Source: Nitrospira sp.
Lineage (GTDB): Bacteria; Nitrospirota; Nitrospiria; Nitrospirales; Nitrospiraceae
Assembly (NCBI GenBank): GCA_023248215.1
Contig: JAHFEW010000017.1
Location: 1-60,200 of the forward strand
Length of the DNA stretch: 60,200 nucleotides
Direction: 5' to 3'
Both the position numbers and the translations under genes were made by a program. This document shows positions 1 through 60,200 of the stretch, one piece after another. How positions within the stretch are numbered: the stretch's first letter is position 1; every line of letters starts with the position of its first letter. The notes below the pieces were generated by a model. It made no database searches. It saw only the letters and a list, made by a program, of their open reading frames with translations, and had not been told where the DNA came from.

Positions 1-2
1 TG

Positions 3-239
3 CGCGGCCATCGTAGCATCTGGGGCGGGCGGGCCGCGGTGCGCACCACATTGTATATGGCGACCTGAGTAGCCAAGACCTGGAACCCCCTCATCAAAAA
101 CTTTTATCAGCATCTCCGTACGCGGGGGAAGCCGGCAAAGGTCGCTTTGGTGGCGTGCATGCTGAAATTACTGACGATTCTCAACGCCATGATGAAAGCC
201 CGAACGCGGTGGCACACGGGTGCTCCACAGTCGGCTTGA
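3..239 (+). pseudogene. IS110-family transposase, C-terminal remnant
   Basis: Reading the plus strand from base 3 gives the typical IS110 transposase C-terminus: SIWGGRAAVRTTLYMAT, then a TGA stop at 66-68, then VAKTWNPLIKNFYQHL, KPAKVALVACM and KLLTILNAMM up to a TGA at 237-239. IS110 proteins normally have a hydrophobic residue at the position of the internal stop, so this copy is dead. The 5' part lies outside the window. IS110 enzymes are DEDD/serine-type transposases without terminal inverted repeats. The match is from memory of the family, not a search. It marks the left end of the window as accessory DNA next to a toxin-antitoxin pair. Confidence 0.8.
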
Positions 240-527
240 CATTGAAGACAGTTGCTCGCGTCGCGCAAAGTACTGCCGGGTGCATCATCCAGGTGCCCGG
301 GTGATTCCACACTTGCCGAACTGAGGCGAAGCTTAGAACAATCAAGCCGCAAGGCCTGAGCAGAGCAGGCCTTGCGATCCGCACGCCTCTTCCTCGCAGT
401 CAGAAGGCGTTGCTCTGCGGCATGCAAGATAGCCTTTGGCAACCCCACCTGACTTCCTAGAATCTTCCTTGCCCTGGTTCCCTCGTCTCCGTTCCAGTCT
501 CATCTTCAACCCGGCATCGTTGGTTTC
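240..527. other. intergenic, downstream flank of the IS110 remnant
   Basis: No gene is supported here. The first part resembles the non-coding 3' flank that usually follows IS110 transposases (a TTGAC...CAGTTGCTC stretch at about 236-257). It also holds the perfect hairpin at 348-376. Open frames on the minus strand are short, compositionally odd and lack ribosome binding sites. Confidence 0.5.
348..376. repeat. perfect 11-bp stem-loop
   Basis: CGCAAGGCCTG at 348-358 is the exact reverse complement of CAGGCCTTGCG at 366-376, with a 7-nt loop (AGCAGAG). There is no T-run after it, so it is not a classical terminator. It may be a REP-like element or a structure belonging to the IS110 end. Confidence 0.6.
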
Positions 528-556
528 TTGCTTCCCTCGTGGCGCATGTGTACTAT
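528..556 (+). promoter_or_regulatory. sigma-70-like promoter of vapBC
   Basis: TTGCTT (528-533) and TACTAT (551-556) are separated by 17 nt. They match the -35/-10 consensus at 3/6 and 4/6 positions. Transcription would begin near 563, about 28 nt before the vapB start. Confidence 0.45.
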
Positions 557-574
557 TGGAAAGACCATACACAT
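546..574. promoter_or_regulatory. candidate VapBC operator palindrome
   Basis: ATGTGTA (546-552) and TACACAT (568-574) are perfect inverted arms separated by 15 nt. The palindrome overlaps the proposed -10 box. VapB antitoxins autorepress by binding such inverted repeats, so this is the natural operator candidate; binding itself is inferred. Confidence 0.45.
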
Positions 575-590
575 CCTCATTGGAGGCTCC

Positions 591-800
591 ATGCGGACCA
601 ACATCGTGATCGACAACAGCCTCATGCGGCAGGCAATGAAGGCCACCGGGCTTTCCACCAAGAAGGCCGTTGTTGAGGAGGGGCTTCGCCTGCTCATCAA
701 GGTTAAGGGGCAAGAAGGTGTGCGACGTTTACGTGGAAAAGTTGTGTGGGAAGGGGATCTCAGTGCGATGCGTGAGGGGCGGATCAAGGCGGCCTCATGA
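591..800 (+). CDS. vapB: VapB-family antitoxin
   Basis: A 69-residue protein beginning MRTNIVIDNSLM, the hallmark start of ribbon-helix-helix-like VapB antitoxins (MRTNIVIDD type). The N-terminal strand-helix-helix portion (about 1-45, with TGLSTKKAVVEEGLRLLI) should dimerise and bind the operator; the C-terminal tail (GKVVWEGDLSAMREGR) should wrap the toxin. The ATG at 591 was preferred over an upstream ATG at 528 because the family motif starts here and TGGAGG lies 5-10 nt upstream. It overlaps vapC by four bases (ATGA), giving the usual translational coupling of a type II module. Confidence 0.88.
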   Translation: MRTNIVIDNSLMRQAMKATGLSTKKAVVEEGLRLLIKVKGQEGVRRLRGKVVWEGDLSAMREGRIKAAS

Positions 801-1192
801 TTATCGTCGATACGACGGTGTGGATCGACTATCTTCGTGGAACGCTCACGCCTCATACAGACTGGCTTGATGGCCAACTGACGAGAGAACGGCTCGGTCT
901 GACCGATCTGATCCTGTGCGAAGTGTTGCAAGGTATTACGACAGACCGACAATTCGCTGCAGTTCAAGAGGAACTGTTACGATTCGAGATCTTTGAGGTA
1001 GGGACTGTCAATCTGGCGGTTGAAGCGGCTCTGAACTATCGGCGGCTTCGTGCTGCGGGGCGAACAGTTCGCAAGACGATCGATTCCCTCATTGCGACGT
1101 TTTGCCTGATGGAGGGGCACAGCCTTCTCCACAATGATCGTGATTATGATCCGTTTGAAGATGTGCTCGGGTTGAAAGTCATCCATCCCTAA
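797..1192 (+). CDS. vapC: VapC toxin, PIN-domain ribonuclease
   Basis: A 131-residue single-domain PIN protein, the usual VapC length. The acidic metal-binding residues of the fold are visible: D5 in MIIVDTTVWIDYL, E42 in LILCEVLQG, D96 in RKTIDSLIA and D114/D116 near the C-terminus (HNDRDYDPF). VapC enzymes are Mg-dependent endoribonucleases that cut tRNA or rRNA when freed from VapB. The start overlaps the end of vapB. No residue expected for catalysis appears to be missing, so the toxin is probably functional; its RNA target cannot be told from sequence. Confidence 0.9.
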   Translation: MIIVDTTVWIDYLRGTLTPHTDWLDGQLTRERLGLTDLILCEVLQGITTDRQFAAVQEELLRFEIFEVGTVNLAVEAALNYRRLRAAGRTVRKTIDSLIATFCLMEGHSLLHNDRDYDPFEDVLGLKVIHP

Positions 1193-1208
1193 GAAGGACA
1201 ATTCTTTT

Positions 1209-1646
1209 ATGTCTAATCCACAGTATCCCCGCAGTCCAAAAGTTCTCCTCGGTGGCATCGCGCATTTCGGGCGGTTTATCGACAAGATTCGCCTGCGGCA
1301 TGCGGGCAAGATTCAGGACTACAATTACATCACGGTCGGGTTCGATAAGTACCTGATCGACTTTCTGCAGATCGATGTGAAGGCCTTCGAGCAGCAGGTG
1401 CTGGCCGGTGGGAGCGATGAGAGGTTGTTGGGCTGGGTGAAGGCCAATGGCCGTAAACTGTCAGAGCAGGAAATTGCGCAGTGGTCACAGGGGCTCCTGA
1501 CCGGAGGTCCGAAAGATGACGCGGCGCGGCAACGCTTCGAGGGACGCATCCAAGCCATTGCCACGAAGCGCGGCGTACCGGTTGCCGCTTTGCCTCCCGT
1601 GACGACTTGGGCCGATGTGATCGAAATCGACGAAGGGCGGATGTAG
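1209..1646 (+). CDS. DUF5069 domain protein
   Basis: A 145-residue soluble protein that fits the DUF5069 family, recognised by the N-terminal pattern SPKVLLGGIAHFGRFIDKIRL and the following GKIQDYNYITVGFDKYLIDFL. Family members are small cytoplasmic proteins with no established function. There is no signal peptide or membrane segment. It lies 16 bases after vapC on the same strand with AAGAAGGA about 12 nt before the ATG, so it may be read from the same transcript, but nothing shows that it belongs to the toxin-antitoxin module. Confidence 0.8.
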   Translation: MSNPQYPRSPKVLLGGIAHFGRFIDKIRLRHAGKIQDYNYITVGFDKYLIDFLQIDVKAFEQQVLAGGSDERLLGWVKANGRKLSEQEIAQWSQGLLTGGPKDDAARQRFEGRIQAIATKRGVPVAALPPVTTWADVIEIDEGRM

Positions 1647-1674
1647 GGCCAAGGGGTAGGCGCGTGTTGTGGGG

Positions 1675-2316
1675 TTATCGTACTTTGGTCCAGCCGGTGG
1701 ATTGTGACTTGAGCACCAAGGTGCGGGATGACGTGTGCACGACCAAGGCGTTCTGTCCGCCATCGACGGAGATCACGCGTTCGTTCGGCGACCAGTCGAT
1801 GTCGTAGAAGCCGCCGGTATAGGTCGAGAACCCAAGCGTACGCTCGTTGGTAATGGCCGCTGCCACGTGGCCATAGCTGCGCAGTTGCGACACCTTCTCG
1901 CTTGGCCCCAGTGCGATACTGGTCCAGTGTCCGCGACTTTCTTGAAATCCACGCATCTCCTGATTGCTGTGCGCGAGAATCAGAAACGGCAGCAGCTGGT
2001 ACCGTTCGATCCGTTCTTCAACTCCGAGACGCACTTCCCGCCATTGCCGCAGGCCCGCAGAAAATCCTAACAGCCTGACCGAAGTCTGGACGAAGCCTGT
2101 ATGTCCGCGCGCGCTGGAGGTGATGACGGACTCGCCCGGTTCAAGCGACTCCTCCACGCCGCCACCTGCGGCCGACCAGGCAATGAGTTTGTCGGCGGTC
2201 GGCGTCACGGTCACTTGGCCGCTCCCGCCTTGGCTCTGCGAGGGAGCGGATACCAATAGCTGACCGGTGACCATCGCCGTGAGGAGAATCAATAAGGGAT
2301 AGATCGATCGACGCAT
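1675..2316 (-). CDS. secreted hypothetical protein
   Basis: A 213-residue protein with a clear Sec signal peptide (MRRSIYPLLILLTAMVTGQ, cleavage likely after the SAPSQSQG region) and a beta-rich mature part with regular short blocks such as GHTGFVQTSVRLLGF, RGHWTSIALGPSE and GFYDIDWSPNERVISVDGG. That spacing is reminiscent of a short propeller or beta-sandwich, but no family is recognised. GGGGAG sits 5 nt before the ATG, supporting the start. It is convergent with the DUF5069 gene. Probably periplasmic. Confidence 0.75.
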   Translation of the reverse strand: MRRSIYPLLILLTAMVTGQLLVSAPSQSQGGSGQVTVTPTADKLIAWSAAGGGVEESLEPGESVITSSARGHTGFVQTSVRLLGFSAGLRQWREVRLGVEERIERYQLLPFLILAHSNQEMRGFQESRGHWTSIALGPSEKVSQLRSYGHVAAAITNERTLGFSTYTGGFYDIDWSPNERVISVDGGQNALVVHTSSRTLVLKSQSTGWTKVR

Positions 2317-2455
2317 GCAGACTCCCCAAGAACGGTGTTTTTCAACCTATTCACAGCGCGACCCATAAGCGAAGGCTGAGTGATTCGATCAAGAGGAGCT
2401 GTGTCGGAGGTGTACGACGATAAGGAACCTAGAGGAGTGCGAGAGCGTAGGCTCT
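2317..2455. other. intergenic spacer
   Basis: Spacer between the secreted protein gene and the dispersed repeat at 2456-2658. No gene, promoter or RNA recognised. Confidence 0.5.
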
Positions 2456-2658
2456 AGCAGGCTGCGGAAAAACTCTGTTGACACACTTGAAATTCAATAG
2501 CCCACACATGTAGCGCAATAGAAAAACATCCCCGCAGGATGCTCAAACAGGCCGTCCAGCAAGGCCGCAGCGAGCGAAGAGGTGACGTGTACTCCTTCGG
2601 TACGTGGAGGCTCTGAGAAAAGCGAGAACGCCGCTGTCGGACTTTTTGAGCATCCTGC
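2456..2658 (+). repeat. dispersed structured repeat, copy A
   Basis: Two joined modules. The left module begins AGCAGGCTGCGGAA at 2456 and is 78 nt long. The right module (2534-2658, 125 bp) is bounded by perfect 14-bp inverted ends, GCAGGATGCTCAAA at 2534-2547 and TTTGAGCATCCTGC at 2645-2658. The stretch 2534-2574 matches copy B (8223-8263) at 38 of 41 positions. Copy C (43574-43810, inverted) has the same two-module layout. No protein is encoded; the element may be a MITE-like or REP-like mobile palindrome. Confidence 0.75.
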
Positions 2659-2713
2659 CAAGGCAGAACCATGAGACGACAGCTCTGCCCCATCTGAGCA
2701 AACGTGAGTTGGC

Positions 2714-3208
2714 TTATGCCTTCGGTTTCACAGTGAGCACGCGCACATCCAGGACAAGTTGCTTCCCGGCAAGAGGGTGATTAAAGTCGATCACCGCCGA
2801 GTCATCCGCAAGAGAAACGACCGTAAACGGTCGTCCTTCCGGAGTGGTGAAGATTTCTCCCGCGGTAATGTTGTGCGGCAACTGGGTGCGTGGCACGGTC
2901 TTCTTTTTGCTGGCATCGTATTGACCGAAGGCGTGGTCCGCATCGAGTTCGACGCGTTTCTTTTCACCCGCATGCATACCGGCGAGGGCCTGTTCCAGCC
3001 CTGGTATCAGTTCTTTCGCTCCATGGGTATATTCGCTGGTATGCGGGGGGATCATGAGATGGTCATTGGGCACGCTGATAGTCATTTCGAGGGTGACCTT
3101 TGATCCGTCCTCAATTGAAGGCTGGCTCACCTGCGCTTGAACGGGATTGCTCAGAATAATACAGGCCGCAAAGGCTGCGGCCAGGCACATGTCATAGGAC
3201 CGTGTCAT
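2714..3208 (-). CDS. secreted FKBP-type peptidyl-prolyl isomerase (SlyD-like)
   Basis: A 164-residue protein with a signal peptide (MTRSYDMCLAAAFAACIILS ending NPVQA) followed by an FKBP/SlyD domain. The diagnostic blocks are GAKELIPGLEQALAGMHAGE, the DHAFGQYD segment and the closing VIDFNHPLAGKQLVLDVRV. SlyD proteins carry an insert-in-flap chaperone domain between these blocks, and the VPRTQLP...GRPFTVVSL segment fits it. SlyD is usually cytosolic; here the signal peptide points to the periplasm. The ATG at 3208 was chosen over one at 3241 because GAGG precedes it and the signal peptide then has normal length. Confidence 0.88.
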   Translation of the reverse strand: MTRSYDMCLAAAFAACIILSNPVQAQVSQPSIEDGSKVTLEMTISVPNDHLMIPPHTSEYTHGAKELIPGLEQALAGMHAGEKKRVELDADHAFGQYDASKKKTVPRTQLPHNITAGEIFTTPEGRPFTVVSLADDSAVIDFNHPLAGKQLVLDVRVLTVKPKA

Positions 3209-3230
3209 GGGATACCTCGCAAAAAGTATC

Positions 3231-3248
3231 GACCAGGTCATCCTGGTC
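3231..3248. promoter_or_regulatory. perfect palindrome upstream of the FKBP gene
   Basis: GACCAGG, a 4-nt loop (TCAT), then CCTGGTC. Read on the minus strand it is followed by GATACTTTTT, so it could be an attenuating or terminating hairpin between the 3279-3572 gene and the FKBP gene. It could equally be a protein-binding palindrome. Confidence 0.4.
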
Positions 3249-3278
3249 TTCGAGTTAAGAGAATAGGCGCTGCGGCGT

Positions 3279-3572
3279 TTACGGGGATACCGAATCTACT
3301 TTTACAATTTTGGTAACACGGTTTTCCAGATCAATCTCCAAGCTGCACGTATCACCCTTTTGTAATCCTCTCAGGAGATCAGCCGATACGGCCGGAAGCG
3401 TCCAGACTTGGCCTTCAGTCGTTTTAAATGTCAGACTGGGTGCTGCTGTGTCAATTGCTTCGACGCTCACGCGGGTGTAGGCCATTGATGCCATAGTAAC
3501 TGTCGGTTCCATGAATGGCGCGGCAAGCCCTGTCACAAAGAGGCAGCCAATCAGGATGAGAGATTTCATCAT
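3279..3572 (-). CDS. small secreted hypothetical protein
   Basis: A 97-residue protein with signal peptide MMKSLILIGCLFVTGLAAP. The mature part is a small beta-barrel-like domain (VSVEAIDTAAPSLTFKTTEGQVWTLPAV...GDTCSLEIDLENRVTKIVKV) of the kind found in periplasmic OB-like small proteins; no named family is assigned. AAGGAGG lies 6-7 nt upstream of the ATG at 3572, which excludes the longer reading from 3623. It lies upstream of the FKBP gene on the same strand, with a palindrome between them. Confidence 0.7.
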   Translation of the reverse strand: MMKSLILIGCLFVTGLAAPFMEPTVTMASMAYTRVSVEAIDTAAPSLTFKTTEGQVWTLPAVSADLLRGLQKGDTCSLEIDLENRVTKIVKVDSVSP

Positions 3573-3793
3573 GTCATCCTCCTTCTGATGCGAGATGAAA
3601 CACCCGTGGTGTGCTTCAAACAATGGGCCTGAATCTAGAACGAATTTCTAAGTCTGCTGATCCGCCTATCTTTCCTGCACTTACGTGACAGATGCCTTGA
3701 AAAACTGGAACAAGGCACGTACCGTTTCGACGCGCATCTTGTCCCTCCAGGACAATTTGTCCCAAGGGAGCGAGGGCGATTCGTTGGGGAAAA

Positions 3794-5035
3794 ATGACCA
3801 TGTCGCAGAGTGAAACAAGCTCTCAATGCGGTACCACTCGCTGGATCATCATCGCGTTGGTCTTGACGGCGATCGTCATGTTTCCCTTGATCGGCCGGTT
3901 GCTCGCGGGTCGCTCCCTCCAACCCTATTTCGAATTTCCGCCGATCACGCACTCTGTCACTCATGAACCATTTTCCTGGCCCGTCTTCATCGCGCTGACA
4001 GTTCTGATCGTCTGCGCGGTTGCTCCATTTGTCGCTCGTATCTCGTCGTTCGTTTTTCTGCGCAGGCTTTCCCTGGGGCAGTCATCTGTTCCCGATCGAG
4101 CCCCCTCACTCCTCACGCCTCACCCTTTACGGCCGTTTCCCTGGTGGGGGTGGCTTGGCGTCTTTTGGAGCCTCGTTGCTTGGTTCTTGGCTTGGACCAG
4201 GTTCGAATGGATGCGCCCGTTTCAGGCCGTGACGTTTACGCCGCTGTGGCTGGGTTATATCGTCGTGGTGAATGCGCTCATGTTCCGGCGCACCGGCCGT
4301 TGCATGATGCTGCACCGTCCCCGCTACTTTCTGTCGCTCTTTCCGCTCAGCGCCGCCTTCTGGTGGTCCTTCGAATACCTGAATCGTTTCGTGCAAAATT
4401 GGTATTACTTGGGTGGGCAAGAGTTGACCGCATGGGAATATGTGTGGCAGGCCACGCTGCCCTTCTCGACCGTCCTTCCTGCCGTGCTCGGAACGGCAGA
4501 ACTGCTGACGGCCTATCCGCGAATTATGGCGGGGCTGGATCAATTTGTGACAGTCGACTTCAGACATCGCACGAGGTGGGGATGGGGACTCTTGTGCGGG
4601 GCTGCAGGTGGACTCTTGGGAATCGGTCTGTGGCCGGACTATCTGTTCCCTTTGGTGTGGGTGGCGCCGCTCCTGTTGATCACCGCGATTCAATTAATTC
4701 GTGGTGAACCGACGATCCTCGACGGAACGGCGCGCGGCGATTGGCGGAGCGTATGGGCGGCGGCGCTTGCCGCGCTGATTTGCGGCTTCTTCTGGGAGCT
4801 GTGGAACGTCTATAGCCTGGCCCATTGGGAATATGTGGTGCCCTTCGTGCAGCGCTTTGAACTGTTCCACATGCCGCTGCTGGGCTACGCCGGATACCTG
4901 CCGTTCGGTTTGGAATGTCTGGCCGTCGCCGACTTGTGCCTGGCCAGAAAATTTTCCGGAGGCGTGGCCTATTATCGTGTGCTCGGTACCGGTACCGACT
5001 TGGCGCAGCGGAAACCGACGGTGGCGGAGCGTTGA
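3794..5035 (+). CDS. polytopic membrane protein, unknown function
   Basis: A 413-residue protein with about ten hydrophobic segments, for example WIIIALVLTAIVMFPLIG near residue 18, FIALTVLIVCAVAPFV near 65, WLGVFWSLVAWFLAW near 118, and several more through to the C-terminus. Trp- and Tyr-rich loops alternate with the helices. No catalytic motif or family is recognised. The start may be either of two nearby ATGs (3794 or 3800), after a GGGGAAAA stretch. The last 64 bp overlap the end of the convergent SUMF1-like gene, so the two genes share 3' coding sequence in opposite strands. Confidence 0.75.
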   Translation: MTMSQSETSSQCGTTRWIIIALVLTAIVMFPLIGRLLAGRSLQPYFEFPPITHSVTHEPFSWPVFIALTVLIVCAVAPFVARISSFVFLRRLSLGQSSVPDRAPSLLTPHPLRPFPWWGWLGVFWSLVAWFLAWTRFEWMRPFQAVTFTPLWLGYIVVVNALMFRRTGRCMMLHRPRYFLSLFPLSAAFWWSFEYLNRFVQNWYYLGGQELTAWEYVWQATLPFSTVLPAVLGTAELLTAYPRIMAGLDQFVTVDFRHRTRWGWGLLCGAAGGLLGIGLWPDYLFPLVWVAPLLLITAIQLIRGEPTILDGTARGDWRSVWAAALAALICGFFWELWNVYSLAHWEYVVPFVQRFELFHMPLLGYAGYLPFGLECLAVADLCLARKFSGGVAYYRVLGTGTDLAQRKPTVAER

Positions 5036-5919
5036 TTTGAAGGCGAGCCGCTGCGAGTGGCGGTCCTCAGCATGATCGGGTTGCTCTTCCACGACCCGCC
5101 GCGCAGGCTCTTGTACCGACCGCTGGTGGGCCCCGGCGGATTGCGTTCCGGCATGTAAGCATAATAGTCGAAGCCGAACCAGTCGTTGACCCATTCGGCC
5201 ACGTTGCCCGCCATGTGATGCAGTCCGTAGTAGCTCTTTCCCGCTTCTCCGCTGCTCACGGCGGCCAGGATCGGAATTTCGTGCACATGATGTTGTCCGA
5301 ACATGGCCAAGGAGCTGTCCGGCAGGGTTTGCCCCCAGGGAAACCGATTGCCGTCGGGCCCGCGGGCTGCTTTTTCCCACTCCGCTTCCGTGGGCAGTCG
5401 TTTGCCTTGTGAACGGCACAAGCCGTCCGCTTCTTTCCAGGTGACATAGAGCGCCGGCCATTGCGCCAGGGTGTCGTCCTGGACGGAATGGACCGTGATG
5501 ACGTGCCAGATGAGCTTCTGCAATTCCACCGAGGGATGGAGTTTGCGTGTGTGGAGATAGGCCAGATATTCGCCCAGGCTGACTTCGTCGCGATCGATCT
5601 CGTAGGTGTCGAGCCAGACACGGTGCTGCGGCAGCTCCGTGTCGTCGAACTGCGTCCCCATGCCGTAGGGATCGTCATCGACCCGCACGCTGCCCAATAA
5701 GAACGGCCCTTCGGGAATTCGGACGGTCGGCGAGCTGGCGGCAAGGGTGGTGATCGACGCGAGATGTGTGGCCAACTCTGGAGTGGGCGTGGGACTGGGA
5801 ACTCGACCGGTTGCAGAGAGGGCAGGGCCCTGCCAGGCAGAGGCGAGGAACAGGATCACGAGGGATGCGACGCGGGCGATGGAGGCCGTTCCCGACAAGG
5901 CCGGGCGCCCAGGCTTCAT
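4972..5919 (-). CDS. SUMF1/FGE-fold secreted protein
   Basis: A 315-residue protein with a signal peptide and then a formylglycine-generating-enzyme (SUMF1) domain from about residue 68: VRIPEGPFLLGS, YEIDRDEVSLGEYLAYL, LPTEAEWEKAARGPDG, HHMAGNVAEWVNDWFG, LRGGSWKS and the closing VGFRCAKS. True aerobic FGEs use two cysteines in the segment just before the end; here that segment (LRTATRSGSPSNQRS) has none, so sulfatase activation is unlikely. The fold is also used in non-enzymatic or EgtB-like proteins. Its start overlaps the stop of the upstream lipoprotein gene by four bases, so the pair is probably co-translated and co-localised in the envelope. Confidence 0.88.
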   Translation of the reverse strand: MKPGRPALSGTASIARVASLVILFLASAWQGPALSATGRVPSPTPTPELATHLASITTLAASSPTVRIPEGPFLLGSVRVDDDPYGMGTQFDDTELPQHRVWLDTYEIDRDEVSLGEYLAYLHTRKLHPSVELQKLIWHVITVHSVQDDTLAQWPALYVTWKEADGLCRSQGKRLPTEAEWEKAARGPDGNRFPWGQTLPDSSLAMFGQHHVHEIPILAAVSSGEAGKSYYGLHHMAGNVAEWVNDWFGFDYYAYMPERNPPGPTSGRYKSLRGGSWKSNPIMLRTATRSGSPSNQRSATVGFRCAKSVPVPSTR

Positions 5920-6671
5920 AACTTACTCGGCGAGGAGAGGGCTTTTCCGATTTCGACGATGAGCCGACGTTCGATGTCAGCCGTTTCTTCGGCATTCACC
6001 GGTGAGACACGTCCGCCCTGCACCAACTTTTCAAAGTCCGCCTTCACGCTCAATCGGGTCACATTAGAGGGCAAGGCTTGGAGAGACACCACATATTGGT
6101 TGCGGAACCCCGACATTTCCAGCGAGGCCGGGGTGGAGACTTTGCGTTCGGTCACGAAGACCGCTTTTTGTTCGGTCTTCACGCTGACCCTCACATGGTA
6201 GCCGTTCCGCGCTAGGGCTTCCTCGGCGGCTTTTCCGACAGCGGCCAGCGGGCGCGGCAGATCCTCCACTTGCGAGGCCTTTTCCTCAACCCGAATGTTG
6301 TCCGTGGCCTGGGCCGCCTTTGCGGCGGTCCGCTGAATTTCTCCCGACAACTTTTTCGATTCGGCCAGTTGGGACTCGAGTTTCGTCCCCAGCGCCTTGA
6401 CTTCCGCCTGGAACGTTTTTGCTTCGGCCTGAGCATGTTCCGTCTGTTTCTTGGCGTCCCGCAGTTCTTGGTTGAGCAGATCGATCTGCTGCTGCATGAC
6501 CTTGTTGCCGTCCTGCAGCGAATTCATGACCGACTCCTGCTTGGCGAGTTGCTTGCGCAGGCCTTCGTTCTCCTGTCGAAAGGGCGACTCGTCCGGTGTG
6601 CATCCGACACACCACGATAGTATTGCGAGGCTGAAAAGGGGGGCGAGCGATCGCTGGAGGGCCTTGGTCAT
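5916..6671 (-). CDS. coiled-coil lipoprotein
   Basis: A 251-residue protein. The N-terminus (SLAPLFSLAILSWCVGC) is a lipoprotein signal with lipobox CVGC near residue 24. Residues about 33-130 form a long heptad-rich helix (EGLRKQLAKQESVMNSLQDG, AQAEAKTFQAEVKALGTKLE). The C-terminal 110 residues (GYHVRVSVKTEQKAVFVTER...) look like a small alpha/beta domain with a regular beta pattern. No family is assigned. The stop overlaps the start of the SUMF1-like gene (ATGA), so the two proteins likely act together at the inner face of the outer membrane or in the periplasm. Confidence 0.75.
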   Translation of the reverse strand: MTKALQRSLAPLFSLAILSWCVGCTPDESPFRQENEGLRKQLAKQESVMNSLQDGNKVMQQQIDLLNQELRDAKKQTEHAQAEAKTFQAEVKALGTKLESQLAESKKLSGEIQRTAAKAAQATDNIRVEEKASQVEDLPRPLAAVGKAAEEALARNGYHVRVSVKTEQKAVFVTERKVSTPASLEMSGFRNQYVVSLQALPSNVTRLSVKADFEKLVQGGRVSPVNAEETADIERRLIVEIGKALSSPSKL

Positions 6672-6780
6672 AGTTTGGGTAACACCGCCAGAGCATTACC
6701 AGAGTTGGGCCCCCCTTGTCCATCCTCAATCGCATCGCAGGCGGTTTGACCACAGTGAAACAAGCGGCTATTCTGTTTCC

Positions 6781-7440
6781 ATGTGGTTCTGGCGCGAGGG
6801 TATGTTGGTGCTGAGTCTGGCGCTGCTCCAACCGGCGATGGCCAGGGTCTGTGCTGCGGCGCTGCCGGAGCAGGTGGAGTCTGTGCCTGTCGACGAGTAT
6901 CCGTTCTACGATGTGGCGGTCGACGCGAAGTTTCTCACGTCGCAGACGAGATTGGTCGTCCTCGAACGGATGACGACGATGCGACTTCATCCAGACCAGC
7001 CGCTCGCGCCGACGGTGGCCTGGTTTGCCGACCAGGCGTGGTTCGGTGGCCGGTTGCCGCAGGATCTGATTCTGGATTTTGTCGCCAAAAACCAACGTCC
7101 GTCGAAATTGGATGCCCGTTTTGCCTTTGGGGTGCGCTACCGGTTCGTGTCCGGCGAGGGTGTGCCGGAGACCGAGGCGGCACTCTCCGTCATTCCAGTC
7201 GCCTGGCCGGTGCAGGACCTTGAAGGCGAGCTAGAAACGATCGACCGGCTGGCATTCTCCCGCGTGGGGCGGACGTTGCGAGGCGACCAGGCGTTGCTGT
7301 ATGTGGCCAATCACCGTCGCGATGGGACCGGCGCTGGTTTTCTCTTCTGGCTCGTGCGCCGCCAAGCTGTCTGGGACGTGCACGACACGGAGGTGGTCTG
7401 GGTCGCACAAACCGAACGGAGCCCTGCGGGGCTGCCATAG
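6781..7440 (+). CDS. secreted hypothetical protein
   Basis: A 219-residue protein with N-terminal signal MWFWREGMLVLSLALLQPAMARV. The mature part carries no recognised motif; it is moderately charged and contains segments such as EYPFYDVAVDAKFLTSQTRLV and DQALLYVANHRRDGTGAGFLFWLV. The ATG at 6781 follows no strong ribosome binding site, and an upstream in-frame reading would extend into the divergent lipoprotein region without a signal peptide, so 6781 is the best choice. It is divergent from the lipoprotein-SUMF1 pair, with 109 bp between starts. A periplasmic location is inferred. Confidence 0.65.
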   Translation: MWFWREGMLVLSLALLQPAMARVCAAALPEQVESVPVDEYPFYDVAVDAKFLTSQTRLVVLERMTTMRLHPDQPLAPTVAWFADQAWFGGRLPQDLILDFVAKNQRPSKLDARFAFGVRYRFVSGEGVPETEAALSVIPVAWPVQDLEGELETIDRLAFSRVGRTLRGDQALLYVANHRRDGTGAGFLFWLVRRQAVWDVHDTEVVWVAQTERSPAGLP

Positions 7441-7497
7441 GAGGCAGGCCCGCTTCGTGAGCATCGGCACCTGTTCAATTCCATTGGAGGAGAGGGC

Positions 7498-8127
7498 GTG
7501 ATTCGAAAAACTTTTTCAGTGCCGCCGCTCGGTTGCAACTGTTCGATCATCGGGGATCCGGTTACCAAACAGGCGATCGTGGTCGATCCGGGCGGCGCAC
7601 CTGAACGTATTTTGCACGAAGTGCGTGGGTTGGGTCTGACGGTGGTCAGCATTCTTCACACCCATGCGCACTTCGATCATTTTCTCGCATCCGGAGCGAT
7701 GAAGGAGGCGACCGGCGCGGTACTCTGCCTGCATCCCGATGATCGCCCCCTCTGGGACATCTTGGAGACGCAATGCCGCATGTTTGGAGTGCCCTATGTG
7801 CCGGTGCCCCCGCCGGATTACTGGCTCACCGACGAGGAGCGGATGAAGGTCGGTGAATTGGAAGCGATCGCATTACACACACCGGGCCATACGCCTGGCT
7901 CCATGTGTTTTCATTTTCCCGCGGCAAAGCTGGTGTTGGCCGGGGACACGCTGTTTCGCGGTGGAATCGGCCGCACCGACTTATGGGGCGGCGATTTCGA
8001 TGCCATCGAGCAATCCATTAAAGAGCGCCTGTACACGCTCGATGAAGAGACCGCCGTGGTGACCGGGCACGGAGCCGAAACAGAGATCGGAAGGGAGCGC
8101 GAGACGAATTCCTTTGTGCGAGCATAG
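7498..8127 (+). CDS. MBL-fold hydrolase, glyoxalase II-like
   Basis: A 209-residue metallo-beta-lactamase-fold protein. The metal motif is HTHAHFDH (THxHxDH type) near residue 57, followed by LHTPGHTPGSMC near 124, GDTLFRGGIGRTDL near 144 and a final GHGAETEIGRE. This pattern fits the short bacterial hydroxyacylglutathione hydrolase-like (YcbL-type) group that cleaves thioesters with two metal ions. It is cytoplasmic, with no signal. The start is GTG at 7498, preceded by GGAGGAGAG at about 7484-7492. Confidence 0.88.
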   Translation: MIRKTFSVPPLGCNCSIIGDPVTKQAIVVDPGGAPERILHEVRGLGLTVVSILHTHAHFDHFLASGAMKEATGAVLCLHPDDRPLWDILETQCRMFGVPYVPVPPPDYWLTDEERMKVGELEAIALHTPGHTPGSMCFHFPAAKLVLAGDTLFRGGIGRTDLWGGDFDAIEQSIKERLYTLDEETAVVTGHGAETEIGRERETNSFVRA

Positions 8128-8144
8128 TTGATGGGCCTGAAGTG

Positions 8145-8461
8145 AGCAGGCTGCAGAATAACGATGTTGGCAGGCGAGAACTCCGATGCTCCGCACGTGT
8201 GGTTTCACGGGAGCACATTCCCGCAGGATACTCAAGCAGGTCGTCCAGCAAGGCCGCAGCGAGGTCCGCGACGCGAAGAATAATGAGCGTCACGCTCGCG
8301 GACGCCGACGAGGCGGTGAGCCGGCCCTGTCCCGGGCCGAGGCGTCACGATCTCACCCGCCCGCCCCGCGCCTGCCGGGACAGGCGCTTTTCCCATAGGG
8401 TACGTTGTTGAGGGTCTGGACGATGCGAGAACGCTGCTGGCGGCCTGTTTCAATATCCTCC
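8145..8461 (+). repeat. dispersed structured repeat, copy B, with an internal insertion
   Basis: Starts AGCAGGCTGCAGAA at 8145; the right module begins GCAGGAT at 8223, an offset of exactly 78 nt as in copy A. The block 8223-8263 matches copy A at 38 of 41 positions. Homology resumes at about 8399-8461 (GGTACGT..., GCGAGAACGCTGCTGGCGG, ATATCCT) matching copy A 2610-2656. Roughly 125-135 bp between about 8270 and 8398 is absent from copy A. That inserted DNA is very GC-rich and full of hairpins, including GTCCGCGA (8264-8271) against TCGCGGAC (8297-8304). The whole 8128-8491 gap is therefore repeat DNA, not a gene. Confidence 0.7.
8368..8391 (+). terminator. terminator-like hairpin inside repeat copy B
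   Basis: GCGCCTG, loop CCGGGA, CAGGCGC, then TTTT. A second hairpin (CGGCCC...GGGCCG, 8322-8339) precedes it. It could end transcription from the MBL hydrolase gene, but it may just be part of the inserted repeat. Confidence 0.45.
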
Positions 8462-8491
8462 AGGCCTCGATGCCAACCACAGGAGGGAACC

Positions 8492-9007
8492 ATGAGCGCG
8501 ATGACACGGTGGTGGTCAGTTCTTCCGCTCCTCTCACTCGTGCTGGCGGTTTCCGCCTCCGGTCCTCAAGCCCTTGCGGACGACGCCGGCACCTCGCCGC
8601 TCGTGACGATCGGGGAGGTGCACGTCCGGCTCTCAGACCATGGCCCAGTGGTGCTGCTCTCGGCGGAAGGCAAAACCATCCCCATCTTTGTCGACCACAC
8701 CGTGGCCGGATCAATTCAGGGCGCATTGACCGGTGAGAAGTTGCCGCGCCCCCTCTCGCATGACTTGATGCATACGATTCTCGAGGCCTTGGGCGGCCGC
8801 GTGGTCAAGACGGTGATTACACTCAAGGCGGGAACCTACTACGGCAGTTTGACGGTGGCGTTTCAGGGGCAGGAAAAAGTCTTCGATAGCCGGTCCTCAG
8901 ACTCCATTGCATTGGCCATTCATTTCAAGGCGCCCATTCTTGTGGACCGGGCTGTACTGGATGCGGCCGGCATGCCGATTCCGGACTCGAAGCCGCAGAC
9001 TCTGTAG
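8492..9007 (+). CDS. secreted DUF151 (bifunctional nuclease-fold) protein
   Basis: A 171-residue protein. It begins with a signal peptide (WWSVLPLLSLVLAVSASGPQ, cleavage likely after ALA) and continues with a DUF151/BFN domain: VVLLSAEGKTIPIFVDHTVA, RPLSHDLMHTILEALGGRV, FDSRSSDSIALAIHFKAPI. The RPxxHDLM and SRxSDxIALA blocks are the family signature. DUF151 proteins are usually cytoplasmic; a secreted form is less common and suggests a periplasmic role. AGGAGGG lies 5 nt before the ATG at 8492, which fixes the start. Nuclease activity was reported for a plant member and should not be assumed here. Confidence 0.87.
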   Translation: MSAMTRWWSVLPLLSLVLAVSASGPQALADDAGTSPLVTIGEVHVRLSDHGPVVLLSAEGKTIPIFVDHTVAGSIQGALTGEKLPRPLSHDLMHTILEALGGRVVKTVITLKAGTYYGSLTVAFQGQEKVFDSRSSDSIALAIHFKAPILVDRAVLDAAGMPIPDSKPQTL

Positions 9008-9161
9008 GCGGCTTCGTGAGTGTTCGTCCCTGCCCCGGCAGGACCCGCCGGTCCGTTCGCGCCAGGAAACAGCGAGTGCTGGCGTTTTGAAGGATTCTGA
9101 CCTATCGTACAGGAGATGCGCAGTCGCAGGGGTGTCGGCGAGTACGGAGATCAGCGTCGCG

Positions 9162-9485
9162 ATGCAGAACAAACGCAAACATGAGCGGGTCCGCGTTCAG
9201 TTTCGCAGCCATTTTTCCATGAAAGGCAAGATGTTGGCCGGTGACGGGGATTTGACGGACTTGTCTCCAGGCGGCTGTCGCATCCTCAGCTCGGTGTCGG
9301 TCTTGCCTGGAGCCGAAGTAGAACTGTGCATCTTTCCCGGCGATGACGCGAACCCCATTCTGATCGATGGCGCCACAGTGCGCTGGTGTCAACCGAATGC
9401 CTTCGGTCTGTCCTTCACGAAGATTCGTGGTCCGGTCCAGCGTCAGCTCACGGACGTGTGGCGCAAGCTGGCCACCCCTGTCTAA
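9162..9485 (+). CDS. PilZ-domain protein, putative c-di-GMP receptor
   Basis: A 107-residue stand-alone PilZ domain. The two ligand motifs are present: the N-terminal arginine-rich RKHERVRV and DLSPGGCRI (D/NxSxxG) about residue 33. The rest is a beta-barrel pattern ending FGLSFTKI. PilZ domains bind cyclic di-GMP and control motility, surface or polysaccharide functions through partners. No effector domain is attached, so it probably acts as an adaptor. The ATG at 9162 was chosen because the motif begins just after it; the upstream reading lacks domain sequence. Confidence 0.85.
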   Translation: MQNKRKHERVRVQFRSHFSMKGKMLAGDGDLTDLSPGGCRILSSVSVLPGAEVELCIFPGDDANPILIDGATVRWCQPNAFGLSFTKIRGPVQRQLTDVWRKLATPV

Positions 9486-9717
9486 CCTCGTCCCATACCC
9501 TTGCCATGTTCTGCCCCTGCCGATCGAGGCTTGTCTCTTGTCGCGCACGATAGATTGGACTTGTTACCATCCAATTTCTCGGCCTGCGTTTATCAACCTG
9601 AACAGGGGCTGACGGTCTGAGATCGTGAAAAGATCGTGACGGAGTATGTGTCGGAAAGGCGACTGCTGTCCGTCTGGATGACCAGCGCATGCCGGTCCAC
9701 CATCCGCGACGCTGCGG

Positions 9718-10707
9718 CTACATCTTCATCGCGTCGCGGACTTCGTCCATAGTGCGAGTCGCGACAGCGCTGGCTCGGCGGCGGCCATCTTCGACGATAT
9801 CGTTCAGGTGCGCGGGGTTCTGGGTGAGCGAGGCGCGGGCCTCCCAGATGGGGGCGAGGCGTTCGACCACTCGGTCGGCCACCAGCTTCTTGCAGTCGAT
9901 ACAGCCGATGGCGGCAGTGCGACAGTCTCGATTGACTTGCTCGATCACCGGCAGCGGAGAAAAAATTTTGTGAAAGTCATAGACGGGACACACGTCCGGA
10001 TTGCCCGGGTCAGTGCGGCGCACGCGGGCTGGATCCGTGATCATGGTCTTGAGCTTCTGCCGGACAACCGGTTCCGGATCGGACAGGTTGATGGCATTTC
10101 CGTAACTCTTGCTCATTTTGCGCCCGTCGGTGCCCAGGACTTTCGGAAACCTGGTGAGATGTTCTTGCGGGTCCGGAAACACCGGGCGATAGAGATTGTT
10201 GAAGCGGCGCGCGAGCTCGCGGGTGAGTTCGAGATGCGGGAGTTGGTCTTTGCCGACCGGCACGAAATCGGGCTTGTAGAGGAGGATGTCCGCCGCCTGT
10301 AGGACTGGGTAGCCGAGGAAGCCGTAGGTGCTCAGATCGCGTTCCTTGATTTCTTCCTGTTTTTCCTTATAGGTCGGATTGCGCTCCAGCCATGACACCG
10401 GAATGATCATGGAGAACAGCAGATGCAGGATGGCGTGGTCCGGCACCTGCGACTGTACAAACAGGGTGGCGCGCTTCGGGTCGATACCGGCCGCCAGCCA
10501 GTCAATGAGCAATTCCCGCACAAACTCTCGGATGCGACTGGTGTCGGCGTAATTGGTGGACAACGCATGCCAATCTGCCACGAAGAAGAAGCAATCATAT
10601 TGCTCCTGCAGCGCGTTCCAGTTCTCCAGCGCACCCAACCAATTGCCAAGATGGAGCAGGCCGCTCGGCTGCATCCCGCTGAGTACCCGCTTCCGACCCG
10701 TCGTCAT
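9718..10707 (-). CDS. trpS: tryptophanyl-tRNA synthetase
   Basis: A 329-residue class I aminoacyl-tRNA synthetase, normal length for bacterial TrpRS. The HIGH-type motif is PSGLLHLGN (residues 14-22) and the KMSKS loop is GRKMSKSYGN (196-204). The C-terminal anticodon-binding part carries four cysteines, C240, C262, C269 and C272, spaced C-x21-C-x6-C-x2-C. This nearly matches the [4Fe-4S] motif known from Thermotoga maritima TrpRS. The ATG at 10707 follows AGGAGTGATCGC, a good ribosome binding site, and removes 15 unlikely residues. It lies downstream of the LpoA-like gene, 96 bp apart. Confidence 0.96.
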   Translation of the reverse strand: MTTGRKRVLSGMQPSGLLHLGNWLGALENWNALQEQYDCFFFVADWHALSTNYADTSRIREFVRELLIDWLAAGIDPKRATLFVQSQVPDHAILHLLFSMIIPVSWLERNPTYKEKQEEIKERDLSTYGFLGYPVLQAADILLYKPDFVPVGKDQLPHLELTRELARRFNNLYRPVFPDPQEHLTRFPKVLGTDGRKMSKSYGNAINLSDPEPVVRQKLKTMITDPARVRRTDPGNPDVCPVYDFHKIFSPLPVIEQVNRDCRTAAIGCIDCKKLVADRVVERLAPIWEARASLTQNPAHLNDIVEDGRRRASAVATRTMDEVRDAMKM

Positions 10708-10803
10708 GCGATCACTCCTGTTTCCTGAAGATGGCCGTCCTGTCGGGGCCATCGTGAACCGGCCGTCTTCCTGCTGCGGTCGTCATTGTGTGCGTGCTGT
10801 GAG

Positions 10804-12798
10804 CTAGTCCATTGGGACGAATTTGCCTTGCTTGACCTGAATGAGAAAGCCGCGCCGGTTGAGGGTGCCGTCTGGGCTAAACCCGCTGGGGCCGCTCAGT
10901 GCCGGGAGATCATGCTGCATCATGAGGTAGTCGCGGATGGCTTCGCCGGTGGTCGCGCCTCGCTTGATCGCTTCCACGGTCAAGCGTGCGGCATCGTAGC
11001 CTTGGGCGGCGAACAGCGAGGGGGTGGCTTGAAATCGCTTGCGATACCGCTCCACGAATTCCTGCACGACCGGACTGGTGCTGTCGGCAAAGAACCCGTC
11101 GACAAAGACACTGCCCTCGATGCTGCGGTCGGCCACTCGTGCGAAGTCGGGCGTATTCCATCCATTGGCGCCGAGCAACGGAACGGCGATATCGTGGAAG
11201 GCCAACTGGGCCGCCAATAGGCCCACATCGAGCGAGCGCCCTGGGATGAAGACGGCGTCGAACCCCGGGGAATAGAGGATGCGCTTCGTCTTTTTGCCGC
11301 CCTGTTTGGTGGCAGGCTTCGCCGGATCATTCTCGATCGGCACTTCAAGGCCGTATTTCTTGAGATCCTCTGCCTTGAGTTTGGCGATCAACGTGCGGAA
11401 GTCGGTATCGCCTTCTTTGTAGGCTTCGCTCGCGATGATTTCTCCGTCTTGTTGCCGAATTTCTTGTGCGAACAGGCGTGTCAGCTCGCGGCCGTAGACT
11501 GTATCGGGATAGAGAATCGCCAGTCGTTTGTAGTGCTGGTCACGGATCGCATAGTCCGCTACACGCTTGGCTTGCTGCCCGTACGTGAGGGCCGTACTGA
11601 AGACGTAATTGCCGAGCCGTCGGGGGCTCGTCACGGTCGCGGTGGGGGTGATCAGCGGAATGCGCGTCCGTTCGGCCAGCTCAGCCATGACCGGGAGATT
11701 TCTCGACAGCAGCGGGCCGATGACCGCGAGGGGGCGATCGTCCGTCAGCACGGTGGAGAGTTCGTCCAAGAAGGCCGCGCGCTCGGACTCCGTATCCTTG
11801 ACGATGAGGCCGACCGATGGCGCATCCCCTCCGTCTTTCGACCGCTCCAAAGCGAGTTGAATCCCGTTCAGGACCTCGGTTCCGAAGGGAGCCAGCTTGC
11901 CTGACATGGGAAAGATGGCGGCGATGGAGTAGGGATGCGATTTGAACTTCGTCCGCACGATCGTCTGCAGATCCGTGGCTTTCGCTGTGTAAGGATGGTT
12001 GGGAAAGCGGCTCAAGAACAGCCGGAGATCCCGCTCGACTAGATGGTCTTCGCCGGCAGCGTTGTGGAGCTCGATAAGCTTGATGGAAGCCAGATCCCCC
12101 GGGAAGGTTTTCGGGTAGGCGTCGCGCACCCGCGTGAGCGCCGGGACGTCGAGCTTCTCGTTGACCAGTTCTCGAATCTGCCCCTCGGTTTCGTGCGCCT
12201 GCTCCCCGGCATCCAGGGGGACCTCGTCGAGCCAGGCCTGTATGGCCCGGAGAAAATCTTTCTTCTGTGCCTGGAATTCGCCCGTGAGCCGCAAGGCATC
12301 CCGTTTCGTGTTGGGATCGGTGGTGAGACTGCGGATCTCGGAAAGAAGCGGGAGGGCCAAATCGAGGTTGCCGGCTCGGGCATGGGTTCTGGCGAGTAGG
12401 AGTTTCGCTCGATCGACCAACTCCGAGGTGGGAAATTCACCGAGCAGCTGATTGATGTAACGAATCGTTTCCGCCTGCTCCTTCATGCCGAACATTGAGG
12501 CGGCCATCAAGAGATACGCGTCATCAAGGAGTTCCGGAGGCGGGCCGCTTTCAATGAAGCGCCGCAGCATGACTGCCGCGGCCTCAGGTTGGTCCGAGTC
12601 GACCAGACGTTTGGCCTGGTCCAGCGTGGCCTGGCCGGCGCCGGTCGGTGATTTGGCCTGACCGGAACGGGGAGCCGCAGGAACTTTGGGCGCGGGAGCT
12701 GCTTCACCGAATGTGACGACGCCCGCGAGGAACGCCACCGCGAGGGCGACGCCGCACGCGCGGAGATGCGGGGCGCGGGGTGCTGATCGAAAAACCAT
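10804..12798 (-). CDS. LpoA-like protein: TPR region plus periplasmic binding domain
   Basis: A 664-residue exported protein. The signal sequence (HLRACGVALAVAFLAGVVTF) is followed by helical TPR-like repeats at about 50-290 (LLDDAYLLMAASMFGMKEQAE, SELVDRAKLLLARTHARAG) and then a Peripla_BP_6 / leucine-binding fold from about 300 (SIAAIFPMSGKLAPFG, VIGPLLSRNLPVMAEL, LAILYPDTVYGRELTRLF, GYDAARLTVEAI). This two-part architecture is that of penicillin-binding-protein activator LpoA; isolated amino-acid binding proteins lack the TPR part. A lipobox is not obvious. CAGGAGTC lies just before the ATG at 12798. A role in peptidoglycan synthesis is inferred from architecture. Confidence 0.85.
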   Translation of the reverse strand: MVFRSAPRAPHLRACGVALAVAFLAGVVTFGEAAPAPKVPAAPRSGQAKSPTGAGQATLDQAKRLVDSDQPEAAAVMLRRFIESGPPPELLDDAYLLMAASMFGMKEQAETIRYINQLLGEFPTSELVDRAKLLLARTHARAGNLDLALPLLSEIRSLTTDPNTKRDALRLTGEFQAQKKDFLRAIQAWLDEVPLDAGEQAHETEGQIRELVNEKLDVPALTRVRDAYPKTFPGDLASIKLIELHNAAGEDHLVERDLRLFLSRFPNHPYTAKATDLQTIVRTKFKSHPYSIAAIFPMSGKLAPFGTEVLNGIQLALERSKDGGDAPSVGLIVKDTESERAAFLDELSTVLTDDRPLAVIGPLLSRNLPVMAELAERTRIPLITPTATVTSPRRLGNYVFSTALTYGQQAKRVADYAIRDQHYKRLAILYPDTVYGRELTRLFAQEIRQQDGEIIASEAYKEGDTDFRTLIAKLKAEDLKKYGLEVPIENDPAKPATKQGGKKTKRILYSPGFDAVFIPGRSLDVGLLAAQLAFHDIAVPLLGANGWNTPDFARVADRSIEGSVFVDGFFADSTSPVVQEFVERYRKRFQATPSLFAAQGYDAARLTVEAIKRGATTGEAIRDYLMMQHDLPALSGPSGFSPDGTLNRRGFLIQVKQGKFVPMD

Positions 12799-12840
12799 TG
12801 ACTCCTGAGCATGGCGGACGGTCTCGCCGCAATTGAGGCT

Positions 12841-12869
12841 ACTATAGGAAACAGGTGCAGGGGTGTCAA
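12841..12869 (-). promoter_or_regulatory. strong sigma-70 promoter for the LpoA-like gene
   Basis: On the minus strand TTGACA (12869-12864), a 17-nt spacer and TATAGT (12846-12841). This is a perfect -35 and a 5/6 -10 box. The start site would be near 12834, about 35 nt upstream of the ATG. Confidence 0.75.
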
Positions 12870-12889
12870 GGTAAGTCGAGGACGACGCG

Positions 12890-12918
12890 TTGTGTTCGGA
12901 AGATGGCTTAGCTATAGT
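12890..12918 (+). promoter_or_regulatory. sigma-70 promoter for xerD
   Basis: TTGTGT (12890-12895), 17-nt spacer, TATAGT (12913-12918). It points away from the LpoA-like promoter in the same 163-bp divergent gap. Confidence 0.65.
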
Positions 12919-12961
12919 CGAGTCCGCATGGCGATGGTCGCAGCCAGCGAGGGTGTTTTCG

Positions 12962-13912
12962 ATGAACCGTGATCCCGGGGAATCTGCTCCGCGCGTGCCG
13001 GATCGGCTTCCATTGGAGCCGTTCATCGAGCGGTACTGGGACCATTTGCGAATCGCCTGCGGGTTGTCGCGCAACACGGTGCTGGCCTACCGGCGTGATA
13101 TCGGCATCTTCCAGCGCTACCTCCGCGACCAGGGCCTGTATGACGCGGGCGAGGTGTCTCCACCACTGCTCTCCGGATTCCTGGAACAGTTGCATCGATC
13201 CGGATTCGCGCCCTCGTCCCGCGCCCGCTCGCTCGCTGCTGTTCGCAGCCTCTTCCGCTTCTTGAAGCAGGAGGGAAAGATCACGGCCAATCCGACGGTG
13301 AGTCTGCGTAGTACCTCGCGCGCCAGGCGGTTGCCGAAAACGCTCAGCCTCGAAGATGTAACGCGTCTCTTGGATCTGCCGCTTCGTCCCCCGCCGGAAG
13401 ATCGTCGCGATCGCGCGATGGTGGAAGTGCTCTACGCCGCCGGCCTGCGGGTATCCGAGTTGATCTCGCTCCGGATCGATGAGTGCAATCTCGACGTAGG
13501 GTATGTCGGCATCACCGGTAAGGGCGACAAGCAGCGTGTGGTACCGATCGGGCGTCCGGCAGTCGAACAACTGCAGGAGTATGTGCTGGCTGCGCGACCG
13601 ATCCTATTGAAGCAACGGTCTTCACGGTTCGTCTTTGTGACCCGCCGCGGCACGCCGCTCACCCGGCAGGGATTTTGGAAACTGCTTCGCGCACGTGCAC
13701 AACGGGCTGGTATCGCCAGGATCCTCTCACCCCACATGCTCCGACATTCATTCGCCACCCACCTGCTGCAACGGGGCGCTGACTTGCGATCCGTGCAGGC
13801 GATGCTGGGACATGCGGACATTGCGACGACACAAATTTATACGCATGTCGACTCGTCACAGTTGAAAAAAGTCCACACGGCGTGTTTCCCGCGCAACAGG
13901 TCCCGTCGGTGA
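12962..13912 (+). CDS. xerD: site-specific tyrosine recombinase XerD
   Basis: A 316-residue tyrosine recombinase. The N-terminal SAM-like core-binding domain covers about 15-100 (FIERYWDHLRIACGLSRNTV). The catalytic domain has R in GLRVSEL, K in GKGDKQR, HxxR in HMLRHSFATHLL, H in MLGHADI and the nucleophile Y in TTQIYTHV. XerC/XerD resolve chromosome dimers at dif with FtsK. It resembles XerD rather than XerC by the C-terminal block and length, though the two are close. GAGGG precedes the ATG at 12962. The final residues (CFPRNRSRR) are slightly longer than typical. Confidence 0.93.
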   Translation: MNRDPGESAPRVPDRLPLEPFIERYWDHLRIACGLSRNTVLAYRRDIGIFQRYLRDQGLYDAGEVSPPLLSGFLEQLHRSGFAPSSRARSLAAVRSLFRFLKQEGKITANPTVSLRSTSRARRLPKTLSLEDVTRLLDLPLRPPPEDRRDRAMVEVLYAAGLRVSELISLRIDECNLDVGYVGITGKGDKQRVVPIGRPAVEQLQEYVLAARPILLKQRSSRFVFVTRRGTPLTRQGFWKLLRARAQRAGIARILSPHMLRHSFATHLLQRGADLRSVQAMLGHADIATTQIYTHVDSSQLKKVHTACFPRNRSRR

Positions 13913-13976
13913 GTGACGATCTCGCCTCGCGACCGTCCACAGGTGGAGCCTGCTGCCTCCAGTACACGATTCTGTG

Positions 13977-14005
13977 TTGACACTGGTTTATGGAGTTGAT
14001 AGCAT
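13977..14005 (+). promoter_or_regulatory. sigma-70 promoter of tRNA-Val
   Basis: TTGACA (13977-13982), 17-nt spacer, TAGCAT (14000-14005). Transcription would begin about 25 nt before the mature tRNA. Confidence 0.65.
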
Positions 14006-14035
14006 CCCAAAAATCTGCCGGGAACGAGAAAAATC

Positions 14036-14111
14036 GGGCGGATAGCTCAATTGGGAGAGCGCTGCCCTTACAAGGCAGAGGTCACAGGTTCGATCCCTGT
14101 TCCGCCTACCA
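14036..14111 (+). tRNA. tRNA-Val (anticodon TAC)
   Basis: Cloverleaf with acceptor GGGCGGA paired to TCCGCCT, D arm GCTC...GAGC, anticodon stem CTGCC/GGCAG with loop CTTACAA (anticodon TAC) and T arm ACAGG TTCGATC CCTGT. The CCA end is encoded at 14109-14111. Confidence 0.97.
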
Positions 14112-14243
14112 AAAGAAATACAGGGAATTGCGTGCAGGGCATTGCCTTATCCATTAGTAGTGATGTACAAGAGAGCACTCTACCGTATTTAGCCAGTTAG
14201 ATTCTTGAGATCCGGAATCTTCTTCCGCCATCTTGGGTTGCGT

Positions 14244-14322
14244 GGGGCCGTCGTTCAGCCTGGTTTAGGACGCCAGATTGTCAATCTGGAGGTCGCGGGT
14301 TCAAATCCCGTCGGCCCCGCCA
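14244..14322 (+). tRNA. tRNA-Asp (anticodon GTC)
   Basis: Acceptor GGGGCCG/CGGCCCC, D arm GTTC...GGAC, anticodon stem CCAGA/TCTGG with loop TTGTCAA (anticodon GTC), T arm GCGGG TTCAAAT CCCGT. CCA is encoded at 14320-14322. The D loop is long, giving 79 nt overall. Confidence 0.97.
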
Positions 14323-14335
14323 TTCCCCCAGCTTT

Positions 14336-14344
14336 TGGTACAAT
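14336..14344 (+). promoter_or_regulatory. extended -10 promoter candidate before tolQ
   Basis: TGGTACAAT, an extended -10 box (TGnTACAAT) 51 nt before the tolQ ATG. No good -35 is visible because that position falls at the tRNA-Asp 3' end. Readthrough from the tRNA is an alternative. Confidence 0.35.
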
Positions 14345-14394
14345 CCATGCTATCGTTTTTATGCGACGCCATGTGAAGGGAAAGGTCTAGGCTC

Positions 14395-15117
14395 ATGTTC
14401 CAATCAGGCGTGACGGGAATGGTGGGATCGCTGGGGGCGGTTTCGAAAATCGTTCTACTGCTGCTCTTTGTCGCCTCGATCATTTCGTGGGGCGTGATTT
14501 TCTACAAGTGGCGAAGTTTCAAGGCGGCTGATCGCGAGGATCAACGGTTCTTCAGTGCCTTTACGAAGATCCGCGATCTCGATGAATTGTATCGACAGTC
14601 GAAACGAGCCGAAGGCAGCCCGAGCGCGCGCGTGTTTCAGGGCATCATGGATCGCGTCTTGACGGTCTCGGGGGATGGTGTAATGAGCTTGCACCACCCG
14701 GCCGGCGCATCGAAGGATCCGGCGCCTTCCATCGATCACCAATATATGGATAAGACCGTCGCCTATCTGGTGCAGAACCAAGTGTCGCAGTTAGAGTCCT
14801 ACTTGCCGGTCCTCGCCACCACGGGAAATATTACCCCCTTCATTGGTTTGCTTGGTACCGTGCTGGGAATCATCGACTCGTTCCGCGAGATCGGGTTGCA
14901 GGGAACGGCCAGCATCGCGGCGGTTGCGCCGGGGGTGTCGGAGGCACTGGTGGCGACGGCCGCCGGATTATTTACTGCGATTCCTGCGGTCATCTTCTAC
15001 AATTATTATCTGACGCGTATTCGTAAAACCGTGTTTCGCATCGAATCCTTCACGGTCGAGGCTATGCGCTCCTTGCAGACCCGCCTGAAGCAGACGGCGG
15101 TCGGGGTGCAGGGATGA
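14395..15117 (+). CDS. tolQ: TolQ, Tol-Pal proton channel subunit
   Basis: A 240-residue MotA/TolQ/ExbB family protein with three membrane segments: residues about 15-37 ([20 protein letters not shown]), about 137-160 ([20 protein letters not shown]) and about 176-200 ([20 protein letters not shown]). The GLLGTVLGI and [16 protein letters not shown] blocks are the family signature. With TolR it forms the inner-membrane motor that uses the proton gradient to pull TolA. It heads a run tolQ-tolR-tolA-tolB-pal and overlaps tolR by four bases. Confidence 0.95.
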
Positions 15118-15566
15118 TGTCGGAAACGCGCCACCGGCGGTTCATGGCGGAGATCAATGTGATCCCGCTGGTGGACGTGGTCTTGGTGCTGCTCGTGATT
15201 TTCATGGTGACCGCGCCCATGCTCTATCGAGGGATGGATATCAACCTCCCCAAATCCGCCAGCAATACGATTAAGCCGGAAGCGAGAGCTGTTTTGTCCA
15301 TTGAGCGCGATCAGCGATTGTATTTGGATAAGGATCCGGTGAGTGTCGTCCAACTCGAACGGAAGCTCCGGGCATTGAAAGATCAGAGCCCCGAGGTCTC
15401 GCTCTACCTGCGCGCGGACCGGGACGTGCCGTACGGTATCGTGGTGCAGGTCATGGATAGTGTCAAGAAAGCCGGGATCGAGAAGCTCGGCATGGTGACG
15501 GAGCCCACGGGTGCCGAGCGCGTGAGTGAGTCGGTCACGACCCCCGCGCAACCACGCAAAAAGTAG
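15114..15566 (+). CDS. tolR: TolR/ExbD subunit
   Basis: A 150-residue biopolymer transporter of the ExbD/TolR family. One N-terminal transmembrane helix ([20 protein letters not shown]) carries the essential proton-binding aspartate in PLVDVVLV. A periplasmic domain follows ([19 protein letters not shown]). The start overlaps the end of tolQ (ATGA), so they are translationally coupled. It is TolR rather than ExbD by context. Confidence 0.94.
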
Positions 15567-15607
15567 CGGCGCCGCGACTCGCGTGCCGCACGGTCGTATC
15601 GCAAGTC

Positions 15608-16834
15608 ATGACGTTCCAGGCCCTGCCAAGACATACTTCGCTGTTCCTGATCGGGGATTTGGTTGAAGCCGGGAGTGGCCGTCTTCGCAAGACGGTCGTG
15701 GTGTCCCTGCTCCTGCATCTCTGTCTATTGTCCGTGATTATGGGTGCCAGGTTATTCAAGAAAACAGAACGTCCGATGTCGGCGGTGGAAGTGTCGCTGG
15801 TCAGTCTGCCTGCTGTGGACACGAAGCCAGAGCCCAAGGTCGAAAAGGTTGAGAAAGTGGTCCCGCGGCCGACGCCCAAGCCAGTCCAGCCTGCTCCGAT
15901 TCCCGTTCCTCCCAAGCCGGTGCAGGCGCCGACGCCGCCACCGGTGCAGGCTGCTCCGGCCGTGAAACCGGTTTCTCCTGCTCCCGCTCCTGTGCCTGCG
16001 CCTCGATTGCCGGCTCCAACCTTGACCGCCCCACAGCCTATTCCACAGGCGGCGAAGTCGCCTTCCTCTGCGCCTATCACAAACCGGGCGGATGTGCTTC
16101 GGGATGTGATGAAGGATATCGAGTTGCCGCCGAATGCACCGCAGTATGGTGATCTGGCACCCATGAAGCCGGCCGAGGTGAAACGGACCGCGCAGCCGAA
16201 ACCGGAACGGGCTCCTGAGCGATCTGAGCTGGATGCCATGCTCAAAAGATTGAAGGTTCCTGACATGGCCGCGGCCCCGGTCGAGGCACCACCGGAGGCT
16301 CCGAAACCGAGTGTGGCTCCACCGAAACGCGCGTCCCTGTCGGAAGAAATGAACAGCGATCTTGACCGGGAACTGCAAGACTTGAAAAAGCTACAGACGC
16401 CTCCGCCGGTGAAGTATTCCGAACCGGTGCGAGAGGTCAAACCGATGTTCCGCGAACCGCAACCAACTGCGAGCACACCTCCGGTGACCGCGAGCGTGAC
16501 TCGCACCAAACCCGACACCCGGTTGCGAGTGGCGGGGGTGGCCGGGTCGAACCAGTACCTGGCTCGTGTTCAAGCGAGGATCAGTGGGTTTTGGACGGCC
16601 CCACCGGTCGATCTGTCCGGGAAAGCCTTGACGGTGATGGTGAGATTTCGCTTGGAGCGGGATGGACGGGTCAGTAGTGTGACGATCGAGCAATCGTCCG
16701 GGAACGAGTACTACGATCTGGCAGCGCAGCGAGCCGTGCAGAGTGCGGTTCCCTTGCCGCCCTTCCCGTCCGACCTGACAGACTCGTATTTCGATGCGCA
16801 CTTTACTTTTGCCGTAGGCGAGGCAGCAGGATGA
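15608..16834 (+). CDS. TolA/TonB-type energy transducer
   Basis: A 408-residue protein with one N-terminal membrane helix (KTVVVSLLLHLCLLSVIMGA), then a long Pro/Ala/Lys-rich periplasmic spacer at about 60-300 (many PVPPKPVQAP-type runs), then a C-terminal TonB-like domain (SGKALTVMVRFRLERDGRVS, YYDLAAQRAVQSAVPLPPFP). It occupies the TolA position between tolR and tolB, so TolA function is the best call, but its C-terminus is TonB-type and its spacer is proline-rich rather than the Ala/Lys helix of enterobacterial TolA. It overlaps tolB by four bases. Confidence 0.88.
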   Translation: MTFQALPRHTSLFLIGDLVEAGSGRLRKTVVVSLLLHLCLLSVIMGARLFKKTERPMSAVEVSLVSLPAVDTKPEPKVEKVEKVVPRPTPKPVQPAPIPVPPKPVQAPTPPPVQAAPAVKPVSPAPAPVPAPRLPAPTLTAPQPIPQAAKSPSSAPITNRADVLRDVMKDIELPPNAPQYGDLAPMKPAEVKRTAQPKPERAPERSELDAMLKRLKVPDMAAAPVEAPPEAPKPSVAPPKRASLSEEMNSDLDRELQDLKKLQTPPPVKYSEPVREVKPMFREPQPTASTPPVTASVTRTKPDTRLRVAGVAGSNQYLARVQARISGFWTAPPVDLSGKALTVMVRFRLERDGRVSSVTIEQSSGNEYYDLAAQRAVQSAVPLPPFPSDLTDSYFDAHFTFAVGEAAG

Positions 16835-18162
16835 ATCGGATCATCATCGGTCTTATGATTGCGCTTTGTGTCGTGGTGGGAGCCGGGCTCTTGGGGATTC
16901 TCGATTCCCGCGCGACCGATGTGTTTCTCGAAGCCACCCGGCCGGACTTTCAGAAAATTCCCATCGGCGTCTTCGGCTTTCAAAACGGTGGCGGCCCCGA
17001 ATGGTTGGGCGGGCGTATCGAGGAAGTCCTGAGGGCCGATTTGCAACGGTCCCTGGTGTTTTCGCTGGTGGACCTGCCGGGGATCGGGGTGAAGGCGCGC
17101 GAAGTCACAACAGCCGACAAGGCCGTCTTCAAGCAGGCGGCCGAGAACGGCGTGTCGGTCTTGGTGTGGGGAAAATCCGGCCCGAGGAACGGCAGCGCCG
17201 ACTCCGAACTATCGATGGATGGCTTCGTCTATGACAGTGGCAGCGACGAAGTCGTCGGCGGGAAACGTTATGTCGGATCGACTTCTGTCGTGCGCTTGAT
17301 GGCACATCGGTTTGCCGACGAGTTGGTGTTTCGCTATACGGGAGAGCCTGGCATCGCCCGCACGAAGATTGTGTATGTGGCGGAACACGGTAACGCGCGC
17401 GAACTCTTTGTGATGGACTACGATGGGTACGAGCCCAAACAAATTACGGCTGACGGATTTCTCGATCTGATGCCGCGGTGGTCGCCCGATCGCCGGTTCA
17501 TCGTGTTCACGGCCTATCGGAGCCGGAATACGCAGGACATCGACATCTTGGAACTTGCGACCGGCAAGCGATGGACGCTGGTCTCGATGGCGGGTTTGAA
17601 CATTACTCCCGCCTTGTCGCCGGACGGCAACTTCCTGGCGTTCGCCAGCAGCCAGGATGGCAACTCGGAGATTTATAAACTCGACACGCGGACCAAGGCG
17701 TCGCATCGACTGACGGTGAATCAGGGCGGCGATCTCTCGCCGACCTGGTCGCCCACGGGCCGGGAAATGGCGTTTACGTCTGACCGTGGCGGCGCCCCGC
17801 AGGTGTTTATCATGAGTGCGGATGGGTCGAACGTGCGTCGGTTGACGTACGAAGGTGACTATAATGCTGCGCCGGCCTGGTCGCCGCGCGGGAACTGGAT
17901 CGCCTATGTCTGCCGGACGGCCCAGCGATTGTACAAACTCTGTATCGTGTCCCCGGATGGACAGAAGCGGGTGCAGGTCACGACAGGACCGGGGATCGAT
18001 GACTCCCCCTCCTGGTCGCCCGATGGCCGGCATCTCACCTTCAGTTCGACCGTCGATGGGAAGAGCCATATTTATATGGTGGATACGGACGGGAAAAATG
18101 TGGAGCGCATCACCTTCGGCGGCACTCACAATAGCTCGCCGTCATGGTCACCGGCGCTGTAG
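16831..18162 (+). CDS. tolB: Tol-Pal system beta-propeller protein TolB
   Basis: A 443-residue periplasmic protein, usual TolB length. The signal is the N-terminal IIIGLMIALCVVVGAGLLGI segment. The N-terminal domain (FQKIPIGVFGF) is followed by a six-bladed propeller with repeats such as LMPRWSPDRRFIVFTAYRS, PALSPDGNFLAFASSQDG, PTWSPTGREMAFTSDRGG and PSWSPDGRHLTFSSTVDG. TolB interacts with Pal and TolA. The start overlaps the preceding gene. Confidence 0.96.
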   Translation: MNRIIIGLMIALCVVVGAGLLGILDSRATDVFLEATRPDFQKIPIGVFGFQNGGGPEWLGGRIEEVLRADLQRSLVFSLVDLPGIGVKAREVTTADKAVFKQAAENGVSVLVWGKSGPRNGSADSELSMDGFVYDSGSDEVVGGKRYVGSTSVVRLMAHRFADELVFRYTGEPGIARTKIVYVAEHGNARELFVMDYDGYEPKQITADGFLDLMPRWSPDRRFIVFTAYRSRNTQDIDILELATGKRWTLVSMAGLNITPALSPDGNFLAFASSQDGNSEIYKLDTRTKASHRLTVNQGGDLSPTWSPTGREMAFTSDRGGAPQVFIMSADGSNVRRLTYEGDYNAAPAWSPRGNWIAYVCRTAQRLYKLCIVSPDGQKRVQVTTGPGIDDSPSWSPDGRHLTFSSTVDGKSHIYMVDTDGKNVERITFGGTHNSSPSWSPAL

Positions 18163-18231
18163 GAGCGGCCATCACATAATTGACTGTGTCTACGACATAT
18201 TAACCATTCACTAGCCATGAGGAGTAACGAC

Positions 18232-18987
18232 ATGACGATACGGGTAGCGACAATGGGCCTGACAGTGGTGGTCGGGATGCTGTTGGTCATTCAAGGGGGC
18301 TGTTCGAAAAAGTCGATTCAGTCCGGCGGCGACGCGCAGTCTTCGGACCGCGGCATGGCGAAGTCGGGAGGTCCCGCTCCAAGTGCGATGGGCTCAATGG
18401 GGTCAACCGGCGGATTGGACGCTCCCAGCGCCACGTTCCCGGATTTGTCTCTGTCGAGCAAGCCGCAGGATGAGCTCGAAAGCGGCGGCTTGCGCGGATT
18501 CGACTCGGTGTCCGGCGGCAAGGCCCCATCCGAAGAACGACTCGGTGGCGGGGGCACGATGCTGGCCAAGGTGGAGCCGTCGGAGAGCACCGCGCGTCAG
18601 ATCGAGGACATTCGCCGGGAGCAAGCCAAGGAGCAAGCGGCGTCGGCAGAGGCGGGATTGCGCGATGTATTTTTTGGCTACGATAGCTGGACCATTACTG
18701 AGGAGGGACGGCAATCGTTGACGCAGGACGCCCAGTGGATCAAGGGGAATGCTGGGGCCTTGGTCAAAATCGAAGGTCATTGTGACGAGCGTGGCACGCT
18801 GGCCTACAATTTGGTGCTGGGTGAAAAACGAGCCAAAGCCGTGCGCAACTATCTGGTCGAACTTGGTGTGGGAGCCAACCGGCTGGCGGTGGTGTCCTAC
18901 GGGAAAGAACGCCCCTTCTGTAATGAACGCAATGAAAGCTGCTACCAGCAGAATCGGCGTGGTCACGTGGTTGTCCGATCGAAATAA
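18232..18987 (+). CDS. pal: peptidoglycan-associated lipoprotein Pal
   Basis: A 251-residue lipoprotein; signal with lipobox QGGC near residue 24, a Gly/Ser-rich linker and a C-terminal OmpA-like domain (VFFGYDSWTITEEGRQSL, VKIEGHCDERGTLAYNLVLG, AVVSYGKERPFC). That domain binds peptidoglycan through diaminopimelate. AGGAG at 18219-18224 is placed properly for the ATG at 18232 and lies inside an upstream in-frame ATG (18217), so 18232 is the real start. The linker of about 100 residues is longer than in enterobacterial Pal. Confidence 0.94.
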   Translation: MTIRVATMGLTVVVGMLLVIQGGCSKKSIQSGGDAQSSDRGMAKSGGPAPSAMGSMGSTGGLDAPSATFPDLSLSSKPQDELESGGLRGFDSVSGGKAPSEERLGGGGTMLAKVEPSESTARQIEDIRREQAKEQAASAEAGLRDVFFGYDSWTITEEGRQSLTQDAQWIKGNAGALVKIEGHCDERGTLAYNLVLGEKRAKAVRNYLVELGVGANRLAVVSYGKERPFCNERNESCYQQNRRGHVVVRSK

Positions 18988-19052
18988 CTGTTCGGATCAT
19001 GGACGATGTGACATGATTCTCCGGAACAGACGCCGGTCAAGGGAGACTTGTC

Positions 19053-20756
19053 ATGGATGATGGATGGATTCATCGAACTAAGGTGGTGAACGAACCATCG
19101 ACAGGGGGCCTGGGGGCTTCGAGCGGCCATGGTGAGCGGTGCGGGCTCGGGGTGCTCGCGTTCGTGGCGGCAGGGTTTGCCTTGTTGTCGGGATGTGTGG
19201 CGCAACAGGCTGATCTCAAGCAGACCGAACGGGAACTCCAACGTCGCATCAAGCAAACAACTGAAGAGCAGGCCCAGACCAGGGCTCGACAAAATCAGGA
19301 GATCGTGTCCTTGCGCGAGCAAGACATTCCCTCCTTGCGTGGCGACGTCGATAAAGCCATCCATCGCACACAGAGCCTGGAAGCGCGGCAGGACGACTTG
19401 CTGGCCAAACTGGCCTCTCAAGACTCGAAGCTGAATCAGCGAATGGGTGAGGGCGAGAAACGTTCCCTCGAAGAGAGTAAACGATTGGGGTGGGTCGAAA
19501 AGCAGTTGGTGGACCAAGATGCCATGCTCAAGGGGGAGCGAGACCGGAGTCGGTCCGAACTGGCCTCCGCGACGGCTCGGATGGACCAAGTCACGGCTCA
19601 TATCGACGCCATTCAGAAAAACATGCTGGATGCGGTTCAAAAGACCACGACGGCGCTCGCGCAAAAGGTCGACTCGAGGCTGGAAGAACAGCAGAAGCGG
19701 CTGGATGAACAGCAGAAGCTGGCGCATGCCCTCGAGACTCGGTCACACAATGTGGCGCAGTTGGATGCTCAAAACAAGACGCTCGCGGACCAAGTATCGA
19801 AGCTCAATCAGGCATTGGTCGATTTTAAACAAGCCTTAGGCAGTCTGGGTGAACGGGTCGTGCAGCAGGACCAAACGGTGAAGCATCTTGCGGCCTCGGT
19901 GGAACAAGACACCACCGCCTTGAGCCGACGCACGGATGCCTTGGCTGGGAAGATCGATGCTGATAACAAGGTCACGGCGGACCACCTCAATGAAGTGAAC
20001 CGCAGTGTGGCCTCGGTGGCGAAGGCGTTGGAAAATGCTGGTGGAAAATTTGTGTCTCGCGGGGACGAACAGGAACGTCGCCTCGATGAGACTACGCGTG
20101 AGCTAGCGCATGTTCAGGCTCAAATTCAAACTCTCGACAAGAACCTTGAAAATCAACATGCGTTTCTGAAGCAGGTCGAACAACATCTCTCGGCGCTTCG
20201 CACAAGTGCCTCGCAGCGGACCGAACAGGCATCGGCTGTCGCCGACGTGGCACCGCTTGCACAGACGCATGCGATGCCGGCGCCGGAACCTGTACCCGCC
20301 CCGACCCCGTCTGCGACTCAGTCCAATGGGGTGGGGTCCCGTTCGGAAAACCGCAGCGCCGCCTTAATGGCGGATCGAGAGTCCTATGAACGGACATTGA
20401 CCCGTTTTAAAGAGGGAGATCTGGACGGCGCCCGCCAGGGATTTGGAGAGTTCCTTGTTCAGCATCCCCACTCGGATCTGGCCCCCAATGCGCGGTTTTG
20501 GTTGGGCGAGTCCTACTACGGCAAGAAAGATTACCCGCGTGCGATCGACGCCTACGATCAGGTGCAGTTAAATCATCCCGCCAGCGAAAAGGTGCCGGCT
20601 GCGCTCCTGAAAAAGGGGTATGCCTACTTAGCGTTGAAGGATCGGAAGCGTGCCGCATCGGCGTTGAAACAGGTCATCGACCTGTATCCAAGATCGCCGG
20701 AAGCCAATAAAGCTATCGACAAGCTGAACCAATTAAAGGAGTTGCACGAACGATGA
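19053..20756 (+). CDS. large coiled-coil CpoB/YbgF-like lipoprotein
   Basis: A 567-residue protein. Hydrophobic segment and lipobox (LGVLAFVAAGFALLSGC, cysteine near residue 49) are followed by an exceptionally long coiled coil, about 55-395, with many heptads (TERELQRRIKQTTEEQAQTR, LDEQQKLAHALETRS), then a Pro/Ala linker and C-terminal TPR repeats (about 435-560: SYERTLTRFKEGDLDGARQG, LAPNARFWLGESYYGKKDYP). The C-terminus is that of CpoB/YbgF, which links Tol-Pal constriction to PBP1B. Typical CpoB is about 260 residues. The following gene is a normal-sized second copy. Confidence 0.87.
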   Translation: MDDGWIHRTKVVNEPSTGGLGASSGHGERCGLGVLAFVAAGFALLSGCVAQQADLKQTERELQRRIKQTTEEQAQTRARQNQEIVSLREQDIPSLRGDVDKAIHRTQSLEARQDDLLAKLASQDSKLNQRMGEGEKRSLEESKRLGWVEKQLVDQDAMLKGERDRSRSELASATARMDQVTAHIDAIQKNMLDAVQKTTTALAQKVDSRLEEQQKRLDEQQKLAHALETRSHNVAQLDAQNKTLADQVSKLNQALVDFKQALGSLGERVVQQDQTVKHLAASVEQDTTALSRRTDALAGKIDADNKVTADHLNEVNRSVASVAKALENAGGKFVSRGDEQERRLDETTRELAHVQAQIQTLDKNLENQHAFLKQVEQHLSALRTSASQRTEQASAVADVAPLAQTHAMPAPEPVPAPTPSATQSNGVGSRSENRSAALMADRESYERTLTRFKEGDLDGARQGFGEFLVQHPHSDLAPNARFWLGESYYGKKDYPRAIDAYDQVQLNHPASEKVPAALLKKGYAYLALKDRKRAASALKQVIDLYPRSPEANKAIDKLNQLKELHER

Positions 20757-21532
20757 GGCTCCGACTCGTGGTGTCATTGCAGGTAGCCGCAGCGGTGACC
20801 TGTGGTCTTTTTCTGGCAGGCTGTGCGAAGCATGCCGATTTTTTGGAAATCCGCGACCAAGTGTCGATCATTGCGAAGACGCAGGATCAGGAACAGAAGC
20901 GGTTCGAGGCAATGCAGCGCCGGCTGGAGTCACTCGAACGGGTTCGTGAGCCGGAAGGAGGGAAGCTGCGGCTTGACGATGCGCAGGCGCGACTCCAAAA
21001 ATTAGAGGGACGTCTGGCGAAAATCGAGGAAGCACAACTTGCTCAGGCCGCCTCCATGCGATCGGACCTCGCGATTGCTGAAGCGACTCGCCAAGCACGA
21101 GTAACGAAGCCTGCCGGGCCACTGGATCTGCCGTCGATTGTGCCGGGTGTGCCGTCCATCACCCCGACCTCGGCGTTCAACTTGGCATACAATGACTACC
21201 TCAACGGCAAGTTCGATCTTGCGGTCAGCGGCTTCCAGCGTTTCATTAAGGACTTTCCCTCGACCTCGCTGACGCCCAATGCGCATTATTGGCTGGGTGA
21301 ATCGTATTACGGCCAGAAGGATTATATTCGGGCGATACAGTCCTTCGAGCATGTGGTGAATGAGTATGCGGGAAACGAGAAGGTGCCCGCCGCACTCTTC
21401 AAGCTGGGCTTGTCGGCTGCGGAAACCGGGGATACGGCCAAGTCGCGGAAATATCTCAAGCGGGTCATCGAGGAATACTCCACCTCAGACGAAGCGAAGC
21501 TCGCGAAAGCGAAGATGGCCGAAATTCGATGA
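20753..21532 (+). CDS. cpoB: CpoB/YbgF Tol-Pal associated protein
   Basis: A 259-residue lipoprotein, normal CpoB length. Lipobox LAGC near residue 24, a short coiled coil (EQKRFEAMQRRLESLERVRE) and three C-terminal TPRs (SAFNLAYNDYLNGKFDLAVS, LTPNAHYWLGESYYGQKDYI, VPAALFKLGLSAAETGD). CpoB coordinates outer membrane constriction with peptidoglycan synthesis. It overlaps the stop of the larger CpoB-like gene (ATGA). Having two CpoB-type proteins in tandem is unusual. Confidence 0.92.
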   Translation: MRLRLVVSLQVAAAVTCGLFLAGCAKHADFLEIRDQVSIIAKTQDQEQKRFEAMQRRLESLERVREPEGGKLRLDDAQARLQKLEGRLAKIEEAQLAQAASMRSDLAIAEATRQARVTKPAGPLDLPSIVPGVPSITPTSAFNLAYNDYLNGKFDLAVSGFQRFIKDFPSTSLTPNAHYWLGESYYGQKDYIRAIQSFEHVVNEYAGNEKVPAALFKLGLSAAETGDTAKSRKYLKRVIEEYSTSDEAKLAKAKMAEIR

Positions 21533-21604
21533 CCCTGGATCCGCTGCGTCGTCTCCTCTCCACCGATTCATCCTCGATTCACACCGCAGGGGGCGTTTCC
21601 TCCC

Positions 21605-23404
21605 ATGGACATAGTCAGTAGTTTGGGAAAGATCCAGGTCCTCCCGAACGATGTTATCGGTCGAATCGCGGCGGGGGAAGTCGTAGAACGCCCGGCTGCG
21701 GTCGTGAAGGAACTGGTCGAAAATAGTTTGGACGCCGGCAGTACCGCGATCACCGTCGAGATCAAAGACGGCGGCCTCGGGTCGATTCGCATCACCGACG
21801 ACGGCGAAGGCATGTCGCGCGCCGACGCCTGTTTGGCCTTCGAACGGCATGCCACCAGTAAATTGCAATCCGACCAACAGCTCAGTGCCATTCGGACGAT
21901 GGGGTTTCGCGGGGAGGCGTTACCGAGTATTGCGGCCGTGTCCAAAGTCCGACTGACGACTGTGGCTGGGCAGGAACAAGTGGGGACGCAGCTCTGGCTC
22001 ACGGGGGGGGCGATAAGCCGGATGGATGATGCGGCGGCGATTCCTGGCACGTCGATCGAGGTCTCGGAGCTCTTCTATAACACGCCGGCCCGCAAGAAGT
22101 TTCTCAAGTCGACGACGACCGAGTTTTCCCATATCAGCCACGCGGTGCAGCAGGCCGGCTTAGCCTGGCCGCAGGTGCACGTTCGCCTGATCCACAATGG
22201 GTACGACGTGTTCAATTTTCCCGGCGTGTCCTCGCATCGCGATCGAGTGCTGCAGGTCTATCGCGCGGTATTCGGCGACCGGGCGTTGGCCGTCGAGGCC
22301 GAACGAAACGGTCTGTCCGTCAAGGGGTTCATCATCGACCCGCTGCGAGCACGTGCCGGACGGACTCCACAGGAATTATTCGTCAATCGCCGGCCGATCA
22401 AGAATAGCACCGTGCAACATGCGGTCATCGATGGGTACAGTTCGTTCCTCGCCAAGGGTCATGTTCCGCTCTTTGTGCTCTTTCTCGATGTCGAACCTCA
22501 CCGGGTCGACGTCAACGTGCACCCAACCAAACGAGAGGTACGGTTTGCCGATACGGAACAGGTGCATCAGCTCGTTCGCTCGGCGGTGCGTCATGCGCTC
22601 GGTCGCGCCCAGGTTGAAGCCTCGATGGCCGGTTCCGCCCATGCGCAGATGAGCGGCCACGTCTTATCGGTCGTCCCTTCTCACCGTGAGGGCGGCGCCA
22701 TTGAAGGGGGGGGCGAACAGGACCGACCAATCGTCAGGCCTAACGATCGTGTTGCGTCGACCGCATCGGCCGATAATCAAATCTCCTTTGTCAGGGAGGC
22801 AGTGAGGCCTTACGACTCTCCTGTACCGCTGGACATTTTTCCTCTGGGTCAAATGAGCCGCACGTTTCTGATCGCGCAGGTAGGAACCGAGCTTCAGGTG
22901 ATCGATCAACATACGGCGCATGAGCGGGTGCTGTTTGAACGTTTGTGGCGAGCCTGGCAAGGCCGCAGCCTGCCATCACAACCGCTGTTGTTGCCGGAGC
23001 CATTGGAGTTGCCGGTTCAACAGGCCCTCATTCTCCAGCGCCATCTGGCGGAGTTGGAACGACTCGGATTGCTGATCGAGCCATTCGGGCCTTCGTCGTT
23101 TCTCATCCGCAGTCTGCCGGTCATGTTGGGGGCTACCGATCTGGCCGCGCTCGTGCAAGATCTGATCGATGATCTGGAGCAGTGGGATTCGATCTCCTCA
23201 CTTGAAACGAAGGTGAAGCCCATTCTGGCGTCGCTGGCCTGCCACGGAGCCGTGCGGGCGGGCCGAGCCATGGCGCTTCCCGAGATCAAGCAATTGGTGC
23301 AGGATTGGGTGGCGGAGGGCCTCATCATGACCTGTCCGCACGGCCGCCGCGTGGCGTTCCGTCTGTCGTCCGATGAGCTGGCCCGCATGTTCGACCGCGC
23401 GTAG
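21605..23404 (+). CDS. mutL: DNA mismatch repair protein MutL
   Basis: A 599-residue GHKL ATPase. N-terminal motifs are VVKELVENSLDAGST, DDGEGMSRADAC and GFRGEALPSI; the transducer domain contains FVNRRPIKNS and VNVHPTKREVRF. The C-terminal dimerisation domain has the metal-binding endonuclease motif DQHTAHERVLFE (the family has DQHA at the fourth position, here T) plus the ACHGAVRAG and TCPHGRRV blocks, so MutL is probably a nicking endonuclease as in organisms lacking MutH. TPR/CpoB genes are upstream; miaA follows after 19 bp. Confidence 0.95.
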   Translation: MDIVSSLGKIQVLPNDVIGRIAAGEVVERPAAVVKELVENSLDAGSTAITVEIKDGGLGSIRITDDGEGMSRADACLAFERHATSKLQSDQQLSAIRTMGFRGEALPSIAAVSKVRLTTVAGQEQVGTQLWLTGGAISRMDDAAAIPGTSIEVSELFYNTPARKKFLKSTTTEFSHISHAVQQAGLAWPQVHVRLIHNGYDVFNFPGVSSHRDRVLQVYRAVFGDRALAVEAERNGLSVKGFIIDPLRARAGRTPQELFVNRRPIKNSTVQHAVIDGYSSFLAKGHVPLFVLFLDVEPHRVDVNVHPTKREVRFADTEQVHQLVRSAVRHALGRAQVEASMAGSAHAQMSGHVLSVVPSHREGGAIEGGGEQDRPIVRPNDRVASTASADNQISFVREAVRPYDSPVPLDIFPLGQMSRTFLIAQVGTELQVIDQHTAHERVLFERLWRAWQGRSLPSQPLLLPEPLELPVQQALILQRHLAELERLGLLIEPFGPSSFLIRSLPVMLGATDLAALVQDLIDDLEQWDSISSLETKVKPILASLACHGAVRAGRAMALPEIKQLVQDWVAEGLIMTCPHGRRVAFRLSSDELARMFDRA

Positions 23405-23423
23405 GGAAAGGGAGTGGAACCGC

Positions 23424-24455
23424 ATGGTCCGGCTGTCAGAATCGGTCTTGGCTTCGCGGCCGCTGGTGGTGTTGGTCGGCCCGACGGCGGTGGGAAAAAG
23501 CGAGATCGGACTTCGGCTGGCCTGCGCGCTGGATACGGAGGTGTTGACGGCCGATTCGCGCCAAGTCTATCGCGGGATGGACGTTGCGACCGACAAACCC
23601 ACGCTGGAGCAGCGGAGAAGGGTGCCTCACCGGCTCATCGATCTGGTCGATCCCGATGAGTCCTTCAATGCCGGGGACTATCGTCAACTGGCCCTACGGG
23701 AAATTGAACGGCTCTATGGCGAACGACGGCTGCCTCTGATAGTCGGTGGCACGGGGATGTACGTCCGGACGCTGATCCATGGACTCTGCGACGCCCCGCC
23801 TGCAGATCAGGCCTATCGCGCGTTGTTATTGCAGGAAGCCCGGACGCAAGGACGGCATTTTCTTCACGGTGAACTGAGGCGTATTGACCCCGAACTAGCC
23901 GAGCGGCTCCATCCGCATGACGAGGTCAAGATCGTGCGGGCGCTGGAAGTGCACCATTTATCGGGGCGTCGCTTGTCGGAGATGCAGCGGCAGCATCGTT
24001 TTTCCGAGCAACCCTTCTCACTGTTGATGATCGGGTTGATTCGGGATCGCGAATGCCTGTACCGCAGAATCGACGAGCGAGTGGACGGGATGTTTCAGCG
24101 GGGCGTAGTGGAAGAAACTACACAACTTTTGGCCAAAGGCTATGGGCGGGAGTTAGGTGCCATGAAGGGGTTGGGGTATTGGCAGGTCGCCGGATATCTG
24201 GCGGGCGAATACGACCAGGCCGAAGCGCGTCGCCTCTTGAAGCGTGATACCAGACACTACGCGAAGCGCCAGCTGACGTGGTTTCGGAAGGAGCCAGGCC
24301 TGTGCTGGTGGTCACTCGATGCGCAGGACAATCCGGACGTGGTGGCCGCGCGCCTCTTCGAGACGATTCAGACGTTTCTGAGGGATTTAGATAACCGACG
24401 GCCGGCGACCGGGTCGCCAACGCCGCTCACAATGGAAACGGAATCGACTGCATGA
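23424..24455 (+). CDS. miaA: tRNA dimethylallyltransferase
   Basis: A 343-residue MiaA. It transfers a dimethylallyl group to A37 of tRNAs that read UNN codons. P-loop GPTAVGKSEIG, then DSRQVYRGMDVATDKP, IVGGTGMYVRTLIHGL and GYWQVAGYLAGE; the TRHYAKRQLTWFRK block near the C-terminus is diagnostic. The ATG at 23424 has GGGAG upstream; the longer reading begins inside mutL. It overlaps mtnP by four bases. Confidence 0.95.
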   Translation: MVRLSESVLASRPLVVLVGPTAVGKSEIGLRLACALDTEVLTADSRQVYRGMDVATDKPTLEQRRRVPHRLIDLVDPDESFNAGDYRQLALREIERLYGERRLPLIVGGTGMYVRTLIHGLCDAPPADQAYRALLLQEARTQGRHFLHGELRRIDPELAERLHPHDEVKIVRALEVHHLSGRRLSEMQRQHRFSEQPFSLLMIGLIRDRECLYRRIDERVDGMFQRGVVEETTQLLAKGYGRELGAMKGLGYWQVAGYLAGEYDQAEARRLLKRDTRHYAKRQLTWFRKEPGLCWWSLDAQDNPDVVAARLFETIQTFLRDLDNRRPATGSPTPLTMETESTA

Positions 24456-25351
24456 CAGGATCGAAAAAAACTGCTCAGCCCGCAATCGGCATCATCGGCG
24501 GCAGTGGGTTGTACAACATCGACGGGTTGGAAAAGGTCCGCGAGGTGCGCATCCGCACACCGTTCGGAGCACCCTCGGACGCGCTTGTCATCGGCACGTT
24601 GGGTGGTGTCCGGGTCGCATTTCTCTCTCGGCACGGCCGGGGGCATCGGACCAATCCCAGTAGCATCAATTACCGCGCGAACATCTATGCACTCAAATCG
24701 ATGGGTGTCACGCAAGTGATTTCCGTCAGCGCTGTCGGCAGCATGAAGGAGTCGATTCATCCCGGGGATGTGCTGCTGCCGGATCAGTTCATCGATCTCA
24801 CCAAGCGCCGGATATCGACGTTTTTTGATGAGGGCATCGTGGCGCATGTGGGGTTCGGTGAGCCAGTCTGCCGACTGTTGGCCGACGCGCTGGAACAGGC
24901 GGGGCGGTCCGTGGGGGCGAATCTGCAGAGGGGCGGGACCTATGTCTGTATGGAGGGGCCTCAGTTTTCGACCAAGGCCGAGTCTCGGCTGCATCGTCAG
25001 TGGGGGGTGGATGTGATCGGCATGACCAACATGCCGGAAGCAAAACTCGCCCGTGAGGCGGAACTGTGTTATGCCACGGTGGCGCTGGTGACGGATTACG
25101 ACTGCTGGCATGAGACGGAAGAGGCCGTGACAGTCGAAGCCATTTTAGCCACGCTTCACAAGAACGTCGCACTCGCCAAACAATTGCTGAAGGCTGTCGT
25201 GCCGACGCTGGCACCCGATCGGGCCTGTGAGTGCCAGCAGGCACTCCGGAACGCTATCGTGACGGCCTCGGATCACATTCCGGCTTCGACGAAGCGACGA
25301 TTGAATCTTTTAATTGCTCCCTATGTGCGGACGCGGAAAGGAACCAGGTGA
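24452..25351 (+). CDS. mtnP: S-methyl-5'-thioadenosine phosphorylase
   Basis: A 299-residue PNP/MTAP family enzyme that splits methylthioadenosine to adenine and methylthioribose-1-phosphate in methionine salvage. Motifs: GIIGGSGLYNIDGL, LSRHGRGHRTNPSSINYRAN (phosphate/purine site), VSVSAVGSMKESIHPGD, MEGPQFSTKAESR and GMTNMPEAKLARE. The start overlaps miaA. The PfkB kinase gene follows 3 bp downstream, which hints at a linked nucleoside or sugar salvage role. Confidence 0.94.
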   Translation: MTGSKKTAQPAIGIIGGSGLYNIDGLEKVREVRIRTPFGAPSDALVIGTLGGVRVAFLSRHGRGHRTNPSSINYRANIYALKSMGVTQVISVSAVGSMKESIHPGDVLLPDQFIDLTKRRISTFFDEGIVAHVGFGEPVCRLLADALEQAGRSVGANLQRGGTYVCMEGPQFSTKAESRLHRQWGVDVIGMTNMPEAKLAREAELCYATVALVTDYDCWHETEEAVTVEAILATLHKNVALAKQLLKAVVPTLAPDRACECQQALRNAIVTASDHIPASTKRRLNLLIAPYVRTRKGTR

Positions 25352-25354
25352 GGC

Positions 25355-26272
25355 ATGGGTAAGTTATTGGTGGTCGGGTCGGTTGCGTTGGACACGGTCA
25401 AAACGCCGTTCGGTGAGGTGTCCGAGGTCCTCGGGGGGTCGGCGACCTACTTCTCTACAGCGGCCAGCTATTTCACGAGCGTCGATCTCATCGCGGTCGT
25501 TGGAGAAGATTTCCCCGATCAACATGTCGCGTTTCTCAAGAGCCGAAAGATCGACTTGACTGGGTTGGAGCGGCGGCCAGGCGCGACTTTTCGTTGGAAA
25601 GGGGCCTACTCGCATCAATTGAACGAAGCGCAGACGCTCGACACCCGCCTGAACGTGTTCGAGACGTTTCGTCCGAAGATCCCTGCCCAGTATGGTTCGC
25701 CGGACGTGCTCTTTCTGGGGAATATCGATCCGGAATTGCAGCTCGATGTGTTGCAGCAGGTGAAGCGGCCGGCATTGGTCGCCTGCGACACGATGAACTT
25801 TTGGATCAACGGCAAGCGGGATGCGCTCTGGAATGTGCTGCAACACATCGACATTCTCATCATCAACGACGGCGAAGCGCGGGCGTTGGGTGAGGACACG
25901 AATCTCGTCAAGGTCGCGAAGAAAATTCTCTCGCGAGGACCCAAGCACTTGATCGTCAAGCGCGGTGAATATGGCGTGCTGATGTTCAACGAGAAGCACG
26001 TGTTCGGGGTGCCGGCGTTCCCGCTGGATGACGTGAGGGATCCAACCGGTGCGGGCGACACCTTTGCCGGAGGATTTCTGGGGTATTTGGCGGCGACGGG
26101 AAACCGTTCGACGGACGCGATGCGGCAAGCCATCATCTTCGGGAGCGTCATGGCCTCGTTTACCGTAGAAGCCTTTAGCCTTGACCGATTGAGGATCCTA
26201 GATTACAAAGAGATTGAGGCGCGATTCAAAGAGTTCAAGCGGCTCACTCACTTTGAGGACATCGGGTCATGA
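25355..26272 (+). CDS. PfkB-family carbohydrate/nucleoside kinase
   Basis: A 305-residue ribokinase-fold enzyme. The N-terminal GGSATYF segment follows VGSVALDTVKTP; the C-terminal anion-hole motif DPTGAGDTFAGGFL near residue 229 carries the catalytic aspartate. Substrate is not clear; the position immediately after mtnP suggests adenosine or a methylthio-sugar derivative, but that is inference. It overlaps the next gene by four bases. Confidence 0.9.
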   Translation: MGKLLVVGSVALDTVKTPFGEVSEVLGGSATYFSTAASYFTSVDLIAVVGEDFPDQHVAFLKSRKIDLTGLERRPGATFRWKGAYSHQLNEAQTLDTRLNVFETFRPKIPAQYGSPDVLFLGNIDPELQLDVLQQVKRPALVACDTMNFWINGKRDALWNVLQHIDILIINDGEARALGEDTNLVKVAKKILSRGPKHLIVKRGEYGVLMFNEKHVFGVPAFPLDDVRDPTGAGDTFAGGFLGYLAATGNRSTDAMRQAIIFGSVMASFTVEAFSLDRLRILDYKEIEARFKEFKRLTHFEDIGS

Positions 26273-26970
26273 TGGAGAGTCGTCGAACTCAGAATCGGTC
26301 GGTGCGAAGCGTGCGCGGTGGTGCGGGTGCCGGCTGGATGGTGCTGTTGGTGGGCCTCTCTGTGTTATCCGGTTGCGCCAACGAAGAGAACCTTCGCAAG
26401 TCGAAAGGGTTCTACCAGGAAGGGGTCGCTCGACTGAATTCCGATCAACAGCAGGCCTATGTGTCCTTTCAAAAGGCCGTGAAACTGAACCCTGACAACA
26501 AGGAAGCGCACTACGGCTTGGGGCATATCTATTCCTCGCAGGGACGATTCAAATTGGCCGAAGAAGCTTTCCGGGAAGCGATTCGCATCGACGGCGACTA
26601 TGCCGAGGCGCACACCTATCTCGGACAAGTGCTGGCAAATCAGGATCGTTGGAAAGAGGCGATTGCGGCCTACCGCCAGGCTCTCAGCAATCCATTGTAT
26701 CCGACGCCGGATCTGGCCCGGTTTCACTTGGGGAAAGCCTTAATGCATGAAGGCGATCTGCAGGGGGCGATGGAGGTCTTGGAAGACGCGACGACCGTCA
26801 CGCCGCCGAATGTTCCTCCCGCGATGCTGCAGTTGGAATTGGCGCGCGTGTATCACAAGCTCGGGTTCGAGGTGCGGGCGCGTGAGGCCCTCTCGAAGGT
26901 CTCGACGTTGGATAAGAGCGGAGAACAGGCAGCCGCAGCGCAGGAATTGCTCGGCAAGCTCAAACCATAG
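26269..26970 (+). CDS. TPR lipoprotein (PilF/PilW-like)
   Basis: A 233-residue lipoprotein: lipobox LSGC near residue 36, then at least four TPRs (QQAYVSFQKAVKLNPDNKEA, AHYGLGHIYSSQGRFKLAEE, AHTYLGQVLANQDRWKEA, RFHLGKALMHEGDLQGAMEV). The layout resembles PilF/PilW, which assemble the type IV pilus secretin, but no pilus gene is near, so this may be a general assembly scaffold. It overlaps the kinase gene. Confidence 0.82.
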   Translation: MMESRRTQNRSVRSVRGGAGAGWMVLLVGLSVLSGCANEENLRKSKGFYQEGVARLNSDQQQAYVSFQKAVKLNPDNKEAHYGLGHIYSSQGRFKLAEEAFREAIRIDGDYAEAHTYLGQVLANQDRWKEAIAAYRQALSNPLYPTPDLARFHLGKALMHEGDLQGAMEVLEDATTVTPPNVPPAMLQLELARVYHKLGFEVRAREALSKVSTLDKSGEQAAAAQELLGKLKP

Positions 26971-26979
26971 GCGGATACC

Positions 26980-27924
26980 ATGGAATCAGTGGGTGAATTT
27001 TTTCGACAGGTGCGCGAGACGAAAGGGCTGACCGTCGATGAGGTGGCCTCGAAGACCCGCATCCGCACGGACTTCGTCAAAGCGCTCGAAGAGGGAAATT
27101 TCGCCAAATTGCCCGATCAAGTGTTTGCTCGTGGGTTTGTACGGTCCTACGCACGCTCCCTGGGGTTGGATGAGGAAGATGCGATTCATCGATTCGTTCA
27201 GTCCGCCGGGGCGTTTTATGAAAAGCAGGGAGAGCGGGAGCGACTGAGACAGCGGCAGGTGGAAGAGGAGCGGCGCCGAAAGGCCAACCGCAAAGCAGTG
27301 GGTATCGCCATTGCCGTGGCCATAGCGACGCTGATTTTCTTGCTGAGCCGCGAACAGTCATCGACAATCGTGCGGCGATCTGGATCGGATGTGCCGCCTC
27401 CCAGCAAGAAAAGCGCGCCGTTTGGCAAGGACGCGCGCGAGTCGCCATCGCGCCAGGGACTGGAGCTTCCGCCTCCCATTGCGCCAGTGACCAAGCAAGT
27501 TGAGCCGGCAGCTGTTCCTCCGATGCCGGCACAGGAAAAAGTGCCGGCCCCGTTGTCTCCCGCTCCTGCCGCAGTGGCCAAGGCGCCGGTACAACCGGAA
27601 GCCGTCCCCGCTCAATCCGCCCCATCGATGGGGTCCGATGGTCCCCTTGCAGGCCTGTCGGTGGATGGGCCTGCCGGGTCTGATGGCCCGCTCGTGCTCG
27701 ATCTTGATGCGACTGAGTTGAGTTGGGTGGTCGTTCAGGTCGATTCAGGCAGCCCCCAGGAAGCGTTGCTGCGTCCGGGTGAGAAAGCCCAGTGGAAAGC
27801 GCAGGACCAGTTTACCATCACGCTCGGCAATGCCGGGGGAGTCCGCGCCGAATTGAATGGCAAGCCGCAAAAGCCTTTTGGCCCGAGTGGGAAGGTTGTG
27901 CGGGACGTCGTTCTCAAGCGCTGA
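26980..27924 (+). CDS. RodZ-like cytoskeletal/HTH membrane protein
   Basis: A 314-residue protein. N-terminal Xre-type HTH (FRQVRETKGLTVDEVASKTR, about 9-70), a basic segment, one membrane helix (AVGIAIAVAIATLIFLLS, about 106-124), a Pro/Ala-rich linker and a C-terminal DUF4115 domain (LSWVVVQVDSGSPQEALLRP, FTITLGNAGGVRAELNGKP). This is RodZ architecture, the anchor of MreB and cell shape. It lies at the end of the colinear block. Confidence 0.9.
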   Translation: MESVGEFFRQVRETKGLTVDEVASKTRIRTDFVKALEEGNFAKLPDQVFARGFVRSYARSLGLDEEDAIHRFVQSAGAFYEKQGERERLRQRQVEEERRRKANRKAVGIAIAVAIATLIFLLSREQSSTIVRRSGSDVPPPSKKSAPFGKDARESPSRQGLELPPPIAPVTKQVEPAAVPPMPAQEKVPAPLSPAPAAVAKAPVQPEAVPAQSAPSMGSDGPLAGLSVDGPAGSDGPLVLDLDATELSWVVVQVDSGSPQEALLRPGEKAQWKAQDQFTITLGNAGGVRAELNGKPQKPFGPSGKVVRDVVLKR

Positions 27925-28339
27925 CTCGTTTGACTGGAAGTGTGTCTTTCTTCGTGCTGCCGTTTCGTATTCCTGCTAGGGTAGTCCCTTTTCACCTCCC
28001 TCGACAGTGCGCCTGCTCGGATGAGGCGAGCGTGGGGTTCTGGGGCGCAAAGGTGTCACGGTCAGAATCGAATACGTAGTTGCCGGGTACCACCAGCCTC
28101 GAAACCGTCCGAAATCCCACGGTTCTCACTCCCCATTTTCTGGCACGCCCTTTGAGTTGTTGCTGAGTCGGGATGGGTAGAGAGAGGGAGGCAAAGGCCG
28201 GCCGTTCCCTTGACAAGACAGAAAATGCGTTGCTATAGTTCGCCTGTTTTGTCGGCCTTGTATTCGGTTTTTTGCCCTGCTGTCTCGTATAAGAGAGTCA
28301 TGGTTCACGCGGTGGGTTCAACACAAAGGAGGAGTTGTG
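27925..28339. other. intergenic region with one strong promoter
   Basis: A 415-bp gap. It holds the TTGACA-TATAGT promoter at 28210-28239. The first 280 bp show no recognised gene, repeat or RNA; a minus-strand reading there has no ribosome binding site or recognisable domain. Confidence 0.5.
28210..28239 (+). promoter_or_regulatory. strong sigma-70 promoter for the cytochrome c gene
   Basis: TTGACA (28210-28215), 18-nt spacer, TATAGT (28234-28239). The leader to the ATG at 28340 is about 95 nt. Confidence 0.75.
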
Positions 28340-28792
28340 ATGGGGTATCTTTCTAAGTTTTTTGGCGTGTGTGCGGCCGTCACCTTGTTGTCTGTGACGG
28401 TGGTGGGTGCAGAGGAAAAGGATCCGTTGAAGCCCCGTGTTGCGCCGGATCAGATGGCGGACGCGAAGGCGATGAAGAACCCAGTTGCTTCAAGCCCGGA
28501 AACCATTGCCAAGGGCAAGGCACTGTACGAGGGCAAGGGCACCTGCTTCAATTGCCATGGTAAAGAAGGCAAGGGCGACGGCCCTGCTGGAGCGATCCTG
28601 AATCCGAGCCCACGAAACTTCACCAACTGCAAATTCCACAAGAAGCGGAAAGATGGCGAGCTCTTCTGGGTGATTAAGAACGGCAGCGCGGGCACCGGCA
28701 TGGTGTCGTTGGTCCCTGCGGCGATCACGGAAGAAGAAGCCTGGACCATCATCAATTATGAGCGGAGCTTCTGCAAGGGCGGAGAAGAATAG
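28340..28792 (+). CDS. periplasmic monohaem cytochrome c
   Basis: A 150-residue class I cytochrome c. Signal peptide MGYLSKFFGVCAAVTLLSVT (cleaved near VVGA), a haem-binding CFNCH motif near residue 72, and an axial methionine candidate in GTGMVSL near 119. The domain contains GKALYEGKGTC, GDGPAGAILNPSPRNFTNC and EEAWTIINYERSF. It can carry electrons in the periplasm. AAGGAGGAG ends 5 nt before the ATG at 28340. The transcript is closed by the terminator at 28823. Confidence 0.93.
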   Translation: MGYLSKFFGVCAAVTLLSVTVVGAEEKDPLKPRVAPDQMADAKAMKNPVASSPETIAKGKALYEGKGTCFNCHGKEGKGDGPAGAILNPSPRNFTNCKFHKKRKDGELFWVIKNGSAGTGMVSLVPAAITEEEAWTIINYERSFCKGGEE

Positions 28793-28822
28793 TAGTTTTT
28801 CTCAGCGAGCAGGCTGAACGGT

Positions 28823-28863
28823 AAGGGGCGGCGAGGGTATCCTCGCCGCCCCTTTTCTTTTTT
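28823..28863 (+). terminator. intrinsic terminator of the cytochrome c gene
   Basis: Perfect 14-bp stem AAGGGGCGGCGAGG / CCTCGCCGCCCCTT with loop GTAT, running into TTTTCTTTTTT. One of the clearest terminators in the window. Confidence 0.95.
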
Positions 28864-28961
28864 GCACCAGTTGTTGATAGCAGGACCGATGTGATGGGCA
28901 GCCGCGAAAAGATAAGGCAGATGGTTACCGGCTCAGTGGCCTTCTTCGCCTGGCCTGCCTG

Positions 28962-28983
28962 GCTCCCGCCAGGTGGCGGGAGC
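28962..28983. repeat. GC-rich stem-loop downstream of the caspase-like gene
   Basis: GCTCCCGCC, loop AGGT, GGCGGGAGC: a perfect 9-bp stem 12 bp beyond the stop of the minus-strand gene. No T-run follows on the minus strand, so it may be a REP-like element or a weak terminator. Confidence 0.5.
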
Positions 28984-28994
28984 GCAGCATCCTG

Positions 28995-30863
28995 TCAGGG
29001 ATGTTCGGCTGCGGGGATGGCAGGTGGTTTGGTGAGAATCATGTCCAGATTCCTATCCGAGGTGCGCTGCACCGGCAGTACTTGCGGTTGTTGCTCTTGC
29101 TTGAAATCGCTCCGAGCCACCATCGGTACCTTGCGATTGACATAGGCTGTCACCTCGCCGATCGTCACCTCACCGTTACGGTTGAGGTCTGCTTCACCGC
29201 GAAGCCCGCGCAGGAGATAATAGGTGAACAGCCCGTGCCGCAACGTGTCTGATTCCAAGCTCTTCCCGAAGCCCGTGGTGGCGATGACGTGAAGGACTGA
29301 TCCATTTGCCCCTGCCCATTTGGGTGACGGTACCTTCATTCGTCCCTCTGCTCCGTTTTTCAGAACGGTGCCATCGAACACGAATAGGACTTGTTTGGCT
29401 TTGAGCCTTGCCAAGGCTGTCTCCAAGTCTTTGAGCGGATAGAGGCGTGAGGTCGCTTCCAAGGAACCGTCATACGGGATCAGAAAGGTTTCCCCGGCCG
29501 GTGAGACGATGGCCTGTCCGGCGAAGTAGACCATGACGACCGAGTCCTTCGTGATTTTAGATGGCAGCCAATCGAGCAACGCTTCCTCAATGTCCGGGCG
29601 TAAGGCGCTCCAGTCCTGCAATAATCGGACGTTGCTCCGGGGCAATCCACCCAGCGACTGGAAATAGGTGGCGACCATTTCGGCGTCGAGGGCCGCGTAT
29701 TTCCGTGCGGCAATCTGCTGTTCCCGATAGCTGCTGAGCCCGATTGAGAGCAGGTAGTCGCCTGATCGTTGAAACCCAGCGGTCACAGCGGGAATCTGAT
29801 CGACGTCGTCGGTTCTCAATCCGGTTGGTAGTACGGAGGCGAGCAGCGTTTGCGGAGGAGGGACGCCTTGACCGGTTCCGCTCGCTAAGGACACTTGAAA
29901 TTCCGCCTGTTGCGGGTGCAGCGATTGCGGCAGGGTGGCAATGAACTCGAGGGATTTGGAGCCGCCTGCCTCAATGGTGCCGGCGGACAATTTCGTGGCC
30001 GGAAATTGGGTGATCAGAGTCGGCGGGCCGGCCAGCTGAACGGCAATGTCTGGCACCGCCTGGGGGCTCGTGTTGACGACGTCAACCCGCACGCGGATCC
30101 GTTCGCCGCCTTCGAGAATCAGGTTGCTGTTTTCATCCAAAAGCGTGGCCTTGAAGGATAGGGCGTAAACCGGTGCGGCCGGAGCCGCAGGGGTAAGACC
30201 TGCCGATTGCGAGGCAGCTCCGGCAGTGGCGACGGACGATGGCGAAGCCGACGCATTCGCATTATGGGTGGGGTCGAGGAGCACTCGCGCCTCTTGCATG
30301 AACTGTGTCGCCAGCATGGCCGAGGTGTCCTGCACAAAGGGATCAATGACGTAGTCACATCGTTGCTGGGTCAGCTCGAGTTGTAACCGTTCTTTTCGCG
30401 TGGCTTGCAACGGGCGCTCGGCCAGCAACTTGCCCGATGTATCGAAGAATTCGGCGAAGGCGTCTAAACTGAGTTCGGCTGGGGCGCGATCATAGAGAGC
30501 GTCGGCTTGAATTTTCAGACGAGGATCCAACATGCGCACCCGTACGGTGACGTCCGGCTTTGCTTCAGTCGCATGGCCCCCCTGAATCAGCACGGAACGA
30601 AAGGTTTGGTGGGCGGCTTGGATCAGCATGTCTTCAACTGTCTGGCCGATCGAGAGCGGTTGGATCCGGTTGCAACCGTCGATGTACTGGGTCTGGGCCT
30701 GGGACAACGACGGGTCAAGGTCCATTTGAACAGTGAGAGGAACGGGGGGGCCGAGGTCCGGCAGTGCCTGGCGGGAAAAGCGCGACTTGATGCTTTCGCA
30801 GGCGGTGGAGGCCAGCACCTGTATGAGAAGAACTCCAATGATGAGTATGCGATTCGTCTTCAA
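28995..30863 (-). CDS. caspase-fold lipoprotein with EF-hand, probably catalytically dead
   Basis: A 622-residue protein from a TTG start at 30863, preceded by AGGAGG at a 7-nt spacing; the ATG at 30959 would put 32 odd residues before the signal. Lipobox STAC near residue 21. Residues about 50-330 are beta-rich and include VPDIAVQLAGPPTLITQFP. About 369-560 is a peptidase C14 domain (DYLLSIGLSSYREQQIAARK, VVMVYFAGQAI, QVLFVFDGTV). Caspases have H in YxAGHG and C in DxCxSG; here these are Q450 and T499. A clean EF-hand DLNRNGEVTIGE lies at 559-570. It is probably a structural, calcium-responsive pseudoenzyme in the envelope. Confidence 0.85.
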   Translation of the reverse strand: MKTNRILIIGVLLIQVLASTACESIKSRFSRQALPDLGPPVPLTVQMDLDPSLSQAQTQYIDGCNRIQPLSIGQTVEDMLIQAAHQTFRSVLIQGGHATEAKPDVTVRVRMLDPRLKIQADALYDRAPAELSLDAFAEFFDTSGKLLAERPLQATRKERLQLELTQQRCDYVIDPFVQDTSAMLATQFMQEARVLLDPTHNANASASPSSVATAGAASQSAGLTPAAPAAPVYALSFKATLLDENSNLILEGGERIRVRVDVVNTSPQAVPDIAVQLAGPPTLITQFPATKLSAGTIEAGGSKSLEFIATLPQSLHPQQAEFQVSLASGTGQGVPPPQTLLASVLPTGLRTDDVDQIPAVTAGFQRSGDYLLSIGLSSYREQQIAARKYAALDAEMVATYFQSLGGLPRSNVRLLQDWSALRPDIEEALLDWLPSKITKDSVVMVYFAGQAIVSPAGETFLIPYDGSLEATSRLYPLKDLETALARLKAKQVLFVFDGTVLKNGAEGRMKVPSPKWAGANGSVLHVIATTGFGKSLESDTLRHGLFTYYLLRGLRGEADLNRNGEVTIGEVTAYVNRKVPMVARSDFKQEQQPQVLPVQRTSDRNLDMILTKPPAIPAAEHP

Positions 30864-30946
30864 GCAGAGGCCTCCTCTTCGGCATGTGGCGAAGGGGGAA
30901 CGGTACAGGAAAGGAGGGGGCATTGCAACCGAGCGCCTTGCGCGGC

Positions 30947-30975
30947 TTGCGACCCTCACGGGGCTCGTTTATTCT
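30947..30975 (+). promoter_or_regulatory. sigma-70 promoter for the carbamoyltransferase gene
   Basis: TTGCGA (30947-30952), 17-nt spacer, TATTCT (30970-30975). It matches each consensus hexamer at 4/6 positions and lies 52 nt before the GTG at 31027. Confidence 0.5.
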
Positions 30976-31026
30976 ACCCGCCGCATGCTTGTGCGGATGA
31001 TGAACAAGAGGGAGTGCTGAGCCATC

Positions 31027-32760
31027 GTGTTGGTGCTGGGGATCTCCAATATGCGGGATGCGGCGGCAGCGATCGTCTCTGACGGCCGAATCGTTGCGGC
31101 GGCTGAAGAAGAGCGATTCGTTCGGCAGAAGCATGTGACCGCGCTGCCGGTCCACGCGATTCGTTATTGCTTGCGCGAGGCCGGTGTGACCCTTCTGGAT
31201 GTCGAGGCCATTGCCGTGCCGTGGAAGTATTGGCTGGTCGGGAGGCGCGCCTGGCTCGCCTTGACGGCGATGGTGCGGTCCCCGCAATTATTTCGAGTGA
31301 AGGGGACGCGGTCGTTGGAGCGAGTCAGCCGCGAGTGGAAGGAATTGTTCTGGCTTCGGCGGGAATTGACGCAACGGGTTGATTCGGTCGGCCATCGCCC
31401 GGTTTTTCTCGATCACCATTTGTGCCATGCCGCCAGCTCGTTCCTGGTTTCGCCCTTCGAGCGGTCGGCCATCCTTGTCGTCGACGGCGCCTCGGAAGCG
31501 GATACCACGCTGATGGCGATGGGCGAAGGCGCGCAGATCAGCGTGCTCGATCGTACTCCGCTCCCGCATTCGCTCGGACAGTTCTATGCGGCGATGACGG
31601 CGTATCTGGGGTTTCGCCCGGACCAGGATGAATATATCGTGATGGGGTTGGCGGCTTCCGGCGAACCGACCTTTGCCGTAGCCTTGCGCCGAGAGATTGT
31701 GCGGCTGCTCCCCCACGGGCGGTTCGAGTTGAATACCCGCCTCCTGGATTTTCATCTCGCCAGAGCCGGACTGTTTGTGCAGGAATTCGTTCGCCTGTTC
31801 GGTCCTCCAAGGCATTCGACGGATGAGCTCACGCAGCGACATCGTGATCTGGCGGCCAGCGCTCAATTGCTCCTGGAGGAGGTGTTGTTGCATCTCGGTC
31901 GTCATCTGCGATCCCTGACGCAGGCGGAGTCGCTCTGTCTGGCGGGCGGTGTAGCCTACAATTGCGTGGCGAACGGCCGCCTGCGTGCCGAGCTCGGTTT
32001 CAAACAGGTGTATGTGCCGCCGGCTGCGGGTGATTCGGGCGCGGCGCTCGGTGCGGCCTTGTGGTGGACGGCCAGGCGTGGAGGGTTCACCGTGAGACGG
32101 CAGCTGCCTTCCGCCTATTTGGGGCCTCAGTTCGACGAGGATGCTTGTCGAGTGGCGCTGGCGCGGATGGGCTTGGTGGCCGAGCCCCTGACGGATGCGC
32201 AGCTGAACGAGCGGGTCGCCACGGAACTGGCGCGCGGACGTTTGGTGTTTTGGTATCAAGGACGGATGGAATGGGGGCCGCGCGCCTTAGGGAACCGCAG
32301 TCTTCTGGCGGATCCTCGACGGGAAGACATGCGGGAATTGATCAATAGCAAAGTGAAATGTCGAGAGCCCTTTCGACCCTTCGCGCCTTCGGTACTCGAC
32401 GAGCGAGCCCAGGAGTTCTTCGACCTACCGGCGGCGTCGCCCTTTATGCAGTTTACGGTGCAGGTGAAAGCTTCCGCCAAAGGGAGCATCCCGGCCGTGA
32501 CGCATGTCGACGGGACCGCACGCGTGCAGACCGTGACGCGTGAGGCCAATCCTCGATTCTATGATCTCCTGGCGACCTTCGGACGCCTCACCGGCGTCCC
32601 GGTTCTTCTCAACACCTCCTTCAATGTACAGGAACCGATTGTCTGCAGCCCCGACGACGCGGTGCGATGTTTTCTGCGGACCCAAGTCGAGTGGTTGGTT
32701 CTTGGCAATCTGCTGGTGGGACGATCATCTCAACGGACTGTCCCGACCCATGAATACTGA
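31027..32760 (+). CDS. NodU/CmcH-type carbamoyltransferase
   Basis: A 577-residue protein with the two domains of the NodU/TobZ family: a Kae1-like N-terminal part (LGISNMRDAAAAIVSDG, AAAEEERFVRQKH, DHHLCHAASSFLVSPF, LAGGVAYNC) and the C-terminal carbamoyltransferase domain (GRMEWGPRALGNRSLLADP, REPFRPFAPSVLDER, NTSFNVQEPIV). Members transfer carbamoyl from carbamoyl phosphate, through carbamoyl-AMP, to hydroxyl groups of natural products or sugars. The GTG start follows GGGAG. It overlaps the next membrane protein by 11 bp. Confidence 0.93.
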   Translation: MLVLGISNMRDAAAAIVSDGRIVAAAEEERFVRQKHVTALPVHAIRYCLREAGVTLLDVEAIAVPWKYWLVGRRAWLALTAMVRSPQLFRVKGTRSLERVSREWKELFWLRRELTQRVDSVGHRPVFLDHHLCHAASSFLVSPFERSAILVVDGASEADTTLMAMGEGAQISVLDRTPLPHSLGQFYAAMTAYLGFRPDQDEYIVMGLAASGEPTFAVALRREIVRLLPHGRFELNTRLLDFHLARAGLFVQEFVRLFGPPRHSTDELTQRHRDLAASAQLLLEEVLLHLGRHLRSLTQAESLCLAGGVAYNCVANGRLRAELGFKQVYVPPAAGDSGAALGAALWWTARRGGFTVRRQLPSAYLGPQFDEDACRVALARMGLVAEPLTDAQLNERVATELARGRLVFWYQGRMEWGPRALGNRSLLADPRREDMRELINSKVKCREPFRPFAPSVLDERAQEFFDLPAASPFMQFTVQVKASAKGSIPAVTHVDGTARVQTVTREANPRFYDLLATFGRLTGVPVLLNTSFNVQEPIVCSPDDAVRCFLRTQVEWLVLGNLLVGRSSQRTVPTHEY

Positions 32761-34294
32761 GTCTGTCTGGTTCTCAGTCCGCCGCTCTCAGCAGATCATA
32801 GGTGTCCTTCTCGATATCCTCCTGCTCGGCTTCGTACTAAACCTGACCCTCCAACCGCTCGTGGAACCGGATTTGGGCTGGCACCTTCGTGCGGGGCTGG
32901 ACTTGATCGCCCACGGATGGATCCTGCCGGACACCGACCCCTATTCCCATACGATGCCGGACTGGCGATGGGTCGAGCACGCCTGGTTGACCGATGGTCT
33001 GCTGGCGCTACTCGATCGCGGACTGGGACCTTTCGGCGGGTTGGGGCTGATTATCTTCTTTGGGGCCGTGACGTCTCTGGCCTGGTGGATTGCGGCAGGA
33101 CAGGCCCCGGTGCCACGGACCTACCGATTGGCGGCCATGGTGGCGAGCCTGTGGGTGGCGTTACCCTTTCTCGGAGCTCGTACTCAACTGGTGAGTCTTC
33201 TCGGCGTGGCGGTCCTGTTGTGGGTGTGGAGCCATATTCAGCAAGGCCGTCGTCAATGGATCTGGGTGCTTGCTCCCCTCTTCCTGCTATGGGCTAATCT
33301 GCATGGAGGGTTCACGGCGGGACTCTTTCTGTTGGGTGTGATGGTACTCGGGGCTCTTCTGGTGAGGATCTGCATAGATCGATGGCCCACCCTTGCCGTG
33401 TCGTTGGATGAGCCGGTCCTGAATTGGGAAGACCTTTGTCGTTGTATTTTCGTGCTTGGGATCGCCGCGGCGGTGACCTGTCTCAATCCCTATGGATGGC
33501 GACTCTATGTCGAGATCTATGAGTCCCTGACGGATCGGTTCATGATCGAGACCTTGCGGGAATGGCAGCCGGTGTCCTTTCAGGGCTGGGCCGGCAAGGC
33601 CTATGGTCTCTATCTCGCCGGTCTCGCCGGTCTCGTGGCTGGATGGTATCGACGGGTGGAACCGGTTCGTTGGGCCATGCTCGCGATCGTGCTGCTGTTG
33701 TCGCTCCTGCACTGGCGCAACGTCGCGCTCTTTCTCATCGTCAGTCTGCCGTTGGTTGCGGAATTGCTCGCCTTGGCGATGGCGTCGTGCCTCCGATGGG
33801 CTCCGGCTCTGAGGACCTATGCCGGTACGAGCCTTCTCGCGCCGACCGTTGTGGCGGCAAGCGTCCTCTATGCGTTGGGGATCGAGCATGTGGTGCATGT
33901 GTGGCGATCAGGAAGCGCGCCTGGTGTCTATTTCGAACAGACCGACTATCCGATCGAGGCCGTGCGGTGGATCCACAACCATCGCGAAGAAGTGGGAACC
34001 AGGCTCTACAATGACTATGGCTACGGTGGGTTTCTCCTCTGGCAGCTCCCCGGAGAGAAAATTTTCATCGACGGCCGCATGCCGGCCTGGCGGATCGGGG
34101 ATCGGCGCATCTTTCAGGATTACGTGGACCTGAATCGCGAGGACTCGCCGGCCTTGGTAGTGTTGGATCAATACGGGGTCGATTGGGGCTTGATTCAACG
34201 CGGGACCGCGCTGGCCCTGGCCCTGGAAACACATCCCGCTTGGAAGACCATCTATGTCGATGCCAAGGTGGTGATCCTGCGCCGGCAGTCGTGA
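32750..34294 (+). CDS. large polytopic membrane protein
   Basis: A 514-residue protein with about ten membrane helices. An N-terminal periplasmic-loop motif (EPDLGWHLRAGLDLIAHG, ILPDTDPYSHTMPDWRW, WVEHAWLTDG) and the C-terminal soluble part (DYGYGGFLLWQLPGEKIFID, GRMPAWR) are typical of a GT39-like glycan transferase-related family of unknown reaction. It starts at ATG 32750, inside the end of the carbamoyltransferase gene, so translation is coupled. Together with the GT2 gene downstream it suggests modification of an envelope glycan, but this is inference. Confidence 0.8.
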   Translation: MNTESVWFSVRRSQQIIGVLLDILLLGFVLNLTLQPLVEPDLGWHLRAGLDLIAHGWILPDTDPYSHTMPDWRWVEHAWLTDGLLALLDRGLGPFGGLGLIIFFGAVTSLAWWIAAGQAPVPRTYRLAAMVASLWVALPFLGARTQLVSLLGVAVLLWVWSHIQQGRRQWIWVLAPLFLLWANLHGGFTAGLFLLGVMVLGALLVRICIDRWPTLAVSLDEPVLNWEDLCRCIFVLGIAAAVTCLNPYGWRLYVEIYESLTDRFMIETLREWQPVSFQGWAGKAYGLYLAGLAGLVAGWYRRVEPVRWAMLAIVLLLSLLHWRNVALFLIVSLPLVAELLALAMASCLRWAPALRTYAGTSLLAPTVVAASVLYALGIEHVVHVWRSGSAPGVYFEQTDYPIEAVRWIHNHREEVGTRLYNDYGYGGFLLWQLPGEKIFIDGRMPAWRIGDRRIFQDYVDLNREDSPALVVLDQYGVDWGLIQRGTALALALETHPAWKTIYVDAKVVILRRQS

Positions 34295-34313
34295 GCGGAA
34301 AGGCGCCTGTCTG

Positions 34314-35129
34314 CTAAAAATGAGAAGGTTCGATGGAGGTTAAGGCCGGCTCAACTGTGCTGGGTGCCGGTCGGGAGCGGGGCATGTATCGCCCCTGGGC
34401 TTCGCGCTTGCGGATGGCCATCAGTTCGCGAAGCATGACGAATCCGTCGCGCCAGGGACGGACTTTCGACCCCGGCTGATCGGTCCAATTGACCGGGACT
34501 TCAGCGATGCGATAGCCGCGTTGCCGGGCGATGTAGAGGAGCTCAAGATCGAACGCGTAGCCGTCGACGCACGTGACCGAAAACAAGTCCTGCGCCACAG
34601 ACCGACGGAACAACTTGAACCCGCATTGGGTGTCCGCAATGTGTCGAACCCCCAGGCGCTGCACGATGGCGTTGAAGATGGTTCCCAGAACACTCCGGTG
34701 CCACCGCGCCTGGACAGTATAGTTGGGATCTTGAGCGGCCAGCGCCCGTGATCCGATGGCGAGATCCGCCCCGGTCGAGAGTGCAGACTCCAAACGACCG
34801 AGTTCTTCAATCGGCGTCGCCCCATCTGCGTCCGCAAACAATTGCAGGGACCCTCGCGCGGCTTGCATGCCGCGGCGGACCGCCGCTCCTTTGCCCATGT
34901 TGCAGGTCAATTGAATGAGCCGCACATGGGGCGACTGCTGCGCCAGCAGTTCGACGGCCTGTGCCGTGTGGTCTTGACTGCCATCGTCCACGACGAGGAT
35001 TTCATACGTCGAGTGACGCTCTTCCAGGTAGGTCACCATACGCTGCAAGGAGGGGGGGAGGCGGCGAGCCTCATTGTACGCTGGAACGATGATCGAAAGA
35101 GAGGGCGTCTGAGTCGAGCACGGTGTCAC
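34314..35129 (-). CDS. GT2 glycosyltransferase, dolichol/undecaprenyl-phosphate type
   Basis: A 271-residue family 2 glycosyltransferase. N-terminal motif LSIIVPAYNEARRLP, VVDDGSQDHT for nucleotide binding, the DxD in LFADADGATPIEEL, and the family block ADTQCGFKLFRR plus GYAFDLELLYIARQRGY, characteristic of Alg5/dolichyl-phosphate glucosyltransferase-like enzymes. It likely makes a polyprenyl-phosphate sugar at the membrane. It is convergent with the membrane protein gene, 19 bp away. Confidence 0.92.
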   Translation of the reverse strand: MTPCSTQTPSLSIIVPAYNEARRLPPSLQRMVTYLEERHSTYEILVVDDGSQDHTAQAVELLAQQSPHVRLIQLTCNMGKGAAVRRGMQAARGSLQLFADADGATPIEELGRLESALSTGADLAIGSRALAAQDPNYTVQARWHRSVLGTIFNAIVQRLGVRHIADTQCGFKLFRRSVAQDLFSVTCVDGYAFDLELLYIARQRGYRIAEVPVNWTDQPGSKVRPWRDGFVMLRELMAIRKREAQGRYMPRSRPAPSTVEPALTSIEPSHF

Positions 35130-35323
35130 GTTGGGACAGCCTCCGGTCGGCGTGTGCTGTGACCGATCCGTCTTGCTGCTGACGAATGGTACACAACGGT
35201 ATCTGAGCGGCGATCGAATTGCAAGCAGGAGGTGTCGGGCCTTGACAGAATCGGCACGTGGGGGCGATCGTATTAGGAGACACCTTCGGAGTCCGGGCTG
35301 TGCTTTTCAGAAGGAGGGTTGTC

Positions 35324-36091
35324 ATGGGGCGGAACCGAAAATGGTCAGTGCTTCTCGTCGGTCTGCTGTTGATGGGATGTGCGGCGACGTCTCCTCCCAG
35401 CCGATTGAGTCAGTATGTACCATCTGCACAGTCGGGTGATTCGATAGGCCAAGGGCTTCCAGTCCCGCGTCCGGTTCGAGCCGCATTGGTTGTCCTAGGT
35501 GACAGGTCGGCTCCCGAGGCTGCGCCGGGACTTCCTGAGCAGGCGCAAGATCGACTGGCTGAGACGCTTCGCGAGCGAATCAACCAAGGGTTTCCCCTTC
35601 GCATCGAGCGTGTGGTGAATCTGGGCGAAGTTCCGGCAGGGACGACTCCGGACTGGACCGAGGTCGCCAGGCAGCAGGGGGTGGAATATCTTGTGGTCGT
35701 CGTCCTGTCGAGTACGGAGCAGGAATATCCAGTGTCGTTGTTTCTGGGGTGGACGACCCACCGGCAGCCGGGGTTCCGTCGCGATAACTGGTCGCTGGTC
35801 GAGGCGGCGCTGGTCGACGGACGGACGGGCAATCTTCTCCTCCATGCTGAGGGACGAGCCATGGCGACATTAGACAGTCCTACGGCTCCTGGGATCAATC
35901 AATGGTATCCGGTGATTTATCTGCGGCCGCAAGACCCGGAACGGCGCATCTGGCCACCAACCTATGAAGGAGCGCCTCTCACCCTCCGTGTCGTGTCGAT
36001 GGAGCAGGCAGCCAAGCGACTGGCCGGGAATCTGCAGCGCGCTTGGGTCGACCAGCGGGATCTCGAATTGGCCGCAATGACCACGCCCTAA
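35324..36091 (+). CDS. lipoprotein of unknown function
   Basis: A 255-residue protein; lipobox LLMGC near residue 19 (VLLVGLLLMGCAATSP). The mature part has an alpha/beta pattern (RPVRAALVVLGDRS, LAETLRERINQGFPLRIERV, GVEYLVVVVLSSTEQEYPVS) with no recognised domain, perhaps related to proteins annotated as uncharacterised Nitrospira lipoproteins. AAGGAGG precedes the ATG at 35324, so 22 residues of an upstream in-frame reading are excluded. Confidence 0.75.
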   Translation: MGRNRKWSVLLVGLLLMGCAATSPPSRLSQYVPSAQSGDSIGQGLPVPRPVRAALVVLGDRSAPEAAPGLPEQAQDRLAETLRERINQGFPLRIERVVNLGEVPAGTTPDWTEVARQQGVEYLVVVVLSSTEQEYPVSLFLGWTTHRQPGFRRDNWSLVEAALVDGRTGNLLLHAEGRAMATLDSPTAPGINQWYPVIYLRPQDPERRIWPPTYEGAPLTLRVVSMEQAAKRLAGNLQRAWVDQRDLELAAMTTP

Positions 36092-36162
36092 ATGTTGTTC
36101 GTCCGTTGCACGGCACAGAAGAGGGGGGCTTTGTGATTGTGGCATGTCCTGTTTTTTCCTCT

Positions 36163-36192
36163 TTGAAGGCGATTGTACGAATAGTGTAGAAT
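36163..36192 (+). promoter_or_regulatory. sigma-70-like promoter for the HtrA gene
   Basis: TTGAAG (36163-36168), 18-nt spacer, TAGAAT (36187-36192). It gives a leader of about 55 nt. Confidence 0.5.
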
Positions 36193-36253
36193 GTTATGTT
36201 CGTCGTCTACGAGGAGTCAGTTCCCTCATTTTCAGGCTTCCGAAGGAGTACAC

Positions 36254-37780
36254 ATGGTGTATCGACATCAGCGGAGTAAGGTGCTGTCCGTACTCGCAGT
36301 AATCACAATGGTTGCTGCCATGTTCTTAGTCGGTGGATTCCAGACCGACTATCAGGCTGAGGCGGCAGGTGTGCCCCCGGCGTTTGCTCAGGGGTTTTCG
36401 GAGATCGTCAAGGCGGTCACTCCTGCGGTCGTCAACATTGCGGTGACCGGTGGAGGAGAGAGCCGCCGCGAAGGCCGCCGCCAGATTCCTCCGGGCCCAT
36501 TTGGTGGACCACCGCCAGGTGAGGAGCCACCCGGCATGGAACCTCCGGGACCTCCCGGCGCACCGCCGGGCCCTCCTGGCGGAGGCCCGCATCGTCCAGA
36601 CCAGAGTGCCGGATCGGGTGTGATCCTCGATCCGAACGGATACATCGTGACCAATAACCATGTGGTCGAAGGTGCCACTCAAATCACGGTGACTCTGTCG
36701 GACCGCCGTGAATTCCCGGCGAAGATCGTCGGAACGGATCCCAAGACGGATTTGGCGATTATCAAGATTGAAACGAAAGATCTCCCTTCCATGAAGTGGG
36801 CGGATTACGACGAGTTACAGGTCGGCGACGTGGTCTTGGCGGTGGGCAGCCCATTCGGGCTCAGTTCAACCGTTACCCTGGGCATCATCAGCGCCTTGGG
36901 ACGAGGGAATGTGGGCATTGCCGATTATGAAGACTTTATCCAAACCGATGCCGCCATCAATCCCGGCAATTCAGGCGGCGCCTTGGTCAATATGCAGGGC
37001 AAACTGATCGGCATCAACACGGCCATCTTCTCCCGAACCGGCGGGTCCGAAGGGATCGGCTTCGCCATCCCGAGCAGCATCGCGACGGACATCGTCGAGA
37101 GCTTGACCAAGACCGGCAAAGTGGTGCGGGGCTGGATGGGCGTGGCGATTCAGGAAATTACCCCGGCCCTGGCCAAATCCTTCAAGCTGCCCGAGCAGCG
37201 TAAAGGAGTGCTGATTAGCGACGTGAATGAGAATGGTCCCTCTCATACAGCGGGGATGCGGCGCGGGGATGTGGTTGTCGCCTTCAACGGCAAAGAAGTC
37301 CAGAGCGTCAGCCAGTTGCGGAATCTGGTGGCTCGCACAACGGTCGGGAAGGACGCCGACATCAAGATTGTGCGCGAGGGGAAAGAGCAGATCTTGAAGG
37401 TCAAGGTGGCTGAACGGCCGTCGGACGAAGTGCTCGCTAAGCGCGAGCCCGGTCCCGCCAGCGCCCCAACTGAGACGGTGAAGCCGCCTGACAATGTCCT
37501 GGCTTCCTTGCGCGTGCAGATGCTCGATGCGGCGATGCAGAGTCAGCTGAATATCCCGACCAAGACCAGTGGCGTGGTTGTCAGTTCCGTGGAGGCGGGC
37601 AGCGCCGCAGAGTCTGCGGGGCTGCAGCGCGGCGACGTGATCCAGGAGGTCAACCACGAGGTGATCAAGAGCCTGGAGGACTATCAGAAGGCGTCCGCCA
37701 AGGTGAAAAAAGACGAAATGGTGGTGCTCTTGCTCAGCCGGCAAGGGAACAATTTGTTTGTCGCCGTCAACCCGAAGTAA
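36254..37780 (+). CDS. HtrA/DegP-family serine protease with Pro-Gly-rich insert
   Basis: A 508-residue periplasmic protease. Signal peptide is at about 8-38. The trypsin-like domain carries the triad H136 (TNNHVV), D166 (KTDLAI) and S240 (GNSGGAL); two PDZ domains follow (about 288-380 and 425-500, the second containing GVVVSSVEAGSAAESAGLQ). Between the mature N-terminus and the protease domain is an unusual stretch at about 79-115 made almost only of P, G, E and A (PPGPPGAPPGPPGG). AAGGAG precedes the ATG at 36254. Quality control of envelope proteins is the usual role. Confidence 0.95.
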   Translation: MVYRHQRSKVLSVLAVITMVAAMFLVGGFQTDYQAEAAGVPPAFAQGFSEIVKAVTPAVVNIAVTGGGESRREGRRQIPPGPFGGPPPGEEPPGMEPPGPPGAPPGPPGGGPHRPDQSAGSGVILDPNGYIVTNNHVVEGATQITVTLSDRREFPAKIVGTDPKTDLAIIKIETKDLPSMKWADYDELQVGDVVLAVGSPFGLSSTVTLGIISALGRGNVGIADYEDFIQTDAAINPGNSGGALVNMQGKLIGINTAIFSRTGGSEGIGFAIPSSIATDIVESLTKTGKVVRGWMGVAIQEITPALAKSFKLPEQRKGVLISDVNENGPSHTAGMRRGDVVVAFNGKEVQSVSQLRNLVARTTVGKDADIKIVREGKEQILKVKVAERPSDEVLAKREPGPASAPTETVKPPDNVLASLRVQMLDAAMQSQLNIPTKTSGVVVSSVEAGSAAESAGLQRGDVIQEVNHEVIKSLEDYQKASAKVKKDEMVVLLLSRQGNNLFVAVNPK

Positions 37781-37856
37781 GGTATCGGTGAGAGCGTGAT
37801 TTGTTAAGCTGAAACAATGACCATATCGCCAGATCACCAACTCACCAGTTTCGTGA

Positions 37857-38810
37857 ATGCTCATGGCTGACGGGTTCAAGTTTCAAGAGTGGCTGCAAGA
37901 CACGATCTTTAAGCCGCTTGAAGATAAAAAAATGCCGGTCATGGAGCACCTGGTGGAGCTCCAAGTCCGGCTGACTCGTGCTGTCATCGTGACGGCTGTG
38001 ATATTTGTCGGCACGTTCTTTTATGCTGACCAGCTGGTGAAGTGGATCCGGGTACCGTTACAGAATATGTTTGTGCCCGGGTCCCTTTCCTGGATGCCGA
38101 CAGACCTCCCGACCGTTCCCTTCGTGTTTCTCGCGCCCGCCGAAGCCCTATGGCAAAACGTAAAAGTATCGGGCCTCTTCGCCCTGGTTCTGGGAACTCC
38201 CTACATCCTGGTGGAATTCTGGCACTTTGTGGTGCCGGGACTGCATGCGCAGGAACGGAGGTTCGTCGGTCCGTTTGTGATCCTCAGTACCCTGGCTTTT
38301 TATCTCGGGCTATTGTTCTCATTTTTCTTCGTCCTGCCCTTTGCGTTGAACTTCTTGATCTCGTACGGCGTGAACGCGGGATTTATTCCGCAACTGTCGA
38401 TCGCGCAGTATGTCGGATTCGCGCTGTGGTTCCTGTTGGTGTTCGGCCTCATTTTTGAAGTGCCGTTGGTGATTACCCTGCTGGCGAAGCTTGGATGGGT
38501 GGATGCCCCACTGCTGAAGCGTTATCGAAAGTGGGCCTTCCTCGCGGCGTTTATCTTCGCCGCCATTCTGACGCCGACGCCGGACCCCTTCAATCAGTGT
38601 CTGATGGCGCTGCCCATGTATATTTTTTATGAAGTCGGGATCGTGAGCGCAGGGATCTTCAACAAGAAGAAAGCCACGGTTCCCGAGGAGGCGCTCGTGC
38701 CGGTTGTGGCCGCGGCGGGACCAAGTGTCGGTCAAACGGGTCCGTCCGTCCCGTCGAGCGGAGGTGACGGTGAGTATGTCGGTGTGCCGACTGGGGGTCG
38801 TCGAGGGTAG
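37857..38810 (+). CDS. tatC: Sec-independent protein translocase TatC
   Basis: A 317-residue TatC. Six membrane helices; MPVMEHLVELQVRLTRAVIV at the N-terminal helix, PAEALWQNVKVSGLFALVLG, WHFVVPGLHAQERRF, FVLPFALNFLISYG and EVPLVITLLAKLG are the family blocks, including the conserved glutamates in EHL and PAEA. TatC binds twin-arginine signal peptides. A C-terminal extension of about 60 residues (PVVAAAGPSVGQTGPSV...) is additional to the usual length. Start is the first ATG at 37857 with a second in frame at 37863. Confidence 0.95.
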   Translation: MLMADGFKFQEWLQDTIFKPLEDKKMPVMEHLVELQVRLTRAVIVTAVIFVGTFFYADQLVKWIRVPLQNMFVPGSLSWMPTDLPTVPFVFLAPAEALWQNVKVSGLFALVLGTPYILVEFWHFVVPGLHAQERRFVGPFVILSTLAFYLGLLFSFFFVLPFALNFLISYGVNAGFIPQLSIAQYVGFALWFLLVFGLIFEVPLVITLLAKLGWVDAPLLKRYRKWAFLAAFIFAAILTPTPDPFNQCLMALPMYIFYEVGIVSAGIFNKKKATVPEEALVPVVAAAGPSVGQTGPSVPSSGGDGEYVGVPTGGRRG

Positions 38811-38854
38811 CGCAATAACACAGGAGTCAGCGAGACGACGAGGGTGTCTCATCG

Positions 38855-38882
38855 TTTCACGCATGACGATTTACGATTTACG
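38855..38882 (-). repeat. phased CGTNNNN heptamer array (four units)
   Basis: On the minus strand CGTAAAT, CGTAAAT, CGTCATG, CGTGAAA follow each other with exact 7-bp phase (plus-strand ACG at 38859, 38866, 38873, 38880). It ends 11 bp before the Mrp gene start and overlaps its GAGGAG ribosome binding site region. Related heptamers occur in repeat copy C. Confidence 0.7.
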
Positions 38883-38893
38883 AGGAGTCTAGG

Positions 38894-39850
38894 ATGCCAC
38901 GCGAGTTAAATGTCATTTCACAGCCCGGTTCCAGCAGCGGCGGTGATGCTTGCACCTATATGTGGGCCTGCGCCATTTGCGACGAAAATGAAACCTGTCA
39001 GAAAGACAAGGAAGGCCACAGCCGGTGGCTCGTCGCCAAACGTATGGAACGGATCGAATATAAAGTACTGGTGATGAGCAACAAGGGTGGAGTGGGTAAG
39101 AGCACCTGCACCACCAATCTGGCCGTCAGCCTCGCGCTCAAAGGGTGGCATGTCGGGATTTGCGACATGGATATCCATGGCCCCAATATTCCGAAGATGG
39201 TAGGCGCGGAAGGGCAGAAGTTGAAGATCAGTACATCGGGCGGGATTATTCCGTTTCAGGCGTATAACATGAAGATCGCCTCGATGTCGTTCCTGTTGCA
39301 GAATTCCGACGATCCGATCATCTGGCGGGATGCCTACAAGTATGAGTTCATCAACCAGTTGCTGGGAGGGGTGGAATGGCAGGATCTGAACTTCCTGCTG
39401 ATTGATCTTCCCCCTGGTACGGGGAACGAGTCCGTGACGACTATTGATCTGTTGGGCGGTGTCAGCGGGGCCGTGATCATCACGACGCCCCAAGAGGTGG
39501 CCTTACTCGATTCCCGCAAGTCCGTCACCTTTTGCAAAGACAGCGAGGTGCCGATCATCGGAATCGTCGAGAACATGAGCGGACTGGAATGTCCCCATTG
39601 CCACAAGCAGGTGGATGTCTTCCGCAGGGGCGGAGGTGAGGCAGCGGCTGCGGATATGGGCGTCCCGTTCCTGGGCCGAATTCCGCTGGATCCCGACGTG
39701 GTGACGCAAAGCGATGCGGGGGAGCCGTTTGCCCTCTTCAATTCCGATTCGGCCACGGCCCAAGCCTATCATGATATCGCGAACCAAGTCGAAACGTTCT
39801 GCAAGAAGAGCGGATCGCTGGTCAAGGTGGCGCCACGTCAGCAACATTGA
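38894..39850 (+). CDS. Mrp/ApbC-type Fe-S carrier ATPase
   Basis: A 318-residue P-loop NTPase of the Mrp/NBP35 family that loads Fe-S clusters onto target enzymes. Deviant Walker A NKGGVGKST near residue 63, DMDIHGPNIPKM, DLPPGTGNES and a C-terminal ECPHCHKQ cysteine pair that bridges clusters. The N-terminus carries an extra cysteine set, DACTYMWACAICDENETC, similar in spirit to NBP35's N-terminal cluster but shorter. It lies between tatC and moeA. Confidence 0.9.
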   Translation: MPRELNVISQPGSSSGGDACTYMWACAICDENETCQKDKEGHSRWLVAKRMERIEYKVLVMSNKGGVGKSTCTTNLAVSLALKGWHVGICDMDIHGPNIPKMVGAEGQKLKISTSGGIIPFQAYNMKIASMSFLLQNSDDPIIWRDAYKYEFINQLLGGVEWQDLNFLLIDLPPGTGNESVTTIDLLGGVSGAVIITTPQEVALLDSRKSVTFCKDSEVPIIGIVENMSGLECPHCHKQVDVFRRGGGEAAAADMGVPFLGRIPLDPDVVTQSDAGEPFALFNSDSATAQAYHDIANQVETFCKKSGSLVKVAPRQQH

Positions 39851-39864
39851 TGGGAGTGTAATTG

Positions 39865-41163
39865 GTGAAAGCTTCCGACGCGACAACTGGTTTGACCCCC
39901 CTTCACGAAGCGCAGCGTATTGTGCTGGAAGCCGCTTCTCCGCTGGGGCTAGAAAAGGTTTCGATTCTGGATACGCTGGGCCGCGTGCTCGGCGAAGATA
40001 TCGTGGCGGAACGTGCGAATCCGCCGTGGGACAATTCAGCGATGGACGGCTTTGCGGTTCGGGCGGAGGACATCAGGCAGGAACATGCGATTTCGAAGCC
40101 GGTCACGTTAACGATCATCGAAGATGTGCCGGCGGGGAAGATGCCGACCAAGTCTGTCGGGCAGGGGCAAGCGATCCGAATCATGACCGGTGCGCCGATC
40201 CCCAATGGGGCGGATACCGTCATCAAGGTTGAAGACACCGAGCATACTCCCGATTCGGTACGTGTGTTCAAACCGGAACCTCGCGGGTCGAATATCCGGC
40301 CGCAGGGTGAAGACGTCAAAAAAGGCGACTGCATCATTCCCAAGGGGACGCAAATTCGTTCCGGCGAAGCGGGGATGCTGGCCATTTTGGCGAAATCCTT
40401 CGTGCTGGTCTATCAGCGTCCACGGGTGGCTATTTTGTCGACCGGGGACGAGCTCGCCGATCTCGACGAACGGTTCAGCGAAGAGAAGATCATCAATTCG
40501 AACAGCTATGGAATTGCCGCGGCGGTGCAGGAGGCCGGCGGAGTGCCGATCCTGCTGGGAATTGCGCGCGACACTCCCGCCGCGCTGAAGGAGAAAATCT
40601 CCCACGGATTGAATGCCGACATCCTCGTGCTGTCCGGCGGGGTGTCGATGGGTGACTATGATTTTACCAAAGCAGTCTTCCGGGATTTGGGGGCAGAGAT
40701 GAATTTCTGGAAGCTGGCTATCCGGCCGGGGCAACCGCTCGCCTTCGGAAAAATTCAGGGGAAGCTGGCATTCGGCCTGCCCGGAAATCCCGTCTCCTCG
40801 ATGGTGACCTTCGAACAATTAGTTCGGCCTGCCATGCTGAAGATGGCCGGCTGGCGGAACTATGGCCGGCCTCTGGTCGAAGCAGCCTTTCAGGAAAAAT
40901 TTTCCAAGCGGACGGATCGCCGTCATTTTCTTCGCGGCGTCTTGTGGCGGGAAGACGGTGTCTTCAAGGTGCGGACGACCGGCGATCAAGGGTCCGGGAT
41001 CCTGACCTCCATGGTGAAGGCCAACTGTCTCATCGATATTCCCGTCGAAGTGGAGCGCGTGAATCCCGGCGATCTGGTGACCGTGCAACTTCTGAGTGGT
41101 TCAGCGTGGATGGAACATGCGGCTCCGCTTCCGTCAACAGGCCATCGTCACTCCTGCTGTTGA
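39865..41163 (+). CDS. moeA: molybdopterin molybdotransferase MoeA
   Basis: A 432-residue MoeA that inserts molybdate into adenylated molybdopterin. Recognised by PPWDNSAMDGFAVRAED, GQAIRIMTGAPIPNGADTVI, RPRVAILSTGDEL, LSGGVSMGDYDF and FGLPGNPVSSMVTFE. Start is probably GTG 39865 (TTG at 39862 is in frame) after GGGAG. The extreme C-terminus ends HRHSCC, a possible metal site or incidental. It is followed 20 bp later by mobB. Confidence 0.95.
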   Translation: MKASDATTGLTPLHEAQRIVLEAASPLGLEKVSILDTLGRVLGEDIVAERANPPWDNSAMDGFAVRAEDIRQEHAISKPVTLTIIEDVPAGKMPTKSVGQGQAIRIMTGAPIPNGADTVIKVEDTEHTPDSVRVFKPEPRGSNIRPQGEDVKKGDCIIPKGTQIRSGEAGMLAILAKSFVLVYQRPRVAILSTGDELADLDERFSEEKIINSNSYGIAAAVQEAGGVPILLGIARDTPAALKEKISHGLNADILVLSGGVSMGDYDFTKAVFRDLGAEMNFWKLAIRPGQPLAFGKIQGKLAFGLPGNPVSSMVTFEQLVRPAMLKMAGWRNYGRPLVEAAFQEKFSKRTDRRHFLRGVLWREDGVFKVRTTGDQGSGILTSMVKANCLIDIPVEVERVNPGDLVTVQLLSGSAWMEHAAPLPSTGHRHSCC

Positions 41164-41183
41164 ACCCCGAAAGGAATTCCTTC

Positions 41184-41693
41184 ATGGCCGTCCCTATCCT
41201 GTGTTTTGTCGGACGCTCAAACAGCGGCAAGACGACGCTGATTGAGCGGGTGATTCCTGAACTGGTGCGGGCAGGGTATAAGGTGGCGACCGTCAAACAT
41301 GCCGGCCATGGATTTGATTTGGATACCGAAGGGAAAGACAGCTGGCGACACAAACAAGCTGGGGCCAGCAGTGTCGTCATCATTTCGAAAAGCAGCCTCG
41401 CGATGTTCGCCGATGTGTCGGATCATATGAACGTCGAGGACGTGCGTGAACATTACCTCGATTCTTCCTATGATCTGATTCTCGCCGAAGGCTGGCGAAG
41501 TGAAGGCTATCCCAAGATTGTGGTGGTGCGCGACCAGATCGGCGAGGTCCCGGTTTCGCAGGACGGCCTCCTGGCCGTCGTATCCAACAAGCCGGTCGAC
41601 ACGTCGGTGCCGCTGCTCGATCCTGATGATGTGCCGTCTGTGGCGGCCTTGATCATCCGGCATTTCCCTAAACCCCCGCGGGACGATGCGTAG
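41184..41693 (+). CDS. mobB: molybdopterin-guanine dinucleotide biosynthesis adaptor MobB
   Basis: A 169-residue GTP-binding protein. Walker A GRSNSGKTTL at residues 10-19, then VKHAGHGFDLDTEGKDSWRH and LILAEGWRSEGYPKIVVVR, the signatures of MobB, which supports formation of the bis-MGD cofactor. It overlaps the start of the multihaem cytochrome by 8 bp, so the two are tightly coupled. Confidence 0.93.
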   Translation: MAVPILCFVGRSNSGKTTLIERVIPELVRAGYKVATVKHAGHGFDLDTEGKDSWRHKQAGASSVVIISKSSLAMFADVSDHMNVEDVREHYLDSSYDLILAEGWRSEGYPKIVVVRDQIGEVPVSQDGLLAVVSNKPVDTSVPLLDPDDVPSVAALIIRHFPKPPRDDA

Positions 41694-42390
41694 ACTTCCC
41701 GCCATTGTGATCGGAGCGATCGTGGCCGGCGCAGTGGCTGTGGGGGGAGTGGCGGTTCCACTCACCAACCATCCCAAGTTCTGCGCCAGCTGTCACACCA
41801 TCAAGCCGGCTTACGAGAGCTGGCTGCAATCGTCTCACAAAGAGGTGGAGTGTGTGGCCTGTCATGTCAGGCCCGGCGTGGCCGGTTGGTTGCACGATAA
41901 GGCCTGGCAGGGAACCAGAGACGTGGCCATCTCTCTCTTCGGCAAGCCGACGGAGCCCCACAATCTGCAGGCGCAGGTCGATTCATCCGTGTGCCTGGGC
42001 TGCCATCGCAACATCCTGCGCGTGTCGGAAATCGCTGTCCGGGACCTACCTGCACCCGTGAAAGATGTGGGATTGATCATGAGCCATCGCAAACATATGG
42101 AGGCGTTCGGCGCGCGAGGGCAAGGCGAGGGATGCACGACCTGTCACGCGGCGGTCGTCCACGAGCCACCGATTAAGGGCTATCCGATCGTGATTCCCCG
42201 CGGGCACGTCGCGGCCGATAGTCGGCCGTGGAAACCTGAACATCCTGAAGGCTCCGTGCTGCACAAGCGCGCCCTGGCGGATTGTTTTCGCTGCCACGAC
42301 AATAACACCGAGTATAACGGCAGGGTCCTGAGTCGGAAGTGCGAAACGTGCCATCTGCCTGAGAAGCTCACAGAGTTCTTGTCGTTTTAA
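41686..42390 (+). CDS. six-haem NapC/NirT-like membrane cytochrome c
   Basis: A 234-residue protein: one N-terminal membrane anchor (AIVIGAIVAGAVAVGGVAV), then six CXXCH motifs at C33, C56, C103, C150, C200 and C219. NapC/NrfH-type quinol dehydrogenases normally have four haems; six in this size is atypical. The first pair follows the NapC/NrfH pattern (TNHPKFCASCH, ECVACHVRPG). It likely moves electrons between the quinone pool and a periplasmic enzyme. The coupling with mobB suggests a molybdoenzyme partner. Confidence 0.9.
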   Translation: MRRLPAIVIGAIVAGAVAVGGVAVPLTNHPKFCASCHTIKPAYESWLQSSHKEVECVACHVRPGVAGWLHDKAWQGTRDVAISLFGKPTEPHNLQAQVDSSVCLGCHRNILRVSEIAVRDLPAPVKDVGLIMSHRKHMEAFGARGQGEGCTTCHAAVVHEPPIKGYPIVIPRGHVAADSRPWKPEHPEGSVLHKRALADCFRCHDNNTEYNGRVLSRKCETCHLPEKLTEFLSF

Positions 42391-42410
42391 TTCACGGAAA
42401 AGAGCGCCTC

Positions 42411-43139
42411 ATGTCTTCCGCGGTGGTCGAAGTCCGCAATCTGACCAAACGCTTCGGTGAGTTCACGGCGGTGGACGGCATCTCCTTTGACATCCGCCGA
42501 GGAGAGATCCTCGGTCTGCTGGGTCCCAACGGCGCCGGGAAAACCACCACGTTTCAAATGATGCTCGGGTTGGTCACGCCGACCTCCGGCTCGATCCATA
42601 TGTTTGGACTCGACTTGCAGACGCATCGAGGGGCGATTCTCCAGCAGGTGAATTTTTCCTCTACCTACATTTCGATGCCCTATTCTCTGACGGTGGAGGA
42701 GAATCTCACCGTCATCGGCCGCTTGTATGGATTATCCGATATCGCCAGTCGAATCGACGACATGGTCAAGAAACTGGAGATGGAGGAGTGGCGTCATAAA
42801 CTCACGCGCAAGCTATCTTCGGGACAAATGACGCGGCTGACATTGGCGAAGGCATTACTCACGGAACCCAAGGTTCTGTTTTTGGATGAACCCACTGCAA
42901 GTCTGGATCCGGACATTGCGCACAAAATCCGTGCGATTCTCTTGGAGGAACGACGGGCCAGCGGGCTCAGTATTCTCTATACGTCGCACAACATGCGAGA
43001 GATGGAAACGATGTCGGACCGTATTATCTTCCTGCAGCGGGGCAAGATTGTGGCCGAAGGCACGGCCCAGGACATTGTCGCTCGGTTTGGGCAGGCAGAC
43101 CTGGAAGAGGTGTTCCTGAAGTTGGCCCGCGAGCAGTAG
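42411..43139 (+). CDS. ABC-2-type exporter ATPase
   Basis: A 242-residue ABC ATPase: Walker A GPNGAGKTT, signature LSSGQMTRL, Walker B VLFLDEPTASLDP and the H-loop TSHNMREME. The signature motif is slightly unusual (LSSGQ rather than LSGGQ). The matching permease is 680 bp downstream at 43819, with a small membrane protein and repeat copy C in between. Confidence 0.92.
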   Translation: MSSAVVEVRNLTKRFGEFTAVDGISFDIRRGEILGLLGPNGAGKTTTFQMMLGLVTPTSGSIHMFGLDLQTHRGAILQQVNFSSTYISMPYSLTVEENLTVIGRLYGLSDIASRIDDMVKKLEMEEWRHKLTRKLSSGQMTRLTLAKALLTEPKVLFLDEPTASLDPDIAHKIRAILLEERRASGLSILYTSHNMREMETMSDRIIFLQRGKIVAEGTAQDIVARFGQADLEEVFLKLAREQ

Positions 43140-43154
43140 CGGGAGATCAACTCA

Positions 43155-43574
43155 ATGCTGAAAGGAGTACAGGCACTCATGGTTGATGCTGGATTGTCGT
43201 TCGGCGGGGGCTTGCTCATCGGCGGGTTCGGCCTCATGTTGGCCTGGGGGCTGTTGTGGCTGGTGGTCGGGACGATTGGGTTGGCGCGACAAACCTGCGG
43301 GTGGGTCATCCTGCTCAGTAGCGTCAGCAGCAGCGCCATTGCGGCGTTGTCGATAACGGGAGTGTTGTGGGCCACCGATGCGGCCAGGCTGAGCAGTCCC
43401 GCCTTGCAAATCGGACTCATGGGGGTGCCGCTGGCTCTGGTGGTGGCGAGCTTCTGCCGGTTAGAGGATGGACGCCGGATCGGTCCGGCATTCGTCGAAG
43501 GGAGCCGCTTGATGTTGCATCAACTCCTTGGGGTACACCAGGAGGGATGCGGGCATTGTCACGAGAAGCCATAG
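43155..43574 (+). CDS. small polytopic membrane protein
   Basis: A 139-residue protein with four hydrophobic segments (LSFGGGLLIGGFGLMLAWGL, LLWLVVGTIG, GWVILLSSVSSSAIAALSIT, GLMGVPLALVVASF), no family recognised. The start could be ATG 43155 (GGGAG upstream) or ATG 43179. It sits between the ABC ATPase and the permease and might be a third component. Its stop codon overlaps the left end of repeat copy C. Confidence 0.65.
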   Translation: MLKGVQALMVDAGLSFGGGLLIGGFGLMLAWGLLWLVVGTIGLARQTCGWVILLSSVSSSAIAALSITGVLWATDAARLSSPALQIGLMGVPLALVVASFCRLEDGRRIGPAFVEGSRLMLHQLLGVHQEGCGHCHEKP

Positions 43575-43614
43575 CAGGATGTTGAAAAAGTCCGCCAGCA
43601 GCACTCTCGACACC

Positions 43615-43649
43615 CGTGAAGCGTGAATCGTGAAGCGTATCTCGTGAAC
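43615..43649 (+). repeat. phased CGTNNNN heptamer array (five units)
   Basis: CGTGAAG, CGTGAAT, CGTGAAG, CGTATCT, CGTGAAC in perfect 7-bp phase. Confidence 0.75.
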
Positions 43650-43665
43650 ATGCCGCGGCCGGTTC

Positions 43666-43700
43666 TGCAACGAGAGACGAACGACGCTTCACGAACGACG
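43666..43700 (-). repeat. opposing phased CGTNNNN heptamer array (five units)
   Basis: On the minus strand CGTCGTT, CGTGAAG, CGTCGTT, CGTCTCT, CGTTGCA with 7-bp phase (plus-strand ACG at 43670, 43677, 43684, 43691, 43698). It faces the array at 43615-43649 across a 16-bp spacer. Confidence 0.7.
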
Positions 43701-43818
43701 GACGAAGGGGACGGTCTTTTTGAACATCCTGCGGGTTCTTCTGACCCTGCCCGTAATATCCAGCAGCCTGGTATTTCTAGGGTGTCGAAATGATTGTTCA
43801 ACAGCCTGCTAGGGGAAG

Positions 43819-44610
43819 ATGACGTATCATCGTATCGCAGCCCTGGTGATCCGGCATCTGTATCTCTATCGGCGCAGCTTGCCGCGGATGATGGAAATCG
43901 TCTATTGGCCGTTTCTGGATTTGGTGGTCTGGGGATTCATCACGGTCTATTTGGCGACCTTTCAGGGGCAGATGCCTGCGGTCGTCACGTTTCTTCTCGG
44001 GGCGCTTATTCTTTGGGACGTGTTGTTTCGATCGCAACAGGGCATCGCCATTTCGTTTCTGGAGGAAATTTGGGCGCGCAACCTGATGAATCTGTTTGCC
44101 AGCCCGCTCACACCGAGCGAGTTTCTGGCCGCCACCATGGTGATGAGTCTGTTCAAGGTCACCGCGGTGTCGATAGTGATGTCGGTCTGTGCCTGGCTGT
44201 TCTATGGCTACAACGTCTTCATGATCGGCCTGTGGCTCATGCCGTTCATCGTGAATCTGGTGTTGACCGGATGGATTATCGGCGTGCTGACGACGTCGCT
44301 CATCATGCGGTTCGGGCAGGAGGCTGAGGTCCTGGCCTGGAGCATGGTCTTTTTGTTTCAGCCGATCTCCTGCGTGTTTTATCCCATGGCGGTCTTGCCG
44401 GCATGGTTGAAGGGGGTGGCATGGATCAACCCAGCTGCGCATGTGTTTGAAGGGATGCGGGGTCTCCTCACCAGTCACGCGGCGCCCGTGGCCAGTCTCG
44501 GCTTGGCCACAGGGCTGAATCTTCTGTATCTCGGGGCGGTCATCATCTGGTTTCATCATACCTTCAATGTGTGTAAGGACCGAGGATCGTTGGTGCGGGT
44601 GGGCGAATAG
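43819..44610 (+). CDS. ABC-2-type permease
   Basis: A 263-residue membrane protein with about six helices (IVYWPFLDLVVWGFITVYL, TAVSIVMSVCAWLFYGYNVF, LVLTGWIIGVLTTSLIMRF, VFLFQPISCVFYPMAVLP). The last block, with the PISCVFYPMAVLP segment and WINPAAHVFEGMR, is the ABC-2 signature. It is the partner of the ATPase at 42411; the substrate is unknown. Confidence 0.92.
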   Translation: MTYHRIAALVIRHLYLYRRSLPRMMEIVYWPFLDLVVWGFITVYLATFQGQMPAVVTFLLGALILWDVLFRSQQGIAISFLEEIWARNLMNLFASPLTPSEFLAATMVMSLFKVTAVSIVMSVCAWLFYGYNVFMIGLWLMPFIVNLVLTGWIIGVLTTSLIMRFGQEAEVLAWSMVFLFQPISCVFYPMAVLPAWLKGVAWINPAAHVFEGMRGLLTSHAAPVASLGLATGLNLLYLGAVIIWFHHTFNVCKDRGSLVRVGE

Positions 44611-44646
44611 TTGAATGGGGTCGCACCGCCTGGTAGGGAACATGAT

Positions 44647-45321
44647 ATGAAGATCAAATCAGGGCATGTCCAGCAATCACAATCAACAGTCGATCTCGAT
44701 GGCTTTTCATTTCACCAGACTCCGGTCCTGGTCCTCGAAAATTTCTGGTCCGCCGAGGAGCGCAGTCAGTTTCGGACGGCGATGCAGCGAGCCAACTGGA
44801 ATCGGTTACAAGATTTGTCGTACGTGCGGCAGGACTTTCCGAATTCCGGCAACTGGGCGAAGGCCGAAATCGCCCAGCCGCAAGGCCACATGCTGCTGAG
44901 CCGATTGCAGATACCCTGCATCCAGCAGTACATCGAGTCCTTTCCCAACATCACACGACGTCATTTGGGGTTCAGTTATTATTCCTATGGCGCCGGTGAC
45001 TGTCTGCTCACTCATGATGATACGGACCAGGGCCATCCGGCCGGCGGGAAGCCCGCTCCGCTGCGACGCCTCGCCCTCGTCACCTATTTCCACGAAGAAT
45101 GGGAATGTGATTGGGGAGGCGAACTGATGATCTATTCAGCGGCGGGCAAACAGCAAGGCGGAAAGCCAGAGCTGACCATCACGCATTGTATCGCGCCCAA
45201 GCCTGGGTCGCTGGTCATGTTTACGGTGCCGCGGTTCCATCGGGTGTGCCGAGTGGACCAAACGGCAGGTGACCACAAACGCCTCTCGATTGCCGGCTGG
45301 TTTATGACCGAACATGGGTAA
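44647..45321 (+). CDS. 2OG-Fe(II) oxygenase (prolyl hydroxylase-like)
   Basis: A 224-residue double-stranded beta-helix protein. HxD is seen in CLLTHDDTDQGH and the distal histidine in FTVPRFHRVCRV, with an arginine for 2-oxoglutarate in the following residues; the GELMIYS and LVMFTVPR blocks fit the P4H/2OG-Fe(II) family. Substrate unknown. The ATG at 44647 is preferred; a TTG at 44611 directly after the permease stop is possible but has no ribosome binding site. Confidence 0.88.
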   Translation: MKIKSGHVQQSQSTVDLDGFSFHQTPVLVLENFWSAEERSQFRTAMQRANWNRLQDLSYVRQDFPNSGNWAKAEIAQPQGHMLLSRLQIPCIQQYIESFPNITRRHLGFSYYSYGAGDCLLTHDDTDQGHPAGGKPAPLRRLALVTYFHEEWECDWGGELMIYSAAGKQQGGKPELTITHCIAPKPGSLVMFTVPRFHRVCRVDQTAGDHKRLSIAGWFMTEHG

Positions 45322-45595
45322 CCAGTGAGCCGCCGGATAGGGTATGCCGGCCGCTCCGCCCGCTCATTTCCCGGCTTGTATGGCGAGTTGACGCGTGGTA
45401 GGATCCGCCCCGTCTCCCGCTGGGGCCTGGTGAGGGATGCGTTGAAATGGTTCAGGCCTGCTACCGATGTTGCCTTGCCCGGGAATCTAATCGAAAGCCA
45501 GACCCAAGTCGCCCCACCATGTCGCGTCTTTGGCCCGTCCTTTCCCTTTCTTTCCTTCGTTCAAGACAATGTCACTACCCAAGAGGAGGACCCAC

Positions 45596-45919
45596 ATGGG
45601 TTCCAAAATTTATGTCGGCGGGTTGCCCTATTCGGCGACCGAGCAGCAGTTGAGTGATCTGTTCGCGGTGCATGGGGCAGTTGAGTCGGCCCGCGTCATC
45701 ACGGACAAGTTTACCGGCCAATCGAGAGGTTTCGGATTCGTCGAAATGACCTCCTCGGACGAGGCGCAGAAAGCGATCGCGGCTCTTAACGGGACGGAAA
45801 TGGGTGGCCGGACATTGACGGTCAATGAAGCGCGTCCTCAGGAACCCCGAACCGGTGGCGGACCAGGTCGGAGCGGCGGAGGATTTGGCGATCGTGGGGC
45901 CAAGCGCGACCGCTGGTAA
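45596..45919 (+). CDS. RRM-type RNA-binding protein
   Basis: A 107-residue glycine-rich RNA-binding protein: one RRM with RNP2 KIYVGGLPY at residues 4-12 and RNP1 SRGFGFVEM near 44, then a Gly/Arg-rich tail (TGGGPGRSGGGFGDRG). These proteins are often cold-inducible in cyanobacteria and related bacteria. AGGAGG precedes the ATG. A good terminator follows at 45944. Confidence 0.95.
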   Translation: MGSKIYVGGLPYSATEQQLSDLFAVHGAVESARVITDKFTGQSRGFGFVEMTSSDEAQKAIAALNGTEMGGRTLTVNEARPQEPRTGGGPGRSGGGFGDRGAKRDRW

Positions 45920-45943
45920 CGACAACTTTTGAATCAGCAAGCG

Positions 45944-45976
45944 GGGCAGTCATCCTTGGGGTGGCTGCCCTTTTTT
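45944..45976 (+). terminator. intrinsic terminator of the RRM gene
   Basis: GGGCAGTCATCC / GGGTGGCTGCCC (with G.U pairs), loop TTG, then six T. Confidence 0.9.
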
Positions 45977-46037
45977 GTGCGCAGTCGTTGTGGCGACGAT
46001 CCGCGACGATCGTAGAATTATCGCCCGCCTGCGGCAG

Positions 46038-47416
46038 CTAGTCCGGCAAAGGGCAATTCTTCGTCTCAACGGCGAAGGGGAGAATGACCCGACCGGCCAC
46101 ATAGATGGCGGCGACGGCAGAGGCTGCCAGGCCGAAGCTTCCGAAGACCGAAACGAGTGTCCCTGTGAGAAATGGACTGGCGGACGCCACGATGCGGCCG
46201 GCGTTACAGCAGAACCCCGCGCCGGTCGAGCGCAGGCGAGTCGGATGTAATTCCGGAAAATACAGCGGGAATCCTCCGAACAGGCCCTTGGTGAAGAATC
46301 CCAGGATTGGAAGCAGCGCCAACGCGATGCCGTAGGAATGTGGAAAAGAGAAGGTGGCCGGAATCATGAGCAGGCTTCCCCCGCACATCAAGGCGAACGT
46401 GGGCTTTCGGCCGAAGCGATCCGCCAGCAGACCGAAGCTGAAGTACCCCGCCAGTGCGCCGACGTTGAGCACCATGACGGCATAGGAGACATAGGTCGCG
46501 CGATCACGGCCGGTTCAAGCTGTGCGATGTCCGGCAGGGCTTGGATCAGGCTGGGAGTCCAATTGGTGGCACCCCACAGGCCGAAGACGGCGACAAAGGC
46601 AAGACCGGTTCCGGTCCAGGTCGCGCGCCGATATTGCTCGCTGAAGAGGGACGCGATACGGACATGCGGCGAGGAATGGGCGCGTTGCTCCGCAGCGTGA
46701 ATCCTGTTCCAACGACTGGAGTCATGGATGTAGCGAGCGATGAGCCAGGCGGAGCCCAGGGTGAATATTCCGATCGCGAAGAAGCCGCGCCAGCCGAAAT
46801 CCTTGACCAAAAGATTGAGGGCTGCCGCCAGAAAGAAACCGAATCCCCAGGCCGATTGGAGAAATCCCGCGGCCCTGGATCGACTGTGCTCAGGTCAGAC
46901 CTCCGCCACGAGCGCCGCTCCGGCTGCCCAAAGCCCGCCGATCCCCACGCCGGTTACGAACCGGACACAGGCGAGGTGCCACCAGGATTGGGACAGTGCT
47001 GCCAGACCGGTCGAGCCTGCCACCAGGGCGATGCTGAGCATCAGAATCCGCCGGCGTCCGAAATAATCCGCGAGGCTGCCGAGGAACACTCCGCCCACGG
47101 CCCACCCCGTCAGAAACGTCGAGAAGATGACTCCGCCATACCACCCGATGAGGCCGGTTGAAATGGTTTCCCCAGGATGGGTGGTTTGGAGTAAGTCTTT
47201 CAGTGCGGGCGTCAAGACGAGCGAGTAGATCAAGGCATCCATGGCGCCAAGGGTCCAGCTTGCCCAGGTGACGAGCAAGATGCGGAATTGATCCCCGGTG
47301 ATGTCTTGATCGGTCCAAACGAAAAATTTCCGGCCAGGAGGATGTGCAGGAGAGGCCGAACCAGGAGGGGGCGTAGTCGCCGGCGCCTGCTGAGAGTGGT
47401 GGAGCAGAGACGCCAT
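46038..47416 (-). pseudogene. MFS transporter, disrupted (premature stop and frameshift)
   Basis: Reading from ATG 47416 on the minus strand gives a sugar/organic-acid MFS transporter (RILLVTWASWTLGAMDALIY, LADYFGRRRILMLSIAL, GVGIGGLWAAGAALVAEV), but a TGA at 46897-46895 stands where the family has W (EVWPE). The same frame continues with PEHSRSRAAGFLQS, VKDFGWRGFFAIGIFTLG and GLWGATNWTPSLI, then a shift near 46505 is needed to reach YAVMVLNVGALAGYF and LADRFGRKPTFALM. Two independent lesions argue for a decayed gene; a sequencing error could explain one of them. A TTG at 47455 is an alternative start. Confidence 0.85.
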
Positions 47417-47423
47417 GGAGGGC

Positions 47424-48122
47424 TTACTTGAGGAGCCGGAGTCCGAGGTCGTCAAAATAGGTCACGGCGTCGGCTTTCGTCCAGAGCCCGATCCGGCCGC
47501 TGGGGAACGTGCTGTCGCATACACGAAAGAGCATGGCCTCGTCATACAGCGCCCTGATCTCGCACCCCTGTTGCACGATTCGGAGTTGGTGCCACCCGGC
47601 CGCTGGGAGCGGGTGGTCGATCTGCTTCACGACCTGCTGTACCCCGTTGAGTACACGGTAGAGGCGAATCTTTTGCTCGACCAGGCTGGCCCTCAATAAG
47701 TAGTAGTGGCGATCATCGGCGGCATGCCACACCAGTCCACCGCCGAGATCGGCCTTCCCTGCCACGGCTAAATAGGACACGTTGATATCGACGTTGGCGC
47801 TGTCGGTTCCCTCCACCAGGAGGAGCTTGTGTGCCTGGTCCGTTCCTTTCGGCAGCACTTGCGCGGCGCTCTTCGCACGGTCGGTAATCAGGATTTTCCA
47901 TTCGCCGGCCGGCCGGCCGGCGAATAACGTCCCGACAACGAACGAGCTGGGCAACGAGCCGGGAGACGCACCGTCGAAGTTCCACTGTTGTGCCTGGGGC
48001 ACAACTGACTCGGCCGGCAGGGACGCTTCGGCCCACAGACCTGTCATACAAAGAGCGGCCAGGACAATTGCTCCAAAGGAGATGAACCAGTTGGATGAGG
48101 GCACCGGTTCAGGGATGATCAT
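47424..48122 (-). CDS. secreted DUF1080-like beta-sandwich protein
   Basis: A 232-residue protein with a signal anchor (WFISFGAIVLAALCMTGLWA) and a concanavalin-like domain: WNFDGASPGSLPSSF, GEWKILITD, GLVWHAADDRHYYLLRASL, GWHQLRIVQQG, DALYDEAM region and GRIGLWTKADAVTYFDDLGL. The pattern matches the DUF1080/3-keto-disaccharide-hydrolase-like family of secreted proteins. ATG at 48122 was chosen because the signal follows it; the upstream reading adds 44 residues with no signal. It lies 7 bp upstream of the broken MFS gene. Confidence 0.8.
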   Translation of the reverse strand: MIIPEPVPSSNWFISFGAIVLAALCMTGLWAEASLPAESVVPQAQQWNFDGASPGSLPSSFVVGTLFAGRPAGEWKILITDRAKSAAQVLPKGTDQAHKLLLVEGTDSANVDINVSYLAVAGKADLGGGLVWHAADDRHYYLLRASLVEQKIRLYRVLNGVQQVVKQIDHPLPAAGWHQLRIVQQGCEIRALYDEAMLFRVCDSTFPSGRIGLWTKADAVTYFDDLGLRLLK

Positions 48123-48272
48123 CGAGGGTTCCCGTCCAGTCAGAAGCGTGGAGGACTGTACACTATACGGGGCGCCGTCGGCGAGCCTGTCGTGAGAAAA
48201 TTGAGTCAGGTCGGTGGCGGTGATCCCCGGAGGGCGGTCCAGCCGCAACTCCATCGGTGCGTACTCTCGGTA

Positions 48273-49172
48273 TCACTGGGGCATTTCCAGTTCGCGGAGC
48301 TTCCCTTCGGCCTGTTCAATCCAGCGTCGATTCGAGGGGGTATCGAGTTCCAGCCGAAGGTATTGTCTCAACTCCTGGGCCGCTTCCATGCGCTGGCCCA
48401 TGCTTGCCAAGGCGTTCCCGAGATTGAGGCGAATTTTTGCGTCGTTGGGTCGCAGATGCAGGGCGGTGCGAAATTCGCCGACCGCAGCTTCCGGATTCCG
48501 TTTCTCCATCAAGGCCAGCCCCAGGTTGAAGTGCGCGTTGACATCATTCGGTTGAAGGCTGGCAGCCGTTCGGTACTCTGCGAGGGCCCCATCGAGATCG
48601 CCCATGGCCTTGAGGGCTACGCCGAGGTTGTTGTGCGCGTTGACGTCGCTGGGATGGTGACGCAAGACCGTCTTAAACTCTGCAATGGCGCCTCCCAGGT
48701 CCCCCATTTCCTTGAGCGCGACCCCGAGGTCATTGTGGGCTTTCAGGTCGTCGGGTTTGAGACGTAAGGCTGCCTTGAATTCAGCGATCGCATCGTCATG
48801 TTTGCCTATGTCCAATAGCGTATTCGCCAGGTTGAGGTGCGCGGCGAAATAATTCGCCTGGAGCCGAAGTGCGTGCTTGAATTCGTCGATCGCCTGTCCC
48901 AGGTCTCCCTTGAAGACAAAGGCTACGCCGAGGTCGTTATGGCGCATCGCTTCCGCGTCGCTGTCGACCGGTTTGGTGATCTTGTCGGTGGGCGAAAGAA
49001 TTTGTTCTTCCGCCAAGGGAGCGCTGTCGGCCGGCCCGGGCTGAGGAGCCTGTTTTCCCAGAGGAGCTGCGAACGAATGGGCTACAAAGGGCGGCATGAG
49101 CCCCAGTGCCAGGAGGATGAGGACACGAGTGATCGGGCGTGCCATGTTGCGGCCGCAGACACCATCTGGCAT
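48273..49172 (-). CDS. exported TPR protein
   Basis: A 299-residue protein: signal peptide (ITRVLILLALGLMPPFVAHS) then at least six TPRs of near-identical type (AEAMRHNDLGVAFVFKGDLG, LNLANTLLDIGKHDDAIAEF, AHNDLGVALKEMGDLGGAIA, AHNNLGVALKAMGDLDGALA, VNAHFNLGLALMEKRNPEAA). Such regular arrays are common protein-protein scaffolds. AAGGAG precedes the ATG at 49172. It is likely periplasmic. Confidence 0.88.
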   Translation of the reverse strand: MPDGVCGRNMARPITRVLILLALGLMPPFVAHSFAAPLGKQAPQPGPADSAPLAEEQILSPTDKITKPVDSDAEAMRHNDLGVAFVFKGDLGQAIDEFKHALRLQANYFAAHLNLANTLLDIGKHDDAIAEFKAALRLKPDDLKAHNDLGVALKEMGDLGGAIAEFKTVLRHHPSDVNAHNNLGVALKAMGDLDGALAEYRTAASLQPNDVNAHFNLGLALMEKRNPEAAVGEFRTALHLRPNDAKIRLNLGNALASMGQRMEAAQELRQYLRLELDTPSNRRWIEQAEGKLRELEMPQ

Positions 49173-49402
49173 GGAGACTCCTTCCAAGAAAACGCAGTGG
49201 GAATGACGGAAACGGCCTAACCGGTGTCTGGTTCGCCGCTCGCATGGAACCGTGGATCGCGTCCTGTCAGATAGCCTTATCCGAACGAAAAATTCAAGTT
49301 GAAAGTCCGTGGTGCTGTGGCGTCGGACATCTGCCCACGGGCCGGTTGTTCCATCGATTTCCGGGCAGGTCCATGAAAAAAATGTGAGGTGAGACAGGAT
49401 CC

Positions 49403-50923
49403 TTAACGTGCAGCTGACCTCTGTGAGGTGGTAGGGGGACCGTCCGCCGCAGTGTGCCATCCGCCTCCGACGGCTTTGTAGAGGCTCACCATGTCGGTGA
49501 GGCGGGCTCGCTCCGTTTGAGCGAGTTGCGTTTCCGCCGCGAGCATCGTCCGCTGGGCGTCAAGGACATCGAGATAGTTCACCAATCCCTTGCGGTATCG
49601 CACATCCGCCAGACCGACGGCGGCGGTGGCCGCAGCCACCTGCTCACGTTGGCGTGCCAGTTGTTCCGTGCGTGCATGAATCGACACCAGCAGGTCCGCG
49701 ACTTCGCGAAAGGCGAGCAGGATGGCTTGTTGGTAGCTTTCCAACATTTGTTGGTAGCGCGATTCGGCCGCATCCAGCCTGGCCACGTTGGTTCCACCCA
49801 GGAAGATGGGCAAGGTCACCGACGGGCCGATACTATAGTTCGCACTGTTTCCCGTGAACCAGTTCGCGAACTCGACGCTTTGCAATCCTCCCTGGCCCGT
49901 GATGGACAACGTGGGAAAGAAATAAGCGCGAGCCTGGCCGATCCTGGCATTGGCGGCCACGAGTGTGGCCTCCGCCTGGAGGATATCGGGCCGCCGTTCC
50001 AACAGTTGCGATGGGAGGCCGACGGGAATCTCAGGCTGCACGATCACGGCCCGCAACGACTTCGGCTGCAAGACGACAGTGCCTGGAGGTGACCCCGTCA
50101 GGACTTCAAGGCGGTGCATCTCGACAGCGCGCAGGCGCTGCAGATCCGGGATCTGTCCCGCGCTTTCGGCCACCAGGACTTCCGTCCGTTTCACGTCCAG
50201 GTCGGATGCCAATCCCACCGATGCCCGCTTGCTGATGATCTCGAGCGAGTCTCGACGTAGGGTAAGGGCGCGCTGGGCAATTTCGATCTGTTCATCCAAC
50301 TCACGGATGCGAAAATAGGATTGTCCGACGTCGCCGATCAACGTCAGTGCAATCGCGCGGGCGTCCTGTTCGATCGCCTGGGCCTCTGCGGAGGCCGCTT
50401 CCAGTCCGCGACGGATACGGCCCCAGACATCGAGTTCCCAGCGGAGATCGGCCGCTCCGTTCCAGAGGTCAAAGCTGCTGCCAGGATTTGCGAAGACCTG
50501 TGGGCCAGGTTGTTGGCCGGTGGCCAAGCCCAATCCCGCGAGTGTGTTCTTCGAAATCGCGAGGTTCGTATAGCTGCCTTGTACATTGAGCTGAGGATAG
50601 AGACCGGCGCCGGCGGTGGTGACCGAAGCCCGCCCTTCCAACACGCGGGATACGGCGCGGCGGACGTCGTGGTTCTGGGCGAGCGCGCGTTCAATGAACT
50701 GGGTCAGCTCCTGGTTGTGGAACGATTGCCACCAATCGGCCTCCGGCATCTTGTCGGAGGCCGCAGTAGCCAGCGGGCCGGAGGCCATGCGGGTCCAGTC
50801 GGCCGGTGTCTCGACTGGTGGGCGATGATAGTCAGGACCTTGGACGCAGCCGGTTGAGGAAATCACCAGGATGCCCACGAGGACAGAGACCGCGCTTCTT
50901 CTGTCGGACGAATGCCGATTCAT
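49403..50923 (-). CDS. RND/ABC efflux outer-membrane lipoprotein (NodT/TolC family)
   Basis: A 506-residue outer-membrane efflux protein. Lipobox SSTGC near residue 26, then the NodT block (DYHRPPVETPADW), WWQSFHNQELTQFIERALAQNHDVRRAVSRV and LERRPDILQAEATLVAANARIGQARAYFFP, the classical OEP signature. It forms the exit duct of the exporter encoded upstream (51-54 kb) and overlaps its adaptor gene by four bases. Confidence 0.96.
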   Translation of the reverse strand: MNRHSSDRRSAVSVLVGILVISSTGCVQGPDYHRPPVETPADWTRMASGPLATAASDKMPEADWWQSFHNQELTQFIERALAQNHDVRRAVSRVLEGRASVTTAGAGLYPQLNVQGSYTNLAISKNTLAGLGLATGQQPGPQVFANPGSSFDLWNGAADLRWELDVWGRIRRGLEAASAEAQAIEQDARAIALTLIGDVGQSYFRIRELDEQIEIAQRALTLRRDSLEIISKRASVGLASDLDVKRTEVLVAESAGQIPDLQRLRAVEMHRLEVLTGSPPGTVVLQPKSLRAVIVQPEIPVGLPSQLLERRPDILQAEATLVAANARIGQARAYFFPTLSITGQGGLQSVEFANWFTGNSANYSIGPSVTLPIFLGGTNVARLDAAESRYQQMLESYQQAILLAFREVADLLVSIHARTEQLARQREQVAAATAAVGLADVRYRKGLVNYLDVLDAQRTMLAAETQLAQTERARLTDMVSLYKAVGGGWHTAADGPPTTSQRSAAR

Positions 50924-51912
50924 TTTGCCGGCTCCTCGGCGGGGCGTCCCCCGGGCGAAGCCTGTGCAGGTGTCGTTAAAGGCGTCCGATCGATGAACAC
51001 ATCGACCTGTTGTCCGGCATAGATTGGAAACGGCGGGTGCTCGAAGCGGTAGATAATTTGGAGGACACGCGTGTCGACCCGTTCGCTGTTGTCTCCCGTC
51101 AGGGATTTTTTCGGAACGATGTAGGGCTCGATACGAACGAAGGTCAGCGGAATGGCCTGGGCCGTATTGCCTTTCAGGTAGGCGACGCCGGGCCGGTGCG
51201 GGATAACCAAGGGGGCGTTGACCTCGTCCACGTCTGCGCGGACCTGAAGTTGTTGCATGTCCCCCAATAGCATGAGTGGCTCGCTGGCGCCGGTCGTGAG
51301 GGCGTATTCACCGGCTCTGACATTGACCTGCAAAATGGTGCCGGGGCGGGGAGCCCGGACAGTCAACCGGTCCAGGAGTATTTGTGTCTCGTCCCGTTGA
51401 GCGGTGACCTGTTTCAACGTGGCTTCAAATCGGCTCATGGCGCGTTTGGCCATCTCCGAGGCATACCAGGTGCGTTTGACGTCGTCTTCGCTGACGGCCC
51501 GGCTGTCGCGAACGGCCTTCAGCCGTTTAAGTTGCGTGTCGAGGTCGCCGATCCGATATTTTTGTTCTTCGACCTGGGCCTGTGCCGGTGGAATGGCGGC
51601 CTGGCGGGCTACCAGTTGCGCGCGCAGGTCACGATCATCCAACTGGAGGAGTGGATCGCCCTCGCTCACCCGGTCTCCGACCGAGACGAACACGTTGGTC
51701 ACAAGTCCCGCAGCCGGCGGGCCGATGCGGACGTTTTCGTTGACGGCTTCGATGATGCCGGTGGCGGCGACGGTAGTGTCATAGGGAGGCCGAGGAGGTT
51801 CTACCAACGGTGTGGGCATGGGAGTTTGCTTGCCGGCGGTCAGGACCGTCCAGGCGGCGAGCGTCACGCCGGCGATGGCGAGCCAAACGCTGAACCGATT
51901 GAGAATCCTCAT
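50920..51912 (-). CDS. HlyD/MacA-type periplasmic adaptor
   Basis: A 330-residue membrane fusion protein: one N-terminal anchor (FSVWLAIAGVTLAAWTVLTA), a barrel-sandwich hybrid (GIIEAVNENVRIGPPAAGLV, VSVGDRVSEGDPLLQLDDRD), an alpha-hairpin about 105-180 and a beta-barrel with VRAPRPGTILQVNVRAGEYA. It bridges the inner-membrane ABC exporter and the outer-membrane protein. Overlaps the ATPase gene by four bases. Confidence 0.95.
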   Translation of the reverse strand: MRILNRFSVWLAIAGVTLAAWTVLTAGKQTPMPTPLVEPPRPPYDTTVAATGIIEAVNENVRIGPPAAGLVTNVFVSVGDRVSEGDPLLQLDDRDLRAQLVARQAAIPPAQAQVEEQKYRIGDLDTQLKRLKAVRDSRAVSEDDVKRTWYASEMAKRAMSRFEATLKQVTAQRDETQILLDRLTVRAPRPGTILQVNVRAGEYALTTGASEPLMLLGDMQQLQVRADVDEVNAPLVIPHRPGVAYLKGNTAQAIPLTFVRIEPYIVPKKSLTGDNSERVDTRVLQIIYRFEHPPFPIYAGQQVDVFIDRTPLTTPAQASPGGRPAEEPAK

Positions 51913-52676
51913 GCGATGGCCTCTTTCTGAATCGGATGAATGCCGACGATGCGGCCATCGGTCAGCTCCGCCATTCGATCTCCAAACTGAAAAATGCGAC
52001 TATCATGGGTGACAACGATCACGCAGCGGTCAGAGGCTCGCCCCACGTCTCGAATCAGTTCCATGATCTTTTGGCCGTTGGGTCCGTCGAGCGCGGCGGT
52101 GGGTTCATCGCACACGAGGAGCTGCGGTTCATTGACCAACGCCCGGGCGATGGCCACCCGTTGTTGTTGCCCACCGGAGAGATTCTTCGGGAGAAACTCC
52201 GTCCGATCGCCGAGCCCCACGCGTTCGAGCATGAGTCGCGCTCGTCTGATGGCCTCGTTCTTACGACTCCCTTGGATCAGCAGCGGCACGGCCACATTTT
52301 CTGCGGCCGTCAAGGCGGGCAGGAGATTGAACTGTTGGTAGATAAATCCCATGGTCCGCCCGCGGAAGCTGGTGCGTGTGCTCGCTGACATCTTGGCGAG
52401 GGAGGCTCCCAGCACATCGAGGTCGCCCGCATCGACATCCAGGATCCCGGCAATCGCGGAAAGCAGCGTGGTTTTTCCTCCCCCCGATTCCCCGACGAGA
52501 AGCAGCAGCTCGCCGAAATACACATCGAGATCGATGCCCTTGAGCACCGTCACCGTAGTCTCGCCGGATCCGAACGACTTCACGAGTCCTCGGACCTGCA
52601 CTGCCATGGAAGCCTGGTCCCGTTCTCGGTCGCGTGATCGCTCCTGTGAGTCTGAAGGCACGTCCATGGACATCAT
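51909..52676 (-). CDS. MacB/DevA-type ABC ATPase
   Basis: A 255-residue LolD/MacB-class ATPase. Walker A GESGGGKTT, signature NLSGGQQQR, Walker B LLVCDEPTAALDG, H-loop VTHDSRI. It pairs with the FtsX-like permease encoded just upstream and overlaps it by four bases. Confidence 0.95.
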   Translation of the reverse strand: MMSMDVPSDSQERSRDRERDQASMAVQVRGLVKSFGSGETTVTVLKGIDLDVYFGELLLLVGESGGGKTTLLSAIAGILDVDAGDLDVLGASLAKMSASTRTSFRGRTMGFIYQQFNLLPALTAAENVAVPLLIQGSRKNEAIRRARLMLERVGLGDRTEFLPKNLSGGQQQRVAIARALVNEPQLLVCDEPTAALDGPNGQKIMELIRDVGRASDRCVIVVTHDSRIFQFGDRMAELTDGRIVGIHPIQKEAIA

Positions 52677-53803
52677 CGAAAGACGATGGCCGGTTCAAGC
52701 CGGGCCAGCTTAATAATACTGATGAGGGCCGACAGGGTGCAGATCATGAGCAAGGCGACAAAGACGAGCAGGAGCAACGGCCAGGTTTCAACGAACGGCA
52801 GCTGGCCTTCCTGCGCGGTCAACAGTCCGAAGGCGGTGGCCAGGCCGATGCCTACCCCATATCCCGTGATCCCCACGGTAAAGGCTTGCAACAGAATCAT
52901 GCGCGCCAGCGTCGCGGTGGAGGCCCCCATGGCTTTCAACGCGCCAAACTGCCGGAGGTTCTCAACCGTGAAGAGGTAAAACGTCTGCCCCGCGATGGCC
53001 ATGCCGACGACGAAGCCCAGGAGAATCGTGGTGCCGAAGTTGATGCCGATCCCCGTATTCTTGAGCACCCAGCCGATAGTTTTCCACCCGAACGCTTCAC
53101 TGGTGAAGGCCCCGAGCCCGGTGTGGTCGCGGATGCGCTGAATGACGTCCTCGACCGGCGCATCCTCTTTGGCCTTGGCCAAGACGTAGGACAGCGTGCG
53201 CCGTTCCCTGGGCACATAGCGCAGGGCGCGTTCGTAGGTGGTGTACACCACCGGGATGTTCGTGAAGGTTTTTTGAGTTTTGGCGATGGCGACGACGCGG
53301 GCCAGCTTGTCGTTGAGTTCGAAGACCGTGCCGACCGTGATGACCTTCGGCCCTCCCATTCGTTCCACGGCCCACTGATCGACGGCGACAGCGTCAGGCT
53401 GCCGCAGGTCTTCGAATCGTCCAGCCAAGACTTCCGCGGGGCGGCCGATCAAGGTGGAGGCGTCCAGTCCGGTCAAGGTGATCTGATGGTATTCCCCGTT
53501 CGCGAGCCTGGCCCGCAACAGACCTTTGTAGAGGGGAACGGCCCATTCCACGCCGGGGACGCTGCGGACTCGATCGACTGTGGTATCGGCGATCGGTTTG
53601 ACCTCATCGACTTGCGAGATACCCGGATCTGTCACCCAAATTGGCACGTTTAAATTACTGATGCTCGATTGGGACCAGATCATGAGCCCCCAAAAGATGG
53701 AGCCTTGCTGGACGATCAGCATGACCGCAAAGGTCAAGCCGCAGAGGAGCATGAGGTACTTTGCGCGATCTCCGAAGAGCATTCTGAGTGCGACGTAGTT
53801 CAT
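52673..53803 (-). CDS. MacB/DevC-type ABC permease
   Basis: A 376-residue FtsX-fold permease. One N-terminal helix (LMLLCGLTFAVMLIVQQGSI), a large periplasmic domain with VDEVKPIADTTVDRVRSVPG and VDQWAVERMGG, then three C-terminal helices (GTTILLGFVVGMAIAGQTFY, LVFVALLMICTLSALISIIK). With ATPase, adaptor and OMP it makes a DevBCA/MacAB-like tripartite exporter, probably for a small molecule, lipid or peptide. Confidence 0.94.
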   Translation of the reverse strand: MNYVALRMLFGDRAKYLMLLCGLTFAVMLIVQQGSIFWGLMIWSQSSISNLNVPIWVTDPGISQVDEVKPIADTTVDRVRSVPGVEWAVPLYKGLLRARLANGEYHQITLTGLDASTLIGRPAEVLAGRFEDLRQPDAVAVDQWAVERMGGPKVITVGTVFELNDKLARVVAIAKTQKTFTNIPVVYTTYERALRYVPRERRTLSYVLAKAKEDAPVEDVIQRIRDHTGLGAFTSEAFGWKTIGWVLKNTGIGINFGTTILLGFVVGMAIAGQTFYLFTVENLRQFGALKAMGASTATLARMILLQAFTVGITGYGVGIGLATAFGLLTAQEGQLPFVETWPLLLLVFVALLMICTLSALISIIKLARLEPAIVFR

Positions 53804-54033
53804 GCGGCAGTCTCTAGATTCGGAGGGACCGGCGCGCGGGCCACGATTTGAGACGAGTCACGCTGGGGGACGTGGGGCCACGCTCGAACGGAAACATTAC
53901 CATGCCCCTGTTTCATATTACCAAGCACGAGAATGGGGTCGCCCGCAGATTAGGACAGGGCATGCCCGGAGACAGGCCGATCGACTGAGTGCACGCTCAG
54001 CCATGGTAAGGGGCTAATGGGCTGTGCCTGGCG

Positions 54034-55482
54034 TTACACGTGGGAGCGTTCTTTCATGGCATCCAGACGACGTTTGTCGAGCGTGACGTACAGGGCTTTT
54101 TCTTGCGTGACCGTCACGGCTCCCGGAGCTTGCCCTTTGGCCTTCCGTACCCACTTCCGCCGCGTATAAATGACCTCGCCTTTTCCGCTTTTTTTGAGAT
54201 CGCTATAGAGCAGCGCTAAGGTTGCGGCGTCTCTCAACGTTTCTGGCGGCGGGTCGGTTCCTTTCTCCAAGCGGACGACGACATGGGAGCCGGGCACCGC
54301 GTGGGCATGCAGCCAGAGGTCTTCGCTCTTGGCGAGACCGAACGTCAGTTCGTCATTCTCGCGGGCATTGCGCCCGACGAAAATTTGAAGGCCGTCCGAT
54401 GAGACGAAGCGCCGAAAGGGACCTCGGCGTTCCTCGACTGCGGCTCGACGGCGATCGGTGCGCGTCGTCGAGCATGGCGCACTGTGCCCATCGAAGGTCG
54501 GCGGTTGCCAGGTTCCATTCTTGATGGCGTCCAACTCGGCCTGGAGCTGCTGCACTTCCGTTTCGATTGCCACCACGCGCGGTGAAATTTCACGCTGGGC
54601 CGATACAAATTTTCGATACTTGGCAAAGTAGGTATCCATGTTGGCCTGCGGTGCCTTGGTCGGATCGAGCGGAATCGTCAATTCGGGGAGTGTGTCGTCG
54701 TAATAATCCACCACCGTGACGGTCGTGAGCCCTTTTTTCAGCGACCCTAGATTGGCTTTTAGCAATTCACCATAGCGCGCATAGGGTTCGTATTTCGCGG
54801 CCTGATCGAGATCTCGACGGAGTGCCGCCATACGGCGGAGGTGTTTCTTGAGGCTTTTCCGCAGGACGGATTCCCTTTCACGAACCTGTGTCAGGTGAGA
54901 CAGCTCCGCTTCGCGCTCACGGTACAGCGTTTCCAGTTTGGCTGAGAGGGGGAAGGGCTCGGCATCGGACGGCGGCGTGGGCGGAGCTTTGTCGATGCCC
55001 TGAGAAAGCGATCGTGATGGAGCCGGGGAGGGTGCGCAATAGGTCTGGCCGATGCGGTCTTTGTTGTGTCGGATGGTGGCGAGCACTCGTTCTTCTGCGT
55101 CGAGAAACAGCAGGTCGGCATGTTTACCGAACAGTTCCGCGATCAGAGAGACCGGCCCGTCTCGACTCATGAGATCCACACGAACGATCCGGTCGCCGGC
55201 GAGGTGCCGGATCCCATCGATGCGCGCGCCTTGAATCCGCGCCCGCAGCAATTGGCAGAAGGATGGCGGGGTCGGTGGATTGGGAAGGCTACGGTGGACA
55301 AGGTGCAGCCGCGCGGTCTCGTCGTGTGCGGAACAGAGTAGTCGACGGGTATGCCCTGGGACGCGAACCTCGAACACCACGACGTCGGGGAGCGGTTGGG
55401 TGATTTTCTGAATCCAGCCTTCCGTCAGGGCCGGCGCCAGTTCCTGAACAATGGAACCAATTTCTGTCGCGGTCAGGGCCAT
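54034..55482 (-). CDS. rqcH: NFACT protein, RqcH-like ribosome rescue factor
   Basis: A 482-residue protein of the NFACT family. The N-terminal NFACT-N domain has LVHRSLPNPPTPPSFCQLLR, a D97-R98 pair (AGDRIVRVD, the same positions important for tRNA binding in Bacillus subtilis RqcH) and LIAELFGKHADLLFLD. A central coiled coil precedes the C-terminal NFACT-R domain (FVGRNARENDELTF, DLWLHAHAVPGSHVVVRL, DAATLALLYSDLKKSGK). It adds alanine tails to stalled nascent chains on 50S subunits. The sequence is somewhat shorter than the 550-residue average because of a trimmed coiled coil. No neighbour is related. Confidence 0.92.
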   Translation of the reverse strand: MALTATEIGSIVQELAPALTEGWIQKITQPLPDVVVFEVRVPGHTRRLLCSAHDETARLHLVHRSLPNPPTPPSFCQLLRARIQGARIDGIRHLAGDRIVRVDLMSRDGPVSLIAELFGKHADLLFLDAEERVLATIRHNKDRIGQTYCAPSPAPSRSLSQGIDKAPPTPPSDAEPFPLSAKLETLYREREAELSHLTQVRERESVLRKSLKKHLRRMAALRRDLDQAAKYEPYARYGELLKANLGSLKKGLTTVTVVDYYDDTLPELTIPLDPTKAPQANMDTYFAKYRKFVSAQREISPRVVAIETEVQQLQAELDAIKNGTWQPPTFDGHSAPCSTTRTDRRRAAVEERRGPFRRFVSSDGLQIFVGRNARENDELTFGLAKSEDLWLHAHAVPGSHVVVRLEKGTDPPPETLRDAATLALLYSDLKKSGKGEVIYTRRKWVRKAKGQAPGAVTVTQEKALYVTLDKRRLDAMKERSHV

Positions 55483-55812
55483 CTCCGGGGCCTCGCTCCA
55501 AGGCGGTAAAAACAGGTGTGCGTGCTGACCAGGTCTTGTCGGCGCAGGACAGACAGGTTTTCAACAGGGTTAGACGATTCTACCCAATTCTGTCCCATGA
55601 GACCAATTCGGTCACAGCTGGGTCAATTTGTCGCGAGAGGATGGGTTTTCGTTCCATATCATGTTTCGGGAATGCAAGGGGTCGGGGCAGGCGAATCGGT
55701 GGCATCCACATTGCTTCTTTCCAGCCGCGGATGGCTGCCGAGTTGTCCACCTGTGGAACAAATCTCTCTGGCACCGACGCATACACATAGGCTGTCCGAA
55801 GGGAGGCGACTC
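55483..55812 (+). other. intergenic region with sigma-54-like promoter
   Basis: A 330-bp gap between the divergent RqcH-like gene and the zinc-ribbon gene. It contains the promoter candidate at 55700-55716. An upstream in-frame extension of the zinc-ribbon reading exists from 55516 but has no recognisable domain. Confidence 0.5.
55700..55716 (+). promoter_or_regulatory. sigma-54-type promoter candidate
   Basis: TGGCAT CCACA TTGCTT: the GG and GC dinucleotides are exactly 10 bp apart, as required for RpoN promoters (TGGCAC-N5-TTGCW). It lies about 97 nt before the start of the zinc-ribbon gene. No enhancer-binding protein gene is nearby. Confidence 0.4.
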
Positions 55813-56040
55813 ATGACGTGCACGCGATGTGAAGGGCTGATGGTCTCGGATGATTTAATCGATCTGCAGGAAAGTTATCACCCCATGCGACTGGATGGCT
55901 ATCGATGCCTGAGTTGCGGCAACGTCGTGGATACGTTGATCCAGCGTCATCGGATGGTGCAGAACTCACATCTCCATCCTGTTGCCGCATTGCCCCCGGA
56001 GAAGCCGTTCCTCTTCGATCTTATCAAGCTGACGGCGTAG
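55813..56040 (+). CDS. zinc-ribbon miniprotein
   Basis: A 75-residue protein with two CxxC pairs, C3-C6 (MTCTRCEGLM) and C32-C35 (YRCLSCGNVV), a treble-clef/zinc-ribbon arrangement. The C-terminus (QRHRMVQNSHLHPVAALPPE) has no further motif. GGAGG ends 6 nt before the ATG. The function is unknown; such proteins often bind nucleic acid or act as metal-dependent adaptors. It precedes the HExxH-family gene by 297 bp. Confidence 0.8.
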   Translation: MTCTRCEGLMVSDDLIDLQESYHPMRLDGYRCLSCGNVVDTLIQRHRMVQNSHLHPVAALPPEKPFLFDLIKLTA

Positions 56041-56042
56041 GT

Positions 56043-56080
56043 GAGACTCCGCGAAGCCGGTGCCGACTTCGCGGGGTCTC
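56043..56080 (+). terminator. hairpin after the zinc-ribbon gene
   Basis: GAGACTCCGCGAAG / CTTCGCGGGGTCTC with an inner CCGG..CCGA; two bases after the stop codon. No T-run follows, so termination may be partial. Confidence 0.5.
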
Positions 56081-56267
56081 GTTGCAGAAGATACGCATCC
56101 CCACGAACACTTCTTTTGCCAGGTTCAATTCCGTCACGACCCTTACCGCTCACCTTCTGTCTCCATAACATCGCAGGCTATCGCGTGGACCCCCAGCACT
56201 GTCCTTGACCGTGCGCTCTACCGCTAAGCTTATCATTTTGCGCCTTTCACTTTGAGTGCGGTCTGCC

Positions 56268-56296
56268 TTGTCAGTTGTCGGACACTCGCGTACAGT
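56268..56296 (+). promoter_or_regulatory. sigma-70 promoter for the HExxH-family gene
   Basis: TTGTCA (56268-56273), 17-nt spacer, TACAGT (56291-56296). The start site near 56303 lies about 35 nt before the ATG at 56338. Confidence 0.55.
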
Positions 56297-56337
56297 GCGC
56301 GCGCAATGATCTCCTGAACGTGAAAGGGTGTGGAACG

Positions 56338-57888
56338 ATGACGTTGCTTGATGCTCGGTTTCTCGAACGGCTCATGTCGGAGTTTCGTCGATCCATGCGT
56401 GGCTTGCTGAAGGACCTGTGCCGGGATTTTGAGCGGAACTATGCGGAGGCCTCTCGTACCTTTCAATTGCCGATCGAGTGGTTTCGCACGCTCGAGCGCT
56501 CATTGACGCCGGCGGAGTATGGCAATTGGAAAGTCGTGGGGTGGATCGAATCCTTGAACGATCTGCTCTATTTCGTCGATATCGTGGTCCAGGTACGGCA
56601 GGAGCGCTCTCGCCGAGACATTGCCGCACAGCTCCGCGCGGAGTTCAAGGAGAAGTTCTATGAACATGGGTATGCCGATGAGGTATTTCCCAACGGGACG
56701 CCTGAACCCCGCCGTCTCCTCTCTCGCCTCACCGGACTTTGCCAACGGCTGGCGCGGGAAGTCACGCAGGAATCGGTCTGTCTTGCTCCACGTCTGGCCT
56801 GCCAGTGGGTGGCGATGCAGCGGAGGGAGAAAGTCTGGCTAGTACCTTGTGATCTGAATGCGAATGTTGAACGTGTCGAACTGCCCTGGGTCTGTGCGGT
56901 CGGCGCGACAGGCTTGTGCTATGAGGCGCCCCGCCTTGTGCGACAGGCGCTCACACGTGCAGGAGGGCAGGCAGAGTTTATGATCAAGGAGTCCGGCATC
57001 GACCTGCTGGCCGGCGGACAGCCCTACAAGATGGTCGAGTACGATGACGCTGAACGGTGGCACTGGCGCCGCATCGATCCGCAGGGGCTGCGGGATACCG
57101 ACGACGGTGCGCTCTCCCTCGGGCCGACGCTGGTGTATGGAAAAGAAAAGACCCCGATGGCGGTGCGGCCGACGAGGCCGGAGGTGGCGACACGCATGCA
57201 GCGCGCGTTGTCTGTGATCGAATCCGCATGGCCGGAGGGCGACCGGCTGCTGGTGTTGCTGACCTCGCGGATCGTTCCGCTCAAAGCATCCGGTGTGGTG
57301 AGCTTCAGCTATCGGCATCGTCCAGGCCTGTCCGTGATCAATTGTTTTGACCGTGACCGGCTCGACTTGATCGACGATCTTATCCATGAAAACAGCCACC
57401 ACCACCTCAATCTGCTGTTGCGGAAAGATGTGCTGTACCAGAACGATCACAACCAGGAGATGTTCTATTCGCCCTGGCGGCGTAGCCTGCGGCCGCTGAG
57501 GGGCATTCTCCATGCGACCTTTACGTTCACGATGGGAGCGATGTTGTTCGAGCGGCTGTCTACCTGGGCTGAAACGAAGCAGGGGAAGAAACAATGGAAG
57601 GAAGCTGGATTAACGCCACGCGACCTCATGCGCGCGCGCTTTCGATGTCTCGAAGAAATTGACTCGGTTCGCTACTCTCTGCAGGATCTCGCCCATGCCG
57701 GTGGCCGGTTGAAATGGCTGACCAGCATGGGCAAGCAAGTGGTAGATCAATTGGCGGAGGCATTGGGGCACATCGAGCAGCACATGCGGAGGCACCAGAC
57801 TGCGGTGAGCCGGTCGTCGTTCGGTCCGGCTCTGCGTCGCCATCGTGTCGAACTGGTCCGTGCGCGAGAGACATTTGGTCTGATGTGA
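56338..57888 (+). CDS. HExxH-type peptide hydroxylase-like protein
   Basis: A 516-residue soluble protein. Helix-rich N-terminal half; then SVINCFDRDRLDLIDDLIHE, the metal site HENSHHH (H350-E351-x2-H354) and the family block YSPWRRSLRPLRGIL at 377-391 followed by HATFTFT. This arrangement matches the HEXXH-motif family now described as alpha-ketoglutarate-dependent peptide beta-hydroxylases of RiPP pathways (older name: putative peptide modification protein). No RiPP precursor is evident within a few kb; the neighbour is a zinc-ribbon miniprotein. The ATG at 56338 follows GAAAGGGTG. Family membership is from motif recall, not search. Confidence 0.78.
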   Translation: MTLLDARFLERLMSEFRRSMRGLLKDLCRDFERNYAEASRTFQLPIEWFRTLERSLTPAEYGNWKVVGWIESLNDLLYFVDIVVQVRQERSRRDIAAQLRAEFKEKFYEHGYADEVFPNGTPEPRRLLSRLTGLCQRLAREVTQESVCLAPRLACQWVAMQRREKVWLVPCDLNANVERVELPWVCAVGATGLCYEAPRLVRQALTRAGGQAEFMIKESGIDLLAGGQPYKMVEYDDAERWHWRRIDPQGLRDTDDGALSLGPTLVYGKEKTPMAVRPTRPEVATRMQRALSVIESAWPEGDRLLVLLTSRIVPLKASGVVSFSYRHRPGLSVINCFDRDRLDLIDDLIHENSHHHLNLLLRKDVLYQNDHNQEMFYSPWRRSLRPLRGILHATFTFTMGAMLFERLSTWAETKQGKKQWKEAGLTPRDLMRARFRCLEEIDSVRYSLQDLAHAGGRLKWLTSMGKQVVDQLAEALGHIEQHMRRHQTAVSRSSFGPALRRHRVELVRARETFGLM

Positions 57889-57997
57889 GCTATGCCTTCA
57901 TTCCCACCGGATTGAGGTGTGCAAAACGGATGAACAGCGCAAGGACGGGGGCCTCGGCTTCAGATGCATCGATGCCCGCCGTTTCTACCATCCCGAC

Positions 57998-58612
57998 CTA
58001 TCGAGTCCTGCCGGTCTTCCGTGGCTTCGGAGTCGTTTTAATCTTCCGAACCTTCCGTTTCGCGGGTAGCTTTTTTCCACTCGCAGCAACTGGTCGGACT
58101 CTCACAAGGTACGAACCGATCTCCGGGTCCCCCACCTGAGGATTGGCCGTCGGCCCTTCGCTTTCGGTGTGCGAGCCAGTGATATTCAAGAGGCTCAGGA
58201 AGAGACGGATGGTGCCCAGAATCGCCGCCGAAACATTCGGTGGTGGCGCCGGCGGTTTCATGATGCCGCGGGTATTGACCACGAACGTCGAGGCGTGAAA
58301 CGTCTTGCCGTTCATGAGATCTTGTAGCGTTTGAATCCCCTGGTGATTCTTGGCGTCGTTCGGTGAGGGGGTGAGGGCTGGTTCAGTCAACCCTTTTGTA
58401 ATGCCCGCATGGAGGCGTAGGTCGCTGATCTGCCCGCCGTCAGCGTACTGAAAGCCGTGGGTCGTCGTGAATCCGCCGAACCCACCCATGATCTCCGAAT
58501 AGGATCGACCGGCAGTGGCCGTGAGATTCAACCATTGCAGATTGCTGTCGGTATCCAGTGTGAGGAGTTGGTCTCCACTGCCGGGAACGAGATCCTGCTG
58601 AATCAATGCCAT
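57998..58612 (-). CDS. protein with PEP-CTERM-type N-terminal domain, unknown function
   Basis: A 204-residue protein. The N-terminal part (DSNLQWLNLTATAGRSYSEIM, GFQYADGGQISDLRLHAGI) resembles the extracellular domain found in many PEP-CTERM proteins, but no signal peptide or sorting tail is present. A proline-rich linker (KPPAPPPNV) is followed by a strongly basic tail (KKLPAKRKVRKIK). AAGGAGGG precedes the ATG at 58612. A minus-strand extended -10 (TGCTACTAT) lies at 58688-58680. The function is unknown. Confidence 0.65.
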   Translation of the reverse strand: MALIQQDLVPGSGDQLLTLDTDSNLQWLNLTATAGRSYSEIMGGFGGFTTTHGFQYADGGQISDLRLHAGITKGLTEPALTPSPNDAKNHQGIQTLQDLMNGKTFHASTFVVNTRGIMKPPAPPPNVSAAILGTIRLFLSLLNITGSHTESEGPTANPQVGDPEIGSYLVRVRPVAASGKKLPAKRKVRKIKTTPKPRKTGRTR

Positions 58613-58679
58613 GAGAGCCCTCCTTTTCGGCTATGTGACGGAGCAATGAGCTAGGAATGTGCAGCAAGAACTGCGCCGA

Positions 58680-58688
58680 ATAGTAGCA
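58680..58688 (-). promoter_or_regulatory. extended -10 promoter candidate for the 58612 gene
   Basis: TGCTACTAT on the minus strand (TG-n-TACTAT), about 68 nt before the start codon. No good -35 is present. Confidence 0.35.
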
Positions 58689-58796
58689 CAATTGTCTAGG
58701 CGGAGAATCGGCACCGTGAAGGCAAGGATGGGACGGGTCTTTTCTAATGGCGCAGGTTCAAGTGAGGCGGAGCATTATTTCTGACCCTGTGCCGTT

Positions 58797-58833
58797 GTAT
58801 CTAAGAAGATACAGCTGGTATCCCTCAAGATAC
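58797..58833. promoter_or_regulatory. twin palindromes GTATC-N6-GATAC, 21 bp apart
   Basis: GTATC TAAGAA GATAC at 58797-58812 and GTATC CCTCAA GATAC at 58818-58833. The period is 21 bp, two helical turns, which suits cooperative binding of two repressor dimers on one face. It lies in the divergent gap between the 58612 and 58999 genes. Confidence 0.6.
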
Positions 58834-58948
58834 GATAACCGAGGTCTTGAAGTGGGAGCACTCGATAGTGAGCCCATCTCGAATTCTACCTGCCGCTGCT
58901 TATCGGCGCACTTCACACATGTCTGCCCAGCTTCGCAAGGACGTCTGC

Positions 58949-58977
58949 TGGACAATCGGTCAGGCATGTACTAACAT
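58949..58977 (+). promoter_or_regulatory. sigma-70 promoter of the MazE/AbrB-Doc pair
   Basis: TGGACA (58949-58954), 17-nt spacer, TAACAT (58972-58977). The leader would be only about 15 nt. Confidence 0.5.
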
Positions 58978-58998
58978 TGTTCATACGGGAGGTGTGCC

Positions 58999-59226
58999 GT
59001 GATTAAAACATTGAAGAAGCATGGAAATAGTATGGCCCTTGTCATTGAAAAGCCGATGATGGAAGCGCTTGGTATCACGGAAGAGACACCACTCCAGGTT
59101 ACGGTGAACGGGAACGCGCTTGTGGTCACACCTGCGAATGTGGGGGTTGGTCCTGAGCGAATGAAATCTACCATCAAAGAATTGCGCAAACGATATGGGC
59201 CGATGCTGAAGCGGCTGGCGGATTAG
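58999..59226 (+). CDS. AbrB/MazE-type antitoxin
   Basis: A 75-residue swapped-hairpin AbrB-fold protein (MIKTLKKHGNSMALVIEKPM, ALGITEETPLQVTVNGNALV) with a charged C-terminal helix. These antitoxins bind DNA as dimers and wrap the toxin with their tail. GTG start with GGGAGG 6 nt upstream. It is 3 bp before the Doc-family gene. Antitoxins of Doc are classically Phd, so an AbrB-type partner is a less common pairing. Confidence 0.88.
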   Translation: MIKTLKKHGNSMALVIEKPMMEALGITEETPLQVTVNGNALVVTPANVGVGPERMKSTIKELRKRYGPMLKRLAD

Positions 59227-59229
59227 TCC

Positions 59230-59625
59230 GTGAAAGAGTTCACCTTTCTCAGCGTGGAGGATGTACTGCTGCTCCATACCGACACCATCGACATCGACGG
59301 CGGCTCGCAGGGTGTCAGGGATCATGGCCTTCTGGATGCTGCCGTCGCGATGCCTCGCCAGCAATTCGATGGCGAGTATCTCCATGAAGATATTGCCGCG
59401 ATGGCCGCGGCGTATCTCTTTCACATCGCTCAGAATCATCCCTTCGTAGACGGGAATAAACGGGCTGCAGTGATGGCCGCGCTTTCTTTCCTTCATATCA
59501 ACAAGATTGAGAAGTTACCGGCTCCTCCAGAGCTGGAAGTCACGACTCTGCAGGTTGCAGCAGGGGAGTTGAGCAAGGACGCCTTGACGCAGTGGATGCG
59601 GGCTCAGATCGGCAAGCGAAAGTAA
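59230..59625 (+). CDS. doc: Doc/Fic-family toxin
   Basis: A 131-residue Fic-fold protein with the active motif HPFVDGNKR at residues 70-78 (HxFxDGNxxR), as in P1 Doc, which phosphorylates elongation factor Tu. N-terminal segment TFLSVEDVLLLHTDTIDIDG and GVRDHGLLDAAVAMPRQQFD are typical of Doc. GTG start 3 bp after the antitoxin stop. Catalytic residues are intact. Confidence 0.92.
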   Translation: MKEFTFLSVEDVLLLHTDTIDIDGGSQGVRDHGLLDAAVAMPRQQFDGEYLHEDIAAMAAAYLFHIAQNHPFVDGNKRAAVMAALSFLHINKIEKLPAPPELEVTTLQVAAGELSKDALTQWMRAQIGKRK

Positions 59626-59711
59626 TCCCTGTCGGCAGATCGAAGACTTCGCAATGCCTGCGTGACATAGGGCCAGTCATACCCAAAAGCCTGATGTGTG
59701 CGGAGCATGGA

Positions 59712-60197
59712 CTAACGCGGCGATCGAGGGCCTGGATAAGATGCAAGTACCGCCGGAAGCTGTTTGTACGTCGTTGTCTTAGCGAAAAATCCCGCCATCT
59801 CTCGAAAGTACGGATTGCGTCGAGATCCTTGAGTTATAAATTCGTGTGTGCGTTTGTCAACGATAATTGCGTCGACATAAGGGGCCAGGCAAGCCAGATA
59901 ATCATCGCCTATGTCACTTCCGCTCGCTCTGGTAGCTGTTTTTCTCGCCTCTCGAATTGTATCTTGAATGATCTGTGACGGTATTTTTGCATCTCGCAGT
60001 CTTGGCCATACCTGGTCCAGGTCTACCCCAAGTTGGTCGCAAGCGACTCTAACAAGTTTCCGGCGTTTGGCCATTTGCGCAAATCTTCTGAGCGTTGTTT
60101 TGTCAGAAATATCACTCGTCGGAACATCGAAGTTGCCTACGAAAATATCAAAAGCAGTCCCTTCAAGCTCCAAAGCCGCCATCAGCTCAGAAGACAC
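59712..60197 (-). CDS. PIN-like domain protein, possibly 5'-truncated by the window edge
   Basis: At least 161 residues, reading toward the left from the window end. The C-terminal half (DDYLACLAPYVDAIIVDKRT, MAGFFAKTTTYKQLPAVLAS) resembles a PIN-like nuclease fold. A GTG at 60197 is in frame, but the frame stays open to the edge, so the gene probably continues outside. No toxin-antitoxin partner is visible. Confidence 0.55.
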   Translation of the reverse strand: MSSELMAALELEGTAFDIFVGNFDVPTSDISDKTTLRRFAQMAKRRKLVRVACDQLGVDLDQVWPRLRDAKIPSQIIQDTIREARKTATRASGSDIGDDYLACLAPYVDAIIVDKRTHEFITQGSRRNPYFREMAGFFAKTTTYKQLPAVLASYPGPRSPR

Positions 60198-60200
60198 TAG

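Follow-up and report, generated by a model that had tools for sequence, protein, structure and literature searches.

Orthocaspases with substituted catalytic residues are a known kind of bacterial protein. The pseudo-orthocaspases described by Klemencic et al. (2019; PMC6426788), 90% of which are alphaproteobacterial or cyanobacterial, combine a p20-type fold with replacement of the catalytic His and Cys, commonly by Y/S or Y/N, and retained acidic pocket Asp residues, and they are presumed to be inactive; Nitrospir* is absent from the main text of that paper. In a 2012 survey (Asplund-Samuelsson et al., PMC3501461), Cys-His conservation was only 57% in Nitrospirae, and the survey section concerned names no family for these proteins and describes neither their architecture nor a partner gene.

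The protein studied here is encoded on a 60,200-nucleotide stretch of Nitrospira sp. DNA that was analyzed as a whole (GenBank assembly GCA_023248215.1, contig JAHFEW010000017.1; the window). It shares with the described pseudo-orthocaspases the p20 homology, the substituted dyad residues, and the pocket Asp residues; as regards an active C14 peptidase or orthocaspase, it has the caspase fold and lacks the catalytic His-Cys dyad. It differs from the known kind in the substitutions (Q or L with T, I, M, or S), a caspase domain free of Cys, an architecture that joins a lipoprotein anchor and LptE/CsgG-like and CARDB-like domains to a caspase domain with an invariant EF-hand, family-wide conservation, and a linked putative partner gene. 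We did not find this family or its architecture described in the open-access literature, where no paper was found that unites caspase, Nitrospira, and EF-hand; literature beyond open access may hold one.

LptE, CsgG, PelC, and DUF330 are envelope lipoproteins that share the fold of the N-terminal domain but have no caspase domain. Among animal proteins, c-FLIP(L) is a pseudocaspase and MALT1 joins caspase and Ig domains; both are cytoplasmic signaling proteins, and their likeness to the window protein lies in fold only (17 to 18% identity).

Occurrence and domain architecture

In a whole-genome search, orthologues turned up in each of the 28 further genus genomes examined (68 to 87% identity), one of them broken by contig ends and one with an internal stop; in-frame stops occur in two listed copies (G005:C64 and G010:C806). 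The uncommon TTG start is common to the genus orthologues (L004-L030). Most genera of the same family also hold an orthologue (40 to 61% identity) besides a second dead paralogue, and a scan of named public genomes yielded 77 pseudocaspase loci, all labeled Nitrospira, Nitrospirae, Nitrospiraceae, or Nitrospirota with the exception of one MAG labeled Nitrosospira.

Table 1. Features of the pseudocaspase gene and of the linked lipoprotein gene in the window
Feature	Position	Strand	Basis or remark
Pseudocaspase lipoprotein gene	28995..30863	-	622 aa, TTG start at 30863, TGA stop
Shine-Dalgarno-like AGGAGG	30871..30876	-	7 nt upstream of TTG start; read directly from sequence
Signal peptide and lipobox ending at C22 (LASTAC)	30798..30863	-	C22 invariant; model helix 3-29
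N-terminal domain, aa 33-200, LptE/CsgG/PelC/DUF330-like fold	30264..30767	-	AF2 model and VIA Z
Low-complexity Ala/Pro/Ser linker, aa 201-232	30168..30263	-	pLDDT <40; dN/dS 0.44
CARDB-like Ig beta-sandwich, aa 235-346	29826..30161	-	Profile matches in orthologues; model beta strands
Caspase-fold domain, aa 364-613, Cys-free	29025..29774	-	Pfam PF00656, VIA Z, and Cys counts
D393 codon, aligned with acidic specificity-pocket Asp (TbMC2 Asp95 position, by motif)	29685..29687	-	D in 48/48; role by analogy (PMC6426788)
Q450 codon, catalytic His position	29514..29516	-	Alignment with relatives
D497 codon, two residues before Cys position (TbMC2 Asp211 position, by motif)	29373..29375	-	D in 48/48; role by analogy (PMC6426788)
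T499 codon, catalytic Cys position	29367..29369	-	Alignment with relatives
EF-hand loop DLNRNGEVTIGE, aa 559-570	29154..29189	-	D559 and E570 invariant; helix-loop-helix in model
Putative partner lipoprotein, 277 aa as listed	35258..36091	+	Likelier start ATG 35324, lipobox LMGC

The full-length AlphaFold2 model (pLDDT 82) consists of an N-terminal domain, a disordered linker, a beta-sandwich, and the caspase domain, and its pTM of only 0.49 means that the relative arrangement of these domains is not fixed by the model. The initial annotation had proposed a secreted, membrane-anchored protein, and the prediction agrees: a signal helix leads to a lipobox whose Cys is present in 48/48 and 74/74 aligned rows, and many orthologues carry a more canonical [AST]GC lipobox, so that the protein is probably anchored. 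The N-terminal domain holds exactly two Cys residues (C64 and C169) in 48/48 orthologues, an invariant pair that would fit an oxidizing periplasm.

Neither the N-terminal domain, the Ig domain, nor the linked lipoprotein gene had been part of that annotation. Modeled alone, the N-terminal domain reached a pLDDT of 91.5 and a pTM of 0.87, with VIA Z scores of 12.4 to 2iqi, 11.3 to CsgG, 10.7 to PelC, and 10.3 to LptE; fold matches, which include XCC0632/DUF330 and related lipoproteins, had Z scores of 9 to 12 over 119 to 160 residues. No Pfam match to the LptE, CsgG, or PelC sequence families was found for this domain. Of the 48 orthologues, 25 had a match of the beta-sandwich to CARDB (best E 4e-4) and 20 to NPCBM_assoc (best E 2e-4), counting matches with E up to 0.5; the window protein itself gave a match to neither.

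Pfam Peptidase_C14 was assigned to residues 374 to 596 of the window protein (E=1.3e-8; 35.3 bits versus a cut-off of 21.4), and no other Pfam family was reported for its C-terminal region; an NCBIfam search with the pseudocaspase returned nothing. Compared with known structures, the modeled caspase domain had VIA Z scores of 21.4 to metacaspase-4, 21.2 to MALT1, and 20.3 to GSU0716 of Geobacter, and of 19 to 21 overall, caspases included. Sequence searches of the PDB with the window protein, its profile, and an intact relative produced no caspase match, and the matches of the family profile fall solely on the EF-hand loop (EhCaBP; E 0.19, weak).

The lost dyad and selection on the dead domain

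The initial annotation read Q450 in place of the catalytic His and T499 in place of the catalytic Cys, and alignment bears this out. Of the 76 rows scored in the locus alignment, 75 are orthologues and the odd one, from L130, is a separate caspase whose dyad is intact. Cys occupies the catalytic Cys position in 0/75 orthologue rows and His the His position in 3/75, and the non-orthologous L130 caspase is the only row with both residues. At EF-hand positions 1 and 12, all rows have D and E. Homologues that keep His and Cys had been named as the sign of a sequencing error or a shifted alignment; the orthologues do not keep them, and both explanations are thereby excluded. The label of pseudocaspase also stands, given that there is no catalytic Cys anywhere in the domain; in 47/48 aligned orthologues, the caspase domain has no Cys at all. 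The DSCFSG motif of the intact relatives has become DGxV throughout the pseudocaspase family.

The Q/T pair, whose conservation among Nitrospira homologues had been in question, is typical within the genus alone. In other orthologues the His position holds Q, L, V, M, T, or H, and across orthologues the Cys position holds I, M, S, A, G, K, L, V, or N besides T, with Thr or Ser in about a third of rows. Because both positions vary outside the genus, the Q/T pair as such does not constitute a new, conserved active site.

We built a tree of 90 rows with the dyad columns excluded and without inferring a root. All 24 intact-dyad rows fall on one side of a single branch (support 100/99), and one change suffices to explain the Cys state; His is scattered on the tree, and the label "His without Cys" requires six changes. 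To judge from these sequences, the catalytic Cys looks to have been lost once. That the change was a loss and not a gain of the dyad follows from the general antiquity of the dyad, the tree being unrooted.

Codon analysis within the genus gave median dN/dS values of 0.107 for the caspase domain, 0.075 for the EF-hand region, 0.118 for the N-terminal domain, and 0.126 for the Ig domain; the disordered linker had the highest median of the protein (0.442). Purifying selection thus acts on every domain and is strong on the dead caspase domain (dN/dS about 0.11). Given these low values across the dead domain compared with the linker, the pseudocaspase is a working protein and is not decaying.

Other Nitrospirota hold secreted intact-dyad caspases, several of them with the same Ig domain. 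Two of these (L171:2188-4014 and L170:16054-18405) join Ig and caspase domains like the window protein, to which the L171 protein is 39% identical over about 390 residues covering both domains; they differ in that AGHG and DSCFSG are intact and in having no match to the pseudocaspase N-terminal domain. An orthocaspase in L084 (G021:C6) resembles the pseudocaspase in its N-terminal domain (profile 4-126), its caspase domain, and an EF-hand-like loop but has an intact dyad and no Ig match. Tandem clusters of several intact-dyad orthocaspases occur in other Nitrospirota (L170 [G199:C8:40000-59500], L171, and L173).

The genome of the window encodes two further dead caspases. A second lipoprotein of the same architecture (L071; G000:C15:42998-44860) has GRA and DLS at the dyad positions and a conserved EF-hand-type loop. 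A third secreted pseudocaspase (L002; G000:C148:23695-24375), with TPR-like repeats after the domain, keeps His (AGHA) and has Asn for Cys (DAN); similar-sized matches are found in most genus genomes.

A linked lipoprotein gene

In relatives at the order level, a homologue of the putative partner lipoprotein gene lies divergently adjacent to the pseudocaspase in 15/15 genomes that have both listed genes on one contig, with intergenic gaps of 154 to 677 bp; in two further order-level genomes, the two genes are on different contigs. Ten such loci were read at 13.6 to 16 kb, and the partner was the only other window gene that was always shared (10/10), compared with one locus each for an HtrA homologue and an Mrp-like homologue. 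Within the window's own family, the two genes have the same divergent orientation at 52 loci, at a center-to-center distance of about 5.7 kb; genes for a carbamoyltransferase, a membrane protein, and a glycosyltransferase intervene. The lipobox Cys of the partner is conserved, and no Pfam or NCBIfam family was found for this lipoprotein. A profile-profile comparison of the partner with the pseudocaspase N-terminal domain indicated no relation (probability 0.2%), and around the second paralogue and family f2, no partner-type neighbor was seen within the 2 kb inspected. Conserved gene order suggests that the two proteins may act together but falls short of proving contact.

Several other features of these neighborhoods were recorded. 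In the window, the genes that separate the pair (31027-35129) encode a NodU-like carbamoyltransferase, a large membrane protein, and a glycosyltransferase, an arrangement that is not found in the sister family. Up to three tandem copies of the partner stand beside the pseudocaspase in some relatives (L215, L212, and L208). Directly downstream of the partner, an HtrA/DegP-type protease with PDZ-like repeats is encoded at 36191-37780 (+), and in L207 a homologue of this protease is about 5 kb away from the partner.

We rejected the wider neighborhood (miaA, mtaP, pfkB, TPR, rodZ, cytochrome c, and carbamoyltransferase) as functional evidence, since its conservation covers the window's own family and does not extend to the order's other family; we took it for ordinary synteny. 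A role in polysaccharide export, at which the adjacent glycan-type genes and the PelC-like fold of the N-terminal domain hint, was left unsupported.

Proposed role and competing explanations

We propose, with a probability of roughly 0.6, that the pseudocaspase is a non-catalytic binding protein (a pseudoenzyme) or scaffold of the Nitrospira envelope that is stabilized by calcium and acts with the lipoprotein encoded at 35258-36091. The mature protein would be periplasmic and sit on a membrane through its predicted lipid anchor. Ca2+ at the EF-hand would pin the two C-terminal helices of the caspase fold together and keep the fold in shape, and the old substrate cleft, with D393 and D497 retained, would hold a peptide or protein without cutting it. 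By analogy with cyanobacterial pseudo-orthocaspases, for which the holding of basic peptides has been proposed (PMC6426788), a cleft with an acidic pocket may still hold such peptides, but the two Asp residues may instead persist for folding. Joint action with the partner lipoprotein, suggested by the conserved divergent gene pair, might serve envelope assembly or surveillance.

A rather doubtful alternative is that the protein is a calcium sensor, whose EF-hand would take up and release Ca2+ within the physiological range and shift the pseudocaspase back and forth between two binding states. The initial annotation had described the EF-hand as a textbook example, and so it is: DLNRNGEVTIGE fits the canonical 12-residue pattern (D1, D/N3, D/N5, G6, I/L/V8, and E12), and in the AlphaFold2 model helices 545-557 and 568-586, the last two of the caspase domain, flank the loop. 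Pfam EF-hand_1 was found in 7/48 orthologues (best E 0.033) and not in the window protein. In favor of a sensor are this loop, with Glu at position 12 and D or N at positions 1, 3, and 5, the low dN/dS of the region, and the constancy of D1 and E12, which all 124 rows of the dead families share (88 orthologues and 36 others). The loop does not, however, make the protein unusual, as had been suggested. A matching loop stands at the equivalent place in about two-thirds to three-quarters of 24 intact-dyad relatives (D1 in 67% and E12 in 75%), and EF-hands are known in some archaeal orthocaspases (PMC6426788); on this comparison, the EF-hand is inherited within the caspase lineage and not peculiar to the pseudocaspase. 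An ancestral loop may be structural, and there is a single EF-hand, with no second one in the model. Loss of the loop has occurred in several active relatives, whereas D1 and E12 are kept throughout the dead families. The contrast is an argument for the metal site being important to the dead protein and is compatible with a structural as well as a sensing role. Periplasmic Ca2+ tracks external Ca2+. With the compartment open to external calcium, a structural site is at least as likely as a sensing one.

Another explanation, which we consider unlikely, is that the protein forms a pair with a catalytically active caspase homologue whose activation it controls, in the manner of c-FLIP. Animal pseudocaspases regulate the activation of active caspases, and the fold matches the caspase-8 chain of the caspase-8:c-FLIP complex (3h11_B; Z 20.1). 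Secreted intact-dyad caspases are present in some family genomes, and one is found about 1 kb downstream in L130. Such enzymes are patchy, however, whereas the pseudocaspase family is universal. The only intact-dyad caspase found in the 199 contigs of the window's own genome (G000:C38) has no signal peptide, which makes this role less likely. When that genome is compared with an intact Ig-caspase, it is the dead protein that matches most closely.

That the protein retains or has gained hydrolase activity, through another nucleophile (T499 or a nearby Ser or Thr) or a relocated dyad, is very improbable. The frequency of Thr or Ser at the Cys position would allow it, but we rejected it because that position also holds I, M, A, G, K, L, and N and the His position Q, L, V, and M, the domain is Cys-free, and DSCFSG is lost throughout. 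The chance that we are dealing with a degenerating gene, a sequencing error, or a misalignment is negligible, for the lost dyad and the in-frame stops in two copies are outweighed by an orthologue in every other genus genome examined and a dN/dS of about 0.1, which refute it.

Beyond the binding role that we favor for the pseudocaspase, we tentatively suggest, at less than even odds, that the order Nitrospirales possesses a two-lipoprotein envelope system in which a caspase fold that lost its catalysis a single time in evolution would be a calcium-clamped adaptor paired with the unclassified 35258-36091 lipoprotein. If so, a caspase fold would have a role in the bacterial envelope that is purely structural or that of an adaptor. 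Outside photosynthetic bacteria, pseudo-orthocaspases have been tallied, but little work has been done on them. The present family is conserved across a group of major nitrite oxidizers, and its catalysis was apparently lost a single time. Its intact-dyad relatives, invariant calcium-type site, and candidate partner make the role of a non-cutting caspase fold directly testable in bacteria.
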